DNA from: Spirulinaceae cyanobacterium SM2_1_0
GTDB taxonomy: Bacteria; Cyanobacteriota; Cyanobacteriia; Cyanobacteriales; Spirulinaceae
Reading direction: 5' to 3'
NCBI GenBank assembly: GCA_012031265.1
Contig: JAAUTY010000002.1
Coordinates: 1-64,000 of the forward strand
Length of the DNA: 64,000 nt
In this document: positions 1 through 64,000 of the stretch, piece after piece
How positions within the stretch are numbered: position 1 is the stretch's first letter
Layout: every line of letters starts with the position of its first letter
Notes under the pieces: generated by a model
Databases searched by the model: none
Told to the model about the DNA's origin: nothing
What the model saw: only the letters and a program-made list of their open reading frames with translations
Program-made: the position numbers and the translations under genes

Positions 1-57
1 GTGTTGCGCGCTTGGATTGTGGTGGTCATGGGATTAATGATTTCGTTAAAGAGCTGA
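1..57 (+). CDS. C-terminal end of a membrane protein (partial)
   Basis: Reading frame 1 is open from the first base to tandem stops at 55-60 (TGA, TAA). The 18 visible residues are mostly hydrophobic (key part WIVVVMGLMISL) followed by a short basic end, as expected for a last transmembrane helix with a small cytoplasmic tail. The rest of the gene lies upstream of the window. The family cannot be identified from so little; the frame could also be open by chance. Confidence 0.3.
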   Translation: MLRAWIVVVMGLMISLKS

Positions 58-263
58 TAATTGGGCAGTTTCCTGCCTTGGGCCTATCTTAACGACTCTG
101 TTGCGTTTTGTAAAGGGTAGATGTCGCGCTGGAACGATGCTCGAAGCCAAGCGGTGAGGAGAGATCGTTTGTCCTCGGCTGCATGGGGGTCTCAGAATCG
201 TTAGGGGAAATCTAATCTGCGGCACACTATTAGGTAACAGCGCAATTCGTGATTATAGAAGTC

Positions 264-434
264 ATGGCTCGCCAAGTCCGTAAAGCTGATTTGCCGGAAA
301 AAATCTGCCCCGTCTGCGATCGCCCCTTCACTTGGCGCAAGAAGTGGGCTGACTGCTGGGATGAGGTGAAGTACTGTTCACAGCGCTGCCGACGACGGCG
401 ATCGCTTGCTCAAGCTGACACCCCAAATCGTTAA
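264..434 (+). CDS. DUF2256 family small zinc-ribbon-like protein
   Basis: A 56-residue basic protein with the typical DUF2256 layout: CPVC near residue 17, then PFTWRKKW and a C-terminal [10 protein letters not shown]. The four cysteines (CxxC and CxxxC) suggest a small zinc-binding fold. The ATG at 264 is chosen because homologues begin just before the KADLPEK segment; an in-frame GTG at 249 would add five residues. The function of this family, common in cyanobacteria and proteobacteria, is not established. It stands alone, with 186 bases to the next gene. Confidence 0.8.
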
Positions 435-620
435 GATTGCAGAGGACTTCCAGGCAGGCTTGCGAGTGTAGAGTGGGAATGTTGACTGGTTGCAATCAAT
501 TCCAACCAATGTCCACGATCTCAGTAATCACTTGCGAGCCGAGCTTGCTTGAGCCGATCGCGGCGATAGACGGTAGTCGCTAAAGCGAGTTTCGATTGGT
601 AGCTCTATTGGCAACGCGAT

Positions 621-1442
621 ATGCACATCTGGCAAGCTGATTTTTACAAACGCACGCAGCCGAATGCCCAAGGTGAACTCGTCTGGAGTCTGCTGATCTG
701 TGATGCAGACGGCAACACGATTTGCGAGGCAGAATGTCCACAGTCGGCTGCAAGTTCTGAGTGGCTCACTGAACAGTTACAGACGGCGCTCAGGCAGCAT
801 CCCCGCCCCGAACAGTTGCAAGCGTTTCGGCCCCAGTCAGTGAATCTACTGGCGATCGCTGCTGAAAAGCTGGATCTGGCGGTCGAACCGACTCGGCACA
901 CCCCAGCACTGAAGCAGGCGCTCGAAACCCGTGCGGTGACGGCCGTGCTCGAAAAACCGCCGCCGCGACCCCTACCCGATAATCTCTGGGGCGAGACTTG
1001 GCGCTTTGCAGCACTACCCGCAGGCGAGCTGACGGCTTTTCGGGATCGCCCTCTGCCCGTTTTGGACTGGCCGCCGGATCTCGATCTGCTTACGTCCGGA
1101 TTAGCCTTCGACCTACCCATTCCTGGCCTGATTGTTTATGGCGGACGGCGATCGCTGCAACTCGTACAGTGGCTCACCGCGGTTCGCCCCGTCGCTCTCA
1201 ACTACATCCCTACTAATGATCGCCGCGCGGGCGGTTTAGTGCTGGAAGCGGGCTTGGTCGAACGTTGGGTTTTGCTGACCTTTGAAGATCCTGAAGTGGC
1301 ACGGGCGGCCAAGAATTTCCACCAACGCCTGCAAGCCAGTCACGGTCTGCATTTTCTGCTTGTGCAGCCAGATGATTCGGGGATGACCTATACCGGCTTT
1401 TGGCTGCTCCGCCAGGAAGCTGCCAGCGAGTTAGCCGGATAG
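621..1442 (+). CDS. Tab2/Atab2-like RNA-binding protein (DUF1092)
   Basis: A 273-residue soluble protein that starts MHIWQADFYKR, the hallmark N-terminus of the cyanobacterial/plastid Tab2 family. A second family segment lies near the C-terminus (GLVERWVLLTFEDPEVARAAK, quoted in part: VERWVLLTF). In algae and plants, Tab2/Atab2 binds the 5' leader of psaB mRNA and is needed for photosystem I translation; the cyanobacterial protein is presumed to have a related RNA-linked role. Length matches the family. No partner gene is adjacent. Confidence 0.85.
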   Translation: MHIWQADFYKRTQPNAQGELVWSLLICDADGNTICEAECPQSAASSEWLTEQLQTALRQHPRPEQLQAFRPQSVNLLAIAAEKLDLAVEPTRHTPALKQALETRAVTAVLEKPPPRPLPDNLWGETWRFAALPAGELTAFRDRPLPVLDWPPDLDLLTSGLAFDLPIPGLIVYGGRRSLQLVQWLTAVRPVALNYIPTNDRRAGGLVLEAGLVERWVLLTFEDPEVARAAKNFHQRLQASHGLHFLLVQPDDSGMTYTGFWLLRQEAASELAG

Positions 1443-1510
1443 CAACCTCAGTTGACCGCCACCAAGTGGCATCGTGCTTGTTCCCAAGCACTCCAACTTG
1501 CCATGGGACT

Positions 1511-1562
1511 TGACACTGTGTAGAAATGACACTATTATCAAATTACCGTGTAGTTTTGACAC
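1511..1562. repeat. Repeated GTGTAG-N3-TGACAC motif, possible IS-end remnant
   Basis: GTGTAGAAATGACAC (1518-1532) and GTGTAGTTTTGACAC (1548-1562) lie exactly 30 bases apart, and a further TGACAC sits at 1511-1516. Regularly spaced short repeats of this kind occur at the ends of IS21/IS481-like elements, where the transposase binds. No transposase gene is nearby, so this would be a solitary end left beside the hydrolase gene. It could instead be an operator for that gene. Confidence 0.35.
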
Positions 1563-1629
1563 GAAGTCAGCAACTGCTGACTCGCCACAAAACCGCGCTC
1601 TCGACCCGCCGCGTTTGGACAAACTTGAG

Positions 1630-2673
1630 ATGACTCTCCCCACCACAACCCAATTACCGCTCCCGATCTTTTTTGCCCCGGATACCGTCGGCGAAATCTG
1701 GCGGGTTCCCTACCAGGAGCGCGCCGCCCAAGCCGCTGACTGGGCAAAGCTGTATGGCTTGCAACCAGCCGCAAAAGACCGTCTGCGAATTTGCCTGACG
1801 ATCATCGATGCCCAGAACACCTTTTGCATCCCCGGTCACGAGTTATTTGTCGGCGGCCGCTCGGGTACCGGTGCAATTGACGACAACCGCCGCCTCTGCG
1901 AGTTCATCTACCGCAATCTGGGCACGCTGACGGAAATTGCGCCGACGCTGGATACCCATACGGCGATGCAGATTTTCCACCCAGTTTTCTGGGTCAATGA
2001 TGTGGGTGAACATCCGGCCCCGATGACCAACATCACAGCTGAGGATGTGCAAAAAGGCGTCTGGAAAGTCAACCCGGCGATCGCTTATAGTCTCGGCAAT
2101 AGCCACTACTTGCTTCTACAAAAACACGCGCAGCACTACGCCGAACAGCTCGCCCAAGATGGTAAGTATCCGCTGACCATTTGGCCCTATCACTCGATGC
2201 TCGGTGGCATCGGTCACGCCCTCGTCGCCGCTGTTGAAGAGGCTTGCTTTTTTCACAACATAGCGCGCCGTAGTCAGACTTGTTTTGAAATCAAAGGCGG
2301 TAACCCGCTGACCGAAAATTATTCCGTCCTGCGTCCCGAAGTCCTGGCTGACCCGAGTGGTCGCCCCATTGCTCAGAAAAATACCCGCTTTATCCAAAAA
2401 CTCTTGGATTTTGATGCGGTGATTATCGCTGGGCAAGCCAAGAGTCACTGTGTTGCTTGGACGATTGACGATTTACTCAGCGAAATCCAAGCACAAGACC
2501 CACAACTGGCCGAGAAGGTCTACTTGCTCGAGGACTGCACTTCGCCAGTCGTCGTGCCGAATGTAGTCGATTTCACCGACCAGGCGGATGCGGCTTTTCA
2601 ACGCTTTGCGGATGCTGGGATGAAGCTGGTGAAATCGACAGATGAGATCATGAGCTGGCCGGGGATTGAGTGA
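1630..2673 (+). CDS. Isochorismatase/nicotinamidase-family cysteine hydrolase
   Basis: A 347-residue protein of the cysteine-hydrolase (isochorismatase-like) fold. The strand carrying the first catalytic Asp is seen in [10 protein letters not shown], and the catalytic Cys in [10 protein letters not shown]; both are in the expected order. It is longer than classical nicotinamidases (about 200 residues), with an extra N-terminal segment and insertions, like the long bacterial and cyanobacterial homologues. The substrate cannot be read from sequence. The ATG at 1630 is preferred over in-frame upstream codons because the region before it holds repeated motifs, not protein-like sequence. Confidence 0.75.
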
Positions 2674-2768
2674 GCAACTCAAGGGCGATCGCCGCTCCTG
2701 TTACGCTAGGGCTAGAACCGCCATTCCTAAAGCCATCACACCGTCCAAACCCTGTATTCACAACTGCC

Positions 2769-3377
2769 ATGATTCAAGCCGAGCGACAGTTGGTAACCTT
2801 CGAGGAGTTTCTGGATACCTATCCCGAAACCGGACATTATGAACTACATCGAGGAGTAATTGTTGAATTGCAACCCACAGGCACACATGAGGACATCGCT
2901 GGTTTCATCATTGCGGAATTCAACGACCAAATCCGTAGCCAGACTTTTCCCTATTCGATTCCGCGTAGCGGGATCGTGCGCTCACTTGATGCGGAGTCCG
3001 GTTATCAACCTGACGTGCTCGTTCTCAATCGTCCAGCCCTTGCAGATGAACCGATGTGGACGAAGCGTTCAACGATTACACGCGGCGAGTCAGTCAAGAT
3101 TGCCATTGAGGTGGCAAGCACGAATTGGCGTGATGATTATCTCAAGAAACTGCACGATTACGAGCTATTAGGAATCCCTGAATACTGGATCGTCGATCAT
3201 CTGGGGCTTGCCGCCGGACGTTACATCGGGACGCCAAAGCAGCCGACGATTTCGATCTACACCCTGGATGAGGATGAGTATCAGGTGAACCAGTTTCGGG
3301 GCAGCGATCGCCTCATTTCCCCTACCTTTCCTGATCTCGATCTGACCGCCGAACAAGTTTTTCAGGCGCAGCGCTGA
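2769..3377 (+). CDS. Uma2 family (DUF820) putative restriction-like endonuclease
   Basis: A 202-residue protein of the Uma2/DUF820 family, which has a PD-(D/E)xK nuclease-like fold and is strongly expanded in cyanobacteria. Visible core elements are the early E-x-H-R-G segment (YELHRGVIVEL), YQPDVLVLNR carrying the metal-binding Asp, IAIEVAST with the Glu, and DYLKKLHDYELLGIPEYWIVD. Cellular function is unknown. The start at ATG 2769 matches the usual N-terminus; the frame is open upstream without family similarity. It is unrelated in sequence detail to the two Uma2 copies near 60 kb. Confidence 0.8.
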   Translation: MIQAERQLVTFEEFLDTYPETGHYELHRGVIVELQPTGTHEDIAGFIIAEFNDQIRSQTFPYSIPRSGIVRSLDAESGYQPDVLVLNRPALADEPMWTKRSTITRGESVKIAIEVASTNWRDDYLKKLHDYELLGIPEYWIVDHLGLAAGRYIGTPKQPTISIYTLDEDEYQVNQFRGSDRLISPTFPDLDLTAEQVFQAQR

Positions 3378-3400
3378 GTCTGACTGAGCGCGAGCTGGGA

Positions 3401-3427
3401 AAAAAATAGGGTGCAACATCTGCACCC
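3401..3427 (-). terminator. Hairpin with A/T tract between Uma2 and vWA genes
   Basis: GGGTGCA (3409-3415) pairs with TGCACCC (3421-3427) around a five-base loop. A run of A at 3401-3406 means that, on the minus strand, the hairpin is followed by a T run, the form of an intrinsic terminator for antisense transcription. On the plus strand it lies 34 bases before the vWA start codon and could affect its leader. Confidence 0.4.
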
Positions 3428-3460
3428 CAGAACCAACATATACCTACACCCTAGATTACC

Positions 3461-4261
3461 ATGTCTCAAACCACCCCGAATCTCAATCAACTCTTTGAAA
3501 ATGCCCAAAACGAAGGGCTGCTCTCGACGACCTCGATGCAGGCGCTGAATGTTACCGATATTGGCGCGGAAATCCAAGCCGGACTGGGCATCAGCATTGA
3601 TGACGTGACGACGAGCGAAGTGGTCTTGGTCACGATCATGCCCGACGACTCTAGCTCGATTCGCTTCAGCGGCAATGCTCAGGCCGTGCGCGGCGGTCAC
3701 AATGCGATTCTGGATGCCCTCAGCGTGACCGCGCAGCGGGACAGCATCTTGATTCACAATCGCTACCTGAATGGTCATGTCCTCTACCCCTACTGTGGTC
3801 TCGACCAGGCGCAGCGAATGACGCCGCAAAACTACGATCCGAATCAGGGCACGCCCCTCTACGACCAGACCGTGGTTTTGCTCGGAACGGTTCTCGCAAA
3901 GGCGCAGGAGTTTGAGAACAATGGCATACCGGTGCGTACGATCACGCTGATCATCACCGACGGGGCCGACCAGCACTCGCAGCGATCGCGCCCCGGTGAT
4001 GTCGCGGCACTGGTCAACGATTTGCTCCGGCATGAAAACCACATCGTCGCCGCCATGGGCATCGATGATAGCAGTGGCGGCGACTATTTTCGCTCCGTCT
4101 TCAAGCAAATGGGCATTCGTGACGAATGGGTCTTGACGCCGGGGAATAGCGATCGCGAGATCCAAAAAGCCTTTCAAGTCTTCTCGCAATCAGCCGTGCG
4201 GCTGAGCCAGAGCGCCAGCTCGTTTAGCCACTCGGGCCTCGGCGGCTTTGGTCAGTCCTGA
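3461..4261 (+). CDS. von Willebrand factor A domain protein
   Basis: A 266-residue protein made almost entirely of one vWA domain. The metal-ion-dependent adhesion site is visible: DDSSS (DxSxS pattern) near residue 62, a Thr in QGTPLYDQT near 128, and the later Asp in ITDGADQHS near 168. No signal peptide or membrane segment is seen, so it is probably cytoplasmic and binds a protein partner through Mg2+. The C-terminus is rich in Ser, Gly and Phe. The partner is not evident from neighbours; it stands alone between the Uma2 gene and the convergent DUF72 gene. Confidence 0.75.
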   Translation: MSQTTPNLNQLFENAQNEGLLSTTSMQALNVTDIGAEIQAGLGISIDDVTTSEVVLVTIMPDDSSSIRFSGNAQAVRGGHNAILDALSVTAQRDSILIHNRYLNGHVLYPYCGLDQAQRMTPQNYDPNQGTPLYDQTVVLLGTVLAKAQEFENNGIPVRTITLIITDGADQHSQRSRPGDVAALVNDLLRHENHIVAAMGIDDSSGGDYFRSVFKQMGIRDEWVLTPGNSDREIQKAFQVFSQSAVRLSQSASSFSHSGLGGFGQS

Positions 4262-4309
4262 TCGCTTGGTTCCCGATAGACCGCAACGGTCTCTCCCTGA
4301 CTTCAGCGT

Positions 4310-5206
4310 TCATTTCGGATGATTGCTGGTGGGATCGACACTGGCAAACAAGTCCAACTGTTGGGGGGCGGCGATCGCCTCCCAAGGCAATGGCGGCACA
4401 GGCGCGCCTTGCTCAACCAAATTGCGATAGAACTCACGCGCAATCAAGGGCGAGTAATCTTCAACGGGGCAGTGGACAAAGTAGTAAATGCGCTGCCCTT
4501 GACGCAACCAGTCATCCAAGCGCTGGCTCCACTCTTGCAAGTAGGGCTGATTGCGTGCCCGTTGCGGATGGCTAATGAAGCGCACCAAGCTGAAATCCGC
4601 CGTGAGAAACGGCTGCAAGGGCACATCCGGCTTGCGGCGTTCGGAGTGCAGTTGGGGGTCATCGGGGCACTGATAAATCGGTCGCGTGTCGAGCAAAACG
4701 CGGCCGACTCCCAAATCTTGCAGCAGGGTGTTGAGCATTGCGGCCGCTTCAGTGGTGAACCAATGGTGGTGCCGGACTTCGAGGGCGATCGCCCGCTCGC
4801 CCACCAGGGCCTGTAAAAAAGTCGTCAAATCCTGGCGAGACTCGGGGCTATAGCGGGGCGGCAACTGCACAATCAGCGGGCCGAGGCGATCGCCGAGATG
4901 CTCCGCCATGTGGGCCTGAAAGCGCCGGGCCGCCGCAATCTGGGGTTGCAGGCATCCTTGGTGCGTCACCGCTTGCGGAAATTTGGGGCAAAACTGAAAG
5001 CCAGCGGGGGTTTGAGCCACCCAGCGAGTTAGAGCCGAGGCACTGGGGACAGCATAGAAGCTGCTGTTCCCTTCGACAGCCGTGAAGCGATCGCCGTAGA
5101 GCTGCAAGAAGCGCGAGGGCGAACTGCCCGACGGGTAAACCTCACCCACCCAGCCCTTGTAAGCCCACACGGCACATCCCAAGTAAAACTGTTGCTGACC
5201 CGCCAC
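4310..5206 (-). CDS. DUF72 domain protein (YecE-like)
   Basis: A 298-residue DUF72 protein with a TIM-barrel-like fold of unknown activity. Family hallmarks are the N-terminal YLGCAVWAYKGW, NSSFYAVPS, FCPKFPQAVTH, and RHHHWF in the middle. The GTG at 5206 is taken as start because the family begins just before this LGC segment. The frame stays open to 5350 but that part overlaps the start of the divergent nblS gene. The stop lies about 50 bases from the convergent vWA gene. DUF72 proteins have been linked to metal or nucleotide binding, without a settled role. Confidence 0.75.
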   Translation of the reverse strand: MAGQQQFYLGCAVWAYKGWVGEVYPSGSSPSRFLQLYGDRFTAVEGNSSFYAVPSASALTRWVAQTPAGFQFCPKFPQAVTHQGCLQPQIAAARRFQAHMAEHLGDRLGPLIVQLPPRYSPESRQDLTTFLQALVGERAIALEVRHHHWFTTEAAAMLNTLLQDLGVGRVLLDTRPIYQCPDDPQLHSERRKPDVPLQPFLTADFSLVRFISHPQRARNQPYLQEWSQRLDDWLRQGQRIYYFVHCPVEDYSPLIAREFYRNLVEQGAPVPPLPWEAIAAPQQLDLFASVDPTSNHPK

Positions 5207-5279
5207 GCTGGTTAAAATTCCCTGACAATTGAGACACCCCGTTTCGCACGCGCGGCTACCCCAAGGTGATTCGATATAA

Positions 5280-7334
5280 TTGTCGCTGACATCATCACTG
5301 GATTTTGCAACTGAGGCTGCTTTGTTAGGGTTTTTGCACGCACTTCGCAACGCGATCGGTCGCTGGTGGTCGGAGTTTACCCTTCAGACTCGCTTGATGG
5401 CTGGCGCAACCCTGGTTGTGTCGCTGATCATGAGCGGCCTGACATTTTGGGCGGTGAATACCATCCAACAGGACGCCCGCCTCAATGACACTCGCTTCGG
5501 CAGTGACCTCGGCCTCCTACTGGCCGCCAACGTCGCCCCGCTAATTGCCGAGGACAATCTCGGCGAAATGGCACGTTTTTCCAGTCGCTTCTACCGCAGC
5601 ACCTCTAGCGTTCGTTATCTGCTGTATGCCGATGAAGACGGCAATATCTTTTTTGGCATCCCCTACAGCGAAGCCGAAGTTCAGAATTCACTAACCATTC
5701 AGCGTCACATCGAACTCCCCGACAGTTATTCCCGCCATGCGGATTTGCCGCTGGTGCGCCAGCATCTCAGCCCAGGGGGCGAAGTGACCGATGTTTTTGT
5801 GCCGCTCCGCCACGATGGTAATTACTTGGGGGTGTTGGCAATCGGGATCAATCCCAATCCCACGGTCGTTGCCTCGTCCAATTTGACGCGCGATGTTACC
5901 ATTGCGGTTTTTGTCTCCATTTGGACAATGGTGATTCTTGGGGCAGTTTTCAATGCTCTGACGATCACGCGACCGATTAAAGAATTGTTGGTGGGCGTCA
6001 AGAGTATTGCCGCCGGTGATTTTCAACAACGCGTTGATTTACCTTTTGGGGGGGAACTGGGCGAGCTAATTTCGAGCTTCAATGAAATGGCGGAACGTCT
6101 CGAACGCTATGAGGAGCAAAATATTGAGGAGCTGACCTCAGAAAAGGCAAAGTTAGAGACATTGGTTTCAACGATTGCAGATGGAGCGGTATTGTTGAAT
6201 ACCGATTTGCAAATTATTCTCGTCAATCCGACAGCCCGACGTATTTTCGGCTGGGAGGGAGATGATCTGATTGGGAATAATGTCTTGCATGAACTGCCCG
6301 CGCCGGTGACGATGCAACTGACGCGATCGCTCTACCACATCGCCAACGGTCAACGCCTCAAGAGCACACAGACCCACGAAGTGAGGACGGCTGAACGCAA
6401 CGAAGGCGACGAGTTTCGGGTTACCCTCAGCGAGCCAACCGAGCGCACCATCCGCATCCTGCTGACGCAGGTACTCGACCAATACCGCGAGAATGTCAGA
6501 GGTCTGGCGATGACGGTGCAGGACATCACCCGCGAGGTCGAGTTGAATGAGGCGAAAGGGCGCTTCATTAGCAATGTTTCTCACGAGTTACGGACGCCGT
6601 TGTTCAACATCAAATCGTTTATTGAAACCCTTTATGAGTACGGCGAGGACTTGAGTGAAACCCAACGACGTGATTTCCTGCACACCGCGAACCATGAGAC
6701 CGACCGGCTCACCCGTCTCGTCAATGATGTGCTCGATCTGTCACGCTTGGAGTCAGCCAAGGCTTATCAGCTTAGAGCCGTTGAGATTTCCCAGCCGATT
6801 GAGCAGACGTTACGCACCTACCAACTCAATGCCAAAGATAAGGGTATTTCGATTTCGCAGGAGATTGAGCCAAATTTGCCGTCTGTGTTGGGTCATTACG
6901 ATTTATTACTCCAGGTGTTTGCGAATTTAGTCGGTAACTCGCTCAAATTCACGGAGTCGGGTGGTTGTGTCGTGATCCGCGCCTATCAGCTTGAGCCAGA
7001 AACTCACCATGTCCCTAGTTCGCCCCCAAAGGTGCGGGTAGAAGTGTCTGACACGGGCACGGGTATTGATCCTGAAGACCGCGAAGCCATTTTTGACCGC
7101 TTCTTCCGGGTTGAAAATCGGGTGCATACCTTGGAAGGGACAGGTCTGGGATTGTCCATTGTGCAGAATATTGTCAATAAGCATCACAGCAAAGTTCATC
7201 TGCTCAGTGAGGTCGGTGTTGGCAGCACCTTCTGGTTTGATCTTGAGGTATACCAAGAAGATGCCTTACTCACACAACCGCTGATTGTGACGGGTCGTGA
7301 GGGTCAACCCTCTGTTAGCTCGTCCGCGCCTTAA
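5280..7334 (+). CDS. nblS: Sensor histidine kinase NblS (Hik33/DspA)
   Basis: A 684-residue membrane sensor kinase matching NblS/Hik33, the conserved cyanobacterial kinase for high light, cold, nutrient and redox stress. Order: N-terminal RWWSEFTLQTRLMAG and first membrane helix (about 40-60), periplasmic sensing region (60-205), second helix (about 210-230), HAMP (230-285), PAS (295-350), HisKA with NVSHELRTP near 435, then ATPase boxes NLVGNSLKFT, SDTGTGID and GTGLGLSIV. It signals to the response regulator RpaB, not present here. The start is uncertain: a TTG at 5280 is used; a later in-frame TTG near 5322 is possible. It faces the DUF72 gene and converges with yraN. Confidence 0.9.
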   Translation: MSLTSSLDFATEAALLGFLHALRNAIGRWWSEFTLQTRLMAGATLVVSLIMSGLTFWAVNTIQQDARLNDTRFGSDLGLLLAANVAPLIAEDNLGEMARFSSRFYRSTSSVRYLLYADEDGNIFFGIPYSEAEVQNSLTIQRHIELPDSYSRHADLPLVRQHLSPGGEVTDVFVPLRHDGNYLGVLAIGINPNPTVVASSNLTRDVTIAVFVSIWTMVILGAVFNALTITRPIKELLVGVKSIAAGDFQQRVDLPFGGELGELISSFNEMAERLERYEEQNIEELTSEKAKLETLVSTIADGAVLLNTDLQIILVNPTARRIFGWEGDDLIGNNVLHELPAPVTMQLTRSLYHIANGQRLKSTQTHEVRTAERNEGDEFRVTLSEPTERTIRILLTQVLDQYRENVRGLAMTVQDITREVELNEAKGRFISNVSHELRTPLFNIKSFIETLYEYGEDLSETQRRDFLHTANHETDRLTRLVNDVLDLSRLESAKAYQLRAVEISQPIEQTLRTYQLNAKDKGISISQEIEPNLPSVLGHYDLLLQVFANLVGNSLKFTESGGCVVIRAYQLEPETHHVPSSPPKVRVEVSDTGTGIDPEDREAIFDRFFRVENRVHTLEGTGLGLSIVQNIVNKHHSKVHLLSEVGVGSTFWFDLEVYQEDALLTQPLIVTGREGQPSVSSSAP

Positions 7335-7358
7335 GCCAAGACAAGAATGGATCGCAAG

Positions 7359-7814
7359 CTACAGGCTGAAGGCAGCCGGGAGATAGTGCGCGAGGACAAA
7401 CTGATAACCAGCCCAGTCCACTGGTTTGCCCAAGCTTACCGGCGGCAGCTCCTGACTACGGACAGCACGCGGCTCAGCGCGGTAGGTGACGAGCGCTAGA
7501 TCAAAGCGGCAGGTTAGGCTAGCCTGCGACGGGTGCTCAGCGAGGAACAGCTCGGCGGTTCGCCACAGCTTGGCTTGTTTCTGTGGTGTCACGGCCAGCA
7601 AGCCGTCGGCATCCCAGTTGCGCGGCGATCGCGTTTTTACCTCCACGAAGGCAAGGGTTGCGGCGGTGGCGTCGCAGGCGATCAGATCCAGTTCGCCCCA
7701 GCGCGATCGCCAGTGTCGTGCCTGAATCGCCCAACCCTGATCAGTGAGCCAACGGGCCACAAGCTGCTCGCCGAGATTGCCGATCGTCGTTGTCGTTGGC
7801 TTGCGGGCGGCCAC
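7359..7814 (-). CDS. YraN family (UPF0102) nuclease-like protein
   Basis: A 151-residue YraN/UPF0102 protein. The family has an endonuclease-like fold: the N-terminal GNLGEQLVARWLTDQGW helix, then WGELDLIACD with the conserved Glu-Asp pair, and LAFVEVKTRS with the E-x-K catalytic signature. It may act in DNA processing, but no biochemical role is settled. It converges with nblS, with only 24 bases between stop codons. Confidence 0.85.
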   Translation of the reverse strand: MAARKPTTTTIGNLGEQLVARWLTDQGWAIQARHWRSRWGELDLIACDATAATLAFVEVKTRSPRNWDADGLLAVTPQKQAKLWRTAELFLAEHPSQASLTCRFDLALVTYRAEPRAVRSQELPPVSLGKPVDWAGYQFVLAHYLPAAFSL

Positions 7815-7966
7815 AAGGCTTTACTCCTGGGTTCAGATTACCTGCTAGGATCGCACAGGAGCGGAGCTTAGCGCACTTGCAGATTGCCCCTGGCGAGTGC
7901 CGGACGTGCCCAAGACGCGATGCTGCTCAAGATTTTTGATTTTTTTGTCGGATCGAGGAGGGAGCT

Positions 7967-8473
7967 GTGTCAAAGCTACGCCAGCGGTTAGCTAGTTGGT
8001 TGTGCCGTTTCAGTTTGGGACTCTTGATTTTGGTCTGGGGAGTGAGCGCGATCGCCCGCCCAATCTATGCCGATGATTACAACAAAGCCTTCATGCCCGA
8101 CGCGGAGTTCGCCAGTCAAGACCTGCGAGATTCCAGTTTTACATCCGCAACATTGCGCCACAGCAATTTTAGCCATGCCAATTTGGAAGGCGTCAGCTTT
8201 TTCTCTGCCAATCTGGACTCCGTAAACTTTGAGGGGGCGAACCTGCGTAACGCAATTTTGGGTTCAGCCCGACTCACGCGGACGAACCTGACGAATGCAG
8301 TGCTGGTGGGTGCGCTCGCTGCCAATGCCCGCTTCGAGGGGGCGACGATTGATGGTGCCGATTTCACGGGCGTTTTGCTGCGCAGCGATGTTGAGGCGAA
8401 ACTCTGTGAGGTGGCGCGGGGACGCAACCCAGAAACCGGACGCCTGACCCGCGACACGTTATTCTGCTTCTAG
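7967..8473 (+). CDS. Thylakoid-lumen pentapeptide-repeat protein (TL17/TL15-like)
   Basis: A 168-residue exported protein. A signal peptide (hydrophobic residues about 14-30, cleavage near IYA|DDYN) leads into pentapeptide repeats of the A(D/N)Lxx kind, for example FSHANLEGVSF and FEGANLRNAI, which form a right-handed beta-helix. The C-terminal LCEVARGRNPETGR...TLFC, with two cysteines, resembles plant lumenal pentapeptide proteins such as TL17. The GTG start at 7967 is supported by the strong ribosome site GAGGAGGGAG just upstream. Location in the thylakoid lumen is inferred; molecular role unknown. Confidence 0.8.
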   Translation: MSKLRQRLASWLCRFSLGLLILVWGVSAIARPIYADDYNKAFMPDAEFASQDLRDSSFTSATLRHSNFSHANLEGVSFFSANLDSVNFEGANLRNAILGSARLTRTNLTNAVLVGALAANARFEGATIDGADFTGVLLRSDVEAKLCEVARGRNPETGRLTRDTLFCF

Positions 8474-8735
8474 CTTTGAGTGGCTCACACTAGCATTCTC
8501 CAGAAAGCATCCGGAATTGCGATCACCAGCAGCGACATTTAGAACTGAGCAGGTGATCACTCGGTCTGCCCCAAACAAGCACTCACTGCCGTACCTTGAA
8601 CATAGCTGCGGGTTCGCTTAATGTTTAGGCAACTTGGCGGCTCGCCAACCTATCCCATATTCAGACTTAGAGGTTTTCAGTATACTAACTGAGAGCCCTC
8701 TGCCTGCCAGCCGGTCACTGCCAGGAACGCCCCCA

Positions 8736-9728
8736 ATGTCGAAGCGCAGAATTCTAATTTTTGTCCTCCTAGTCGCCTTTGCAATGCTTGCGGCCATTTG
8801 GCTGCAAGGCATCAATCCCGCGGCTAGTCCCATCCTGGTCAGTATTCTGATTGTTGCGGTGTTCCCAATTGTCGCTTTTGCCGCTACAACCAAGCCACTG
8901 TGGGATTTTGTAGAAAACATTCTCGACGAGAGCAACTTGCAACAAATGGCGACGCGCTTCTACCTCTATGGGCGTGGCGGCAGCGGCAAGACGACCCTCA
9001 TCAAAAGCTGGTTGGGTGGCGAAGTACGCCCCGAACAGGCAACGAAATACTTTGCCTACTATACGGCCGAAAAATACGTCGATCTCGAAACGAAGAAGCG
9101 CTGGCGGGTAGTTGTCTCTGACTACCAAGGACAATCCCCCTCGCAGAACACCCTGAATGCCTCGGCAAAGGTGATCGGCCCGACGAGTAATCGCGCCGTG
9201 AATGCCGCTTTTTTTATCGTCGATATTGCGCCGCGCATTGAGAAAGGGGGTCAACCCTTGGCGACCCCTGAACTGGTAGAGTGGCTATCGACAGACACGG
9301 AGGCAAAAATTGAGAAGCGCGTGGAACAGCATCTGGAATATATTGTTCCTGCCATTCTCGAGATTGTCTTCAGCACGGTGTATAGCAAAAACCTGCTTAA
9401 TGTCACCCTAGTCATCAACAAGATCGATCTGCTCCGCGATGTCGTAGCGATGGGTTGTATCCCCGGTGTCAGCCTCGGCAATGTGGATGATTATGTCCGC
9501 AACCTTTTCAAAAAGGTTGAGCATAATGTCCGGGATGCGTGCGATCGCGCTAGCACCTCAGACAGCCATACAATCAATTTTCAGGTTGTGGTTGTAAGCG
9601 CGGTGACCGGCCAGGGTGTGGCAAAACTCTTCAACGAGATCGTCCGCCAACACGCAATTCAAGGCAGCAATAGCACCGCACCCCGCCGTACCGCTCGCCG
9701 CCGCCGCCGCGCTGCCGCCAGTCGCTAG
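8736..9728 (+). CDS. Membrane-anchored small-GTPase-like protein
   Basis: A 330-residue protein with an N-terminal pair of hydrophobic segments (about 5-23 and 32-50) followed by a Ras/Arf-like G domain. G1 is GRGGSGKTT near residue 82, G3 is DYQGQ (like DxxGQ of Arf-type GTPases) near 128, G4 is NKID near 229, and G5 is VSAVTGQG. The C-terminal tail is extremely arginine-rich (RRTARRRRR). This suggests a GTP-dependent switch at a membrane, with a basic tail for nucleic acid or lipid head groups. The start ATG has AGGA nine bases before it. No cognate GAP or effector is adjacent. Confidence 0.7.
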   Translation: MSKRRILIFVLLVAFAMLAAIWLQGINPAASPILVSILIVAVFPIVAFAATTKPLWDFVENILDESNLQQMATRFYLYGRGGSGKTTLIKSWLGGEVRPEQATKYFAYYTAEKYVDLETKKRWRVVVSDYQGQSPSQNTLNASAKVIGPTSNRAVNAAFFIVDIAPRIEKGGQPLATPELVEWLSTDTEAKIEKRVEQHLEYIVPAILEIVFSTVYSKNLLNVTLVINKIDLLRDVVAMGCIPGVSLGNVDDYVRNLFKKVEHNVRDACDRASTSDSHTINFQVVVVSAVTGQGVAKLFNEIVRQHAIQGSNSTAPRRTARRRRRAAASR

Positions 9729-9843
9729 CCTAGCGATGATTGCGAGCCATGATGTGCTCCCCACACACCCTCTGGATTGGATTTGCTAAGGTGACTGCTG
9801 AGAGTGATTAACGATTCAGCTCACTTGTTGAGGAGCGCGTCAT

Positions 9844-10092
9844 TTGCCAGAGACGACAGCTTACGTGCGGGTTACCGGCCAATCGTGGCAGCAGGGACGC
9901 CTCGAAGGGGAAGTCCGTGCTGCATCCTACCAGTGGCAGTTTCAGTGGTGCTTTCGTCAAGGTAAGTTAGTGGTACAACCCTCCCTGGGACGCGCACTCA
10001 TTGTTGAGCCGCTCAGCCGTTTCCTCGAACGCGCCGATTATCAGCTTGAGCTGGGTGGGGATTACGAGTTCACAGTGCGCGCGAAGTTCTGA
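9844..10092 (+). CDS. Small conserved cyanobacterial protein (probably DUF3146)
   Basis: An 82-residue soluble protein, rich in Gln, Arg and aromatic residues, with a regular beta-strand pattern (YQWQFQWCFRQGKLVV). The layout and the GRALIVEPL and GGDYEFTVRAKF segments fit a small family found only in cyanobacteria, which I believe is DUF3146; this naming is from memory. A TTG at 9844 is the only possible start: an in-frame TGA lies at 9829, and AGGAG (9831-9835) is well placed eight bases upstream. Function unknown. Confidence 0.6.
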   Translation: MPETTAYVRVTGQSWQQGRLEGEVRAASYQWQFQWCFRQGKLVVQPSLGRALIVEPLSRFLERADYQLELGGDYEFTVRAKF

Positions 10093-10193
10093 GCGGCAGA
10101 TGGCGGCTGCCTGCTCGGATCGGCAGAGAGTTTTGGCGGGCAAATCGCAAATTTGCGGTTATCGCGATCGCAGTCAGCGTTTAAAATGCTGGC

Positions 10194-11354
10194 ATGACTG
10201 CTGCTGACTCGCAATCCTCCCGTCCCCTTGAGATCACCTGCTCTCGCCACTTTGTCACCTGGCTGCAAGAGCAGCAACTCAGCCTGGCATTCACCACCTA
10301 TCAAACCAACCGACTGTTCTTGGTCGGTCTCAAGCCCGGTGGCGTCCTCGCATTTTTTGAGCGCTTGTTCGAGCGACCGATGGGGTTGTTTCCGGTGGCG
10401 CGCGATCGCCTCTACATGAGTTCGCGCTTCCAGCTTTGGCGTTTCGAGAATATCCTCGCTCCGGGTACAACTCATCAAGGCTACGATGCGCTCTACGTCC
10501 CCCGTGCCAGCTACACAACCGGCGACCTCGATGTCCATGACCTAGCGCTGGATGGCGACGGACAACCCGTCTTTGTCAACACACTCTACAGTTGCCTGGC
10601 GAGTCTGAGCGAACAGCATAGCTTTCGGCCCATCTGGCAACCACCTTTCATCAGCAAGCTCGCGCCCGAAGACCGCTGCCATCTTAATGGTCTCGCCATA
10701 CGCGCGGGCAAACCGGCCTACGCCACGGCAGTCAGCCGCTCCGATGTCGCCGCCGGTTGGCGGCAGCGACGGGAACAGGGTGGCTGCCTGCTCGATGTCC
10801 AAGCCAATGCAGTGGTCTTAGCAAACCTATCCATGCCCCACTCGCCGCGTTGGTATCGCGAACGGCTCTGGCTCCTAAACTCAGGCACGGGCGACCTTGG
10901 TTACTTTGACCCGCAGTGTGATAAATTCGTGCCAGTCGCTTTTTGCCCAGGTTATTTGCGAGGTCTAGCATTCTGGCGAGATTGGGCAATTGTCGGGATG
11001 TCCAAGCCGCGTCGGGAGCGAACCTTCTCGGGTTTGGTGCTTGACAACCGCCTCCAAAGTAAAGATGCTGAGGCTCGTTGTGGGTTTGCAATCGTCAACT
11101 TAACCACAGGTAATATCGATCACTGGGTATCTTTGGAAGGGGTGATTACAGAGCTGTATGATCTGCAAGTGATCCCGACCGTGACCCGCGCCATGTCAGT
11201 CGGCTTCCGCACTGACGAGATCCTCAAGCTGATTACGTTGGAAGCCATGCCAACGTCAGTAGCCCGTTCTGATCACACCTTGGAGACCTCAAAACCGCCC
11301 TCACCCGAAATAACACCGATGTCGAGTATTTTCCCGAATTCGCTATCGATTTAG
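10194..11354 (+). CDS. TIGR03032 family protein
   Basis: A 386-residue soluble protein of the TIGR03032 family, a group of uncharacterised bacterial proteins probably folding as a beta-propeller. Recognisable parts are SLAFTTYQTNRLFLVG, VHDLALDGDGQPVFVNTLYSCLA, CHLNGLAIRAGKP, LSMPHSPRW, and LWLLNSGTGDLGY. The C-terminal 40 residues are Ser/Pro/Thr-rich and not conserved. Such genes are frequent next to surface-protein and adhesin genes; here it precedes the FG-GAP/DUF4114 gene by 105 bases in the same direction, so a joint role at the cell surface is possible. Confidence 0.75.
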   Translation: MTAADSQSSRPLEITCSRHFVTWLQEQQLSLAFTTYQTNRLFLVGLKPGGVLAFFERLFERPMGLFPVARDRLYMSSRFQLWRFENILAPGTTHQGYDALYVPRASYTTGDLDVHDLALDGDGQPVFVNTLYSCLASLSEQHSFRPIWQPPFISKLAPEDRCHLNGLAIRAGKPAYATAVSRSDVAAGWRQRREQGGCLLDVQANAVVLANLSMPHSPRWYRERLWLLNSGTGDLGYFDPQCDKFVPVAFCPGYLRGLAFWRDWAIVGMSKPRRERTFSGLVLDNRLQSKDAEARCGFAIVNLTTGNIDHWVSLEGVITELYDLQVIPTVTRAMSVGFRTDEILKLITLEAMPTSVARSDHTLETSKPPSPEITPMSSIFPNSLSI

Positions 11355-11459
11355 TCTTTGGCTCGAACGACGCAAAATTTTACTCACGTCTCCCTTGCCG
11401 TCTGTTTCCCCCTGAAGATCCCTCAGTAGTTCTACTAGTTCTTGGAGTAGGTTCCCGCG

Positions 11460-13406
11460 ATGGTTGGCTTTTCTTTTGAGAGATCTGCTGCTCTAAACGC
11501 CAAATTCCCAACGGATGAAGCGGCTGCCTCTTTCCCAGTGTTTTTTGATGGGGACGGTGATGGTACCCCTGAGTTTCTCTTCCGGGGTACTAATGATGGC
11601 AGCATTGACTATTTTGTAAACACTGGCTCGGCAGGGAATCCTAATTTCAGCGGGACTGGGCTATCGGCAGAGATGGATTTCGGTCTTGTGTTGCCCTTTG
11701 CCAGTCAGACACCTCCAGGTCTAGCTGACCCAGATACCGGTCTCTTCCCGACGGGAGACTTCAGTACGCCGGTTTTCGGTGACATTGATGGCGATGGTGA
11801 TCTGGATGCGGTAGTCGGTCAGTATTCCTCCAAAGGTTTAACGCTGAGTCCTACCGATACGGCTGTTTATATCTTCACGAACAATGCCGTGCTCGCGGGC
11901 GATCCGCCCGATTTCACCGCGCCGCCGACGAAGCTGACTGTCACGGCAGTACAAGCTACCTATTCAGCGCCGAGCCTAGTTGATATTGATGGGGATGGCG
12001 CTCTGGAGTTGTTTGTTGGGGTTGCCAAGTTCGATGCGCCGACGACCAGCGAGATTCTATTGTTTGACAATGACGGCGCGGGGGCTTTCACTGCTGCCCC
12101 CCCGACCGATAATCCCTTCAATGGACTGACCTTTACTGCCAGACGCCAAGTTGCTCCGACTTTTGTGCGTCGCGGCGATGTAGCGCCCGATGATGATAGC
12201 AATCTCTATGACGCGGTTGTGATTGTGAACGACGGGACGGCTGGCAGTCAGATTCTCTACTACGAGAATACGGGCACAACGACAGCACCTGTCCTGACGC
12301 CAGCCACTACGAATCCTTTTGCAGCCATCAATGCGGCGGGGGTTGCTGACCCCTCAATCGCTTTCATCAACGCCGATAACGACTTGGAAGGCTTGCTGGA
12401 TGTGCTCTTGGCTGAGAGTACCGGCAGTGAGAGCATTCTCTCTGCTTTGCAGAACACAGCGTCTCAATTTCCCGGCCCCTTGAGCGTGGATCCGGCGACC
12501 AATATCTTCACGGTCGGAACCGATGGTGGCAGTAACCTGAAGCTGCAATTGTCGGGCGAGAGCGCCAACCAGATTACGCAAGTCAGGTTGAGTTTCCTGG
12601 ATGGTACCAATGCAGTTGAGGAGACCATCGATCTATTTTCCGTGCTGCCGACTGTATTCCGACCCAATGGCTTTGTTCCCAGTTTGCAAACTTTTATTCT
12701 GCCTGCGATTGAAGTCGGCGATCGCTTCGTCATCGAGTTACAAACATTCGACGGTCAACTGATTAGTTTCGGCGGCAGTAGCTTACAAGTAACCCAGATT
12801 GGCACCGGTCAGTTTCAGCTTGCCTTTGAAGAAGGTGACGGCGGCGGTTTTGACGACTTTATCTTCTCCATTCAACAGACTCCCGAAGCCCCACCTCTGG
12901 GGGTTGGCAACCTGCAAGAGGAAAACTTGGAAATCCTCGATCTATCCAGCTTGCCGGGCGTGCAAGCCAGCTTCACTGTCTATCGGGAGGCGACTTTCAA
13001 TAACTTCGTCGGCTTCTACCGCATCGATGATGTCAGTGGCTCAATCGGCGGCATCGCACCGGGACAAGCTGGTTATGCACAGGCAGCGGTTGAGAGTCGC
13101 ATTGGTGGTATTGAGCTGAGTGTTGCCAATCAGAATGTGGCTCAGTTCAGCGCTTCCCTTGCGGGGGGTGCCCTATATGCGCCGTTCATCATTGCTAACG
13201 CCGATCCCCTTAGCTTCCTAACCGACAATCCAGACAATTTTGAAGGGGGTTTGAGTAACGCATATTTCGTCTTCGCAGCCGCGAACCCTGACCGCGTTGA
13301 TCATATTCGCTTACTTGGCGATAACATCTTCGGGTTCGAAGATCTTCCCGGTGGGGGAGACTTCGATTATAACGATGTCATCTTGAATGCCAACTTGACT
13401 GCTTAA
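11460..13406 (+). CDS. FG-GAP/VCBS-repeat and DUF4114 protein, probably cell-surface or secreted
   Basis: A 648-residue acidic protein. The N-terminal half has calcium-binding FG-GAP/VCBS-type repeats with D-x-D-x-D-G loops (FDGDGDGTPEF near 24, GDIDGDGDLDAVVG near 117, VDIDGDGALELFVG near 175), as in integrin-like beta-propellers. The C-terminal 140 residues form a DUF4114 domain, ending with the typical FGFEDLPGGGDFDYNDVI. There is no N-terminal signal peptide, as is usual for type I secreted cyanobacterial surface proteins, although no RTX nonapeptide repeats are seen. Role in adhesion or S-layer is inferred. Confidence 0.75.
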   Translation: MVGFSFERSAALNAKFPTDEAAASFPVFFDGDGDGTPEFLFRGTNDGSIDYFVNTGSAGNPNFSGTGLSAEMDFGLVLPFASQTPPGLADPDTGLFPTGDFSTPVFGDIDGDGDLDAVVGQYSSKGLTLSPTDTAVYIFTNNAVLAGDPPDFTAPPTKLTVTAVQATYSAPSLVDIDGDGALELFVGVAKFDAPTTSEILLFDNDGAGAFTAAPPTDNPFNGLTFTARRQVAPTFVRRGDVAPDDDSNLYDAVVIVNDGTAGSQILYYENTGTTTAPVLTPATTNPFAAINAAGVADPSIAFINADNDLEGLLDVLLAESTGSESILSALQNTASQFPGPLSVDPATNIFTVGTDGGSNLKLQLSGESANQITQVRLSFLDGTNAVEETIDLFSVLPTVFRPNGFVPSLQTFILPAIEVGDRFVIELQTFDGQLISFGGSSLQVTQIGTGQFQLAFEEGDGGGFDDFIFSIQQTPEAPPLGVGNLQEENLEILDLSSLPGVQASFTVYREATFNNFVGFYRIDDVSGSIGGIAPGQAGYAQAAVESRIGGIELSVANQNVAQFSASLAGGALYAPFIIANADPLSFLTDNPDNFEGGLSNAYFVFAAANPDRVDHIRLLGDNIFGFEDLPGGGDFDYNDVILNANLTA

Positions 13407-13530
13407 GCGGTGAGCGAACCAGCGAACGCTGGAGCTTCAGAGCAAAAGCTCACAACGGGGCTTAGCAATCCGATCTGGTTGACTCTGGCTTAGAGTAGAG
13501 AGAGGGTTTAGTGAGCCATCGTGATTCAGT

Positions 13531-14295
13531 ATGTTGGAAGCGCCGAGGCGATCGCAGGTTTTTAATCTCCCCATTGATCTCTCCGACGATTATGTCAGTT
13601 GGGTGCGATCGCTCTGGCAACAGAACCGGGGTGCTCATGTTGTCACGCTCAACTCTGAAATGGTGATGCAAGCGGAGCGCGATCCCCAACTCGCTGCCAC
13701 CATCCAACAGGCCGAGCTGGTCATCCCAGATGGAGCGGGGGTTGTATTTTATCTACGCCTACGCCAGCAGCATCAGCAACGCTGCCCCGGCATCGAATTG
13801 GCGAGTGCGCTACTCGCCGCCGCTGCCCAGCTCAATCTCCACGAACCCATCGCCTTCTACGGCGGCGCACCAGGCGTCGCCGAGCAAGCGGCACGCTCCT
13901 GGCAGGCTCAGTTTCCGTCGCTCCGCCTGTTAACCTTTCATGGCTACCTCAACCCGGAGGCTACAGAAGCGCTGCAACAGACCTTCAAAGCCGAGCAGCC
14001 ACGCCTCATCTTCGTCGGTCTGGGCGTACCCCGCCAGGAATTTTGGATCGCGCAACACCGTCACCTCTGCCCACAGGCGATTTGGATTGGCGTCGGTGGC
14101 AGCTTCGACATCTGGGCAGGGGTGAAGACCCGCGCTCCGGTTTGGTGGTGCGAGCATAACCTCGAATGGCTCTACCGCCTCTACCAAGAACCCTGGCGTT
14201 GGCGACGAATGCTGGTGCTACCGCAGTTTGCCCTGCGTGCCCTCGTCAGCACCCATACTCCCAACCGCTACTCGGCGGGCGATCCTCCCGCATGA
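13531..14295 (+). CDS. WecG/TagA/CpsF family glycosyltransferase
   Basis: A 254-residue glycosyltransferase of family GT26. Motifs: VVTLNSEMVMQA, the TPDG-like VIPDGAGVV near residue 70, FYGGAPGVAEQAA, and the C-terminal FVGLGVPRQEFWI followed by IGVGGSFDIWAG. Members transfer N-acetylmannosaminuronic acid, N-acetylmannosamine or similar sugars to lipid-linked intermediates in wall or exopolysaccharide synthesis, at the inner face of the membrane. The exact sugar cannot be told. Its stop overlaps the ftsE start by four bases (ATGA), so the two are translationally coupled. Confidence 0.85.
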   Translation: MLEAPRRSQVFNLPIDLSDDYVSWVRSLWQQNRGAHVVTLNSEMVMQAERDPQLAATIQQAELVIPDGAGVVFYLRLRQQHQQRCPGIELASALLAAAAQLNLHEPIAFYGGAPGVAEQAARSWQAQFPSLRLLTFHGYLNPEATEALQQTFKAEQPRLIFVGLGVPRQEFWIAQHRHLCPQAIWIGVGGSFDIWAGVKTRAPVWWCEHNLEWLYRLYQEPWRWRRMLVLPQFALRALVSTHTPNRYSAGDPPA

Positions 14296-15026
14296 ATCTT
14301 TCGCGCCGCCGTGCTCCCACTCGATCCCGTCCTGACGAGCCTGCGTCGCCGCCAGAGGAGATCGTGGTGCGGCTGCAAGCGGTCACCAAAACCTATGACA
14401 ACCAAACCTGGGCGCTGGCGGGGGTGAATCTGAATCTGCGGCGGGGCGACTTCTTGTTCATTACCGGGGCATCGGGTGCGGGTAAATCAACGCTGCTCAA
14501 GCTTCTCTATGGTGCCGAGCAACCCTCAGCCGGACGCGTCTACGTCGCCGGCTACGAGGTCGATCGCTTGCAGGGCGATCGCCTAGCACGGTTTCGGCGG
14601 CGCATTGGTGTTGTGTTCCAAGACTACAAGTTGATTGCCGACCGCACCATCGCTGAAAATGTCGCCTTCGTCCTACAAACCCAAGGTCGCCGTCAGCGCG
14701 AAATCGAGCGTCGCCTGCTGCCAACCTTGAGGATGGTCGGTCTGGCTCACAAAGCTGATTGTCGGCCGCACGAACTCTCCGGCGGTGAGCAGCAGCGCGC
14801 CAGCATCGCTCGCGCCATCGTCAGCACCCCGCCCCTCTTGCTCGCCGACGAACCGACGGGCAACCTCGACTTTGAAAATGCCCAGCAAATCCTTAGCACC
14901 CTGCAAAATCTCAATACCTACGGCGCAACGGTCATTGTCACCACCCATGATCGCCATCTAGCCTCGCTCTCCAATCAGCCCGTCATGCAATTGCAGCAAG
15001 GACGGCTCTTCTACGTGCGGAAATGA
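14292..15026 (+). CDS. ftsE: FtsE-like ABC transporter ATP-binding protein
   Basis: A 244-residue ABC ATPase closest to the FtsE/LolD group. An unusual Arg/Ser/Pro-rich stretch of about 28 residues precedes the domain. Walker A is GASGAGKST near 66, the Q-loop VFQDYKL follows, the signature is LSGGEQQR near 165, Walker B is [12 protein letters not shown], and the switch His is in TTHD. FtsE works with the membrane protein FtsX in cell division, activating wall hydrolases. No ftsX follows here; a terminator and psaJ on the other strand do, so FtsX must be encoded elsewhere. The ATG overlaps the wecG stop, which fixes the start. Confidence 0.8.
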
Positions 15027-15052
15027 TGTCGTTGAATCGGGGAATGTGACGC

Positions 15053-15106
15053 TAAAAATTTGGGGCGAAGCGGCGGCAACACTCGGTGCTGCGGCCGCTT
15101 CGCCCC
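15053..15106 (-). terminator. Intrinsic terminator of psaFJ
   Basis: A long hairpin with a perfect 13-base outer stem (GGGGCGAAGCGGC at 15062-15074 with its complement at 15094-15106). On the minus strand it is followed by CCCC, AAA and a T run at 15054-15059. It lies 62 bases past the psaJ stop and between convergent ftsE and psaJ, so it should end psaFJ transcripts. Confidence 0.7.
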
Positions 15107-15167
15107 GGTAAAAATCGCGAGTGACGGCGAGGGGAGCAACGAACTGCTCGCAACGCCGACCGGGCGA

Positions 15168-15293
15168 CTACATCGGATGGAACAGCAAGTCAGGATAAAA
15201 GCGATTGATTTCAATCAGCAAGCCTGCTGTGAACGTCAACAGCGCCATGATCAAAACAGGTGCCGTGGACAAGAATGATGGTAACCCTTTCAT
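15168..15293 (-). CDS. psaJ: Photosystem I subunit IX (PsaJ)
   Basis: A 41-residue single-helix membrane protein, translating to [14 protein letters not shown] at the start and [13 protein letters not shown] at the end, both hallmarks of PsaJ. PsaJ sits at the edge of photosystem I in the thylakoid membrane, binds chlorophyll and carotenoid, and stabilises PsaF. It is 202 bases downstream of psaF on the same strand, the usual psaF-psaJ order, and is followed by a strong hairpin terminator. Confidence 0.92.
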
Positions 15294-15495
15294 AAGCCAA
15301 TAAATCTCCCAAATTTAAGCAAGCAAAACGCAAAACTAAGCACCCTTTGGGTAACGCCAGCCGCTGAGGTCAACTGGGCGAAAGCTGGGGATGCTCGTAA
15401 CCGCGAGCGGTCGTCAAAATCCAGATTCAAAATATTACCTCAGCGGTCAGCACCATGGTTTTTGAAAGTGGACTGTTGAATGCCGCATCGCCGGA

Positions 15496-15990
15496 TTAGC
15501 GCGGTGACACCGGGATGTCGGTTTCAGCCGCCGTCAGTTTGCCAGACATCAGTTCGCCAAAAGCCGCGATAGGCCAAGCAAAACCGGTCAGCATCACTCT
15601 GAAAGCAAGCGGCACATCAATGATGATTTCCTTCATCTCCGGGCTATCGCCATCGCGCACGGCGATCAGGTAGGCGCGTCCGACCCAACCAATCCAACCG
15701 GCGACATAGAGAAAGAGAATGCTCGGAATGATGAAATCACCGGCATGGCTGAGACTACCGTCCACAATCAGGTGGGGGTAGCCTTCTGGGCCGCACAGCG
15801 CTTCGGAATAACGCTCAGCGCGCTTCTGGCCGGAGAGCGGGTCAGCCGTTGTATTACGGAACGACTGGGATTTTTGCTGGAAGGCGGACGACTCACTGCA
15901 AGGGACGAGGCCATAATCATCGGCGGAGGCGGCGGGTGCAACGCCGAACCACAACACCATTGCTAGGAGCAGAGCCAACAACTTTCGCAT
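15496..15990 (-). CDS. psaF: Photosystem I subunit III (PsaF)
   Basis: A 164-residue precursor: signal peptide (residues about 2-23, cleavage near ASA|DDYG) followed by the lumenal PsaF domain. Typical features are the Cys pair ([23 protein letters not shown]) and the membrane part [19 protein letters not shown]. PsaF helps dock the lumenal electron donor (plastocyanin or cytochrome c6) and contacts PsaJ. The ATG at 15990 is chosen because the signal peptide starts there; the frame is open 26 codons upstream but without similarity. It diverges from tsaD, an arrangement also known in other cyanobacteria. Confidence 0.92.
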
Positions 15991-16102
15991 GGGCTGTTTC
16001 CTTTTGTTACGAAACAATAAGTTTTGTGTACAAAAATTACAGGCTGTCATTTTGTACATTGACAGCAATCTTATCTCTGACTGGTTATTGAGTAAAGATT
16101 AA

Positions 16103-16118
16103 GTTACAAAAAGTGAAA
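16103..16118. promoter_or_regulatory. Weak HLR1-like element in the psaF-tsaD divergent region
   Basis: The 189-base divergent region contains GTTACAAAAAGTGAAA (16103-16118), about two mismatches from the RpaB-binding HLR1 consensus (two KTTACA half sites). Additional TGTACA/ATTACA half sites lie at 16030-16065. RpaB is known to control photosystem I genes, and NblS, its kinase, is encoded in this window. The match is weak and its orientation relative to psaF is uncertain. Confidence 0.3.
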
Positions 16119-16179
16119 GCGCATTGGTTCGCCAATTCCCAAGGTAATCCCCATATCAAGATTAGACGCTCTAACGCCG

Positions 16180-17232
16180 ATGACCACTGTTTTAGCGATT
16201 GAAACTAGTTGTGATGAAACGGCTGTCGCGATTGTTAAGAATCGTGAAATTTTGAGTCAAACGGTCGCTTCCCAGGTGGCAACCCACCAGGTCTACGGTG
16301 GCGTCGTGCCAGAAGTCGCCTCGCGGCAACATTTAGAAATAGTCAATGCTTGCATTGAGCAGGCGATCGCCACGGCCGCCCAGCCCTGGTCAGCCATCGA
16401 TGGCATCGCCGCCACCTGCGCGCCCGGCCTTGTCGGGGCGCTCCTCGTCGGCCTGACAGCGGCGAAAACCCTGGCGCTGGTGCATGACAAACCCTTTCTC
16501 GGCATTCACCACCTCGAGGGGCATATCTATGCCAGCTACCTGAGCGATCGCCAGCTCCACCCCCCCTTTCTCTGTTTGCTCGTCTCCGGCGGTCACACTA
16601 GTCTCATTCGCGTTGCCGACTGCGGTGAATATGAGCAACTGGGCGCGACTCGCGACGATGCCGCTGGCGAAGCTTTTGACAAAGTGGCGCGACTGCTCGG
16701 CCTCGGCTACCCCGGCGGACCCGCCATCGATCGCACCGCTCAGGCGGGCAATCCCCAAGCCTTCGCACTCCCTGATGGCAAAGTCTCGCGACCCGAAGGC
16801 GGCTACCATCCCTACGACTCCAGCTTCAGCGGCCTGAAGACAGCGGTATTGCGGCGCGTGCAGCAGTTGACCGCTGCTGCTGGGGCTGACCTCCTGCCGA
16901 TTGCTGACCTAGCCGCCAGCTTCCAAGCGACCGTGGCGCGATCGCTCGTCCAACGCACGATCCGTTGTGCCCTTGACCAAGGCCTAACCACAATCGTTGC
17001 GGCGGGCGGAGTCGCCGCCAACAGTGAACTCCGCCGCCAACTGCACGCCGCCGCCGCCACCCACGATTTAACCGTCCAGTTTCCGCCGCTGAGCCTCTGC
17101 ACTGACAATGCGGCGATGATCGGCTGTGCCGCTGCTGAGCGGCTGGCGCGCGGCGATCGCTCCTCCCTGGCGCTGAATGCGCGATCGCGCCTGCACCTGA
17201 CGGCAGCAAACCAGCTCTATCAACTAGCCTAG
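16180..17232 (+). CDS. tsaD: tRNA N6-threonylcarbamoyladenosine transferase TsaD
   Basis: A 350-residue protein (formerly Gcp/YgjD) that transfers the threonylcarbamoyl group to A37 of ANN-decoding tRNAs, with TsaB, TsaE and TsaC. The N-terminus [14 protein letters not shown], the metal-binding HHLEGH near residue 110, LVSGGHTSL, and the C-terminal CTDNAAMIG with [10 protein letters not shown] are all present, so it should be active. Length is normal. It diverges from psaF. Confidence 0.93.
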
Positions 17233-17462
17233 AGGGAGTCAATCCCGAGCGCAGCCTTGCAACCCCAATCACTGCGTCTGTAGGACTGAAACCGATGATG
17301 ACAGCGCTAACTCTGCACATTCCCCAAGCCGCTCAGGCTGCGATCTATCGCCCTGGTCAGCCGGTCAAAATCTGCGATCGCCCCCCCAACTCTTGCCGGC
17401 GAAGCCGTTCTCCCCAGCTTCACTCTCAATCTGACGACAATCTGGTCATCCTCAGCCAGGGC

Positions 17463-17866
17463 CTAAATGCTGTCCTGGGGAGTGGCGGGCTGATTTCCAA
17501 AACCGTAGAACTGTTTCACTTCTGGTTTAATCCAGAAAATGAGTAGCGGGATCGCGGCGGGCAAGCAGCAACAACTGGTCAGGCTGAGGCAGATCGTGAC
17601 AATGCCATAGACCCAGGCCCAAGGCCGAGAGGGTAAAAATGGGGCGATGCCAAAGATGATGCTAAACGGCAAGCCGACCACGACGCAGCGATCGCATTGA
17701 TCCGCATCTCCAGAGCATCCTCAGCGGTGATGCCCAAGGTGGACGGATCGAAGGCCAAGAGACCGATGCCGAGGAGCAGAATGAGAATGTAAAAGACCGC
17801 CACAAAGATCGCATAGATCCGATACCAGGTTACGGCCTGCGGCCGCGCAGCAGCAGAAGTAGTCAT
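17463..17866 (-). pseudogene. Frameshifted small membrane protein gene
   Basis: Two adjoining minus-strand frames encode complementary pieces of one membrane protein. The first begins MTTSAAARPQAVTWYRIYAI at 17866 with a helix FVAVFYILILLLGIGLLAF, and runs in-frame to about 17690 (EDALEMRINA). The second continues VVVGLPFSIIFGIAPFL and a further helix (LPAAIPLLIFWI) to the stop at 17463. The break lies at or next to the HIP1 octamer at 17688-17695 and looks like a one-base loss. The intact form would have about 134 residues and at least three helices. It could be an inactivated gene or a sequencing error. No family recognised. Confidence 0.6.
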
Positions 17867-17983
17867 TGCAGTAGGGAAACTGGCATAGCAGTTTAGAGAC
17901 AACTTGTATCGAGAGGGAGACTTACAGAATACTCCAGGAAGTATATCCATACGCCTGAAAAAGCGTCAAAAGCGTATAGCGGC

Positions 17984-18467
17984 GAGACTGAGCCGAAGTT
18001 TGTGTAAGCGGTCTAAAATCCCAGCAACCAGAAGACCGCCCCATGGCAAGAACGAAGAACGAGCCGAACCGAGTCGATGAGATGCTAGACGAGCTGCTCG
18101 CCGACGGCGTTGGTGTCGATGGTCTGAGTGGCTTTTCCCAGGCGATGACGGCGGTCTATCCTCAGGCTCAGGTGCAACTGTGCAGGGTGCATCTGGTACG
18201 CAACAGTCTGCGCTACGTCCCGTGGCAAGACCCCAAGGCGATCGCGGCTGACCTCAAGCGCATTGACTACGCGGCGACTCTCGCGGCGGCGGAGACGGCT
18301 TTAGGGGACTTTGCGGCTCGGTGGGATGACCACTATCCGGCGGTGAGCCAAATCTGGTGCCGCCATTTTGAAGAACTGGCGGGCGGCTTTGTCCCATTTT
18401 GCTATCCTTTTCCCAGACCGTGCCGCTCACATCTGAATCTCGCTGACACAAAATTCTGAGCACTCTC
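17984..18467. mobile_element. Internally deleted IS256-type element (MITE-like)
   Basis: A 484-base remnant. Its ends form imperfect 27-base inverted repeats: 17984-18010 and 18441-18467 match at about 21 of 27 positions, both with a GAGA(C/G)TG tip and a TTTGTGT core. Inside is a truncated Mutator/IS256 transposase. No clear target-site duplication is seen. The element cannot move by itself. Confidence 0.55.
18043..18459 (+). pseudogene. Truncated IS256 (Mutator) family transposase
   Basis: A 138-residue open frame. The first 25 residues (ARTKNEPNRVDEMLDELLADG) look like a transposase N-terminus, and then jump directly to the second half of the DDE domain: DGLSGFSQAMTAVYPQ, VQLCRVHLVRNSLRYVPWQD and AADLKRIDYAATLA. 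A normal IS256 transposase has about 400 residues; the segment with the first catalytic Asp and the C-terminus with the catalytic Glu are lost. The frame remains open because the deletion kept phase. Confidence 0.7.
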
Positions 18468-18548
18468 AATCGAACAGCCACAGGTCGGCACTGCCTCGGT
18501 TACGATCGAGACGTTTCATTTCATTGCTCGCAAACATCCTGACTAGCT

Positions 18549-19463
18549 GTGTCTGCTTCCTCCTCTGTTCAGGCTGACTGGCGCGCCGAAATCGCCGCCC
18601 TGCCCCCCTGGCTCCGCCGCCCCATCGGCAACGCCAGCCAACTCGCGACCGTACAGCGCGTCATCAAACAGCGCCAAATTCATACTATTTGCGAAGAAGG
18701 TCGCTGCCCGAATCGCGGCGAGTGCTACGCCAACCGCACCGCCACCTTCATGTTGCTGGGAGCCACCTGTACGCGCGCCTGCGCCTTCTGCCAGGTGAAC
18801 AAGGGACAAGCTCCCGACCAGGTAGACCCGGAGGAGCCACGCAAAGTCGCCGAAGCTGTAGCCTTGCTCGGACTGCGCTATGTCGTCCTCACGGCTGTCG
18901 CCCGCGATGACCTCGCCGATGGTGGTGCAGCGCAGTTTGTGGCGACGATGACCGCGATCCGCGATCGCCAACCCCAGACCCAGATCGAAGTCCTCACCCC
19001 CGACTTCTGGAGTGGCAAGGATGCCGCTCGCCAACAGCGCCAACGCATTGCTAGCGTCGTCGCCGCGCAACCCGCCTGCTACAACCACAACCTCGAAACC
19101 GTCGCCCGCCTGCAAGGCCCGGTGCGGCGGGGCGCGCAGTACGAGCGATCGCTCGCTGTCCTCCGCCAAGTCAAAACCCTCGACCCCACCATCCCCACCA
19201 AATCCGGTCTGATGCTCGGTCATGGCGAGACCGAAGCCGAAATTATCACCACGCTGCGCGATCTGCGCGCCGTGGGCTGCGATCGCCTCACCCTCGGTCA
19301 ATACCTGCGTCCCTCACTCGCCCACCGCCCCGTGGTGAAATATTGGACACCGGCGGAATTTGAGCACCTGGGGGCGATCGCCCGTTCCCTCGGCTTCCGC
19401 CATGTCCGCTCGGGGCCGCTGGTGCGGAGCTCCTATCATGCTGGCGAAGCGGATTCAGTCTGA
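18549..19463 (+). CDS. lipA: Lipoyl synthase LipA
   Basis: A 304-residue radical SAM enzyme that inserts two sulfurs into protein-bound octanoyl groups to make lipoyl cofactors. The auxiliary cluster motif [12 protein letters not shown] (CX4CX5C) near residue 49, the radical SAM motif CTRACAFC near 77, and the C-terminal VRSSYHAGE are all intact. Many cyanobacteria have two lipA genes. The start GTG at 18549 gives the usual short N-terminus. It stands alone between the IS remnant and a convergent membrane-protein gene. Confidence 0.93.
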
Positions 19464-19559
19464 GTCACGGCCGGGGAACTTGGATCGGGCTATTTGCTCT
19501 TTTCACGGAGCTTGGCCTTGGCTGCCGTCCAGAGCTGGTCAGCTACTCCCTCATCGAAC

Positions 19560-20075
19560 TCACTCTGCACTGATCGTGTCGTCAACCTCGATCGCCACCA
19601 GCCGATTGTCCAGCGGCAAAAAGCCAGGATTCCAACCGGGGACGTAGTAGACCGTGTAAGTTGCGCCCCTTTCCAGGCGGTGGAAGGCAGCGCGGCTGAC
19701 CAGAAACTTTTGGTCGCCGATATGCAGCCAGTGAGCGCTATGGTTGCTGTCTCTGGTCCGGGACAGCCTTGCTGAGCCGGTAATGCGCCGCACGCGGTCG
19801 ATCGCTTGCAGGCGCTGCTCGCGGCGCTGCATCACCCAGAGGCTTGCGACCATCAGCAGGCATATCGCCAGTAGCGCTAGCCCGTAGCCGAAGCCGCCGC
19901 TGAACATGGCGATCAGCGCGATCGCCAATAGGAAAAACAGCATGAATAGCAGCCCGAGCCGCAACTGCACCCGCTCGCGCTGCCAGCGCTGCCGTTGGGC
20001 TGGCGAGAGCAGGCCGCGGCGATTGTAGTTGAGATCGTCAGGGTTGAAGTGAAAGAGTTTGAACCAGAGCGACAT
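19560..20075 (-). CDS. Conserved membrane protein of unknown function
   Basis: A 171-residue protein with a basic cytoplasmic N-terminus (NPDDLNYNRRGLLSPAQ), two hydrophobic helices (about 40-60 and 64-82), and a C-terminal soluble domain of about 85 residues containing HIGDQKFLVSRAAFHRL and YTVYYVPGWNPGFLPLD. This helix-hairpin plus beta-rich tail layout is seen in many cyanobacterial hypothetical proteins. No known family is assigned. It is convergent with lipA; degraded genes lie upstream. Confidence 0.6.
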   Translation of the reverse strand: MSLWFKLFHFNPDDLNYNRRGLLSPAQRQRWQRERVQLRLGLLFMLFFLLAIALIAMFSGGFGYGLALLAICLLMVASLWVMQRREQRLQAIDRVRRITGSARLSRTRDSNHSAHWLHIGDQKFLVSRAAFHRLERGATYTVYYVPGWNPGFLPLDNRLVAIEVDDTISAE

Positions 20076-20122
20076 CGATCATTAACCTTCTGTCTTCACA
20101 CAGCAGCCCAAGCTTGGGTTGG

Positions 20123-20500
20123 CTAAAGTTCGCAGACCTGCACGCGCAAGAGAAATTGCTCGCTCCATGCCTTGATCTTCCAGACCCTCGGCAGGTGAGC
20201 CACGGGAGCCGCGTGCAGGTCGAAGGTGAGATAATTATAATTGAGCCATGCCCCATTTTTACGCCAGCCGATGGCATCGCCCAGTTGATTCATGGTGTCG
20301 CACCCTCTACCACCACCCAGTTCCAGCCAAAGCGCTTTCTGCGCCGAGAAGCCAAACTTGCCACCACTCGTAGCCGTCCAGAGTTGGTTGAGCATCCGCA
20401 AGTCCGCGCAGGCCAAAGTTTTGATGCTGTCCGCGTCCAGCCAGCCAAGGCGCGTTCGACCAAACGCCATTGATGCGCTGGAGAGTGCCGTGGCAACTCA
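20123..20500 (-). pseudogene. GUN4-domain remnant
   Basis: The frame encodes most of a GUN4 domain: GWLDADSIKTLACADLRMLN, QLWTATSGGKFGFSAQK and IGWRKNGAWLNYNYLTFDL are characteristic. GUN4 binds porphyrins and activates Mg-chelatase; cyanobacteria also have GUN4 domains fused to kinases and other modules. The first helices are missing: an in-frame stop lies just upstream near 20500. An ATG at 20468-20470 could allow a 115-residue protein, but the truncation and the broken oxidoreductase immediately upstream argue for a remnant, possibly of a fused protein. Confidence 0.55.
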
Positions 20501-21156
20501 GCAGATCACGATGCTCCGTCTCACCATCCGCACCCAAACCACTGTTCTGGGCTGGCTGAGTGTCAGCATCGCCGACAACGGCACGGGCGTGACGCGGCTG
20601 ACTCGTTGTTGCAGGCGTACTTGCACGCCGAGGCGGCTGAGTTGGCGCGCGGTGTAGCGCCCGAGGTGTTCCGGGAACTCGGGGACGAGGCGATCGCCAG
20701 ATTGCAGCAACACGATCTGCATCTCGCGTAGATCGAGGCCCGGATAGTCACGAGCCACTGCCAGAATACCGCCTTGCTGCCGGTGGCGAGCACCAGATAG
20801 TCGTAGGCGATTAAGGTTTCATCGGTTTCAACGATCTGTCGCTCGAAATCAACGCGCTGCACATTTGCTTGCAAAAAGCGCAGATTTGGGGCACGACGCA
20901 GCACGGTGCGAACCGGGTAGGCAATCATTTCTGGCTCGATCTGGGCCGCCGCCACCTGATACAGCAGGGGAACAAATGTACTGTAATTGTTCCGATCGAT
21001 GAGCAAGACCTCTGCGCCACTGTGGGCAAGGGACTGAGCAGCCTGCATCCCGCCAAAGCCAGCCCCAATCACCACAACTTTCGGTGGATTTTGCAGCGTT
21101 AAAAGCTCAAAATTCACGGGAGCCGCGCTTTTTTTCGTCCATCCCACTCTCCTCAT
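20498..21156 (-). pseudogene. Broken NAD(P)H:quinone oxidoreductase (NDH-2-like)
   Basis: The N-terminal part has an FAD-binding VVVIGAGFGGMQAAQ motif, LIDRNNYSTFVPLLYQVA and YDYLVLATGSKA, as in type 2 NADH dehydrogenases. Right after ATGSKAVFW the frame shifts, and the next recognisable piece (ARDYPGLDLREMQIVLLQSG, then PEFPEHLGRYTARQL) lies in another frame. The roughly 80 residues normally between them, including the NAD-binding GGGPTG motif, are missing. The downstream end also loses similarity after RVTPVP. An internal deletion plus frameshift makes the gene non-functional. Confidence 0.75.
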
Positions 21157-21258
21157 AGCGTGCTTGCTCTGGGAAGTTTTCTGCTAGGGTGAAATATATT
21201 TGTCCTATGCTGCCCGGAGGGAAGCTTCCTAGGCGGGTGATTCTCGGTAATCTTTGGT

Positions 21259-21795
21259 ATGAACGACAAACTTCCTATCTTTTACGTCTCGCTACTGTTA
21301 GCGATTTTGTCAGCGATCGCCATTTTCATCTTTCGGCAAATCTTCCGCACCCGCCGCATCGAGAGCCGCTTTGACAAGCTCCAAACCAAGCTGCAAAAAG
21401 AAGCTGGTGATCCCAAAGAATACTATGAACTCGCCAGCCTCTACCTGGACAAAAAGCTCTACGTCAAAGCGATTCAGCTCCTCCAGCGCGCCCTGAAAGT
21501 GGGAGAAACCGTCGAACCTGAAAACCAAGCCCTCGTCTACAATGCCCTCGGTTTTGCCTACGCTGCCCAGGAGCAATACGACCTCGCGATTCGCCAGTAC
21601 AAAGAGGCGATCAAACTCAATGCGGACTATCCAACCGCCTACAATAATCTCGGCAGTGTTTATGAGAAAAAGAAACTGACCGCCCAAGCCCTAGAAGCCT
21701 ACGAGGCAAGCTTGCAAGTTGAACCCGATAACAAGACGGCTAAGCGTCGCGCTGAGGCATTACGCAAGCGTTTTTCGCCAGCCAGTTCTAGTTAG
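21259..21795 (+). CDS. ycf37: Ycf37 tetratricopeptide protein, PSI assembly factor
   Basis: A 178-residue protein with one N-terminal membrane helix (about 6-25) and three TPR motifs, including EYYELASLYLDKKLYVKAIQ, NALGFAYAAQEQYDLAIRQY and AYNNLGSVYEKKKL. The order and the basic C-terminal KRRAEALRKRF match Ycf37, a thylakoid protein that helps photosystem I accumulate. It ends six bases before the convergent thioredoxin-like gene. Confidence 0.85.
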   Translation: MNDKLPIFYVSLLLAILSAIAIFIFRQIFRTRRIESRFDKLQTKLQKEAGDPKEYYELASLYLDKKLYVKAIQLLQRALKVGETVEPENQALVYNALGFAYAAQEQYDLAIRQYKEAIKLNADYPTAYNNLGSVYEKKKLTAQALEAYEASLQVEPDNKTAKRRAEALRKRFSPASSS

Positions 21796-21801
21796 TTCGC
21801 T

Positions 21802-22383
21802 TCAACCGTAATAGGGCGGCTCGTTCCCGACTTTCCATTTGATATTGCAGCCAATGCTGGGCTTTTGGTCGGACGGAATCACCTCCCCCGCCAATGCCGC
21901 ATTGATCGCGGCCCGCAGGTCTTTGCCATTGACTGGCTGGTCATTGCCGGGACGGCTGTCGTCGAGTTGACCGCGATAGATAAGGTGGCGATCGCGATCA
22001 AATAGAAAGAAATCTGGAGTACAAGCAGCAGTATAAGCCTTTGCTACTTCCTGGGTCTCGTCGTAGCAGAGGGGGAAGGTGAAGCCAAGCTGTTTCGCCA
22101 TCACCGCCAGTTTGTCGGGGGCATCGTCAGGGTGCGTGCTGACATCATTGGCGCTGATAGCGACGATGCCGAGGTTGCGGTCTTGGTAATCTTGACCCAA
22201 GCGCGCCAGTTCCTGCTCTACGTGCTTAACAAAGGGGCAATGCGCGCAGATGAACATCACGAGTAGGGCGGTGCAATTGTCAAAGCTAGCCAGGGAAACA
22301 AATTGTCGGGTCACTACATCCGGTAACTGAAAGGCCGGGGCGGCGGTGCCGAGATCGAGCATTGTAGAGGCAGTACGTGCCAT
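21802..22383 (-). CDS. Thioredoxin-family peroxiredoxin-like protein
   Basis: A 193-residue thioredoxin-fold protein of the AhpC/TSA-like group. The redox centre is CAHC in MFICAHCPFVKHVEQEL near residue 45; the cis-Pro region is ACTPDFFLFD near 119. The final CNIKWK segment carries another Cys. Such proteins are common in cyanobacteria and probably reduce or oxidise protein thiols; a target is unknown. ATG 22383 is preceded by AAGGA, which favours it over an upstream in-frame ATG at 22398. Confidence 0.8.
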   Translation of the reverse strand: MARTASTMLDLGTAAPAFQLPDVVTRQFVSLASFDNCTALLVMFICAHCPFVKHVEQELARLGQDYQDRNLGIVAISANDVSTHPDDAPDKLAVMAKQLGFTFPLCYDETQEVAKAYTAACTPDFFLFDRDRHLIYRGQLDDSRPGNDQPVNGKDLRAAINAALAGEVIPSDQKPSIGCNIKWKVGNEPPYYG

Positions 22384-22592
22384 GATAGTTCCTTGCAATC
22401 ACGATGAGGGTTGGGATCAGATTAGCCCGTCGCGAGTCGCCGCTTCAAGCGATTGCTCCGCTTTCAGCGCCGGTCAGTGACACAATCATCGCCGCCTTCA
22501 GGGCTAATTGGGAAGGTCTTGAATTTTCCTTCGTCAGATAATACCCCGGTACTAATGTATAATGCGGGCATTCAGCCACACCCGCGGGTTTT

Positions 22593-23351
22593 ATGGAACA
22601 GGTTTCCGCGAAGATTTCTAGCCAGCCAACGCGCTTGGTCTGCTTGCCGGGTGGTAATCAGCGCCTCACCCCTACGGCGCGCCCGTCCCAGTCCGAAGCC
22701 ATCCAACCGTTTCAGCCGGATGCTCCCGATACAGCTGGAGCGATCGCCCCGCAAGATCGCTTCCAGATCGACCTACACCGCCTTGAGGCGCAAGCACGGC
22801 GAATCAATGAACTTTCGGCGGAGCTGGAAGGGGCGTTGTGGGAGTTGAAGGCGATCGCCTCACAAGTGAATCAAGGCAGCTATATCTTTCGCGAGCAATA
22901 TGGGCACGATTGGTTCCCCGCCCAGATTTGCGAATATCACTCGGTCGAACTGCCGACGCTCCGCCAACAGGAGAGCAGTCAACTCGTCTTGGCGGCGCGG
23001 AAGGTCGATCTGCTCTACGCCGAACGCGAAGCAAGTGAGCTAGCGGCTAAGCTGCGCCAGCGCCGTAGCCGTAAGCGCAAGACCACCACAGTCCCCGCCC
23101 TGACTGAAGTAAACTCGGCGGCTCCGGCAACAGCCACACCTGAGCCAGAGGCACAGCCCAAACGTCGGCGCAAAACGGCGACACCGACGAAAACGGCAAC
23201 CGAGACGGGCGATCATCGCGCGACCAAGCCCAAAGCGACCAGCACCCGCAAGCGGAAAGCGACCAGCACGACCAAAACCACCACAACTCGCCGCAAAACG
23301 ACCAAGCAGTCGCCAGAGATGGCTCCAACCAACGAGCGCGAGAACCGCTAA
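22593..23351 (+). CDS. Cyanobacterial protein with long basic Thr/Lys/Arg tail
   Basis: A 252-residue protein. Residues 55-160 form an alpha-helical conserved part (DRFQIDLHRLEAQARRINEL, ELEGALWELKAIASQVNQ, DWFPAQICEYHS), probably a coiled coil. Residues 160-252 form a low-complexity tail very rich in Lys, Arg, Thr, Ala and Pro, with repeated RKRK/TSTRKRK units, like histone H1 or nucleoid proteins. A TATAAT box lies at 22558-22563, 30 bases before the ATG. The family is not identified; DNA or RNA binding by the tail is an inference. Confidence 0.65.
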   Translation: MEQVSAKISSQPTRLVCLPGGNQRLTPTARPSQSEAIQPFQPDAPDTAGAIAPQDRFQIDLHRLEAQARRINELSAELEGALWELKAIASQVNQGSYIFREQYGHDWFPAQICEYHSVELPTLRQQESSQLVLAARKVDLLYAEREASELAAKLRQRRSRKRKTTTVPALTEVNSAAPATATPEPEAQPKRRRKTATPTKTATETGDHRATKPKATSTRKRKATSTTKTTTTRRKTTKQSPEMAPTNERENR

Positions 23352-23440
23352 CTCGTCAACGCGACCGGCCGCCTGCACAGTCAGCAACCGCAATGTCAGA
23401 GTTGGGATGTCCCGGCTCTTAATCGGCAATCCTCAGAGAC

Positions 23441-24598
23441 TCAACGGATGGTGAGCGTGTAGCGACCGCGATCACCCGGATTGTAGCCATTGACGAAGAT
23501 GCGATAGATACCAGTATAGGGTAGCACCAGCGTAATGGTCGAATTGCTATCCTCTTCATCGGTATCGTCGTTCTGCTCGATCAGCTCACCTTGTTCGTCA
23601 AAAATCGCCAGAAAAGTATCGAACTCTGTACTTTCAAGACGAACCACAATCGTCGTTCCCGCTGTTCCGCGAAACATATGTTCGTCGTAGAGTGTACCAT
23701 CCTGCTGAAAAACAGTATCGCCATCCTCAAGTACGCCCTGCTCGACAAAGAGCCAACTCGTTGGCGATGGCGGCGCGACAGCAACGGGTGGTGTGGGCGG
23801 TGGGCTGGCGACCGGACTAGGAACTGGTGACGGTGTCGGCACAACCGGGCTAGGCATAACGACCGGCGGCGGCGTCGGTACGGGAGGCAGGTTGGCCAGC
23901 AGGCTGTCATCATCCGTGTAGTCGCCCGCATAGGCTAAGAGGCAAATCTGTTGCCCCAGGCGGTTGGGGTCAGGGCGACAGGCAGTACCAGCGGCACGGT
24001 AATTGATATTGAATAAGGTGGCACGGCGATCACGGTCAGGGTTGCCATCGTCCAACACCATTTGCATCACGAGGCTGCGCGCCGTGGCACGGCTGGCACT
24101 GAGGCTGAGGCTCACCGGCCCGCTCACCTCGCCATAACGACCGAGGCGGCGAATAAAGTCATTGGTGTCACTGAGGGCCGTTGGGTTGTTCGGGGCAGCC
24201 GCCAAGAGATCATTGAGGCCGAGCGAGAGACCGGCAACCCGACTCAGCGGCAGGATCGGTCTCGCTTGGCGGAGGAAACGAATCGCATCGTCCAACGCCG
24301 CCATCCCCTCCTGAGTTTGGATCGGCGCTTGACGGGGCAGGCGGAGGACATTGCCATCAAAGTAGCGTCGCTGGCGCTCAAGCCAATCAGCATAGGCATT
24401 GGGGTTTGTGCGGGCGCGGTCGATTTCGCGCAATACCGCCACCTCGAAGGGTGACAGGCGGGGCAGCGCCGCGCTCTCAGTCGGGAGTTGGGCGATCGCA
24501 CCGGTCGCTGTTACCTGACGTGCAGTCGGAGTAGCCGCCACCGCATCAGCCAGTAGCCAGCCCAAGATAACGAGCGCGCAGAGACGAATCAGTGACAT
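23441..24598 (-). CDS. Secreted CAP (SCP-like) protein with PPC domain
   Basis: A 385-residue exported protein. Signal peptide at residues 1-22 (cleavage near AVA|ATP); a CAP-like domain at about 47-230, starting with EVAVLREIDRARTNPNAYADW; a Pro/Val/Thr-rich linker at about 240-285; and a C-terminal pre-peptidase (PPC) domain with DTFLAIFDEQGELIEQNDD and GIYRIFVNGYNPGDRGRYTL. The bacterial CAP domain is of uncertain activity; PPC domains are usually found on secreted proteins. It would act in the periplasm or outside the cell. Confidence 0.75.
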   Translation of the reverse strand: MSLIRLCALVILGWLLADAVAATPTARQVTATGAIAQLPTESAALPRLSPFEVAVLREIDRARTNPNAYADWLERQRRYFDGNVLRLPRQAPIQTQEGMAALDDAIRFLRQARPILPLSRVAGLSLGLNDLLAAAPNNPTALSDTNDFIRRLGRYGEVSGPVSLSLSASRATARSLVMQMVLDDGNPDRDRRATLFNINYRAAGTACRPDPNRLGQQICLLAYAGDYTDDDSLLANLPPVPTPPPVVMPSPVVPTPSPVPSPVASPPPTPPVAVAPPSPTSWLFVEQGVLEDGDTVFQQDGTLYDEHMFRGTAGTTIVVRLESTEFDTFLAIFDEQGELIEQNDDTDEEDSNSTITLVLPYTGIYRIFVNGYNPGDRGRYTLTIR

Positions 24599-24900
24599 AG
24601 CAAGCGTGTTGAGTTCAGCAATCCCGAAGGTTTTCGTAATTTCAAGCCGTTGCAGGCGTCATTGACGTGAATTCTAAACCTTAGTGGCGCTAAGCCGAGC
24701 CTAGCGAGCTAGGAGTGTGTCAGACTAGGCACAATTGCGATTATGATAAATGCAGTTTGCCGGGTTCGTTGTGGATTATAGCGGCTTTTTCCGTAGCTTA
24801 GCGACAGCAACCAGCTTGAGGCTTGGGAACTGGACGCTGGGGTGGCGGCATCAGCCCGCGCCACAATCCCCGAGCAGCGGTAGAACGAGAGTAGCGAGTC
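24599..24900. other. Divergent intergenic region (302 bases)
   Basis: It separates the CAP protein gene (minus) from the coiled-coil membrane protein gene (plus) and should hold promoters for both. TATGAT at about 24747 followed by AAAT is a possible -10 box on the plus strand, without a convincing -35. No gene is recognised in it. Confidence 0.4.
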
Positions 24901-25836
24901 ATGGTCGAAGCGCCCAATCTCTATTGGTTCGGTTGGTTTCTCTGGCTCGGCGGCACGGTTTTTGTGTTGGCGATCCTGGGTTCTCGCCAGCGCGAGGCAG
25001 GAGCCGAGAGTGCTCCCGCTGCGGCAATGAGCTACGAGTTTGACCCGCTGCTGCGTCGCCGTTTTGAGACGGTTCAGCTCAATGATTGGAATGCCCTGCA
25101 ACGCAAGTCCGGCTTGACCCCGCGCAGCTTGCTCCAGGCCCGACGTGGCAAGCTCGAGAAGTTGACGCTGGAAGAGCTGCAAAATCTCGCCTCGACGCTG
25201 CAATGGAGCCTCGAGGAACTGCTTTCCCAGTACAATCGCCCTCTACCGCAATTGAGTCATATGGCAGCGGAGCGAGCGACGCTCCAGCAGCAAACCGAGC
25301 AGTTGCAGCAGGAACTGCTCGCCCTGAAGCAGCAGCTTGCCAATGAGGTGGATCGAGTCTATCGCGCGCATCAACAAACTGCCCAGCTTCAACAGCAGCT
25401 TACTGAGGACAATGAAGCACTCCAGTCCAAGCGCTACGAGCTGGATCAGCTGCAACAACAGTGTCGGCGCTTGCGTGCCGATCTGGAGCAGCAGTCAACG
25501 CAGTTAACAGCCGATGTCAAAGACGAGACTTTCCGGCATTTACAGACGCTGTTGATGAATTATCCGACCGCCGCGATGATGGCGGAGGCGCGGCCGACAC
25601 TGCCGGCCAAAAATCTCGTCCCGCTATTCGCGCCACTGCAAAACTTACTCAGCGCCTGGGGCTACGAACCCATTGGCTCTGCTTGGGAGCAGGTGCTCTA
25701 TGATCCGCAGTTACACCAAGCAGACAGTGAACAGATTGCGGTCGGCGATCTCGTTTATGTGCGCTTTGTCGGCTATCGCGAGGGCGATCGCATTCTCTGC
25801 CCCGCCAAGGTCAGTCGCACCTTACCCCGGGCCTGA
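24901..25836 (+). CDS. Membrane-anchored HTH/coiled-coil protein of unknown function
   Basis: A 311-residue protein. One N-terminal membrane helix (about 8-27) is followed by a helix-turn-helix-like segment (NALQRKSGLTPRSLLQARRG, then LTLEELQNLASTLQWSLEELL) resembling Cro/C1-type DNA-binding domains. A Gln-rich coiled coil spans about 122-205, and a conserved C-terminal domain (FAPLQNLLSAWGYEPIGSAW, then VGDLVYVRFVGYREGD) follows. The C-terminal part resembles the GrpE-like annotation given to some cyanobacterial proteins, but I do not consider it a true GrpE. Role unknown. Confidence 0.65.
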   Translation: MVEAPNLYWFGWFLWLGGTVFVLAILGSRQREAGAESAPAAAMSYEFDPLLRRRFETVQLNDWNALQRKSGLTPRSLLQARRGKLEKLTLEELQNLASTLQWSLEELLSQYNRPLPQLSHMAAERATLQQQTEQLQQELLALKQQLANEVDRVYRAHQQTAQLQQQLTEDNEALQSKRYELDQLQQQCRRLRADLEQQSTQLTADVKDETFRHLQTLLMNYPTAAMMAEARPTLPAKNLVPLFAPLQNLLSAWGYEPIGSAWEQVLYDPQLHQADSEQIAVGDLVYVRFVGYREGDRILCPAKVSRTLPRA

Positions 25837-25880
25837 TTGCCGCAGCAAACAGTCGTGCCAAAACAATCTGCGTCATAACC

Positions 25881-25908
25881 AAAAGAACACCCCTAGAAAG
25901 GAGTGTTC
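25881..25908 (-). terminator. Probable psb30 terminator
   Basis: GAACACCCCT (25885-25894) pairs with AGGAGTGTTC (25899-25908) with one mismatch around a four-base loop. On the minus strand, TTTT (25884-25881) follows directly. It lies 100 bases past the psb30 stop and in the right direction. Confidence 0.5.
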
Positions 25909-26007
25909 ACCATGCCTGAACTATATTTTGGCAGGACAGCAAGATCGCAGCGCCGATATACAGGCGGTTCCCAGACTGAGCAACCAGACGCTCATTGACG
26001 AGATGAC

Positions 26008-26127
26008 CTAGAGGTCGCCACCATTAAAGGCGAGGAGGAAGATCACCACCGGCCCGGCGACCAAAATCAAGCCAACAAACAGCAGTTGAAAAATGACTTC
26101 CAAGTTGATACTTGTTAAGAATTCCAT
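26008..26127 (-). CDS. psb30: Photosystem II protein Psb30 (Ycf12)
   Basis: A 39-residue protein that reads [16 protein letters not shown] at the start and [16 protein letters not shown] at the end, the hallmark of Psb30/Ycf12. It has one membrane helix and sits at the periphery of photosystem II near cytochrome b559, where it stabilises the complex. It is a single gene with a probable terminator downstream and a long intergenic region upstream shared with the CIS operon. Confidence 0.9.
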
Positions 26128-26583
26128 AGGTGTCCTTGCGGCTAACCAACCCAATTTTTAGCGCGTTTCTGCAAACAATTTTATATCCTATCGGGCGTAC
26201 TTCTCTTTTTTAGAACCTTTGGAAGGAAGTATACAAAACTCAACAAATGGCAAGGATGAACCGTCTGTAGGGCTAGCAATCTCGGCTGAGCGCGTGACTT
26301 GGAGCAAGTTTCGACCAAAGTCTAATGACGCCAACCCGGGCGATCGCCCTACCCTTGAACGCAATGCACCCCCAAACTAATTACGGCTTCGCCAAATAAG
26401 TGAGTTTCCCAGCGCCAGTCTGGCGTGAGCGACACGCGGAGACCCTGGAGTCTCTTAGTCATGGGTGAGGCGCGTTACCCCCCGACGTACTAGGCTAGCT
26501 CACTCGCTAGTGCGTGGTTGCGGTGAGACGTGCAGGTCATTATTGGCCTGGCAATTCGCAGATCTTCATTCTGAGTAAAAGTT
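26128..26583. other. Intergenic region between psb30 and the CIS operon (456 bases)
   Basis: No gene is recognised. It must carry the psb30 promoter (minus) and the CIS operon promoter (plus). The psb30-proximal part is AT-rich with T runs. The part next to the sheath gene holds several small inverted repeats, for example CGCCAG-TC-TGGCG near 26417 and CTAGCTCACTCGCTAG near 26494. The sheath ATG has no good ribosome site, so its leader may be structured. Confidence 0.4.
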
Positions 26584-28293
26584 ATGGCGAGACTTGACTA
26601 TTTTGCCCCCGGTGTTTACATCGAAGAGGTGAATCGGGGCAGTCGTCCGATCGAAGGTGTGCCGACGGCTGTGGCTGGCTTTGTCGGCTTTACTGAAGAT
26701 GTACGCGGTGGCGCGGAACTCTTCAAGCCGATGCTGGTTACCACCTGGGATCAATACTTGCAGTACTTCGGCAAGCCGAATTCCGATGGTTTCACGAGTT
26801 TCAACGCCTATCTGCCCTTCACCATTTACGGGTGGTTCCTGAATGGTGGCGGTCGTTGCTGGATTACCAGCATCGGCACCCAACTGCCGGGCACGCCGAC
26901 GCCACCGCTGGCAGAAACAGGCACCCAGGTTGAGAACCGTGCCCGCCGTCCGAGCTTGCGTTTCTCCCTGAAGCAAGAGCCTGAAGATGCCCTTGCTGTC
27001 GGCGGCAGTAACGGATACCTGCCGGCTGCTGTGGACAACACGCTCAAGGTACGCATCTTTGAAAGTGAGCCGAAGCCAACCGAGGATGATGGCGATACAG
27101 AAGGCTCAGTCACCCGCGACTCTGGTGAATTTTTCTCGGTCGTCGTCTCGCAAGCTGGTGAGGAACTGGAGCGCTTCGAGCATATGTCGATGAATCCCGA
27201 CGTGGAAACGGCAGTCGCCGACTACGTTGTTTCGGCACTCGAATCCTCGGAATATGTTCTGGTCACCGACATCTCGCGCGCCGGTAGCGCGCTGTCACGC
27301 CGCCCGGCAAATGGTCTCTACGAAGTCAGCCCGCCGCCCCTTGCCCCGCGTCCCGAGACCTTCCCCGGTCAAGTGGAAGGGGTGCGTGATGACCGCACGG
27401 GCGTGCGCGGTCTGTTTGAAATCGATGAAATCACGATTCTAGCCTTCCCGGATCTGATGCGGATCTACGAAGCCGGCTTGATGACGCTGACGCAGATTCA
27501 TGGCGTCATGGAGCTGATGGTCAGTATGTGCGAAGGCGCTGCCGCGGGCGACTTGCCCAATCCGCCTAACCGCATGGTTGTGCTCGATCCGCCGCCTGAC
27601 CGCGTTAAGCCCCAAGATGTCAGCGAGTGGCTCGGTGAAGAGTTTGCCCGGCGATCGCAATTCGCGGCCCTCTACTACCCTTGGCTCTACGTGCCCAACC
27701 CCCGCAACCAAGGTCGTCCGATTGCCGTGCCCCCTTGCGGTCACGTCACGGGCGTCTGGTCGCGCACGGATGAAACTCGGGGTGTCTACAAAGCTCCCGC
27801 CAACGAAGTGCCCCGGGGCGTCATCGGTCTCGCCTACGACTGCAACTTCCGCGAGCAAGAGCTGCTCAACCCCCAAGGCATCAACTGCATCCGCACCTTC
27901 CCCAATCGTGGCATCCGCATCTGGGGCGCGCGCACACTGGTAGAGCCGGAAATCACCGAATGGCGCTACATCAACGTCCGTCGCTTGATGAGCTACATCG
28001 AGAAGTCGGTCGAGACCGGGACGCAATGGGCGGTCTTTGAACCCAACGACGAAGACCTCTGGTCGCGCGTGACCCGTACCGTCACCAACTTCTTGACCGA
28101 TCTTTGGCGTCAGGGTGCCCTCATGGGTGGCAGCCCGCGCGAAGCCTTCTATGTGAAGTGTGATAGTGCGCTGAATACACCAGACACAATGATCCTCGGT
28201 CGCCTGATTGTGGAAGTGGGCGTCGCGCCGGTACGTCCGGCTGAATTCGTCATCTTCCGCTTCAGCCAGTGGACGAGCCAAGACGAAGGCTAG
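26584..28293 (+). CDS. Contractile injection system sheath protein
   Basis: A 569-residue phage-tail-like sheath protein. The N-terminus DYFAPGVYIEEVNRGSRPIEG is the classic sheath start, with GVPTAVAGFVG after it. The C-terminal domain contains GVIGLAYDCNFREQELLN, NCIRTFPNRGIRIWGARTL, WRYINVRRLMSYIEKSVE and a final VAPVRPAEFVIFRFSQW. The middle (about 105-260) is a variable insertion with an acidic stretch, probably surface-exposed. The sheath contracts to drive the inner tube. It is the first gene of a same-strand run of eight or nine CIS genes; in cyanobacteria such systems can be thylakoid-anchored (tCIS). Confidence 0.92.
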   Translation: MARLDYFAPGVYIEEVNRGSRPIEGVPTAVAGFVGFTEDVRGGAELFKPMLVTTWDQYLQYFGKPNSDGFTSFNAYLPFTIYGWFLNGGGRCWITSIGTQLPGTPTPPLAETGTQVENRARRPSLRFSLKQEPEDALAVGGSNGYLPAAVDNTLKVRIFESEPKPTEDDGDTEGSVTRDSGEFFSVVVSQAGEELERFEHMSMNPDVETAVADYVVSALESSEYVLVTDISRAGSALSRRPANGLYEVSPPPLAPRPETFPGQVEGVRDDRTGVRGLFEIDEITILAFPDLMRIYEAGLMTLTQIHGVMELMVSMCEGAAAGDLPNPPNRMVVLDPPPDRVKPQDVSEWLGEEFARRSQFAALYYPWLYVPNPRNQGRPIAVPPCGHVTGVWSRTDETRGVYKAPANEVPRGVIGLAYDCNFREQELLNPQGINCIRTFPNRGIRIWGARTLVEPEITEWRYINVRRLMSYIEKSVETGTQWAVFEPNDEDLWSRVTRTVTNFLTDLWRQGALMGGSPREAFYVKCDSALNTPDTMILGRLIVEVGVAPVRPAEFVIFRFSQWTSQDEG

Positions 28294-28385
28294 ATTCAAT
28301 TGGTACTGGGAGAGTGATCGCCGACTACAGGTGATCGCTCTCGTTCCCTCTCTCAAGATCGCAAGCAATAAGGAGATAGTCAGCA

Positions 28386-28889
28386 ATGGCTGCTAACACA
28401 ACTGCCAGTCTCTTCTATATCGAATTTGAAGGTTTGGATCCGCTGCCGATCCGCAGTATCACCGAAGTCAAGTTTGAAGCCCAAGTCGCCGGTGCCGACA
28501 CCGAGATTGAGTCCACCAAAGGCGGCAGAACCCTGCGGCAAGCCACATCATCGGGCTTTCAAACCACCCCGTCGATGACCGTTGAGATCAACATGAGCGG
28601 CGACCAGCTCAGCGCCAGCCGCATTGTTTACGACTGGTTTAACGAGTCGCTGCCAGCTTCCGCACTGGGTAATGCTAACTGGGCGGGCGCGCGCAAGAGC
28701 ATCGGCATCACCGTCTATGATCCCGACGGTCAGACCCAGGTGATGCGCTGGGATGTTCGCAATGCTTGGGTCAAGAGCTATTCAATCGTTGATACCGATG
28801 CAGCGGGGAGCGATCTGATGGTGGAGTCCTACGAGTTTGTCGCTGAGGACATCACCAAGACCGTCGGTATGGAGCAAGCTGCCGCTTAG
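28386..28889 (+). CDS. CIS inner tube protein, paralogue 1
   Basis: A 167-residue gp19/Hcp-like tail-tube protein: IEFEGLDPLPIRSITEVKFE at the start and the conserved C-terminal RNAWVKSYSIVDTDAAGSDL. Such proteins form hexameric rings stacked inside the sheath. It is the closest tube gene to the sheath (92 bases), with GGAGA before the ATG. It differs from the next two paralogues in the segment SKGGRT-like (ESTKGGRTLRQATSSG). Whether it is the main tube or an initiator ring cannot be told from sequence. Confidence 0.85.
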   Translation: MAANTTASLFYIEFEGLDPLPIRSITEVKFEAQVAGADTEIESTKGGRTLRQATSSGFQTTPSMTVEINMSGDQLSASRIVYDWFNESLPASALGNANWAGARKSIGITVYDPDGQTQVMRWDVRNAWVKSYSIVDTDAAGSDLMVESYEFVAEDITKTVGMEQAAA

Positions 28890-28894
28890 TGATC

Positions 28895-28920
28895 GCTGAC
28901 TCATTGATCATTGATTCAGC
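28895..28920. promoter_or_regulatory. Imperfect palindrome between tube genes 1 and 2
   Basis: A 26-base near-perfect palindrome (GCTGACTCATTGATCATTGATTCAGC, in part) lies six bases past the tube 1 stop. It could form a hairpin that reduces read-through or protects the upstream mRNA, so that sheath and tube 1 are made in larger amounts than downstream parts. No T run follows, so it is not a classical terminator. Confidence 0.35.
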
Positions 28921-28994
28921 CTAGCGAGACGCGAGCAAGAATGCGTCTGCTGGCCCGCCAAAATTTGTCCATCCACACATAGAGTTTTAAACCC

Positions 28995-29486
28995 ATGGCA
29001 CAAACCCCGGAATATTTAACCTCCTCCAAGTTCTACTTTGAACTCAGCGGCGGCGCGGTTGGCCCGATGCAGCTCCTGCCGGTCAAGAAGGTCAGCGGCG
29101 TCAGCATCACCGTCAACCCGGCGGGTGAAGGGGAATCTGCGGGCGTCACCAAGGGCGCTGTCAGCGACGTCCAAACCACTGTCGCGGGCGTGTCCACTAA
29201 TAATGTGACGCTGGAATTCAACGCTGATCCTCGCAATGATGTTCTCCAGCGCTGGTTCCGCTCCGTTCACGCCACCGCCAAGCAAGGGGGCGCGACCGAT
29301 TGGGAAACCAACCGCTGCGAAGCCTCACTCGTGGTCTACAAGTTGAACAACGAAGAGGGTGCCCGCTTCAACTTCGTCGATGCGATTCCGGTCAACTACA
29401 CCACCACCAAGCTGGAGGCCGGTAGCACAGAGCTATTCGGCGAGAGCGTCGAGATCTACCACGCTGGTCTGAATCGCGTCAAGTAG
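28995..29486 (+). CDS. CIS inner tube protein, paralogue 2
   Basis: A 163-residue tail-tube protein with YLTSSKFYFELSGGAVGPMQ at its start and an LNNEEGARFNFVDAIPVNY C-terminal strand pair. It shares the start MAQTPE and the NNxEEGARF motif with paralogue 3, so these two probably arose by a recent duplication. In related systems several tube paralogues form the main tube and the initiator rings next to the baseplate. Confidence 0.85.
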   Translation: MAQTPEYLTSSKFYFELSGGAVGPMQLLPVKKVSGVSITVNPAGEGESAGVTKGAVSDVQTTVAGVSTNNVTLEFNADPRNDVLQRWFRSVHATAKQGGATDWETNRCEASLVVYKLNNEEGARFNFVDAIPVNYTTTKLEAGSTELFGESVEIYHAGLNRVK

Positions 29487-29526
29487 TCACATGACTCACG
29501 CAACATCGTAACTCGTAGGTCAAGCC

Positions 29527-30033
29527 ATGGCACAGACGCCGGAAATCCTCACTAACTCCCGCTTTTACGTCGGGCTATCCCTGGATGGCAGCCAAGACCC
29601 GGTTGATGCCTTCTTTCGCGAATGCAAGGGCTTCAAGTACAGCCAGGAAGTGGTTGAAATCCAGGAGGTTGCTCCCGAGGCTTGGGGATCTGCGGATGCC
29701 AGCGCCAAGATGGGTCGCTTGGTGACGACCAAGCTGCCGGGGCAAATAAAGTTGAATAACTTCACCCTCGTGCGGAGTCTGACTGCTTCGCAGACGATCT
29801 GGAAATGGATCAAAGCGGTTCAGGAAGGCGGCTGGGCGCAACAACGCCGTAATGGCTTCCTGGTGGTCTACCGCAACAATGCGGAGGAGGGGGCGCGGTT
29901 TGTGTTTGAAAATGCTTGGCCGACGAGTTACAAATTTTCAGATGTCAAGGCAGGCGGGAGCGATCTGGCGATCGAAGAGCTGGAGATTGCCTGTGAACTC
30001 TTTGAGCGGGTCGAGTTGTCTGATGAGAGCTAG
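29527..30033 (+). CDS. CIS inner tube protein, paralogue 3
   Basis: A 168-residue tail-tube protein. It begins MAQTPEILTNSRFYVGLSL, has FFRECKGFKYSQEVVEIQE typical of gp19-like proteins that contact the baseplate, and ends with NNAEEGARFVFENAWPTSYK and AIEELEIACELFERVEL. The 'ECKGF' segment is the form often seen in tube-initiator proteins (Afp5-like), so this may be the ring that joins tube and hub; this is an inference. Only 40 bases separate it from paralogue 2. Confidence 0.85.
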   Translation: MAQTPEILTNSRFYVGLSLDGSQDPVDAFFRECKGFKYSQEVVEIQEVAPEAWGSADASAKMGRLVTTKLPGQIKLNNFTLVRSLTASQTIWKWIKAVQEGGWAQQRRNGFLVVYRNNAEEGARFVFENAWPTSYKFSDVKAGGSDLAIEELEIACELFERVELSDES

Positions 30034-30086
30034 AGAGAGCGAGATGGCGATTAAGCTAGTCTGTGTGACTAGGTTAGAGTCCGCCG

Positions 30087-30389
30087 ATGATGCAAACCGA
30101 GTTTGAATTTACCCTGCCCAAGGGCTATCTGGATGCCAACGAGAATCTCCATCGCACGGGGGTTATGCGTCTGGCGCGAGCGATGGATGAGATTGTGCCG
30201 ATGAATGATCCGCGCGTGAAGATGAATCCGGCTTATGCCACGGTCGTCATTCTCGCGCGTGTCATTGTTAAGCTGGGGGCACTGGAAGAGGTGACCCCAG
30301 CCGTGATTGAGGGAATGTTTGCGGGTGACCTGGACTACTTGCAGAAGTTCTACCGGCAGATCAATGGTCTGGAGGAGGAACAAGCATGA
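30087..30389 (+). CDS. Small CIS/phage-tail assembly-type protein
   Basis: A 100-residue acidic protein: EFEFTLPKGYLDANENLHRT, GVMRLARAMDEIVPMNDPRV, and a helical end AGDLDYLQKFYRQIN. This small protein is a regular member of extracellular CIS loci, placed between the tube genes and the DUF4255 gene, and looks like tail-assembly chaperones of phages. Its stop overlaps the next start codon (ATGA at 30386-30389), so the two are coupled. A second ATG at 30090 is an equally possible start. Confidence 0.75.
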   Translation: MMQTEFEFTLPKGYLDANENLHRTGVMRLARAMDEIVPMNDPRVKMNPAYATVVILARVIVKLGALEEVTPAVIEGMFAGDLDYLQKFYRQINGLEEEQA

Positions 30390-30832
30390 ATGAGCTAGCG
30401 GTGATCGCCTTCGAGCTGCCCCAAGGCTTATTGACCGCCGATGGTCGCCTGCACCGCAACGGCGAACTCCGGCTCGCAACGGGCGCTGACGAACTCTATG
30501 TCAGCCGCCACCCCCAAGTCCGCGCCAACCCCGCCGCCGCTCCCTTAGTCACGCTGGCAGCCACCCTGCTGCGATTGGGGGATTGGGCACACCCATCGAT
30601 TGACCAGGTTGGTAGCCTGTTCTTGGCTGATTTTGAGTACTTAATTGCCGTTTTCAACCGTTGCAACCCTCAAGCGACGCGGCGCTTGGGGGAGTGGCGG
30701 GCTACCCGGTCGAACGGCTCTACCGGGAAGTGGCCCTCATTGCTTATCACTTCCACTGGAGCCGTGCTGAAATCCTCGCCCTCGACCACGCCGAGCGTCT
30801 GCGGTGGGTGCAAGAAATCTTGGCAATTTTGA
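30386..30832 (+). CDS. Second assembly-type protein; frame overlaps DUF6760 ORF
   Basis: The first about 100 residues are a paralogue of the preceding protein: ELPQGLLTADGRLHRNGELR, ATGADELYVSRHPQVRANPA and FLADFEYLIAVFNRCNP. After about residue 102 the frame continues as Ser/Thr-rich sequence without protein character (NGSTGKWPSLLITSTG), while the DUF6760 domain is encoded in the -1 frame over the same bases. The switch lies at a run of five G (30688-30692). A -1 slip there joins both into one protein of about 159 residues. Without the slip, a 148-residue protein with a random tail results. Confidence 0.65.
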   Translation: MNELAVIAFELPQGLLTADGRLHRNGELRLATGADELYVSRHPQVRANPAAAPLVTLAATLLRLGDWAHPSIDQVGSLFLADFEYLIAVFNRCNPQATRRLGEWRATRSNGSTGKWPSLLITSTGAVLKSSPSTTPSVCGGCKKSWQF

Positions 30833-30864
30833 AGCGGCAACCTGCCCCCAACTCTGATGAGTAA
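30661..30864 (+). CDS. DUF6760 family small CIS protein
   Basis: The frame carries the DUF6760 signature: GYPVERLYREVALIAYHFHW, then ILALDHAERLRWVQEI. DUF6760 proteins (about 60 residues) accompany nearly all extracellular CIS loci, role unknown, perhaps with the assembly-type protein. Starts available are TTG 30661 or GTG 30694; neither has a clear separate ribosome site, so it is probably expressed by coupling or by frameshift from the upstream ORF. Its stop overlaps the DUF4255 start (ATGAGTAA at 30857-30864). Confidence 0.7.
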   Translation: MQPSSDAALGGVAGYPVERLYREVALIAYHFHWSRAEILALDHAERLRWVQEILAILKRQPAPNSDE

Positions 30865-32182
30865 CTACCTGGCGATCGCCACCGTCACTGCGACCCTACA
30901 ACGCCTCTTGCAGGCGAGCATTCAGGCGGATGTAAGCGGGGCACGGGTAACGACGATTCGTCCTGAATATCTCGAGAGTGGCGCGCCTGAGTCTGGGGTC
31001 AATCTTTTTCTGTATCAGATCGAAACCAACCCCGCCTGGGGCAACTCGCACACCCCCGCCCGGCAGCGACGCGGCGAAGTCTCACGCCAGTCGCAAGCGG
31101 CTCTGGACTTGCACTACCTCTTCAGCTTCTATGGCAACGACGTGGAGCTAGAGCCACAACGCCTACTGGGTAGTGTGATTCGTACCCTAGAAGATTCCGG
31201 CAACCTGACTGCTGATCTGATCCGCGACACCACCACGGACAGCAGCTACGCCTACCTGGCTGACTCCGACCTCGCTGACCAACCCGATGCCATCCGGGTC
31301 GAGATGGGTGATCTCGATCTCGAAGACATGACGGGTTTGTGGGGCAGCTTTTTCCAAATTCCCTACGTGCTCTCGGTTGCCTACAAAGTGACCGTAGTGC
31401 TGCTCGAAGGCGACACCCCCGCCGAACGGGCGTTGCCAGTCGGCAGCACCCAGCCGAGCCTCGCTCCCTTTGGCAATCGGCCGGTTGTGAGCCAAGTGCT
31501 GCCTGCTGCCGGTCGCTACCAGCCCGTTGCCCGCAATAGCATCCTTATCATTCGGGGTCGTAACCTCGCCGCCGCGCAAACGCGCGTCCGCATCGGCTCC
31601 GTGCTGGTGACGCCGCCGCGCGTGAGCAATGCTCAGATTGTCTTGCCCTTGGAGCTAGTGCCGAGCGAGGCTCTACGGGCGGGTGTCCAGAGTGTGCAAG
31701 TCGTGCATCAGTCCCAGGCGGTCAGTCCGGTGGAACGCCGTCGCGCTCAGCCAGCCAATGGCAGTGGCGCTCTGAGCACCTTGCGGGAGACGCAACCGGC
31801 GCTGGCGATTGAATCCAATGTTGAAGCCTTTGTGCTGCGCCCGACGATCGTGACCCTGGCGGCGCGCGACCTGGAGGAGAGCGATCGCGAAGGCTTTGAC
31901 GGTCGCATCGAAGTCACCGCCGATCTCACCATCGGCGCGGCGCAGTCGGTCGCCCTTGTGCTCAACCAGCGGGCTGCCAGCGAACCCGCGACCTATCAGT
32001 TTACGGCGAGCAAACGTGAAGAAGACGGTTTTACGGTGGTGATCGCCATTCGCGATGTCAAACCCGGTCAATATCTGGCGCGGCTGTTGGTAGACGGTGC
32101 CGAAAGCTTGTTGAATCAAGACCGCGATCCCCAAAGCCCGACGTTTGAGCAGTACATCAGTCCCTTGCTCCAGATTGGCTAG
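30857..32182 (+). CDS. DUF4255 protein, CIS tube terminator/cap (Afp16/Pvc16-like)
   Basis: A 441-residue protein. The first about 190 residues form the DUF4255 domain (IATVTATLQRLLQASIQ, GVNLFLYQIETNPAWGNS, LDLHYLFSFYGNDVELEPQ), known from Afp16/Pvc16, the protein that caps and ends the tube and sheath. The remaining 250 residues include a TIG/IPT-like immunoglobulin fold (SILIIRGRNLA) and further beta domains, longer than Afp16 itself, as in cyanobacterial and actinobacterial systems. Its start overlaps the DUF6760 stop, and its stop is 11 bases before the ATPase start. Confidence 0.85.
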   Translation: MSNYLAIATVTATLQRLLQASIQADVSGARVTTIRPEYLESGAPESGVNLFLYQIETNPAWGNSHTPARQRRGEVSRQSQAALDLHYLFSFYGNDVELEPQRLLGSVIRTLEDSGNLTADLIRDTTTDSSYAYLADSDLADQPDAIRVEMGDLDLEDMTGLWGSFFQIPYVLSVAYKVTVVLLEGDTPAERALPVGSTQPSLAPFGNRPVVSQVLPAAGRYQPVARNSILIIRGRNLAAAQTRVRIGSVLVTPPRVSNAQIVLPLELVPSEALRAGVQSVQVVHQSQAVSPVERRRAQPANGSGALSTLRETQPALAIESNVEAFVLRPTIVTLAARDLEESDREGFDGRIEVTADLTIGAAQSVALVLNQRAASEPATYQFTASKREEDGFTVVIAIRDVKPGQYLARLLVDGAESLLNQDRDPQSPTFEQYISPLLQIG

Positions 32183-32193
32183 CGGAGAAACCT

Positions 32194-34359
32194 ATGGCGA
32201 GTGCCCCACCCCCCACGGCTGGCCAGCGCCAGCGTAAGCCAGGTTCTCCAACGGCCAAGGCGGCAAAACCGCGCTCCCAGGCCGCGACCAAGCGCCCGGA
32301 ATCCACTCCCATCGCTCGCGATCGCACCTGGCAAACCTTCAACCAACGCTATCTAACCAGCGTCCTGCAACCCTTGGGCGCGGCCCTTGCCCAACAGGCG
32401 CATCGCCAAGCTCAAGTGCCGTTGCCTCGCCAGTCGCAACCCCAGAGCACGGCTCTGTACCGCTGGCAGCTCGAAATTGACCTGACCCACTATCTGCTAG
32501 GGGCGCTGGTCTTGGACGTACCCGCCTTGACAGCGATTTGCCATCGCTTTGAGCTGTCGGCCTTTGAGCGCGATCTGCTCCTCCTGTGTGCGGGTGTCGA
32601 GCTGGAAGCGACTTGGGCACCCCTCTGCGCGGCGGCTCAAGGCGACCCGCAACGCACCTATCCTACCTTCAGCCTCGTACTTGCCATTTTGCCCAACCCG
32701 CACTGGCGAGCGATCTCCCCAGACGGGCCGCTGCGGCGCTGGCAACTGCTCACCGTTGATACCAGCCCCAATCGCCAACTCACCCACAGCCCGCTGAAAA
32801 TCGACGAGCGATTGTTGCACAGTCTGCTCGGCATGACGGTCATGGACGAGCGCTTGCTAAACCTCGTCGAGCCAATCGAGACCGCCGATCCCCTCGTGCC
32901 CTCGCAGCAGGCCGTGGCTCAACAACTGATTGCCGCCTGGAAAAATGCCCCCGATGGTCGCGCTCGACCCGTGCTACAACTCTGCGGCGATGACCGCAGC
33001 GGCAAACAGGCGATCGCCCGAGCCGTCTGTCAGCATTTTCAACTGCCCCTCTACCGGCTGAATGTCAATATGTTGCCGACCGCTCCCCAAGAGCTGTACC
33101 AACTGCTGCGGCTGTGGGAGCGCGAGTATCGCCTCGCCCCCTGTGTCCTGCTGCTGGACTGCAATAGTGGCGATCGCAATGATGGTGCGCGGGAAGCAGC
33201 AATTTCCTACTGGCTAGAACATCTAGATGCGGCGTTATTGCTCACCGTGCGCGATCGCCGCCCACCGCAACAGCGCCCGCTGCTCGGCTTCGATGTCGGC
33301 ATGCCCAATTCCAAAGAACAACACCAGCTCTGGTGCGACAGCCTTGGTGAGCAGGCAGTGACCACCCTCAACGGTCACATCGACACGCTGGTCTCGCAGT
33401 TCAACCTCACCGCCCCGGTCATCCGCGCCACCAGCGCCACCGCTCTCAACCAACACGCCCAGCAGAGCCAGCAAAACGGCAAAACCGGCAGATCCCTGCC
33501 TCTGGAACGCGCCCTCTGGCAAGCCTGCCGCACCCAAGCCCGTCCCCACCTTGATGACCTAGCACAGCGCATTACCTCCCAGTCGCAATGGGACGACCTG
33601 ATCTTGCCAGAAGGGCAAAAAATCGTCCTACGCGAACTCGCCGCCCACGTCCGCCAGCGCGCCAAAGTTTATGAAAAATGGGGCTTCGGCGGCGACTCGG
33701 GGCGCGGCTTGGGGATCAGCGCCCTGTTTGCGGGCGCGAGCGGCACCGGCAAAACGATGGCGGCGGATGTCTTGGCGAACGAGCTGAAACTTGACCTCTA
33801 CCGCATCGATCTCAGCTCGGTAGTGAGCAAGTACATCGGCGAGACGGAAAAAAATCTGCGGCGCGTGTTTGATGCCGCTGAGACCGGCGGGGCGATTCTG
33901 CTCTTCGATGAAGCCGACGCTCTCTTTGGCAAACGATCAGAAGTCAAAGATTCCCACGATCGCCACGCCAATATCGAGGTCAGCTACCTATTGCAACGCA
34001 TGGAGTCCTATCGCGGCCTCGCCATCCTCACCACCAACCTCCGCGACGCCCTCGACCAAGCCTTTCTGCGCCGCATCCGCTTTAGCGTCCGTTTCCCCTT
34101 CCCCGATGCTGAACAGCGAGCGGCGATTTGGCAGCGAGTATTCCCCAAGAAAACGCCGACCGAGGGCCTGGATATGAAAAAACTGGCGCGTCTCGGCGTC
34201 GCCGGTGGCAATATCCGCAATATCGCCCTCAATGCCGCCTTTCTCGCCGCCGATGCCGGGGAGCCAGTGCAGATGAAGCACATTCTGCTCTCAGCCAAGA
34301 GTGAGTATCTGAAGCTGGAGAAGCCGATGACCGACGCCGAGATCAAAGGCTGGGTTTGA
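32194..34359 (+). CDS. AAA+ ATPase of the contractile injection system (Afp15/Pvc15-like)
   Basis: A 721-residue protein. A basic, Ala/Pro-rich N-terminus (1-45) precedes a helical domain (50-240), a degenerate AAA module with CGDDRSGKQAIA near 266 and VLLLDCNSGD, and a complete C-terminal AAA+ module: Walker A GASGTGKTM near 514, Walker B ILLFDEADALFGKRSEVKD near 568, and RRIRFSVRFPFPD carrying the arginine finger. This ATPase is found in all extracellular CIS loci and is thought to act in assembly or effector loading. It is the last gene of the operon here. Confidence 0.92.
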   Translation: MASAPPPTAGQRQRKPGSPTAKAAKPRSQAATKRPESTPIARDRTWQTFNQRYLTSVLQPLGAALAQQAHRQAQVPLPRQSQPQSTALYRWQLEIDLTHYLLGALVLDVPALTAICHRFELSAFERDLLLLCAGVELEATWAPLCAAAQGDPQRTYPTFSLVLAILPNPHWRAISPDGPLRRWQLLTVDTSPNRQLTHSPLKIDERLLHSLLGMTVMDERLLNLVEPIETADPLVPSQQAVAQQLIAAWKNAPDGRARPVLQLCGDDRSGKQAIARAVCQHFQLPLYRLNVNMLPTAPQELYQLLRLWEREYRLAPCVLLLDCNSGDRNDGAREAAISYWLEHLDAALLLTVRDRRPPQQRPLLGFDVGMPNSKEQHQLWCDSLGEQAVTTLNGHIDTLVSQFNLTAPVIRATSATALNQHAQQSQQNGKTGRSLPLERALWQACRTQARPHLDDLAQRITSQSQWDDLILPEGQKIVLRELAAHVRQRAKVYEKWGFGGDSGRGLGISALFAGASGTGKTMAADVLANELKLDLYRIDLSSVVSKYIGETEKNLRRVFDAAETGGAILLFDEADALFGKRSEVKDSHDRHANIEVSYLLQRMESYRGLAILTTNLRDALDQAFLRRIRFSVRFPFPDAEQRAAIWQRVFPKKTPTEGLDMKKLARLGVAGGNIRNIALNAAFLAADAGEPVQMKHILLSAKSEYLKLEKPMTDAEIKGWV

Positions 34360-34380
34360 GCGCGTGCGATCATCGGGGAG

Positions 34381-34463
34381 TGGTCGATATGGGCAGCTCT
34401 GCATTTTGTCTTCGATCGGGAACCAGTGGAGATTATCCAATGGAACAATCACTGGACTGCTAC
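34381..34463 (+). pseudogene. Possible xisH 3' remnant
   Basis: A short frame just before the xisI remnant reads LHFVFDREPVEIIQWNN, resembling the C-terminal strand pair of XisH (usually ending VFDPxxEvIvqWi). It overlaps the following xisI start, as intact xisH-xisI pairs do. The rest of xisH is absent. The fragment is short, so the call relies on position. Confidence 0.4.
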
Positions 34464-34553
34464 CGAGCAATCGCCCGAGCGACAATTGAGAAGTACGCGA
34501 CCTATCAGCCAAGCCACGGCGAGATTGAGTTGCAAGCGCTGTGCGAGAGCTAG
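34440..34553 (+). pseudogene. Truncated xisI (fdxN excision controlling factor family)
   Basis: A 37-residue frame from ATG 34440 with LDCYRAIARATIEKYATYQP and SHGEIELQ, matching the first third of XisI. It stops early at 34551. Intact XisI has about 110 residues. XisH and XisI were described as controlling factors for excision of the fdxN element in heterocystous cyanobacteria, but the pair is widespread and often multiplied. Here it is a dead remnant directly downstream of the CIS operon, marking a likely recombination point. Confidence 0.55.
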
Positions 34554-34612
34554 CGCGATCGCCGCGTCCACAGTGTCGTATTGCATGACTCCTGCTACCA
34601 AAATTTTTAGCC

Positions 34613-35590
34613 TTGAACACCTTTCCCCTCAGCATCGCGCCGATGATGGAGCGCACCGACCGCCATTATCGCTACTTCATGCGCCAGTTGACGCAACGGA
34701 CACTGCTGTACACCGAGATGGTGACCGTGCCCGCGATTTTGCATGGCGATCGCCCGAAACTGCTCGGCTTCTCGCCCGCTGAAAACCCCCTCGTGCTGCA
34801 AGTCGGCGGCGCTGACCCAGCGTCACTCGCGACCTGCGCGCGCATTGCCGCCGACTATGACTACGACGAGATCAACCTCAATGTCGGCTGCCCCAGCAGT
34901 CGCGTCCAGGATGGCGCTTTCGGCGCTTGTCTGATGGCGCAACCGGAACGGGTCGCGGCAGCGGTGGCAGCCATGCGGTCAGCCGTGTCAATTCCAGTAA
35001 CGGTTAAACATCGCATTGGCATTGACGAGCGCGATCGCTACACCGATCTCGTCGATTTTGTCCGCACCGTCGCCGCCGCCGGTTGCCAGCGTTTCAGTGT
35101 CCACGCCCGCAAAGCCTGGCTCCAGGGCTTGAGTCCCAAGGAAAACCGTAGCGTGCCGCCGTTGCGCTATGCGGATGTCTACCGGCTGAAGCAAGATTTC
35201 CCCGACCTGGTGATTGAAATCAACGGCGGCATCGTGGACTTCGCGCAAGCGCAGACTCACCTGCGCCAGGTCGATGCGGTGATGATCGGTCGTGCTGCCT
35301 ACGACAATCCCTACCTCTTTGCGACCGCCGACCGCGATTTCTTTGGGGCGACGACAGCGGTGCGATCGCGCCACGCCGTCATCGAAGCCCTCTTCCCCTA
35401 CATCGATGATTGGGTGAGCCGTGGAACCAAACTCAACAGCCTCACCCGCCACCTGCTCCAGCTTTTTGCCGGTCAGCCGGGAACCAAGGTCTGGAAGCGC
35501 TACCTCAGCGAGCACGCCCATCGACCCGGCGCAGGGGTAGAAGTGGTACAGGCGGCATTGTCCCAGGTTCCTGTGCTGGTCACGGCTTAA
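34613..35590 (+). CDS. dusA: tRNA-dihydrouridine synthase DusA
   Basis: A 325-residue flavoenzyme that reduces uridines in the tRNA D-loop (positions 20/20a). Family features: SIAPMMERTDRHYRYFMRQ at the start (the W/H-rich DusA version), the catalytic Cys in NVGCPSSRVQDGAFGACLM near 98, VKHRIGID near 139, HARKAWLQGLSPKENR with the FMN-binding His and Arg, and IEINGGI. The residue set is complete. The predicted start is a TTG at 34613. Confidence 0.92.
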   Translation: MNTFPLSIAPMMERTDRHYRYFMRQLTQRTLLYTEMVTVPAILHGDRPKLLGFSPAENPLVLQVGGADPASLATCARIAADYDYDEINLNVGCPSSRVQDGAFGACLMAQPERVAAAVAAMRSAVSIPVTVKHRIGIDERDRYTDLVDFVRTVAAAGCQRFSVHARKAWLQGLSPKENRSVPPLRYADVYRLKQDFPDLVIEINGGIVDFAQAQTHLRQVDAVMIGRAAYDNPYLFATADRDFFGATTAVRSRHAVIEALFPYIDDWVSRGTKLNSLTRHLLQLFAGQPGTKVWKRYLSEHAHRPGAGVEVVQAALSQVPVLVTA

Positions 35591-35602
35591 AGATTACTCA
35601 TC

Positions 35603-36547
35603 TCACTCAGCAGCGCGATTCTGCTGGTCGAGAAATTGGAGCTGATGGTATAGCGTCTGAATCCGGGGCAGCGCCAGGCCGTGGGCAGCCGCCATGCGGA
35701 GCGGTGCCCCGAAGATGCCCTCGACTTCCAGCGGTCGGCGGGCATGGTAGTCGAGCTTCATGCTGGTGAGATAGGGCCGCATCTGCGCGGTGTGCTCCAG
35801 CATTCGGGGGATTAAGTTGGGGTCGAGGGTGCGATCGCAACTCGCTGCCCCGGCCACGACCTCCTGCATCAGCAGCTTCGCCAATTCCCGGATCGCCGCA
35901 CTCGCCATCATTGCCGCCGTCGTCGCATCGAGAATCACCGACAGCCCATTAAACGGGATATTCCAGGCGAGCTTTTCCCAGCGCACAGCGAGCAAATCGT
36001 CACGGAGCCGCACCTCGACCCCGGCTTGGGTGAAATCAGCGGCGATCGCCGACATCGGTGCCGTCACGCCCGCCGGTTCATGACCGTCGCGATAGGCGGC
36101 GAGGGCGATCGCCTCATAATCCAAGTGCCGGATCTGCCCCGGCCCAACCTTGTTCGCGCAAATGAAGCAAAGGCCGCCAACGACGGCATGATTCGGCACC
36201 CAAGCCGCCAATTGTGCCTCAGCTCCGAGGCCGTTTTGTAACAGCAGCACCGTCGTTGTCGGTTTCAGCAGTGGCGGCAATAATTGCGGGAGGACGTAAT
36301 TCTGAGTAGACTTCAGCGCCACCACGACGACATCGCAAACGGGCATCTGTGCCACATTGCGGTAAGCCTGCACCGTCGGCAGCACAAAATCGCCACGCAC
36401 CGACTCAATCTTCAAACCCTGCGCCCGCACCCACTCATAGTCGCTGCGGAGTAGAAAATGCACCTCGCAGCCCGCTTGTTGCAGGCGCGCGCCGTAGTAG
36501 CCGCCGATCGCTCCCGTGCCGAGAATCGCATAGCTGCGGTTCGTCAT
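35603..36547 (-). CDS. panE: 2-dehydropantoate 2-reductase
   Basis: A 314-residue NADPH-dependent reductase of pantothenate (CoA) synthesis, or a close ketoacid reductase relative. The Rossmann motif ILGTGAIGGYYGARL is at the N-terminus, followed by VALKSTQNY with the catalytic Lys of the family, LLQNGLGAEAQLA, and WEKLAWNIPFNGLS in the C-terminal domain. Start at ATG 36547 gives the Rossmann strand in the usual place. It converges with dusA, 12 bases apart. Confidence 0.85.
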   Translation of the reverse strand: MTNRSYAILGTGAIGGYYGARLQQAGCEVHFLLRSDYEWVRAQGLKIESVRGDFVLPTVQAYRNVAQMPVCDVVVVALKSTQNYVLPQLLPPLLKPTTTVLLLQNGLGAEAQLAAWVPNHAVVGGLCFICANKVGPGQIRHLDYEAIALAAYRDGHEPAGVTAPMSAIAADFTQAGVEVRLRDDLLAVRWEKLAWNIPFNGLSVILDATTAAMMASAAIRELAKLLMQEVVAGAASCDRTLDPNLIPRMLEHTAQMRPYLTSMKLDYHARRPLEVEGIFGAPLRMAAAHGLALPRIQTLYHQLQFLDQQNRAAE

Positions 36548-36778
36548 TGCCCCCAAGTCATTTCAACGCTGACAAAATCCTGCCCAGTTTAACGCCCCGT
36601 GGCGGTGACCTGTAAGCCACTGCCGTGGTTTTGGGTCTTGGTGGGCGGGAAAAGCGTTGGGATTACGCCCTGTCTCCACAGAGCAGGCAATCAACACGAC
36701 GGATCTTGCGTACAGTAGAGTATTGAGCATTGTGACCCCAGCGTCTTGTTGTGGGCGATCGCCAACGAGAGTCAACCC

Positions 36779-37135
36779 ATGCCAGAACTTCCCCCCCTGA
36801 CCCCGGAAACGATTTGGGCAATTCTACACGAAGAAGTTGACGACGCTACCGTCAACCAATTGGTCTGGCGGCAACTAGGCTACCGCTACGATGCCGAGCG
36901 CCAAAGCTGGGACAATCAGGCGGTCGCTGCGGATTGGCGCGAGGCCTATCCCGAGCCACCCGACTTCATCGCCGAGCGACCACCCGGCGTCAAGCTGACC
37001 CGCTCAATCCCCAAGGAAAAGAAGCAATTACTGAAAGAAAAGCTAGGATTCAAAGGCTACAAGATCGGTGAATTTGGCCCCCGCCAGACGCGACGCGCCA
37101 CGATCGCCAACTGGCTGCTGGGACAGATGCCCTAG
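36779..37135 (+). CDS. DUF1823 family protein
   Basis: A 118-residue protein with the DUF1823 family pattern: LTPETIWAILHEEVDDATVN, LVWRQLGYRYD, and a strongly conserved C-terminal half with LTRSIPKEKKQLLKEKLGF, KGYKIGEFGPRQTRRATIA. This family is limited to cyanobacteria and plastid-bearing eukaryotes, of unknown function. The ATG at 36779 is chosen by family N-terminus; an upstream in-frame TTG exists at 36746. Confidence 0.8.
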   Translation: MPELPPLTPETIWAILHEEVDDATVNQLVWRQLGYRYDAERQSWDNQAVAADWREAYPEPPDFIAERPPGVKLTRSIPKEKKQLLKEKLGFKGYKIGEFGPRQTRRATIANWLLGQMP

Positions 37136-37577
37136 AGCAGCGTCACGACCCATTTGCGTTACACGGCAGCCGCCCAAACAGGCGACGGTGAGGCGATCCT
37201 CCGCCCGCATCCGCCCAGCAAGCGCAGCAGGCACGCCACCTAAGCGGTCAACCGTTGATCAGCCTGAACTGGTATCGCCTACCCCCAATCAAGCCTGCTC
37301 GCGAAACTGACGGCTTGATTGATACCGATTTCTAATTACTCAGGAACCAAATCGCCGCTTGTCGCACTGATAGAGGGGGCTTGGGGCGAGAGAGGCCGCG
37401 CGCGATCGCCCCAACCGGGCAACTCGTCACCCTAGCGTCAGCCAATCCCTAACTTTTCCTAATGTTTCCCCAGACTCTGCCCAGCGGAGATATTCCGGTT
37501 GAGGAGTTTGACTTATACTGATGCTCATGACAGACTATGGCTCTCTGTCTATTTTGCTAAACCTCAGTAGAGATAAA
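37136..37577. other. Intergenic region (442 bases)
   Basis: No gene is recognised. An inverted repeat pair around 37290-37320 (CAATCAAGCC ... GGCTTGATTG) encloses about 15 bases and may act as terminator of the DUF1823 gene: AATCAAGCC at 37287-37295 pairs with GGCTTGATT at 37312-37320. The right-hand part holds the promoter and leader of the following secreted-protein gene. Confidence 0.4.
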
Positions 37578-38060
37578 ATGCTGACAACTTCAACGATCAA
37601 GCAACTCTGCGGTCTAGCTGGTGTGGTGAGTGTCGGTTTTGCGCTTTCCGCCCCCGCTGCACTAGCTGAAACGCTGCCGGAGACTTCTAACTCTGAGCAA
37701 GCAACGACCCTAATTGCCCAAACCGAGATGGCCTTCTCGGGGGAGGACGAATGCCCCGGCCCCGATGGTGGTTACGCTCCGGGTAACTACGAAGTGGACT
37801 TCGAGCGCGAGCCCGATCAGGACTACAACCTCGAGTGCTGGGGTTTGAGCCGTCGTGGCTTCATCTGCGTCAATAACCCCAACCCCGAGTGCGAGAATCC
37901 TCTGCACTACGGTCAGATCTGGGGCACGCAGTACACCTCGCCCGTCGAAGGTCTGGTCGAACAGTTCTGGGCTGAGATCGGTGCCAACCCCCCAACGCCG
38001 ACCCTGCCACCGCCAGCTGCTGTGCCGCCGCCAGTCGCCCCGGTTCCCGGTCTGTGGTAG
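37578..38060 (+). CDS. Secreted protein of unknown function with Pro-rich end
   Basis: A 160-residue exported protein. Signal peptide of about 30 residues (LAGVVSVGFALSAPAALA, cleavage after ALA). The mature part has four cysteines (ECPGPDGG, NLECWGLS, GFICVNNPNPECENP) that may form two disulfides, and ends with a Pro/Val/Ala-rich tail. Start ATG 37578 is favoured because it gives a normal signal peptide; the frame extends to 37521. No family recognised. A strong hairpin follows the stop. Confidence 0.65.
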   Translation: MLTTSTIKQLCGLAGVVSVGFALSAPAALAETLPETSNSEQATTLIAQTEMAFSGEDECPGPDGGYAPGNYEVDFEREPDQDYNLECWGLSRRGFICVNNPNPECENPLHYGQIWGTQYTSPVEGLVEQFWAEIGANPPTPTLPPPAAVPPPVAPVPGLW

Positions 38061-38096
38061 AGCAATTCTACATCTGAGTTAGTTCACTAACTGCAT

Positions 38097-38130
38097 GGGG
38101 GCGCAACTGACCGAAGTTGCGCCCTCATGT
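38097..38130 (+). terminator. Hairpin terminator after the secreted protein gene
   Basis: GGGCGCAACT (38099-38108) pairs perfectly with AGTTGCGCCC (38115-38124) across a six-base loop, followed by a moderately T-rich stretch. It is placed 36 bases after the stop of the secreted-protein gene. Confidence 0.6.
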
Positions 38131-38186
38131 TCGTGATTATGGAACCGCCGAGCCGGTTGCCACGCTAATTTTACGGTTTGTCAGCG

Positions 38187-38567
38187 ATGCCAAAGGCTAC
38201 CATCGAGTTCGCCGTCGGTCAGGTCTGGTCTTATCAGAGCCGAGCCGTTGAGCCAGATTCAACTTTAACCATCGTCCAGATCGACGCGGTTGAGGATGCC
38301 GAGACCATCCACATTAGCTTGGCAGGGTTGAAGATGATCAATCCGCATGTTGCAAGCGGTTTTGGTACCGCGATCGCTCATCTACCCATCACGGTTCCCG
38401 CGTTGCAGGCGAGTGTGACCGAGTTACTCGCCACCACTGATCAGCTTCCCGACTTTCAGGCTGGCTACGATATTTGGCATCAAGCCTTTACGGCGGGCGA
38501 AGGCGGCGTTTTTACGCTGACCGTTGCAGAGTGCGTGGCGTTTCTAGAACAAGCGCTGAACCCGTGA
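38187..38567 (+). CDS. Conserved hypothetical protein
   Basis: A 126-residue soluble acidic protein. FAVGQVWSYQSRAVEPDSTL and IVQIDAVEDAETIHISLAGL suggest a beta-barrel N-terminal half; the C-terminal half ends in a helix, VAECVAFLEQAL. No known family assigned. The ATG at 38187 is used; a TTG three codons earlier is possible. It stands alone and is convergent with crcB across a dispersed repeat. Confidence 0.6.
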   Translation: MPKATIEFAVGQVWSYQSRAVEPDSTLTIVQIDAVEDAETIHISLAGLKMINPHVASGFGTAIAHLPITVPALQASVTELLATTDQLPDFQAGYDIWHQAFTAGEGGVFTLTVAECVAFLEQALNP

Positions 38568-38680
38568 TCCCAAATCCTGTTCTCGGAACCCAAGAATTGT
38601 ATCCCTCATCCCCAGCCTATCCATTACCCAGAAGTCCGTAAAAGCCAGAGAGAATCTGGGCAGAAGCAGCCAGTTGAGCA

Positions 38681-38799
38681 GGGAGCATCCCAGTTTCGTA
38701 GCCCTGCGTTCCTACGGAACCGGCTCCGCCAACACGCTAAATCCCCCTCCCAGAGCGGGAGAGGGACTTCTAGCTCCCCTGCAAACCGCTTGGGAGAAG
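38681..38799. repeat. Dispersed 119-base repeat, copy A
   Basis: This stretch matches 58586-58704 at most positions and with equal length: GGGAGCATCCCAGTTT, GGCTCCGCCAACAC, ACTTCTAGCTCC and CTTGGGAGAAG are identical blocks. The centre forms a hairpin, CCCTCCC...GGGAGAGGG, whose bases differ from copy B while pairing is largely kept. It lies between the 3' ends of convergent genes. Confidence 0.75.
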
Positions 38800-38894
38800 C
38801 GGCCGGGGGATGTAGACGCGCAGCGGCTGCTCGCAGAGTGGGCGACTGCAACGCCAAAGTGGGATGCACCCAGTAGCCGCGACCCATGAGAGAG

Positions 38895-39329
38895 TTAGCG
38901 AAATAGTCGCGCCGTGAGTGTCCCCGCGTATAACCCCAAGAGACCCAGCAGCGGGCTGCCCAGCCAGTAGGCGCTCAGCACCAGCCAGCGGCGGTCGAGG
39001 CAGAGGCGATAGCTGTCGAGTTCATAGGTTGCGAAGGTGGTGTAGGAACCGAGGCCGCCAATCGCGACTAGCCAAACCAGATCCATTGGAACTGGTCGCA
39101 TCTTTGCCAACACTAGCGTCAGGAAGCCGAGGGCGAAGCTGCCACTGAGGTTAACGACAAATGTGCCGTAGGGAAAGCCATTTCCCAGGCGTTGTGTCAA
39201 CCAGAGACTGAGATAGTAGCGGCTCAGCGCCCCCGCGATCGCGCCCAGCGCGATCGCCAGAGGAGCACGCAGAGTCGGGGCAGCCGGAGTCAGCAAGAGC
39301 AGTAGGCGCTGTAGCATCAATTTTCCCAT
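38895..39329 (-). CDS. crcB: Fluoride channel CrcB/Fluc
   Basis: A 144-residue four-helix membrane protein of the Fluc family, which exports toxic fluoride as dual-topology dimers. Visible features: GAIAGALSRYYLS, GNGFPYGTFVVNLSGSFALG with the conserved Asn, and GGLGSYTTFATYELDS, the local form of the family's GGLTTFSTF motif with the phenylalanine. It starts one base after the stop of the K+ channel gene, so they form an operon. No fluoride riboswitch could be found. Confidence 0.9.
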   Translation of the reverse strand: MGKLMLQRLLLLLTPAAPTLRAPLAIALGAIAGALSRYYLSLWLTQRLGNGFPYGTFVVNLSGSFALGFLTLVLAKMRPVPMDLVWLVAIGGLGSYTTFATYELDSYRLCLDRRWLVLSAYWLGSPLLGLLGLYAGTLTARLFR

Positions 39330-39330
39330 T

Positions 39331-40392
39331 TCAACGCTGATGATTGCCGCGCGACCAATAACCGTGCATCGTGCCCAGCAGTTGATTGAGGCGGTGCAAC
39401 TGCTCGCCCGTCCCCATGCAGATCAGCAGGTCACCATCCAGCAACCGCGTTTCACCCGTCGGCCCGCCGATCAGTGTGCCATCCAAGCGGCGGATCGCGA
39501 GCACGAGCACTCCCGATTTTGCCCGCAGGTTGGCTTCGCTCAGGGTCTTGTCGATCAGCGGACAGATGTTGCGGGCGAGGAAAAACTCGTCGAGATAGAA
39601 GGAGCGATTCGTGCCGGTGATGATGCCGTCTACAAAATCCATCACCTGGGGACGCAGTGCGGCGGCGGCGAGACGGCGACCGCCGGTAATGTAGGGCGAG
39701 ACGACGGCATCGGCTCCCGCACGGCGGAGTTTTTGGATCGCTTCCTCGGTGTTGGCACGGGCGATCGCCCGGATGCGGGGATTGAGCGTTTTCGCCGACA
39801 GGACGGTATAGAGGTTTTCGGCATCAGAACGCAGGGCAACCACGATACAAGCGGCGCGCTCAATGCCCCCTAGCGCTAGCGATTCGTCCAAGGTAGCATC
39901 CCCTTGGAGAGCAGGGTAGCCGAGCTGTTGGGCGGCGCTCATCGCTTCATCATCAGTATCGATGACGACAAAGGGGATGTCTTCGGCCGCAAATTCGAGC
40001 GCGATCTGCCGACCGGTGCGACCGAAGCCACAGAGAATGTAGTGATTCTTCAGAGCTTCAATCACGTGCTGCTGCTGTCGTTTGCGGATGCCTTCTTGAA
40101 AATAGCCCTGAATCAAGGCTTCTGTAAACCGATTGGCGATGTAACCAATGCTGAGGATGCCGAGGAGGATGAGGGCGATCGTGAACAGGCGCGATCGCTC
40201 GGTCAGCGGCCGCGTTTCACTGAAGCCGACAGTCGAGAGCGTGATCGTCGTCATGTAGGCGGCATCGGTCAGTGACCAGCCCTCGATGCCGACATACCAG
40301 AGAATGCCGAGCAAAAAAATCGCCGCCAGCCCCAGTAGGCCAACGAGGAGCTGTTTCTGCAAGCGCTGGTAATTCTGTTCGGAGGGATTCAT
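39331..40392 (-). CDS. Two-helix potassium channel with RCK (TrkA-N/TrkA-C) domain
   Basis: A 353-residue channel protein. Two membrane helices (about 15-35 and 70-92) flank the pore with the filter TITLSTVGFSE near 52. A TrkA-N (RCK) domain follows, starting at YILCGFGRTGRQIALEF near 114, with VIDTDDE binding the nucleotide ribose, and then a TrkA-C domain ending with LLICMGTGEQLHRL. Such channels open by NAD(H)- or Ca2+-like ligands. ATG 40392 gives the family N-terminus. The filter TVGFSE departs from the usual TVGYGD, so ion selectivity may be weak. Confidence 0.85.
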   Translation of the reverse strand: MNPSEQNYQRLQKQLLVGLLGLAAIFLLGILWYVGIEGWSLTDAAYMTTITLSTVGFSETRPLTERSRLFTIALILLGILSIGYIANRFTEALIQGYFQEGIRKRQQQHVIEALKNHYILCGFGRTGRQIALEFAAEDIPFVVIDTDDEAMSAAQQLGYPALQGDATLDESLALGGIERAACIVVALRSDAENLYTVLSAKTLNPRIRAIARANTEEAIQKLRRAGADAVVSPYITGGRRLAAAALRPQVMDFVDGIITGTNRSFYLDEFFLARNICPLIDKTLSEANLRAKSGVLVLAIRRLDGTLIGGPTGETRLLDGDLLICMGTGEQLHRLNQLLGTMHGYWSRGNHQR

Positions 40393-40537
40393 CGCGCCAG
40401 CAACAGACGAGTGGGGTTGACAGCGCGTGCGGCACTGCCAGAATGCTAACCTTTTATTAACCGATTTCTGGGATCCTGAAGATTGCGCTGGCGCGCTGCG
40501 TAACCCAACCCAACTTCTATTTACCTCGCAGAAAATT

Positions 40538-40906
40538 ATGAGCGACGCTAGTAATGTGCTCGGCACGCCCCTCGTCTGTTGCTGCACCGACCCGATGACC
40601 GGCTACTATCGCGATGGCTGGTGTAATACGGGCGCGGGCGATTTTGGCGCGCATGTGGTCTGTGCCGAGATGACAGCAGAATTTCTGCACTTTACGCAAC
40701 AGCAGGGCAACGATCTGAGCACACCGGTTCCGGCTTTTAACTTTCCGGGCCTCAAGCCTGGCGATCGCTGGTGCCTCTGTGCCTCGCGTTGGCAGCAAGC
40801 GCTAGTCGCCGGTGTCGCGCCCCCGGTCGTTCTGGAGTCAACTCATGCTAGTGCTCTCGAACACGTTTCACTGAACGACCTCAAGCAATACGCGATCGCG
40901 GTCTAG
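40538..40906 (+). CDS. DUF2237 family protein
   Basis: A 122-residue protein of the DUF2237 family: NVLGTPLVCCCTDPMTGYYR, DGWCNTGAGDFGAHVVCAEM, LSTPVPAFNFPGLKPGDRWC and a C-terminal ESTHASALEHVSL. It contains six or more cysteines and conserved Asp/His, possibly metal-binding. Function unknown. The ATG at 40538 fits the family; upstream in-frame sequence overlaps the promoter region shared with the divergent K+ channel. Confidence 0.85.
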   Translation: MSDASNVLGTPLVCCCTDPMTGYYRDGWCNTGAGDFGAHVVCAEMTAEFLHFTQQQGNDLSTPVPAFNFPGLKPGDRWCLCASRWQQALVAGVAPPVVLESTHASALEHVSLNDLKQYAIAV

Positions 40907-41146
40907 ATTGCCCGATTACCGACAGCGTGGGGATGAGCGGGTTGTCATCGCGGTTGGCCCAATTTGGTCTATCTTTATTGAGGCTAGCGATCACCGCTAC
41001 GCGACAAGATGGTGTCGAGGCTGGAGCTGAAGGTCGATGTTCAGGGCACTGTATAGGCAAGCGATCAAGATGGCTCGGCATAAATGCCGGCGCGGCGGCT
41101 CAGTTGGCGTCGTAATCGCGGCGGCGATGATCGCAGGCTGGGTCTG

Positions 41147-42091
41147 ATGGTGCAGGCACTATCGGCGGCGGCGAAGCGAGGGGATCCGCAAGCGATCGCG
41201 GCGTTACTCAACAAGTCGCTGGCAGCTCACAATATCGCCGTGAAAGTGCTGCGGCAGGGTGATCGCCTCAACCTGCTGGTGGAGGCGGTGAATCTTCCTG
41301 ACCGCGAAGCGATCGCCCGCTTTCTCAAAAACAGCTTGGCACACTTGCAGCCAGAAAATATCGCGGTCGTGAGTGTTCAGGGGCGTGTTGTAGGACAAGC
41401 GCAACCCGCCTGGCATCTTGCCTTTCGACTGAACCTTACCCTGCCGGCCGCCGCGCCCGCGAGCACCCAGTCGGTTCCCAAGCACCTCGCGACGGCAGCC
41501 GACGCGGGTGCAGAGCTAAACAACTCGCTGATTGTCAAGCATCCCGGCGGACGCTCGATTCGGTATCGGGCGAAGCCAACCCAACGCCGTCTCGCCCTGC
41601 GCCTCATTGACCCCTTGAGTAGCCGCAATGGTGAGCGGGTCGGACTGATTGTGCTGACTTTTTTGTTAACCAGTGTGCTCTGGAGTCTGCTGGGTATCGG
41701 GGGCGGTACCCCATCGGGAGCGCGGCTCTCATTTGGCAGTCTGACCAGTGGCTCACGGGCGCTCCGAGGCAGCTTGACCCTGATCGATGTCGATATTGCC
41801 GATGCGGATGACCAGTGCTACGGCACAGGCAGCTACGATGACATCGCCGGGAATCTGCGGGTGGTGGTGCGCGACGGCCGCAATCAGATCCTGACAACGG
41901 GGGAAACAGCCGCTGGCGCTCGACCCAACAATCCCCAAGAAGCCGTCGATCATTGTGTTTTTGCCTTCCGGTTGGATGTCCCTAAGGCGGACTTCTACAC
42001 CATCGCCATCGGACGGCGGGGACAGCTCAGCTACTCCTGGCAGGAACTTCAGGAGCGACGTTGGCGCATCAATTTCACCCTCGATCCGTAG
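41147..42091 (+). CDS. Membrane protein of unknown function
   Basis: A 314-residue protein. The N-terminal domain (1-95) has the pattern AAAKRGDPQAIAALLNKSLA and PDREAIARFLKNSLAHL, a repeat-like alpha/beta module common in uncharacterised cyanobacterial proteins. A membrane helix (about 165-185, VGLIVLTFLLTSVLWSLLGI) follows, then a beta-rich outer domain with two cysteines (DDQCYGTGSYDD, DHCVFAFRLD). The start at ATG 41147 is chosen because the module begins there. No function can be assigned. Confidence 0.6.
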   Translation: MVQALSAAAKRGDPQAIAALLNKSLAAHNIAVKVLRQGDRLNLLVEAVNLPDREAIARFLKNSLAHLQPENIAVVSVQGRVVGQAQPAWHLAFRLNLTLPAAAPASTQSVPKHLATAADAGAELNNSLIVKHPGGRSIRYRAKPTQRRLALRLIDPLSSRNGERVGLIVLTFLLTSVLWSLLGIGGGTPSGARLSFGSLTSGSRALRGSLTLIDVDIADADDQCYGTGSYDDIAGNLRVVVRDGRNQILTTGETAAGARPNNPQEAVDHCVFAFRLDVPKADFYTIAIGRRGQLSYSWQELQERRWRINFTLDP

Positions 42092-42230
42092 CAAGATTCG
42101 CCCACGACGACCCCAATTCTGACCGTCTGAAGCACGTCACGCTACGAGCCAGCGATCGCGCCCTGTCCCCAAACGGTGCTTAAAGTTTGCGACAATTGAA
42201 CTTGAGCTGCTCACCCAGGCTGCCACGCCG

Positions 42231-43643
42231 ATGTCCACTCCTGATCGTCCCTACAATAGTCGCCTGCTGACTCTCCTCAACCAGCAGGCGATCGGGTGGA
42301 GTGATCGCCTCAGTCGCAGTGCCCGTCAACTGCAAGTCTGGCTACTCTGGAGCGCTCAGATTCTTGCTTACCCCATCTATTTACTGGCGCAGACTAGCCG
42401 GAGTCTCGGCCGCAAGCTGGGTCAAGCGCTGGGAGCCGTCCCCAAATTGCCGGCAACGACGGCTGAGAATCTGCCACCGCTCCCTAGCGATGCGCCGATT
42501 CAGCGGACATTAGCTGTGATTGAGGAACCCGTTGCGGTGCAGGGCATCGCCTGCGCGATCGCCAGCCGCGATCTCGTCGTCGTGACGGCTGAAAATCAGA
42601 GCCTGAACTGTCTGAGCCAAGAGCAGCAGCAGACGCTCCAACAGGCACTACGCTACGAACTCGCAAGTTACTACTACGCTCGCCAAGTCCAGCAGGAACG
42701 TGCTCAGCGCCACCAGATTCCGAGCGCGTTCACGGAGGGCGATCACCTACTGCCAACCTGGCGCTGGTTTTGGCAGGCGATGCGCTGGGTACAGGGGAGT
42801 CCGGTGGCGATCGCCATCGATCTCTTCGACGAAGCCCGCTTGTATCCCAGATGGCAACCAGCTTTGCCGGTAGACCCCCCGGCACCACTACCGCTACTGC
42901 CGCCGCTGCCATTGGCGACCACCATGGCACGCCTCGATACGATCTTGGCAAACTGGGAAGCACGGCCGCAACAGTGGGGCCAGCGCTGGCAACAGTTGCC
43001 GCTGGTACGCCCGACCAATCACAAGCCGCCCAGTGTGCCGAGCCAACCAGCGCTAGCAGACCCACCCCCAAAAAGTCCCTGGCTTGGTTGGGAGGAACTC
43101 TACGGGTTCGCAGAACCACCGCTGCCTTTTGTTTTGATTGCACCTGTGCGCGATCGCCAACACCCTTTCCCAGCGACGCCAGCCGCCGAGACACAACCGA
43201 TTAGCGATGATCCCTGGCTAATTTGGGAAGATACTTATGACGGCACGGTCGGATTGCGAATCGATACCAGTACACCCCCCGCATCCCCTCAACTGGCTTT
43301 AGCCCCGGTGCCTGCGACTACCCCGCGCTCACCGACTCTGCCGCCGACCGCCGCCATGCCCAACCCGCCTGAAACCCCAAATCCTGACGCTGCCCCGGTC
43401 GCTAAATCGGTGCCACCGGTCAAAAAGTCGGCCGCCGAGACGCCGCCTGACGCGGCTCTCGAACACCAGCCATCTGCTAAATCCCCCCCGACCGCCAACC
43501 CGCCGGACTGGATTGAAGTGGAGGCAAAAACCAGCGGCTACGTAAAGCATCCCCTAGAGCGACTCTTGGGCTGGCTGGATGCGTTGCTGTACTGGTTGGA
43601 AGAAGTTGCGATCGCCTGTTGGCGTTGGCTCCAACGCCATTGA
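42231..43643 (+). CDS. Large proline-rich cyanobacterial protein of unknown function
   Basis: A 470-residue protein. Residues 1-60 include an amphipathic/hydrophobic stretch (LQVWLLWSAQILAYPIYLLA). Residues 85-200 are the only clearly conserved-looking part (GIACAIASRDLVVVTAENQS, ALRYELASYYYAR). The rest is very rich in Pro and Ala, with conserved islands LGWEELYGF and DDPWLIWEDTYDG, and a C-terminal helix LEEVAIACWRWLQ. This is probably a scaffold with peripheral membrane attachment. No family is recognised. Confidence 0.6.
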   Translation: MSTPDRPYNSRLLTLLNQQAIGWSDRLSRSARQLQVWLLWSAQILAYPIYLLAQTSRSLGRKLGQALGAVPKLPATTAENLPPLPSDAPIQRTLAVIEEPVAVQGIACAIASRDLVVVTAENQSLNCLSQEQQQTLQQALRYELASYYYARQVQQERAQRHQIPSAFTEGDHLLPTWRWFWQAMRWVQGSPVAIAIDLFDEARLYPRWQPALPVDPPAPLPLLPPLPLATTMARLDTILANWEARPQQWGQRWQQLPLVRPTNHKPPSVPSQPALADPPPKSPWLGWEELYGFAEPPLPFVLIAPVRDRQHPFPATPAAETQPISDDPWLIWEDTYDGTVGLRIDTSTPPASPQLALAPVPATTPRSPTLPPTAAMPNPPETPNPDAAPVAKSVPPVKKSAAETPPDAALEHQPSAKSPPTANPPDWIEVEAKTSGYVKHPLERLLGWLDALLYWLEEVAIACWRWLQRH

Positions 43644-43719
43644 GAGCCGCCATGCCCAAACTTTCCAAACACGCTCTCAGTCACCCAGTGAAATTTGGCG
43701 GCAATGCCCCCAGACCCCT

Positions 43720-44859
43720 TCAGGGTACAGTATTGGCGCGTTCGATCTGTGAAGCTTGTAGGCGGTTGAGCCAGGGCAACAGATAAGCCCGGTTGGCGGC
43801 GCGTGCTTCTGGATCAGTCGTAGTGAACGGATGCGGGGCCAAACCCTGAATCGCGGCCGTCGTCACACAAAACATCGACTTCTGAAAGCTCTGACAGATT
43901 TGCACACGCAGGTCGTCCGCTTGGCGCGGACTCTGGCGGTAAAAGTCATGCAAATAAGTGGGCAAGAAATGGCGCATATCTTGCATTAGCAGCGTCGGCG
44001 GAATCCCAGAACCACCGATGGGCAGAGGATCGGCGTAGAGTGCGCCATAGGTAAACAGCGCTGGCTCGTTGGGAATCTGGTAAGCCTGCGCGTTGTAGGA
44101 CACAGTGCCTAGAAACGGCGTGCCACGCAAGAAGACGGCTTCGACGTAAGGAACGGCTGTATCCGCGAGAAAGGTTAAACCGGCCGTAGCGGGCAGAATC
44201 GGATAGTTTTGGCCCTGCAACTGGACGCCGTAGGTAATCGGTTGCGTCGCAGCGGCGACTAAGCCATCGAGGATGTGCTGTACGACTTGCGGAATGGAAT
44301 GGATTTCGCCCCGGTCATAGCGATCGCTCAGCGCCAGAAACATATCACTCATCACCCGCCAGAACTGTCCCAAGCCACTGTAGTAGGCCATGACCCGCAC
44401 CTGTTCGAGCAGAAAATCGGGGAACAGGCGATCAACGATTTGTATGAGCCAGTTTCCTTGCCAGCGGGCGCGAATCGCGGCGATCGCTAATTGTCGAAAT
44501 TCTGCCGTGTCCAAGTAAGCATCTAACCGGCCGCCACCATGCCAGAACATGGCTTTCAGGCAGTATTCGGCATATTCAAAATTCAGCCGGTCATGTGACC
44601 AATGGGCGAGCAACCGGGGCAGCGAAACCTGACCGTTGAAATATTTAAAAAATGGCAAGAGCACCAAGAACTGGTGGTCGGCGATGTAGACCAAATTGCG
44701 CGAGTAGGCATCCAAAACGACGCCGTAGCTTTTGAGAATGCCGACCACTTCCAACACATTCTGCGGCGAGTCCGCCAACAACGCCCCGCCTGCTTCTAAG
44801 CGTTCGATATAGGCGCTCAGGGGATGCCGTTTTGTGGGTTTTAACTGCGCCGTCACCAT
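43720..44859 (-). CDS. cupB: CO2 hydration protein CupB (ChpX)
   Basis: A 379-residue protein of the CO2-hydration (ChpX/ChpY) family that attaches to special NDH-1 complexes on thylakoids and converts CO2 to bicarbonate. Features: HPLSAYIERLEAGGALL, LPFFKYFNGQ, HWSHDRLNFEYAEYCLKAMF, SYNAQAYQIPNEP, and GSGIPPTLLMQDMRHFLPTY. It lacks the insertion of about 30-50 residues after LPFFKYF that I expect in CupA, which with its length favours CupB; this is a judgement from memory. It is the last gene of ndhF-ndhD-small ORF-cup. CupB complexes are usually constitutive. Confidence 0.8.
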   Translation of the reverse strand: MVTAQLKPTKRHPLSAYIERLEAGGALLADSPQNVLEVVGILKSYGVVLDAYSRNLVYIADHQFLVLLPFFKYFNGQVSLPRLLAHWSHDRLNFEYAEYCLKAMFWHGGGRLDAYLDTAEFRQLAIAAIRARWQGNWLIQIVDRLFPDFLLEQVRVMAYYSGLGQFWRVMSDMFLALSDRYDRGEIHSIPQVVQHILDGLVAAATQPITYGVQLQGQNYPILPATAGLTFLADTAVPYVEAVFLRGTPFLGTVSYNAQAYQIPNEPALFTYGALYADPLPIGGSGIPPTLLMQDMRHFLPTYLHDFYRQSPRQADDLRVQICQSFQKSMFCVTTAAIQGLAPHPFTTTDPEARAANRAYLLPWLNRLQASQIERANTVP

Positions 44860-44936
44860 AAGGCAATTGCTCGGTTACCAAGATATTGCAACGATCTCAA
44901 TGATCCGTTCAGGCTCATGCCCGTCAAGCCAGCCCC

Positions 44937-45125
44937 TCAAACTACGCTGGGCGAGCGAGATTGGAGCTGATAGCCGGTCACCGCACTGCGTCCGTCGGCA
45001 AAATGCGTCCAGATCCAGACGAGATCTTGCTCGGCTTCCAGGGTCACATGCAGCAGTGCTCCCGGTTTGGTCGTATCGCTGCTGTAGGGAACCGTCACGA
45101 CTCGTTGCGGTTGCTTGGGCATCAT
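44937..45125 (-). CDS. Small protein in the ndhF4-ndhD4-cupB operon
   Basis: A 62-residue protein (start MMPKQPQRVVTVPYSSDTT, then HVTLEAEQDLVWIWTHFADGR). Its ATG lies only two bases after the ndhD stop, and it ends 77 bases before cupB, so it belongs to the operon. A short beta-sheet fold is likely, without membrane helix. I do not recognise the family; its fixed place suggests an accessory subunit of the CO2-uptake complex, as CupS is for the CupA complex. This is an inference from position. Confidence 0.6.
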   Translation of the reverse strand: MMPKQPQRVVTVPYSSDTTKPGALLHVTLEAEQDLVWIWTHFADGRSAVTGYQLQSRSPSVV

Positions 45126-45127
45126 CC

Positions 45128-46681
45128 TTAAAAATCCTCCACAGGTAGCGGCGGTGCTGAACCAGCGGCGAAGCGAACCGCCTGACTCTTCCATGATGAC
45201 ACAGCCTGCGTGCTCGCTTGCAGATCGGGGCTGACGACCAGCACCGTCATCTGCGGCTCGCTCCAGCGCACCATCCAGCCCGGTTGCACGCCAAAGATCA
45301 CAATCAGCAGCGTCAGGACGACGGCTGGGAGTCGCTCCTGCCACTGCACGCGCGGCAAATTCGCCAAGGTCTCGGGCAGGCGACCGAAGAAGACGCGATT
45401 GATCATGAGCAGGAAATAAACCGCCGTGAGTCCCGTACCGACCATGCACCACAACGTTTGGATCTTGAACAGCGGGAAGGAACCCCGAAAAACCATGAAT
45501 TCGGCGATGAAGCCCACCATGCCGGGAATGCCCGCGCTCGCCATCGCCGCCAAAATCGTCAGGCTACCGACGAGGGGCAGACCGCGTTCGGGGTTCAGCA
45601 GGCCGCGCAACACCGTGACATCGCGGCTGCCGGTCTTGGCGTAGACGACGCCAACGAGCAGGAAGAGCAAGGCGGAAATCAAACCATGGCTGACCATCTG
45701 AAAAACGGCGGCGGTGAGGCTGAGGGGGGTGCTGGCGGCGGCAGCGAGCAGAATGTAGGCCATGTGGGCGATGGAAGAATAGGCGACGACTTTTTTCATG
45801 TCCTGCTGGGCGATCGCGCTCAAAGCGCCATAAAGCGCACTAATTGCTGCCAAAGTGGCCAGCCAGGGGGCGATCGCCACCCAAGCATCGAGAAACAAAC
45901 CGATCCCAAAGCGCAGCAGCCCGTAGGTTCCCAGCTTCAGCAGCACACCCGCGAGTAGTACTGAAACTGGCGTTGAGGCTTCGACGTGCGCATCCGGCAG
46001 CCAGGTATGGAACGGAAAGATGGGAATCTTGATCAGCAAACCGACCAGCAAGGGCAGCAGCAGCAAAAGTTGCGTCGTTAGCGGCAGAGTCTGCGCGAGC
46101 TGCGGATCGTAAGCGAAGCTATCGGCGGCAGTCAGCCAAACGACCCCCAAGAATGAGGCAAGGACGAGAATGCCGGAGATCGCGGTGTAGAGCAAAAACT
46201 TCATCGCCGCGTAGCCCCGCCGCTGGCCGCCCCAGATGGCGATCAGAAAATAGAGGGGGACGATTTCGAGTTCGTAAAAGAGGAAAAACAGGAGTAGATC
46301 CCGGGCAAGAAAAGCTCCTGCGACACTGCCACTCAGCAGCAGTAAAAGCAGGTAGTAAAAGCGGGGTCGCGATCGCTCCACGGCGCTACTGTAAATCGCG
46401 ATGACCGTGAGCAAGCTGTTGAGGCAGATAAGCGGAAATGAAAGACCATCCAGGCCGAGGGAGTAGCGCAATCCCAGCGGCGGCAACCAGGCTAGGGATT
46501 CCGAAAATTGCCAGGTGGCCGGAGCCGGGTCAAATTGCCAAGCGATCGCCAGCGTCCAGAGCAGCATCAGACTGGCGATCGCCAACGCGATCTGGCGAAA
46601 GCGAGCCGGTGACCAGTCAGCAGGCAGCAGGGCAAGGGCAAGAGCACCGCCAAACGGGCCCCAAATCAGGACGCTAAGCAT
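45128..46681 (-). CDS. ndhD4: NDH-1 subunit NdhD4 (CO2-uptake type)
   Basis: A 517-residue proton-pumping subunit of the NuoM/NdhD family with about 14 membrane helices. Conserved parts are LGLDGLSFPLICLNSLLT, LFYELEIVPLYFLIAIWGG with the key Glu, FPFHTWLPDAHVEASTPVSV and QQDMKKVVAYSSIAHMAYIL. The companion ndhF and CO2-hydration genes identify it as the NDH-1MS-type NdhD (D3/D4), not the respiratory D1/D2. D4 is chosen because the cup gene looks like cupB. Located in thylakoid membranes. Confidence 0.85.
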   Translation of the reverse strand: MLSVLIWGPFGGALALALLPADWSPARFRQIALAIASLMLLWTLAIAWQFDPAPATWQFSESLAWLPPLGLRYSLGLDGLSFPLICLNSLLTVIAIYSSAVERSRPRFYYLLLLLLSGSVAGAFLARDLLLFFLFYELEIVPLYFLIAIWGGQRRGYAAMKFLLYTAISGILVLASFLGVVWLTAADSFAYDPQLAQTLPLTTQLLLLLPLLVGLLIKIPIFPFHTWLPDAHVEASTPVSVLLAGVLLKLGTYGLLRFGIGLFLDAWVAIAPWLATLAAISALYGALSAIAQQDMKKVVAYSSIAHMAYILLAAAASTPLSLTAAVFQMVSHGLISALLFLLVGVVYAKTGSRDVTVLRGLLNPERGLPLVGSLTILAAMASAGIPGMVGFIAEFMVFRGSFPLFKIQTLWCMVGTGLTAVYFLLMINRVFFGRLPETLANLPRVQWQERLPAVVLTLLIVIFGVQPGWMVRWSEPQMTVLVVSPDLQASTQAVSSWKSQAVRFAAGSAPPLPVEDF

Positions 46682-46762
46682 AGGAGTGTACCGTAGGGGA
46701 AGGTTTCAAACCCTCCCAATCTTGCGATTTTCGGGGTTTGCTAGGGGAACCGATTCGGGAGA

Positions 46763-48667
46763 TTAATGGGCCGCGAGCGATCGCCAAGCGTCAAAGAGCA
46801 GATCCCAATCGCCGTTAAACACCAGCCAGAGCAACAGGGCAACCCCGAGCAGAATCGTTAGGATGTAAAACTGCGATTGGCCGGAGGCATTGTACTTGAG
46901 GGTGTTGCCGCCAAAAATCGTTGCCAGACCGACCAGGTTGACCGCACCATCGATCACGTAGCGATCGCACCAAGCCGCGAGCGACGAGGTAGCTGACACA
47001 AGCCAGACCACCGTGAAGTCATAGACACGGGCGATGTAGAAGTCATAAGCCAGCAAATCTTGCAGGAAACGCAGTGATTTTTGGGTCGGGCGAGCAGCGG
47101 CGCGCTGTAGCTCCAGAGCAAAGCCGAGCCAACACCCCAATAGCCCAGCCGCAACGAGCAACAGCAAACCCCAAGCGGTGGTCCACTGACCGACATCAGC
47201 GAGGGGCGCTTGGCGACTCAGCCAAAAGCGCCAGTTGAGCGGCACACTTGGGGCGAGCAACACAACGATGGTGAGCAGCCACATCGGGATCGCCATCGGC
47301 CAGAGCGCGGCGGCGACGCGACGCGTCTTGAGTTGGGTCGGGCCGAGGAAGACGAGACGGAAGACGCGGGTGAGATTCAGCGCACCCAGAGCATTGACAA
47401 AGCAGAGCACGATGAGCAGCCAAGGCGGAATCAACCACGTGCCGCTGAGCCAGCGTTTCAGTGTCCAGAACATTCCCAGCGGCAGCAGGGCGACCTGCCC
47501 TGCCGCGCCGATGACGAATGCCGTGGTTGTGGCGGGGAGTTTGCGGCCGAGACCGCCCATTTCGGTGATGTTCTGAGTGCTGGTGCCGAGAATGACCGCG
47601 CCGATACTCATAAATAGGAGAGCCTTGGCGATCGCATGGCTAAAGAGCAGCAGCAGCGCGATGTCCACATGACCGAGACCAACCGCGATGAACACCAAAC
47701 CGAGATAGGCACTGGTGGCATGGGAGAGAGTGCGCTTGATGTCGATCTGGGCGATCGCCATCAGCGACGCACCGATCGCCGTGACCGTGCCGATCAGGAT
47801 CAGTGCATCCGACGAAACCGGCGACAAGGTGAAGACCGGCTGCAACTGGATCAGCACATAAGCTCCAGCCGCCACCACAATCGAATTACGCATAATGCCG
47901 GCTGGGTTTGGCCCTTCCATCGCCTCATCCAGCCAGAGGTTGAGTGGAAACTGGGCACACTTCCCCGTCGGGCCAGCGATCAGGGCGAGACCGAGCAGAG
48001 CCGCACTCCCGGGCGGTAGCGGGGCAGTAGCTGCCCAGGTCTCCAGTTGACTGAAGCTCAGGCCCGCGCCGTCACTCGAGAGCGCCACCAGGCCCATCAG
48101 CAGAATAATGTCACCAACCCGCTTGGTCAGGAAGGCATCGCGAGCCGCCGTGACCACCAGCGGCTGGGCATACCAGAAGCCGACCAGCAGGTAGGTAGAT
48201 AGGGTGAGAATTTCGAGCAACCCATAGCTGAGGAGCAGGGAATCACTGATCGCGATGCCACTCAGCGCGGCTTCAAAAAGACCCATCAGTCCATAAAAGC
48301 GCGCCAGCGACCAATCTTTTTCCAGATAGCCGAGAGCATAAATCTGCACCAGCAGGCTAATACCGGCGACCAGTTCGAGCGCGCCGAGGCTGATCGGCGA
48401 TTGCTGAATGGTGAGGGTAAGATTGAGGTCGGCGACTTGCAGCCACTGGAATATAAGCTGTTGGGGCGGGTGACCCCAGGAATGCCAAAAGGCGAAGGAG
48501 CCGTGGAAAAAGGCGATCGCCGTCATTACCAAGTTGATGTAGGCGGCGGGGCGGGGTCCACTGCGGCGAATAATGCCCAGTGACCAGGGGAGCGTGAAGA
48601 GCGCGCCGAGCAGTCCGTAGAATGGAATCCACCAACTGCTCCACAACAAAAAATCAGACATTTTCAA
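46763..48667 (-). CDS. ndhF4: NDH-1 subunit NdhF4 (CO2-uptake type)
   Basis: A 634-residue NuoL/NdhF-family antiporter-like subunit with about 15 membrane helices and a long lateral helix at the C-terminus. Conserved parts: LLSYGLLEILTLSTYLLVGF, KCAQFPLNLWLDEAMEGPNP, AGIMRNSIVVAAGAYVL and AQIDIKRTLSHATSAYLGL. It is the first gene of the four-gene CO2-uptake operon, 81 bases upstream of ndhD4. It pairs with NdhD4 to drive CupB-dependent CO2 hydration. Confidence 0.85.
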   Translation of the reverse strand: MKMSDFLLWSSWWIPFYGLLGALFTLPWSLGIIRRSGPRPAAYINLVMTAIAFFHGSFAFWHSWGHPPQQLIFQWLQVADLNLTLTIQQSPISLGALELVAGISLLVQIYALGYLEKDWSLARFYGLMGLFEAALSGIAISDSLLLSYGLLEILTLSTYLLVGFWYAQPLVVTAARDAFLTKRVGDIILLMGLVALSSDGAGLSFSQLETWAATAPLPPGSAALLGLALIAGPTGKCAQFPLNLWLDEAMEGPNPAGIMRNSIVVAAGAYVLIQLQPVFTLSPVSSDALILIGTVTAIGASLMAIAQIDIKRTLSHATSAYLGLVFIAVGLGHVDIALLLLFSHAIAKALLFMSIGAVILGTSTQNITEMGGLGRKLPATTTAFVIGAAGQVALLPLGMFWTLKRWLSGTWLIPPWLLIVLCFVNALGALNLTRVFRLVFLGPTQLKTRRVAAALWPMAIPMWLLTIVVLLAPSVPLNWRFWLSRQAPLADVGQWTTAWGLLLLVAAGLLGCWLGFALELQRAAARPTQKSLRFLQDLLAYDFYIARVYDFTVVWLVSATSSLAAWCDRYVIDGAVNLVGLATIFGGNTLKYNASGQSQFYILTILLGVALLLWLVFNGDWDLLFDAWRSLAAH

Positions 48668-49360
48668 ACCTTAACAATGCTGGGGCTTCTTAACAATTAG
48701 CGGCACTCAGGCAGAGCGCACCCACAACCCGTCAAGCTCCCATTCGGCAGACGAGCTGCGCTAAACGACTGGCGCACAAACGAACTGAGCGGGCTTGGCT
48801 TGTGTTACATCGAAGCGAGCAATTACTCAGCCCTAAACTTAAGTAGCAAGTTGAATCATTGGCGCAAAATTTGGGGCGGTTGGTGATCGCTGGCGCGCAA
48901 TGGACTGATTATAGGACACTCTGAAGCCGCCTCAAAATCCCTGCCCACAGACCGTTGCACTGGGAACCCCCGTTTGACTCATTAACTTTTATTAACTGTT
49001 CAATTTGAAAATATCATTAAGATTTATATTGTCAAAGTGTACGCCTTTTTCCTATGCTTCTCTCTAGAGTATGAAATTTCACCGTCCCCGTTGAGAGATT
49101 GCAGTCCGCGCGCTGTCAGGTGCGATTGTATGCGCGCTTGGGGCGCTGGCGGGAGACGTACTACCGACTCAATTCCAAATCCTCCACAACTGCCGTTGGG
49201 AGCACGCGGCGACTTTGATCATTTGAAGCTTGCAGAGAGCCGCTTGGATTGGTCTCGTAAATTTAGATACTCAAGTGAATTGAGCGAACGAGCTTTCAGC
49301 GCTGAGGATCTCGGCGCGATCGATCGAGCGTGAATTGTTGTGTTAGGAGCTTAGATAACT
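48668..49360. promoter_or_regulatory. Divergent regulatory region, ndhF4 versus ccm operon (693 bases)
   Basis: It holds the promoters of two carbon-concentrating operons. A direct repeat ATTAACT (48981-48987, 48991-48997) lies 10 bases apart, one helical turn, near several TTA...TAA pairs of the kind LysR regulators (CmpR, NdhR) use. A possible plus-strand promoter is TTGAAA (49005-49010) with TATTGT (49027-49032), 16 bases apart, giving a leader of over 300 bases. A 98-codon frame at 49037-49333 has no protein character. These site calls are by eye. Confidence 0.4.
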
Positions 49361-49672
49361 ATGCCCATTGCTGTTGGAATGATTGAGACCCTCGGGTTTC
49401 CGGCTGTCGTCGAGGCGGCCGACGCGATGGTGAAAGCCGCGCGCGTCACTCTAGTCGGTTACGAAAAGATTGGTTCAGGCCGCGTCACTGTGATCGTGCG
49501 GGGCGATGTGTCTGAAGTGCAGGCTTCAGTCTCAGCCGGTACTGAAGCGGCGAATCGCGTCAATGGCGGCGAAGTCCTCTCGACCCACATTATCGCGCGT
49601 CCACACGAGAATCTAGAATACGTCTTGCCGATTCGTTACACCGAAGAGGTTGAGCAGTTCCGAACCTACTGA
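49361..49672 (+). CDS. ccmK2: Carboxysome shell protein CcmK2
   Basis: A 103-residue bacterial microcompartment (BMC-H) hexamer protein that forms the flat facets of the beta-carboxysome. Hallmarks are [39 protein letters not shown] (the KIGSG pore loop) and [20 protein letters not shown]. The short end VEQFRTY identifies it as the CcmK2 type. First gene of ccmK2-K1-L-M-N; a 91-base gap separates it from ccmK1. Confidence 0.93.
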
Positions 49673-49763
49673 GTTGGGGTCTGCGGAACTATTTTCCCTG
49701 GAGCTTCTGGTCTCCAATCTGTCCACCATTATCAGTTTCTCCATTAATTGAGGAACATAATTT

Positions 49764-50102
49764 ATGTCAATTGCTGTTGGAATGATCGAAACCCTCGGGT
49801 TTCCAGCTGTCGTCGAGGCGGCTGACGCAATGGTGAAAGCCGCGCGCGTCACCCTAGTCGGTTACGAAAAGATTGGTTCGGGCCGCGTCACCGTGATCGT
49901 GCGGGGCGATGTGTCTGAGGTTCAAGCGTCCGTCTCGGCGGGTGTGGAAAATGTCCGGCGCGTCAACGGCGGTCAGGTACTCTCGACGCACATCATCGCG
50001 CGTCCCCATGAGAACCTGGAGTATGTCTTGCCGATTCGCTACACCGAAGCCGTGGAACAGTTCCGCGAAAGCGTCAATCCCAGCGCTTTGGGCCGTCGGT
50101 AA
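49764..50102 (+). CDS. ccmK1: Carboxysome shell protein CcmK1
   Basis: A 112-residue BMC-H shell protein, nearly identical to the upstream CcmK2 over its first 90 residues (same pore loop KIGSG). It differs at [16 protein letters not shown] and in the longer C-terminus ([13 protein letters not shown]), which is the CcmK1 type. The two genes are also highly similar at DNA level, pointing to gene duplication kept alike by selection or conversion. Three bases separate its stop from the ccmL start. Confidence 0.92.
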
Positions 50103-50105
50103 ATA

Positions 50106-50423
50106 ATGCAGATCGCTAGGGTTCTCGGGACGGTCGTGAGCACCCAGAAACTCGACACCATGCAGGGAGTCAAGTTGCTGGTTGTACAGTTCGTTGCCGC
50201 TAATGGTGAGCTAGAGTCTCGCTACGAGGTGGCGGCTGACCGTGTCGGCGCTGGCATCGGCGAGTGGGTACTGATTAGTCGCCGGGCGATCGCCGCTGAC
50301 CCCGATGGTCGCGAGCGATCGCCCATTGATGCCCTAGTGGTCGGCATCATCGATACGGTCTCGACGGATACCGGCTTGACCTACAGCAAAAAAGACGAGT
50401 ACCGCTACCTACAACAAGGCTGA
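50106..50423 (+). CDS. ccmL: Carboxysome vertex protein CcmL
   Basis: A 105-residue BMC-P (EutN/CcmL) protein. It forms pentamers that close the twelve vertices of the icosahedral shell. MQIARVLGTVVSTQKLDTMQ at the start, KLLVVQFVAANGE, DRVGAGIGEWVLISRR and the C-terminal IDALVVGIIDTV are all typical. It is placed between ccmK1 and ccmM as usual. Confidence 0.93.
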   Translation: MQIARVLGTVVSTQKLDTMQGVKLLVVQFVAANGELESRYEVAADRVGAGIGEWVLISRRAIAADPDGRERSPIDALVVGIIDTVSTDTGLTYSKKDEYRYLQQG

Positions 50424-50491
50424 ATCCTGCTGCCTGACTGGACAGATTGTTCAGAGGGTTGCAGCGGCCTGAGTTTGGAGAGATTAGAATC

Positions 50492-52528
50492 ATGGTAGTC
50501 CGCAGACGGGCGGCACCACCCACCCCCTGGTCAAAAGACCTGACCGAACCGCAGGTCGATGACACCGCTTACGTCCATTCTTTCTCGAACATCATCGGTG
50601 ATGTTCGCGTTGGCAAAAATGTTTTGGTCGCCCCTGGCACATCCATCCGGGCTGACGAGGGCTTTCCTTTCCATATCGGCGACAGCACCAACATCCAAGA
50701 TGGCGTTGTCATTCATGGCCTTGAGCAAGGGCGGGTCATTGGCGACGACGGTAGCAACTATTCAGTTTGGATCGGCCGCAACACCTGTATCACGCACATG
50801 GCGCTGATTCACGGCCCGGCTTTTGTCGGCGATGATTGCTTCGTCGGCTTCCGCTCGACCGTCTTCAATGCCCGCGTTGGTAACGGCTGCATTATCATGA
50901 TGCACGCGCTGATTCAGGATGTAGAGATCCCGCCCGGCCGCTACGTGCCCTCCGGGGCCACTGTGGTCAATCAGCAACAAGCGGATCGCCTGCCGAGCGT
51001 CCAAGACGCTGATCGCGCCTTTGCCAACCACGTGGTTGAAATCAATGAAGCCCTCCGCGCTGGCTATCGCTGTGCGGAGGATCCGACCTGCTTGCTGCCG
51101 ATCCGCAATGAGTTGGAATCGGATGGCGGCAGTCGTCTGGCAGCTGGAGAACGTTACGAATCAGAGTTAGGCACTATGCAGTTGAATTCCGAACTGAGCA
51201 CTCAGGTACAATCGCTCCTGGGCCAAGGCTACAAAGTCGGTCTCGAACACGCTGACAAGCGACGCTACCGAACCGGCTCTTGGTTGGTCGGCCCCACGAT
51301 TACAGCCACGCGCCCGCAAACGGCGCTCACTGAGATTGCCGCTTGCTTGGCTGACTACGCTGACGAATATGTCCGCTTGATCGGCATCGATCCGCAGGCG
51401 AAGCGTCGGGTATTAGAAACCGTAATCCAACGCCCGGGTGCCCAACCCGTGCAAGCTCACCGGGCAACTCATGCAGCTCCCCAGTCCAGCGCGGCGGCGA
51501 GTCGCAATGGCAGCCACCGCAGCAGTGCGGTCACGAGTGGCTTGAGTTCGGAAGTGGTGTCGGAGGTGCGATCGCTCCTCGCCCAGGGTTACAAGATCGG
51601 CTGTGAGCACGCCGACGCCCGCCGCTACCGCACCAAGTCTTGGCTCGTCTGTCCCATCATCGACAGTCGCCATGAAACCCAAGTTTTGACAGATTTGCAA
51701 GCTTGCCTCGACGCTCACGTCGGTGAGTACGTCCGGTTGATTGGCATCGACTCGCAAGCCAAGCGGCGGGTTGTGGAAATGGTTGTACAACGGCCGGGTG
51801 ATGAGCCTGGGCAATCCCAGCCCATGACTGCCAGCGCCAGCCATGATGTGGGAGCTGCTAAAAGCAGTCACAGCAATGGCTTTCAGTCCAGTGCCTCGCT
51901 GAATGCGGATCTCGCGCAGCAGGTGCGATCGCTCCTCGCCCAAGGCTACAAAATTGGCACCGAACACGCTGATGCCCGCCGCTACCGTACTAAGTCCTGG
52001 TTGGTCTGCCCTACTATCGACAGCCGCAGCGAAACGGCAGTCATGGCGGAGCTGCAAAAATGCCTCGACGAGCATCGCGGCGAATATGTGCGGCTGATTG
52101 GCATCGACCCACAAGCGAAGCGGCGTGTCCTAGAGACTGTCATCCAGCGTCCTGAAAGCAGCACACCGACCAACGGGAATGGCATGTACTCGACCCCAGC
52201 GTCGGCAACGCCTACGGCAACGCCTACGGCAACAGCCACTTACGCAACCTCGCGTACAGGCGAGGGTGATCTGGATGTCGAGGTAGTGCAACAGGTGCGA
52301 TCACTCCTCGCCCAGGGCTACCAGATCGGGACGGAGCACGCCAGCCCGCGCCGTTACCGCACCAAGTCCTGGCTCGTTTGCGAGACCACTGAGTCCACGC
52401 GGGAAGCTGATGTGCTTGCCCATCTTGAGGCCTGCCTTCAGGAACATCAAGGCGAATATGTGCGCCTGATCGGCGTCGATCCGCAAGCGAAGCGGCGCGT
52501 CTTGGAAACCGTGATCCAACGCCCGTAG
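50492..52528 (+). CDS. ccmM: Carboxysome scaffold CcmM with gamma-carbonic-anhydrase domain and four RbcS-like repeats
   Basis: A 678-residue protein that condenses RuBisCO and recruits shell parts. Residues 1-205 are a left-handed beta-helix of gamma-carbonic anhydrase type, with the zinc His positions in GVVIHGL and [10 protein letters not shown], and the redox Cys pair CAEDPTC. Four small-subunit-like (SSLD) repeats start near 236, 351, 470 and 596, each with (A/G)QGY(K/Q)(I/V)G and RRYRT(K/G)SWLV. An internal ATG at 51176 (Met229) could start the short form, corresponding to CcmM35 but with four repeats. Only repeat 2 has both cysteines (GCEH and LVCP). Confidence 0.95.
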
Positions 52529-52603
52529 CAGCGGTTCGTTTGCCGGGTTTGCGGCGGCACGGTTGGCTGCTGGATTTGTTGCGGTTCCTACTCCTGTTCC
52601 AAC

Positions 52604-53197
52604 ATGACTTTGCAGCCCTTGCAACCCACTCACCGACCTGATGTGCGCGTCAGCGGTGACACCATCATCGACCCGAGCGCGGCGATCGCGCCCGGTGCGA
52701 TTTTGTGTGCGGCTCCCAACAGCCGCATTATCGTCGGTGCCGGAGCCTGCATTGGTATGGGGGTCATCCTCAATGCCTACGCTGGCACGATCGAGTTGGG
52801 GGTGGGAGCGAGTCTGGGGCCGGGAGTGCTCATCGTCGGCAAGAGCCAGATCGGAGCCAATGCTTGTGTTGGTGGTGCTAGCACCATCTTCAATGCCGAC
52901 GTCGCGGCGTTGCAGGTGCTGCCCGCTGGTTCACTCCTCGGCGATGTCTCGCGTCAGGTCGAAGTTCTCGCTGCACCCGAGGCGGCGGCGATCGCCGACC
53001 CCTGGGAGTTGCCTGAACAGACCGCCCCCGTTGAGACGCTAGCGGCCACCGTGAATAAGCCGCCCCCTGTGGTCGAGCAGCGCATAACCAAAGCGCCGGG
53101 CGTTCCCATCTTTGGCAAGGTCTATGTCAACCAATTGTTGATGACACTATTTCCCCAAGGACAAACCTTGAATCAGCGTGAAGAGCCGCCTGCGTAA
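52604..53197 (+). CDS. ccmN: Carboxysome adaptor CcmN
   Basis: A 197-residue protein that links CcmM to the shell. Residues 15-125 form a left-handed beta-helix with hexapeptide repeats (GAGACIGMGVILNA, GVGASLGPGVLIVG), a linker follows (about 130-165), and the C-terminus carries the encapsulation peptide VYVNQLLMTLFPQG, an amphipathic helix that binds CcmK. It is the last ccm gene here; ccmO is not next, unlike in some other cyanobacteria. Confidence 0.92.
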   Translation: MTLQPLQPTHRPDVRVSGDTIIDPSAAIAPGAILCAAPNSRIIVGAGACIGMGVILNAYAGTIELGVGASLGPGVLIVGKSQIGANACVGGASTIFNADVAALQVLPAGSLLGDVSRQVEVLAAPEAAAIADPWELPEQTAPVETLAATVNKPPPVVEQRITKAPGVPIFGKVYVNQLLMTLFPQGQTLNQREEPPA

Positions 53198-53952
53198 CCG
53201 GCTCCGGCAATTCCTGGCATCAGGACAACCGACATTGACAGTGACGAGAGCTGGCACTGCAAAAGATCTTAAAAAGTATTAACAAGCCTATCGCTTTATC
53301 ACAAAAACAGTAGCAATTATTCGAGATCACATCACCATCACACGAGCTATTTTTAGAAAACTCAGCCTACTGTTGTGGAAAATGGTTGGCGATCCATTCA
53401 GTTCATTGAATGAAGTAATGCGACAGAGATTGTGCAGTCATTGCCATTCCGGCATGAGCTGACTCGCAAGGTAAGATTTGCCAGAGTAGCGGATTATTTG
53501 ATCGGCCGCCAAACCTTGACTGGTCTTGAGTCGCAGTAGCTCACCCAGCACCACTTTTAGTGTTGTTTTGGGTTGTTCCCAGCTCCTTATTTGGAGGTTG
53601 GAATTTACATTTGTTTACGCTGATTAATTAAGATTAAATAAGCTAATCAGTCTCAGTAGAAATTACGATGACGAATGAGGCGATCGCGCTAAATTTAACT
53701 GTCAAAAAGGTCTAAAGTTCGTGTTAAGCTTAATCTCAAGTAAAAACGACTGTTAACCATTCAGTTTGGCTGAAGTTATCTTCACCCAAATACTGACGAT
53801 TTGTTGCGGATTTCGGGCGGAGCGCGTGAGTCACTGGACTGCGCCGGCACGGTGTTCGCCGACCTGTCAGTGCCCCCGCGCGGATGGTTGACCCCCGTCA
53901 CCAGAACAGCTTTTTCTAGACGCCCCAATTGATCCGAGGAGGAATCAACGAC
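53198..53952. promoter_or_regulatory. Long leader/promoter region of the RuBisCO operon (755 bases)
   Basis: No gene is found here, in particular no ccmO. The part 53600-53760 is strongly AT-rich, unlike its surroundings, and includes ATTAATTA (53623-53630) and the palindrome TTAAGCTTAA (53724-53733), suitable for a LysR regulator such as RbcR. A HIP1-like GGCGATCGCG lies at about 53680. The RuBisCO ribosome site GAGGAGG lies at about 53936, 10 bases before the ATG. Site assignments are by eye. Confidence 0.45.
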
Positions 53953-55371
53953 ATGGTACAAGCGAAATCATCATCCGGGTTTCAGGCTGGTGTTAAGGAC
54001 TACCGCCTGACCTATTACATGCCGGACTACACGCCCAAGGATACTGACTTGCTGGCGTGCTTCCGGGTGACCCCTCAGCCCGGCGTGCCCCCCGAAGAAG
54101 CGGGTGCAGCCGTTGCCGCGGAATCCTCAACCGGCACCTGGACAACCGTGTGGACAGACGGCTTGACCGATCTCGACCGGTACAAAGGTCGCTGCTACGA
54201 CATCGAAGCCGTGACCGGCGAAGACAACCAGTACTTCATGTTCGTCGCCTACCCCCTCGACCTGTTCGAGGAAGGCTCGGTGACCAATATGCTGACCTCA
54301 ATCGTCGGCAACGTCTTTGGCTTCAAAGCGCTGCGTGCTCTGCGTCTGGAAGACCTCCGGATTCCGGTCGCCTACATGAAAACCTTCCAAGGCCCGCCCC
54401 ACGGCATCACCGTGGAGCGCGACAAGCTGAACAAGTACGGTCGCCCACTCCTAGGCTGCACGATTAAGCCGAAGCTGGGTCTCTCAGCGAAGAACTACGG
54501 TCGTGCTGTTTATGAATGCCTGCGCGGCGGTCTGGACTTCACCAAGGACGACGAGAATATCAACTCGCAGCCGTTCATGCGCTGGCGCGATCGCTTCCTC
54601 TTTGTCCAAGAAGCCATCGAAAAATCTCAGGCCGAGACCAATGAAATCAAAGGTCACTACCTGAACGTCACCGCGCCGACTTGCGAGCAGATGATGCAAC
54701 GCGCCGAGTTCGCCAAAGAAATCGGCACGCCAATCATTATGCATGACTTCCTCACCGGTGGCTTCACCGCCAACACCACCTTGGCGAAGTACTGCCGCGA
54801 TAATGGTCTGTTGCTGCATATTCACCGCGCCATGCACGCCGTCATCGACCGCCAGAAGAATCACGGCATGCACTTCCGCGTTCTCGCCAAGTGCCTGCGG
54901 ATGTCCGGCGGCGACCACCTCCACTCCGGTACGGTCGTGGGCAAGCTGGAGGGCGATCGCGCGGTCACCCTTGGCTTCGTTGACCTCATGCGCGAAGACT
55001 ACATCGAAGAAGATCGCTCACGCGGCATCTTCTTCACCCAAGACTGGGCTTCGATCCCCGGTGTCTTCCCGGTCGCGTCCGGCGGTATCCACGTCTGGCA
55101 TATGCCAGCGCTGGTGGAAATCTTCGGCGACGACTCCTGCTTGCAATTTGGTGGCGGCACGCTGGGTCACCCCTGGGGCAATGCTCCGGGTGCAACGGCC
55201 AACCGCGTTGCCCTGGAAGCTTGCGTCCAGGCCCGCAACGAGGGCCGCAGCCTAGCTCGCGAAGGCAACGACGTGATCCGCGAAGCTTGCCGCTGGAGTC
55301 CCGAGCTGAAGGCCGCTTGCGAACTCTGGAAGGAGATCAAGTTTGAGTTTGAAACGATGGATACACTCTAG
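53953..55371 (+). CDS. rbcL: RuBisCO large subunit (form IB)
   Basis: A 472-residue catalytic subunit of ribulose-1,5-bisphosphate carboxylase. The carbamylated Lys lies in [17 protein letters not shown], the catalytic Lys in [11 protein letters not shown], loop 6 is [12 protein letters not shown], and the metal ligands Asp and Glu follow the carbamylated Lys. All active-site residues seem present. It is first in rbcL-rbcX-rbcS and acts in the carboxysome lumen. ATG 53953 is preceded by GAGGAGGAA. Confidence 0.97.
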
Positions 55372-55446
55372 ACCATCGCCGGGTGCTAGAGGTATAGAGG
55401 ATAACCTCCTCAGCCGCCTAGCACCCCTACTCGACCCCCAGCGCGC

Positions 55447-55863
55447 ATGTATCCCAAAAAAGTTGCTCGCGATACGGCTCGGATGTTGCAGAGCTACCTG
55501 ACTTACCAAGCGATCTTGGTGATCGTCAACCAGCTCGGCGAAACGAACCCGGGTCAAGCGATCTGGCTAAGGCAATACTCCGCCAGCCACAAGCTGGAAG
55601 ATAGCGAAGCCTATCTCGATGGCTTGATGGCGGAACACAAAGAACTGGTGCTCCGGATTTTGACCGTCCGCGAAAGTCTGGCGGAGTCCGTGCTTGACCT
55701 GCTCCCGGAGATCACCCGCGCTGGCATCCAGAACGCCAATGTTGAGCGGCGGCGGCAAGTGCTCGAACGCTTGACCCAGACCGCGACCCCGGCGTCAGTT
55801 GAATTACCGGTTGAAGCCGAAGCCGATGAGGGCGATCGCGAAGAAACGCCCCCCGATGCCTAA
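55447..55863 (+). CDS. rbcX: RuBisCO assembly chaperone RbcX
   Basis: A 138-residue dimeric chaperone that clamps the RbcL C-terminus during assembly of the L8 core. The helical N-terminal region [19 protein letters not shown] and [18 protein letters not shown] are typical, as is the fixed place between rbcL and rbcS. The C-terminal tail is acidic. The RbcL motif that RbcX binds (EIKFEFET) is present in the upstream gene. Confidence 0.95.
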
Positions 55864-55901
55864 ATTCCCGCTTACCCCATTCAGAAGGATCACCCGTCAC
55901 C

Positions 55902-56237
55902 ATGAAAACACTGCCCAAAGAGCGCCGCTACGAAACCCTCTCCTATCTGCCGCCGCTGACCGACCAGCAGATCGCCAAGCAGATCCAGTACATGATCGAC
56001 CAGGGCTACATCCCGGCCGTGGAATTTGAGGAAAATCCCCAGCCGAGCGACCACCACTGGACGATGTGGAAGCTGCCTCTGTTTGATGCTCAGTCGCCGC
56101 AAGATGTGCTTAACGAAGTGCGCGAGTGCCGCCAGGAGTATTCCAACTCCTATATCCGCGTCGTCGGCTTCGACAATATCAAGCAATGCCAGACGGTCAG
56201 CTTCATTGTCTACAAGCCGGGGATGAACCGCTACTAA
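55902..56237 (+). CDS. rbcS: RuBisCO small subunit
   Basis: A 111-residue small subunit: [20 protein letters not shown] at the N-terminus, the conserved [12 protein letters not shown], and [23 protein letters not shown] with VSFIVYKP. It completes the L8S8 enzyme. In cyanobacteria SSLD repeats of CcmM bind the holoenzyme between subunits, and the four repeats in this window resemble RbcS. An intrinsic terminator follows at 56276. Confidence 0.96.
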
Positions 56238-56275
56238 GTGCTTGGTCTGGTTGTTACCCTAGCCTCACGGTTGCA

Positions 56276-56304
56276 GGGACGCGATAGGATCGCGTCCCTT
56301 CTTT
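56276..56304 (+). terminator. Intrinsic terminator of rbcLXS
   Basis: GGGACGCGAT (56276-56285) and ATCGCGTCCC (56289-56298) form a perfect 10-base-pair stem with a three-base loop, followed by TTCTTTAAT. It lies 38 bases past the rbcS stop. Confidence 0.8.
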
Positions 56305-56386
56305 AATGAAAATAGAGACTGTCCGGAGTAGGCGATCGCCCCTGAGTAACGAGAGAATAGTCTAGCCAGGAGTGAGGTAAACTCTC

Positions 56387-57031
56387 ATGAATCCGAATCT
56401 CGTTGCCTTGAGTTTGACCGCGATCGCCCTACTGAGCAGCCTACCCGCCCAGGCTTTCGAGCCAGCGGACTTGGCCAGGTTGCAAGAAACGAAGCAGTGC
56501 CAAAACTGCGATCTCGCCGGGGCTGACCTGAGTGGTCTCGACCTGAGCCGGGCTGAGCTACGATTTGCTGACCTCAGTGGTGCCAACCTACGCGGCACAA
56601 ATCTACGGCAAGCGGCGCTGCGTGGTGCTGATTTGACCCAAGCCGATCTGCGCGAGGCGGATCTGACGCAGGTGAGTTTTCGCAGCGCTGACCTGACGGA
56701 TGCTGACCTCAGCGGTGCCGTGTTAACGAATGTTGACCTCAGCACCAGCGTCTTGGATGGAGCCAACTTTACCAACGCTGACTTGACCCGGGCGATCTTC
56801 ATGACAGCGCGATCGCTCGTCGGCACCAATTTCAGCCAAGCGCTTCTACAGCGCACCAATCTTGCCGGTCTCGACCTACGTGAGGCGATCTTTGACGGCA
56901 CCCAGTTCAGCGAAACTAACTTGACGCTCTCGAACTTGGAGGGCATTGTATTGCGTGACACGAGTTTGGACAGTACGTTTACCTGTGGCGCAACGCTGCC
57001 GGACGGGACTCGCGCCCCCAACTGCCCGTAA
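56387..57031 (+). CDS. Secreted pentapeptide-repeat protein
   Basis: A 214-residue exported protein. A signal peptide (residues 1-23, cleavage near AQA|FEP) and a short CQNC motif (KQCQNCDLAGADLS) are followed by about 27 pentapeptide units of A(D/N)LxG type, for example ADLSGANLRGTNLRQAALRG, quoted in part. It ends with a two-Cys tail (TCGATL...NCP). The CxxC just before the repeats is common in this group. Likely periplasmic or lumenal; role unknown. It starts about 150 bases after rbcS but past the terminator. Confidence 0.75.
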   Translation: MNPNLVALSLTAIALLSSLPAQAFEPADLARLQETKQCQNCDLAGADLSGLDLSRAELRFADLSGANLRGTNLRQAALRGADLTQADLREADLTQVSFRSADLTDADLSGAVLTNVDLSTSVLDGANFTNADLTRAIFMTARSLVGTNFSQALLQRTNLAGLDLREAIFDGTQFSETNLTLSNLEGIVLRDTSLDSTFTCGATLPDGTRAPNCP

Positions 57032-57064
57032 GCAGCGACCTGAGCGTGGCGGGCTGCGGCAACT

Positions 57065-57080
57065 GTTACAGTTCTTGACA
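57065..57080 (+). promoter_or_regulatory. HLR1-like RpaB site upstream of psaD
   Basis: GTTACAGTTCTTGACA fits the HLR1 consensus (G/T)TTACA(T/A)(T/A)NN(G/T)TTACA at 14 of 16 positions. It lies 64 bases before the psaD start codon, about where RpaB sites lie in photosystem I promoters of other cyanobacteria. RpaB binds under low light to activate these genes and leaves under high light; the kinase NblS is encoded at 5.3-7.3 kb. Confidence 0.55.
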
Positions 57081-57143
57081 AAACAACAATCGGGTCAAGC
57101 CACAGTGATAGCATTCCGAAAACACGGTTTTTGAGAGACAGCT

Positions 57144-57572
57144 ATGGTAGAACCTATTTCTGGGAACCCCCCGAAGTTTGGCGGCAGCACCGGTGGCTTG
57201 CTGACCAAGGCGGATGTTGAAGAGAAATACGCGATCACTTGGACGAGCAGCAAAGAGCAAGTCTTTGAGATGCCGACCGGTGGCGCGGCGATCATGAACG
57301 AGGGCGAAAATCTCCTCTACCTCGCACGCAAAGAGCAGTGCCTGGCGCTCGGGACGCAACTTCGCACCAAGTTCAAGCCGAAGATTGAAGATTACAAAAT
57401 CTATCGAATTTATCCCAACGGCGAAACCCAGTACCTCCACCCGGCGGATGGCGTCTTCCCCGAGAAAGTCAACGAGGGTCGCCCTTATGTTGGCAAGATT
57501 GATCGCAACATTGGTAGCAATCCGGAACCGGCTACGGTCAAGTTCTCCGGCAAGGAACCCTACGAGGTCTAG
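57144..57572 (+). CDS. psaD: Photosystem I subunit II (PsaD)
   Basis: A 142-residue stromal/cytoplasmic photosystem I subunit that docks ferredoxin and fixes PsaC. Recognised by [57 protein letters not shown], and [20 protein letters not shown]. Length and sequence are normal. A promoter region with an HLR1-like site lies upstream. A 16-base perfect palindrome (GGGCGTGATCACGCCC, 57619-57634) downstream may stop transcription. Confidence 0.96.
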
Positions 57573-57816
57573 ACCGGTTCTAACCTCCGGGATTGGCAGG
57601 CGGCGTTGGGCGGCAAAAGGGCGTGATCACGCCCGGCCTGTTGCGTCAAATGGCTGCCTCTGGCTCAAAACGTTGGTGTCGTACTGGTTCCGGCTTGCTA
57701 CTACACTGACTCCCAATTTGTGACAATCTGGATTGAGCGATGATCGCGCTAAGCTGACCGAAGCTGGGCGCGATTGTCGGTTTTATGCTCTCGAGTTTTC
57801 GCCATCGCTTGCATCT

Positions 57817-58509
57817 ATGACTGCCTTGCCGCCGATTCGCGATCGCAGCCTGTTGCGTCAGGCCCTGACCCACCGCTCCTACGCCCACGAACGCCCCAGT
57901 GAGGGCGCAGACAATGAACGCCTCGAGTTTTTGGGCGATGCCGTGTTGGGGTTCGTGGTCGGCGAATTTTTGTTTGACCGCTATCCCTACCTGAGCGAGG
58001 CGCAACTGACCCGCTTGCGATCATTGCTAGTGGACGAGCGGCAACTGGCGAATTTTGCCCGCCAAATCGGCGTTGGCGAGCAGATGCTCCTAGGCCGGGG
58101 CGCTGAGCAAGATCGCGGTCGTAACAACCCAGCCCTGCTCAGCGATACTTTCGAGGCGCTGATCGGAGCTTACTTCCGTGAGGCCGGGATCCATGCCGCC
58201 CGCGAATACCTGCATCCACTGATCGCCGTCACCGTAGAGCGACTCGTCCCCACCCTCACCCGGACAGGTACTGGGCCGCTGCTCGACCCCAAGAGCCGCC
58301 TGCAACAATGGGCGCTGGCTCAATACCAACAAGTCCCACAGTACTTTCTAGTCAGCGAGTCCGGCCCCGACCACGCCAAGCAGTTTGCCATCGGCGTGAA
58401 AATCAATGAAAAAGTACTCGGTATCGGCCGCGCCCACCGCAAACAAGAGGCAGAAAAAATCGCCGCCGAGTCAGCACTAAAGCACCTGGGGATGGCACTG
58501 GTTTACTGA
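57817..58509 (+). CDS. rnc: Ribonuclease III
   Basis: A 230-residue double-strand RNA endonuclease. Catalytic domain: TNERLEFLGDAVLG-like segment DNERLEFLGDAVLGFVVGEF with the Asp/Glu metal ligands, and LLSDTFEALIGAYF with the second Glu. A dsRNA-binding domain ends it (DPKSRLQQWALAQ, VLGIGRAHRKQEAEKIAAESAL). The ATG at 57817 is taken by family; the frame is open to 57733. Cyanobacteria often carry two or three rnc paralogues; which one this is cannot be said. Confidence 0.9.
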   Translation: MTALPPIRDRSLLRQALTHRSYAHERPSEGADNERLEFLGDAVLGFVVGEFLFDRYPYLSEAQLTRLRSLLVDERQLANFARQIGVGEQMLLGRGAEQDRGRNNPALLSDTFEALIGAYFREAGIHAAREYLHPLIAVTVERLVPTLTRTGTGPLLDPKSRLQQWALAQYQQVPQYFLVSESGPDHAKQFAIGVKINEKVLGIGRAHRKQEAEKIAAESALKHLGMALVY

Positions 58510-58585
58510 AGGGTGATTGTGTAGAGTGGTGGCGTGGTATTGGGTGTGGCTGCTGAAATGTCCCTGCGACGAGAAGGTCTTTTCG

Positions 58586-58704
58586 GGGAGCATCCCAGTT
58601 TAGCAACCCTACGTTTCTACGGGACAGGCTCCGCCAACACCCTAAGTCTCTCTCCCAATCTGGGAGAGAGACTTCTAGCTCCTCTTCGCCCAGCTTGGGA
58701 GAAG
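58586..58704. repeat. Dispersed 119-base repeat, copy B
   Basis: Same length and order as 38681-38799, including GGGAGCATCCCAGTTT, GGCTCCGCCAACAC and ACTTCTAGCTCC. The centre forms a perfect hairpin, CTCTCTCCCA...TGGGAGAGAG. Like copy A, it lies between two convergent genes (rnc and the PAAR gene), about 75 bases after rnc. It resembles small hairpin-type repeats of cyanobacteria. Confidence 0.75.
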
Positions 58705-58800
58705 GGATTGGAAGAGAGCGTGCCGGGTCAATGCCAATTGGTGGTGGCGGTTACAGATACGGGTTTGTCGAAGGCTGAGCTTTGGTGGTCGCATGATCGC

Positions 58801-59208
58801 CTAACCGCCTGCAAACACCGTCGCGGTGCCGGTGGTCTGAATCTTACCGATCGGCTGGTCACTGGGATCATTGCAGGTTTTGCAAATGTCGCCCGCCCGC
58901 GCCAAGGGCTGACCATTCACCCGCACCGTGCGGCTGCCTGCGAGCACGGTTCCCTGGTTGCTGGGCGTTTTGCGGAAGCGCGAGGCAGGCGACAGTACCG
59001 AATGGCGGGGTGTATTGATGCCCACGCTGCCAACGACAGCCGCTGGCTTGCCTTGTATAAATACGGTCGTGCTCAGCGACTGCTGGAGCGGCCCGCTAAA
59101 ATTATGCGTCTGCTGGCGCACGACTTCACCTGCACCAGACGCCACCATCACCTCATGTGTATCTTTGGCGATGATGCGATCGCCCTGCTTCGCGGCAGCT
59201 TGTCTCAT
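58801..59208 (-). CDS. PAAR-domain spike-tip protein
   Basis: A 135-residue PAAR-repeat protein. PAAR proteins form the sharp cone at the tip of the spike in contractile systems (T6SS, Afp10/Pvc10 in extracellular CIS). Visible features: AAAKQGDRIIAKDTHEVMV at the start, TTVFIQGKPAAVVGSVG, GTVLAGSRTVRVNGQPLARA and GDICKTCNDPSD with the metal-binding Cys/His/Asp pattern. No other CIS gene adjoins it; it lies about 24 kb from the CIS operon and in reverse orientation, so it is most likely its separated tip. A T6SS is not expected in cyanobacteria. Confidence 0.8.
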   Translation of the reverse strand: MRQAAAKQGDRIIAKDTHEVMVASGAGEVVRQQTHNFSGPLQQSLSTTVFIQGKPAAVVGSVGINTPRHSVLSPASRFRKTPSNQGTVLAGSRTVRVNGQPLARAGDICKTCNDPSDQPIGKIQTTGTATVFAGG

Positions 59209-59229
59209 TGGCTTGACGTTCCAGTAACC

Positions 59230-59355
59230 TCACCTTTCATTCAAGCGCAGATCCCCCCCGGCTGGCGGCTCGACTTTTGGCGACTCTAAGCTGACAATAG
59301 CAGCCGCGAAGTTTGCGGTTGGCACTGGCACTGGCGGGAGCGGGGCGGCTACGGA
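59230..59355 (-). pseudogene. C-terminal protein remnant before the PAAR gene
   Basis: The minus-strand frame directly before PAAR (gap of 21 bases) reads a Pro/Val linker followed by NFAAAIVSLESPKVEPPAGG and a short end, then stops at 59230. An in-frame TGA at 59356-59358 and no good start codon mark it as a piece. It could be the 3' end of a gene whose front part was lost when the Uma2 cassette arrived. The family cannot be told. Confidence 0.3.
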
Positions 59356-59419
59356 TCACATGGACTGCGGCCGGGATAGCGCCAGGTTCACACCCGACTG
59401 AACCGAGACGCTCTAAAGT

Positions 59420-59983
59420 TCAGACCTGCAACCAGCCGAATAGCTCGCCGACTGTGAGGCGAAAATCGCGGGCAAACTCGGGGACGGGCAGACCAGCGGC
59501 TGGCTCGTCGCAGATGGTTGTCGCCTGCTCCGGCTGATAGATGAGCACAGTTCGCTCCGCCGGGTCAATGAGCCAGCCGAGCTGCGTGCCATTTTGTAAG
59601 CAGTGGAGGATATTTTTGGTGACGCGGGTTTGGCTCTGGTCAGGCGAGAGGATTTCGATCGTCCAGTCGGGGGCGATCGCAAACACATTTGCCACCCCAC
59701 CATTCTCCCGACGCGGAATCCGCTCACGCCGAAACACGGCAACATCGGGAACGAGCGACCGACCGCCAAATGTGCAGCGTAGCTCAGGAACCGCGCGGGC
59801 AATCTGCTGGGGTCGGAGCGCCGCATTGATATTGGTGGTCAAATCAGCTTGCAAGAAGCTGTGTTCTCCCTGGGGCATCGGCTTCTGAATAATCGCTCCG
59901 TCGATGTATTCGCTCGCCGGTTCGGTCTCGGGCAAGGCGAGAAATTCCGCCAGCGTCAGGGGTTTGGTCGGTGTTTGTACCAT
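59420..59983 (-). CDS. Uma2 family protein, tandem copy 1
   Basis: A 187-residue Uma2/DUF820 putative nuclease. Core motifs are SEYIDGAIIQKPMPQGEHS, LVPDVAVFRRER (metal-binding Asp), DWTIEILSPDQSQTRV with Glu and KNILHCLQNGTQLGWLIDP. It is the second gene in transcription order, 95 bases after copy 2. The DNA is identical to copy 2 over 59420-59785, and again over most of 59859-59983. Only the segment for residues about 42-66 differs strongly. Confidence 0.85.
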   Translation of the reverse strand: MVQTPTKPLTLAEFLALPETEPASEYIDGAIIQKPMPQGEHSFLQADLTTNINAALRPQQIARAVPELRCTFGGRSLVPDVAVFRRERIPRRENGGVANVFAIAPDWTIEILSPDQSQTRVTKNILHCLQNGTQLGWLIDPAERTVLIYQPEQATTICDEPAAGLPVPEFARDFRLTVGELFGWLQV

Positions 59984-60078
59984 GATTCAAGACTCCCACA
60001 CAGACTCGGATTGCGCCGCTGCTCCCATTCTAGACTTGAGCATCGTTCCTGCCCGTAGAGCACATTTCAGGTAGCCAC

Positions 60079-60642
60079 TCAGACCTGCAACCAGCCGAAT
60101 AGCTCGCCGACTGTGAGGCGAAAATCGCGGGCAAACTCGGGGACGGGCAGACCAGCGGCTGGCTCGTCGCAGATGGTTGTCGCCTGCTCCGGCTGATAGA
60201 TGAGCACAGTTCGCTCCGCCGGGTCAATGAGCCAGCCGAGCTGCGTGCCATTTTGTAAGCAGTGGAGGATATTTTTGGTGACGCGGGTTTGGCTCTGGTC
60301 AGGCGAGAGGATTTCGATCGTCCAGTCGGGGGCGATCGCAAACACATTTGCCACCCCACCATTCTCCCGACGCGGAATCCGCTCACGCCGAAACACGGCA
60401 ACATCGGGAACGAGCGACCGACCGCCAAATGTGCAGCGTAGCTCGGTAAAGGCTCTGCCGATGCGTTCAGCTTTTAGAATCTGGTTGGTCGCGGATGCTA
60501 ACTCTGTTTGGATGAGGCTGTGTTCTCCCTGGGGCATCGGCTTTTGGACGATCGCTCCGTCGATGTATTCGCTCGCCGGTTCGGTCTCGGGCAAGGCGAG
60601 AAATTCCGCCAGCGTCAGGGGTTTGGTCGGTGTTTGTACCAT
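60079..60642 (-). CDS. Uma2 family protein, tandem copy 2
   Basis: A 187-residue paralogue of the preceding gene, offset by exactly 659 bases. The C-terminal 122 residues match perfectly, and so do almost all of the first 40; the stretch between (SLIQTELASATNQILKAERI) is diverged from copy 1 (SFLQADLTTNINAALRPQQI). Such mosaicism suggests a tandem duplication followed by gene conversion, or two old paralogues partly homogenised. Function as in the Uma2 family, unknown. Confidence 0.85.
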   Translation of the reverse strand: MVQTPTKPLTLAEFLALPETEPASEYIDGAIVQKPMPQGEHSLIQTELASATNQILKAERIGRAFTELRCTFGGRSLVPDVAVFRRERIPRRENGGVANVFAIAPDWTIEILSPDQSQTRVTKNILHCLQNGTQLGWLIDPAERTVLIYQPEQATTICDEPAAGLPVPEFARDFRLTVGELFGWLQV

Positions 60643-60778
60643 GATGATTCTGAGTCTGCCTTGGCTCCCATTCTAGAGCGCTGGTACAGAACCCGGTTTC
60701 TCATCTGAGCAGCACGAAATCTCAGAAATCTGGCTTTCTGCCTTCTAAATTCTGCCTTCTGAATGCCGCATCACAGCG

Positions 60779-62845
60779 CTAGAGCAGGCGATCGCGAAAA
60801 TAGCGCCGATATAGCTCACAGCGCGGCTGAACCTGATTGCCCTGGAGCGAGACCAGCCCGATGCTATGCAGCTTGAAGGCCTGGTCAGACGGCAGCAGGA
60901 GCGGCTGGTCGTTGTTGACTACGGCACGCATCGCTGTTGCCAAGCGCGGTTGCTGGCGCAGTTGCCAGAAGTGGCGGCGGAGGTGATCACTGTAGAGGCT
61001 CGCTTCGGTGGGTGCAGTGGCGAGTAGTTCGGGGAGGGTGGTATCTTGGCGGGCGATCGCATACATCGCCAAGCGCGCCAGGTAGGGATGTCCCCCGACG
61101 AGTTGCATCAATTCCGCTACCTCCGTCTGCCAGTCGAGTCCGTGTCTGCCAGCGAGTTCGCGCATCTGAGCGGCGTTAAATTCTGGCAACTCGAGGGGTA
61201 ACCCGACGTTGAAGGGGGATTGATTGAACGCCATCGGCACATAGACTTCGGTGGAATGGACGATGATCAGCCGCAGCCGCTGCCACACGGGGCGATTTTT
61301 GGCGTCCTCATGCCATGCCCGCAGCATCCCCAGGAAATCAGCGGCGCAGTCGGGATGCTCGAAAATGCAGTCCACCTCGTCGAGACCCAACGCCAGCGGT
61401 CGCTCCAGGCTACTGAGAATCTGTTCTTCAAAATAGGCAGTGCAGTTATCCTTGCTGCCAAAAATCTCATCCCAAAACTCCCGCAGCCGATTGGGTAAAC
61501 CCAGGCGACGGCCGATGCTGGCGCAGAACCACTGCAAAAAACGGTCGAGATCGCGGAAGAGCGATCGCTCCGCCAATTGGAAACTCAGCGAGAGGCTGTC
61601 GCAGCCCTGCTGGCGCGCATAGTGGAGGGTTTGCGCCAGCAGCGAGGTTTTGCCCATCTGGCGCGGCGCTTTGATCCGAATCAGTGCCCCCGGTCGGAGA
61701 ATCGTTTCGCGGGCGCGGGCTTCCAAGGGCGGACGTTCGATATAAAAGTCAGAGCCAACCTCGACTTGACCTTCCGGTAATTCGGGGATCGCGGCGGGCA
61801 ACGGGAGAGCCGTTGCGGCTGGAGCCGGAGTTTGCCGGGGCATGATCTCGCCCATCCTCACGGGCGATGCCATTAGACCGCCCGCCAATAGATCGAGCAC
61901 GGTGGCAATCAGGGTTGGGGTTTCAGCGGGCGATCGCCAGACGCAGGGCGGTTCTTGTTCGAGGTAATCCTGCCAGGGCGCACGGCGCGCAACATCAGTG
62001 GCAGACCCCGCCCAAATCGGCAAGAGCAAGGGCTTGCCAGCAGGATGTTGGGCTTGCAATTCCTGCGCTCGCCGCCATTCTTCAGCCACCATCTCACTCC
62101 GCAGCGCCTGTTCCGAGAGCAGGAACAGGAGATAATCGCAGCCGCGCAGTTTCTGTTCCAGCCAGGACACCCAGCCAGGATCACCATACAGGTCATCACT
62201 CGCCATAAAGGCGCGGTAGCGCGCTTCGGTCAGCGCCTGATACAACTGGTTAGCCAATATGCTGTCGGGTTCGCGGGTACGGTAGGTCACCAGGACATTG
62301 GCGCGAATCATCGGACGCGCCGGAGGGGCGATCGCATAGACGGCGCTCGGTTCGGCAGCAGTTGCCAGCGAGTGTAGACCCAGATCGGTCACATTGAGTT
62401 TGAGATGGTGCTTGACAGCCTGGTAAGCCGCCTGCGAGAGACAGATGCCACCCGGGGCAGCGAGCCGTTGCAAGCGGACGACGAGCGGATCACTGGTTGC
62501 GGTTGCCACACTGCGATCCCCGACATTTTCGAGGTGAATGCCGAGCCGATGATCGAGGCGATCGCGGGGGGAAACTTGCGCCCCAGCCTGGGCGAGGGCA
62601 GTTTGGCTGGCGATCGCGTAGAGCACAGCTTGTTCAGCACTGGCAAAGGCGAGCAGCAGTCCGCTCTCGAAGGTCTGGAGCACGGTGCCGTCGTGTTGAG
62701 CCGCGAGCGCGCGCAGCAACTGGCGATCGCGTTCGAGCAAAGTCAAGGTCTGCGCGGCGTCGGCAGCACGCCGGGGACGGAAGCCCTCGACGGCGGTGCA
62801 AACGACTGCTGTTGGTCGGCGCGTTGCGATCGGTGTCGATGCCAT
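60779..62845 (-). CDS. Pseudo-cyclase, TIR and ATPase domain protein
   Basis: A 688-residue three-part protein. Residues 12-172 resemble class III adenylate/guanylate cyclase domains (LLERDRQLLRALAAQHDGTV, LGIHLENVGD, LAAPGGICLSQAAYQAVK). However, both metal-binding Asp positions are changed (Ala18, Ser61), so catalysis is unlikely. Residues 181-320 form a TIR domain (NVLVTYRTREPDS, MASDDLYGDPGWVSWLEQKL, LLSEQALRSEMVAEEW) with the possible NADase Glu at 255/256. Residues 360-688 form an AAA-like/STAND-type ATPase with Walker A APRQMGKTS (393-401) and Walker B LALGLDEVD (484-492). Signalling or defence is inferred from this architecture. Confidence 0.8.
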   Translation of the reverse strand: MASTPIATRRPTAVVCTAVEGFRPRRAADAAQTLTLLERDRQLLRALAAQHDGTVLQTFESGLLLAFASAEQAVLYAIASQTALAQAGAQVSPRDRLDHRLGIHLENVGDRSVATATSDPLVVRLQRLAAPGGICLSQAAYQAVKHHLKLNVTDLGLHSLATAAEPSAVYAIAPPARPMIRANVLVTYRTREPDSILANQLYQALTEARYRAFMASDDLYGDPGWVSWLEQKLRGCDYLLFLLSEQALRSEMVAEEWRRAQELQAQHPAGKPLLLPIWAGSATDVARRAPWQDYLEQEPPCVWRSPAETPTLIATVLDLLAGGLMASPVRMGEIMPRQTPAPAATALPLPAAIPELPEGQVEVGSDFYIERPPLEARARETILRPGALIRIKAPRQMGKTSLLAQTLHYARQQGCDSLSLSFQLAERSLFRDLDRFLQWFCASIGRRLGLPNRLREFWDEIFGSKDNCTAYFEEQILSSLERPLALGLDEVDCIFEHPDCAADFLGMLRAWHEDAKNRPVWQRLRLIIVHSTEVYVPMAFNQSPFNVGLPLELPEFNAAQMRELAGRHGLDWQTEVAELMQLVGGHPYLARLAMYAIARQDTTLPELLATAPTEASLYSDHLRRHFWQLRQQPRLATAMRAVVNNDQPLLLPSDQAFKLHSIGLVSLQGNQVQPRCELYRRYFRDRLL

Positions 62846-63048
62846 AGTCCCTGGAGTCCACGTGCGGGTTAGCGAGACCCAACCACCACATGGCTCGGTT
62901 CACACTCAGCCAGGAATGCCAACGATCAGTAATACTGGAGATTGGCTTGCTGACCACGAGGCCGTTGCCCCTCGATCTCCGATTAGAATTGCAGCCGACG
63001 GGCGATCGCCCACGAACTGTTCCCACAGCGGTTGGGGATGAAGAATAG

Positions 63049-64000
<952 letters not shown>

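Follow-up and report, generated by a model that had tools for sequence, protein, structure and literature searches.

Plant TIR-NLRs such as RPP1, Roq1 and WRR4A place a TIR domain next to a nucleotide-binding core with a winged-helix end, and related ATPase cores drive STAND switches such as CED-4 and Avs3. In bacteria, the accessible part of the Pycsar description presents a system of two proteins, a cyclase and a TIR protein, joined through a cyclic-nucleotide-binding domain (PMC11224242). The accessible sections of Kaur et al. describe conflict systems of multicellular bacteria, cyanobacteria included, in which TIR, trypsin, kinase and cNMP-cyclase domains are swapped (PMC7159879, PMC8195603), and one of these papers also describes fusions of inactive cyclases to conflict-system proteins (PMC7159879). 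The ATPase domain AAA_35 appears as an accessory domain of cyanobacterial sigma factors in a paper whose accessible text does not mention TIR (PMC11119718), and the accessible part of a cyanobacterial genome paper places the AAA-like domain and TIR in separate gene lists (PMC9679502). In a search mostly limited to papers open without subscription, we found no description of a cyclase-TIR-AAA_35 fusion, and no paper on AAA_35 paired with TIR or on PF14516.

The gene analysed here encodes such a fusion. It lies on the minus strand at 60779..62845 of a 64,000-nucleotide stretch of DNA from Spirulinaceae cyanobacterium SM2_1_0 (hereafter, the window), and its 688-aa product consists, by open reading frame and Pfam, of a cyclase-like domain, a TIR domain and AAA_35. 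The protein resembles the plant TIR-NLRs in the adjacency of TIR and ATPase, and CED-4 and Avs3 in the predicted fold of the ATPase core; it differs from both groups in having no C-terminal LRR or repeat sensor and in carrying an extra cyclase at the N-terminus. It shares with Pycsar (PycC and PycTIR) the association of a class III cyclase with TIR, and a weak similarity to PycC is seen in one relative, L104 (best E 1.9e-7). However, the cyclase, TIR and ATPase here form one chain, and the cyclase is predicted to be dead; Pfam finds no cyclic-nucleotide-binding domain in either the window protein or seven scanned neighbours. Domain swaps and some inactive cyclases are likewise features of the systems described in the accessible text of Kaur et al. 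(vWA-MoxR ternary, iSTAND, iSTAND2 and TERNS3), but in contrast to iSTAND, the Walker motifs of the window AAA_35 are intact, and AAA_35 is not named in that text. The ATPase is shared with many cyanobacterial proteins annotated as 'AAA-like domain-containing protein', many of which are TIR-AAA_35 and a minority of which have a cyclase in front.

A one-chain cyclase-TIR-STAND family whose cyclase is predicted from sequence to be intact thus appears undescribed, the swappable domains of conflict systems being already known. We read the window protein, with a probability of about 0.5, as a degenerate member of this cyanobacterial family: a TIR-NLR-like switch that has lost its cyclase output.

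Domain layout and the ATPase

The reading frame starts with an ATG at 62845 and its stop codon ends at 60779, with 688 codons and no internal stop. The N-terminal class III cyclase-fold domain (residues 9-176; 62318..62821, minus strand) was delimited by phmmer against 3mr7, model matches and alignment. It is followed by the TIR domain (residues 182-323; 61877..62302, minus), defined by alignments around a Pfam TIR_2 match at residues 186-280 (E 8e-12; score 46.2 bits, cut-off 28), and by the STAND-like AAA_35 ATPase (residues 356-684; 60794..61780, minus; Pfam E 7.9e-144), to which the model and fold matches add a winged-helix-like end. This bears out the order of domains proposed by an earlier, sequence-only reading of the same DNA, which named no strand, with Pfam identifying TIR_2 and AAA_35 and phmmer and the model identifying the cyclase; the TIR domain that it had placed at 181-320 is recovered by the profile search above the cut-off. 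No C-terminal repeat sensor or superstructure is recognised by Pfam, and because the chain stops four residues past the AAA_35 match, any sensor has to sit at the N-terminus or in a separate protein. Codon composition looks normal across all three parts of the gene (GC3 0.67-0.71), and promoter and terminator scans found none.

The ATPase is the best-preserved part of the protein. Invariant columns occur in both Walker motifs, A (APRQMGKT, residues 393-400; 61646..61669, minus) and B (LALGLDE, residues 484-490; 61376..61396, minus): A393, G398, K399, T400, D489 and E490 are identical in all 26 aligned proteins, in agreement with the earlier claim of intact motifs. An AlphaFold model of the whole protein built from 26 sequences was set aside for its poor ATPase (mean pLDDT 68.3, pTM 0.33); the ATPase modelled alone with 94 sequences reached a mean pLDDT of 89.1. 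By itself, the sequence profile of the ATPase gives just weak P-loop matches to RecA. The model matches the archaeal ATPases 2qen (Z 21.2) and 2fna (Z 20.6), ORC2 (Z 18.8), and the nucleotide-binding cores of RPP1 (Z 17.8, 285 residues), WRR4A (Z 17.7), CED-4 (Z 17.6) and Roq1 (Z 16.4). The last four alignments cover 282-290 residues and extend to the model's final residue, at 8-14% identity, and Avs3 is the fourth-ranked Foldseek match. These fold matches suggest that the window ATPase adopts a NOD-like fold with a winged-helix end resembling the NLR/STAND core, and so favour the STAND-like character that had been proposed for it.

The cyclase and TIR domains

Several lines of evidence indicate that the N-terminal domain keeps a cyclase fold, as had been claimed. 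A phmmer search of PDB sequences matches 3mr7 over residues 9-176 (E 5.8e-12), an AlphaFold model of this part matches 3mr7 in Foldseek (E 1.6e-10), and VIA, with the model, gives Z 22.6 for 5d0h and Z 22.3 for 3mr7. The model has pLDDT block means of 78-94 over residues 11-110 and 52-89 over residues 111-180, and because its alignment included relatives with an intact cyclase, the predicted fold is partly assumed. Pfam reports no cyclase family in the window protein, and at E 1e-3 the window copy is absent from the 26 PF00211 matches of its own genome.

We mapped six catalytic columns by alignment to 3mr7; from studied class III cyclases, we take these to be the two metal Asp residues, a purine-selecting pair, and the transition-state Asn and Arg. 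Where 3mr7 has D, K, D, D, N and R, the window protein has A18, Q57, S61, V113, P120 and R124. Both metal Asp are therefore missing, just as the sequence-only reading had noted, the first replaced by Ala18 (codon at 62792..62794, minus) and the second by Ser61 (codon at 62663..62665, minus). The purine-selecting K/D pair has become Q57 and V113, the transition-state Asn column is Pro120, and only Arg124 is retained. We predict from these substitutions that the domain is catalytically dead.

The same is not true of the family. All 20 aligned relatives of identical domain order retain D, D, N and R; this count omits L053 (truncated and identical to L104) and L122 (the refetched window) and includes L130, which is C-terminally short. 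In L213, a further cyclase-TIR-AAA_35 relative, all six columns are intact; the cyclase of L210 is intact too, but long stretches of L210 are identical to L041, which is among the 20. The purine K/D pair is retained in 15 of the 20 relatives and changed at both positions in five, which could mean a different nucleotide substrate. These five (L115, L116, L117, L119 and L120) keep the metal Asp and have A/Q, S/S or Q/E in place of K/D. In the genome that holds the window, the 26 matches to PF00211 correspond to 25 loci, and both Asp are retained in all 25; in one of them, L177, the Asn has been lost from the first cyclase domain, the second domain being partly covered. Retention of D, D, N and R by the relatives suggests that the domain was ancestrally an enzyme and that the loss is particular to the window copy. 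Comparison with the 20 relatives and L213 does not support the idea of a pseudo-cyclase by design. A search of 13 genomes of the family turned up no near-sister with the window's lost residues, a full-length match occurring only in the window genome.

The TIR domain retains Glu256 (codon at 62078..62080, minus), as previously claimed for a candidate catalytic Glu. This residue aligns with the RUN1 Glu that is presumably catalytic, and its column is Glu in 20/20 aligned relatives. A stretch that reads mostly PLNYNL in the relatives has been lost from the window TIR. When the window TIR alone was compared with solved structures by phmmer, nothing was found at E 1, and only the family profile, which is similar to immune TIRs, gave a match; the matches listed in whole-model fold comparisons were all cyclases, and these comparisons are hence uninformative on the TIR. 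The ThcB4 model of type III Thoeris scores 26.9 bits, short of its curated cut-off of 220. In L213, the second cyclase-TIR-AAA_35 copy of its genome, the cyclase site is intact and the TIR Glu column holds Lys, and TIR catalysis may therefore not be universal in the family. Close relatives with an intact cyclase site and no TIR Glu had been named as evidence against the sequence-only reading; the intact cyclase sites were indeed found, but the Glu is kept in all 20 relatives, L213 with its Lys being the exception. We consider the activity of the window TIR, judged from its residues, uncertain.

Both N-terminal domains have changed more than the ATPase. At positions invariant in 13 relatives, the window protein differs at 22/56 in the cyclase, 18/48 in the TIR and 11/142 in the ATPase; when each relative was taken as the odd one out instead, the values were 0-11%, 0-11% and 0-7%. 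The difference between the N-terminal domains and the ATPase has a Fisher p of 7e-9, a statistic that ignores relatedness. Fixed trees of 20 proteins, with L130 dropped, served to compare the length of the window tip with the rest of the tree; the ratio is 0.28-0.33 (cyclase), 0.32-0.38 (TIR) and 0.15 (ATPase), against at most 0.11, 0.09 and 0.13 for any other tip. In an ATPase tree of 76 rows, the window's branch is long (0.72) and cannot be placed firmly, and part of the excess change may thus reflect an old split. These patterns suggest that the N-terminal half has been eroded or rebuilt while the ATPase stayed constrained, and that the TIR has apparently been eroded as well as the cyclase, which goes beyond what the earlier note claimed. 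Neutral drift of 0.5 changes per site would be expected to produce about 16 stops in the cyclase and TIR, and the frame is open. Selection on the N-terminal half is therefore likely and is probably still acting, which favours repurposing over plain loss.

Family distribution, neighbours and a second STAND gene

Cyclase-TIR-AAA_35 matches occur in 20 of the 388 genomes of the order, the window's own genome included (one match, in G128, is cut short C-terminally), and TIR-AAA_35 without the N-terminal cyclase occurs in many more of the 388. The 76-row ATPase tree requires no fewer than five label gains or losses to account for the rows that bear a cyclase, and so the fusion does not form one clean clade in it. 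Other domains also occupy these positions: by Pfam, a Nostoc record (L043) has the order trypsin-TIR-AAA_35, and a 1041-aa protein from a genome of the window's family (L099:925-4050) has the order kinase-TIR-AAA_35-cyclase, with all six catalytic columns kept. At L152:1716-5324, an AAA_35-cyclase adjoins an AAA_35-GGDEF, both with canonical motifs and with AAA_35 called by BLAST to L003. At E 1e-40, 36 plasmid records match, none of them covering 80% of the query.

Many family genes are followed by a second STAND gene. Among loci with at least 900 bases to inspect (two further loci were too short), such a gene lies downstream at 43/68: at 11/21 loci with an N-terminal cyclase, 32/46 without a cyclase and 0/1 with a C-terminal cyclase. 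The query proteins were drawn from three cyclase-bearing loci, which match by construction, and because the flank is about 1.5 kb at most loci, true pairing may be higher. By Pfam, sampled downstream proteins have an AAA_35-like N-terminus with either an unassigned C-terminal part or WD40 repeats. The second STAND gene is likely a partner. Ten of the 21 cyclase-TIR-AAA_35 loci, the window among them, show no downstream partner. Elsewhere in the window genome, L140:7392-9740 encodes an intact 783-aa STAND protein of the partner type, with no TIR-AAA_35 gene seen beside it.

The neighbours of the window gene include SAH hydrolase and psaD, recognised by Pfam, and rbcL, recognised by eye; psaD and rbcL mark the DNA as cyanobacterial. 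Two tandem Uma2-family genes lie just downstream (59420-59983 and 60079-60642, minus); they stand 659 bases apart and share 300 identical bases plus 146 bases at 93% identity, and this near-identity points to a recent duplication. Near the housekeeping genes there is also a gene for a 135-aa PAAR-motif protein (58801-59208, minus; Pfam E 2.1e-12), which falls below the cut-off of the NCBIfam T6SS PAAR model. We recognised no known defence system beside the window gene with Pfam on seven neighbouring ORFs and PADLOC on three, and in those seven Pfam showed neither MoxR nor vWA; the window protein itself has no PADLOC match. The 95 family neighbours run against PADLOC comprised the three window ORFs and 92 of 136 listed ORFs, with family genes and long WD40 proteins among the omissions, and matches were read for 25 of 41 families. 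Among the matches listed, many are to kinase-type PD-T4-6 models, and three members match the Uma2-like PDC-S03; we do not take this scatter for a defence island.

Possible mechanism and role

Beyond the domain anatomy, we infer the mechanism throughout. By analogy with TIR-type plant NLRs, the AAA_35 ATPase would act as an ATP-driven oligomerisation switch, and the trigger would be sensed by the partner STAND protein through its WD40 repeats or other C-terminal part. Oligomerisation would gather the TIR domains and lead to NAD cleavage or an NAD-derived signal; in the relatives, the cyclase would supply either a cyclic-nucleotide output or a feedback input or gate. The window protein would have lost the cyclase output, and the remnant would most likely be a dimer-forming or regulatory appendage.

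A possible alternative, which we hold only tentatively, is that the pseudo-cyclase has been repurposed as a sensor: binding of a phage protein or of a nucleotide, cyclic or not, would release the ATPase and TIR for abortive defence. The frame that stays open despite heavy change, the predicted retention of the cyclase fold, the lack of C-terminal sensor repeats and the inactive cyclases in the accessible account of conflict-system proteins (PMC7159879) are all consistent with this. So are the broken motifs in AAA_35-GGDEF proteins, two from the window genome (L003:969-2963, RYDGAQF; L004:1141-3138, RYSGDAF) and one from a relative. Relatives in the window's family have RYGGEEF and RYGGDEF, and others RYGGEKF and RYSGLCF; a regular expression run on 28 other GGDEF loci fetched from the window genome found 24 canonical motifs, one GSDEF and three loci without the motif. 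This pattern was spotted after the fact and is at most suggestive. The L003 protein has an altered P-loop (APSKMGTSS) as well. Against a sensor, five of the six key residues are lost, presumably including those that contact the nucleotide, the retained fold is partly built into the model through its intact relatives, and change is just as extensive in the TIR as in the cyclase.

We think it rather doubtful that the fuller scheme holds as a whole, in which these proteins are one-chain immune switches, a partner-triggered STAND ATPase drives both cyclic-nucleotide and TIR outputs, and the window cyclase now senses or gates in parallel with the broken GGDEF domains.

Early-stage degeneration, with the gene on its way out, cyclase and TIR both inactive and a slower-evolving ATPase that still looks normal, is unlikely. 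It would fit the lack of a downstream partner, a cyclase below Pfam detection, and the Ala at the catalytic Glu column of L098, the other TIR-AAA_35 protein of this genome; yet frame and codon composition look normal in all three parts of the gene, and 131 of the 142 invariant ATPase residues are retained. Finally, the housekeeping neighbours, the lack of a PADLOC match for the window protein and the scattered PADLOC matches among family neighbours would suit an ordinary regulatory ATPase outside defence whose TIR and cyclase remnants mediate interactions, for instance during cell differentiation, but the immune-like family TIR profile and the swaps of trypsin, kinase and cyclase around a constant ATPase, which resemble the conflict systems in the accessible published accounts, make this very improbable.

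The window copy, with a cyclase predicted to be naturally dead, offers a ready comparison for asking whether this domain serves as output or as sensor. That a second STAND gene so often lies downstream suggests that cyanobacteria, many of which have several AAA_35 genes, possess a receptor in two parts. Of more interest than the window copy is the wider family, in which a predicted-intact cyclase, a TIR and a STAND ATPase occupy one chain: by placing cyclase and TIR, in most members with predicted active sites that are complete, on a single NLR-like ATPase, it would provide a direct test of whether one switch can drive two nucleotide signals, and it may link cyclic-nucleotide signalling to TIR immunity.
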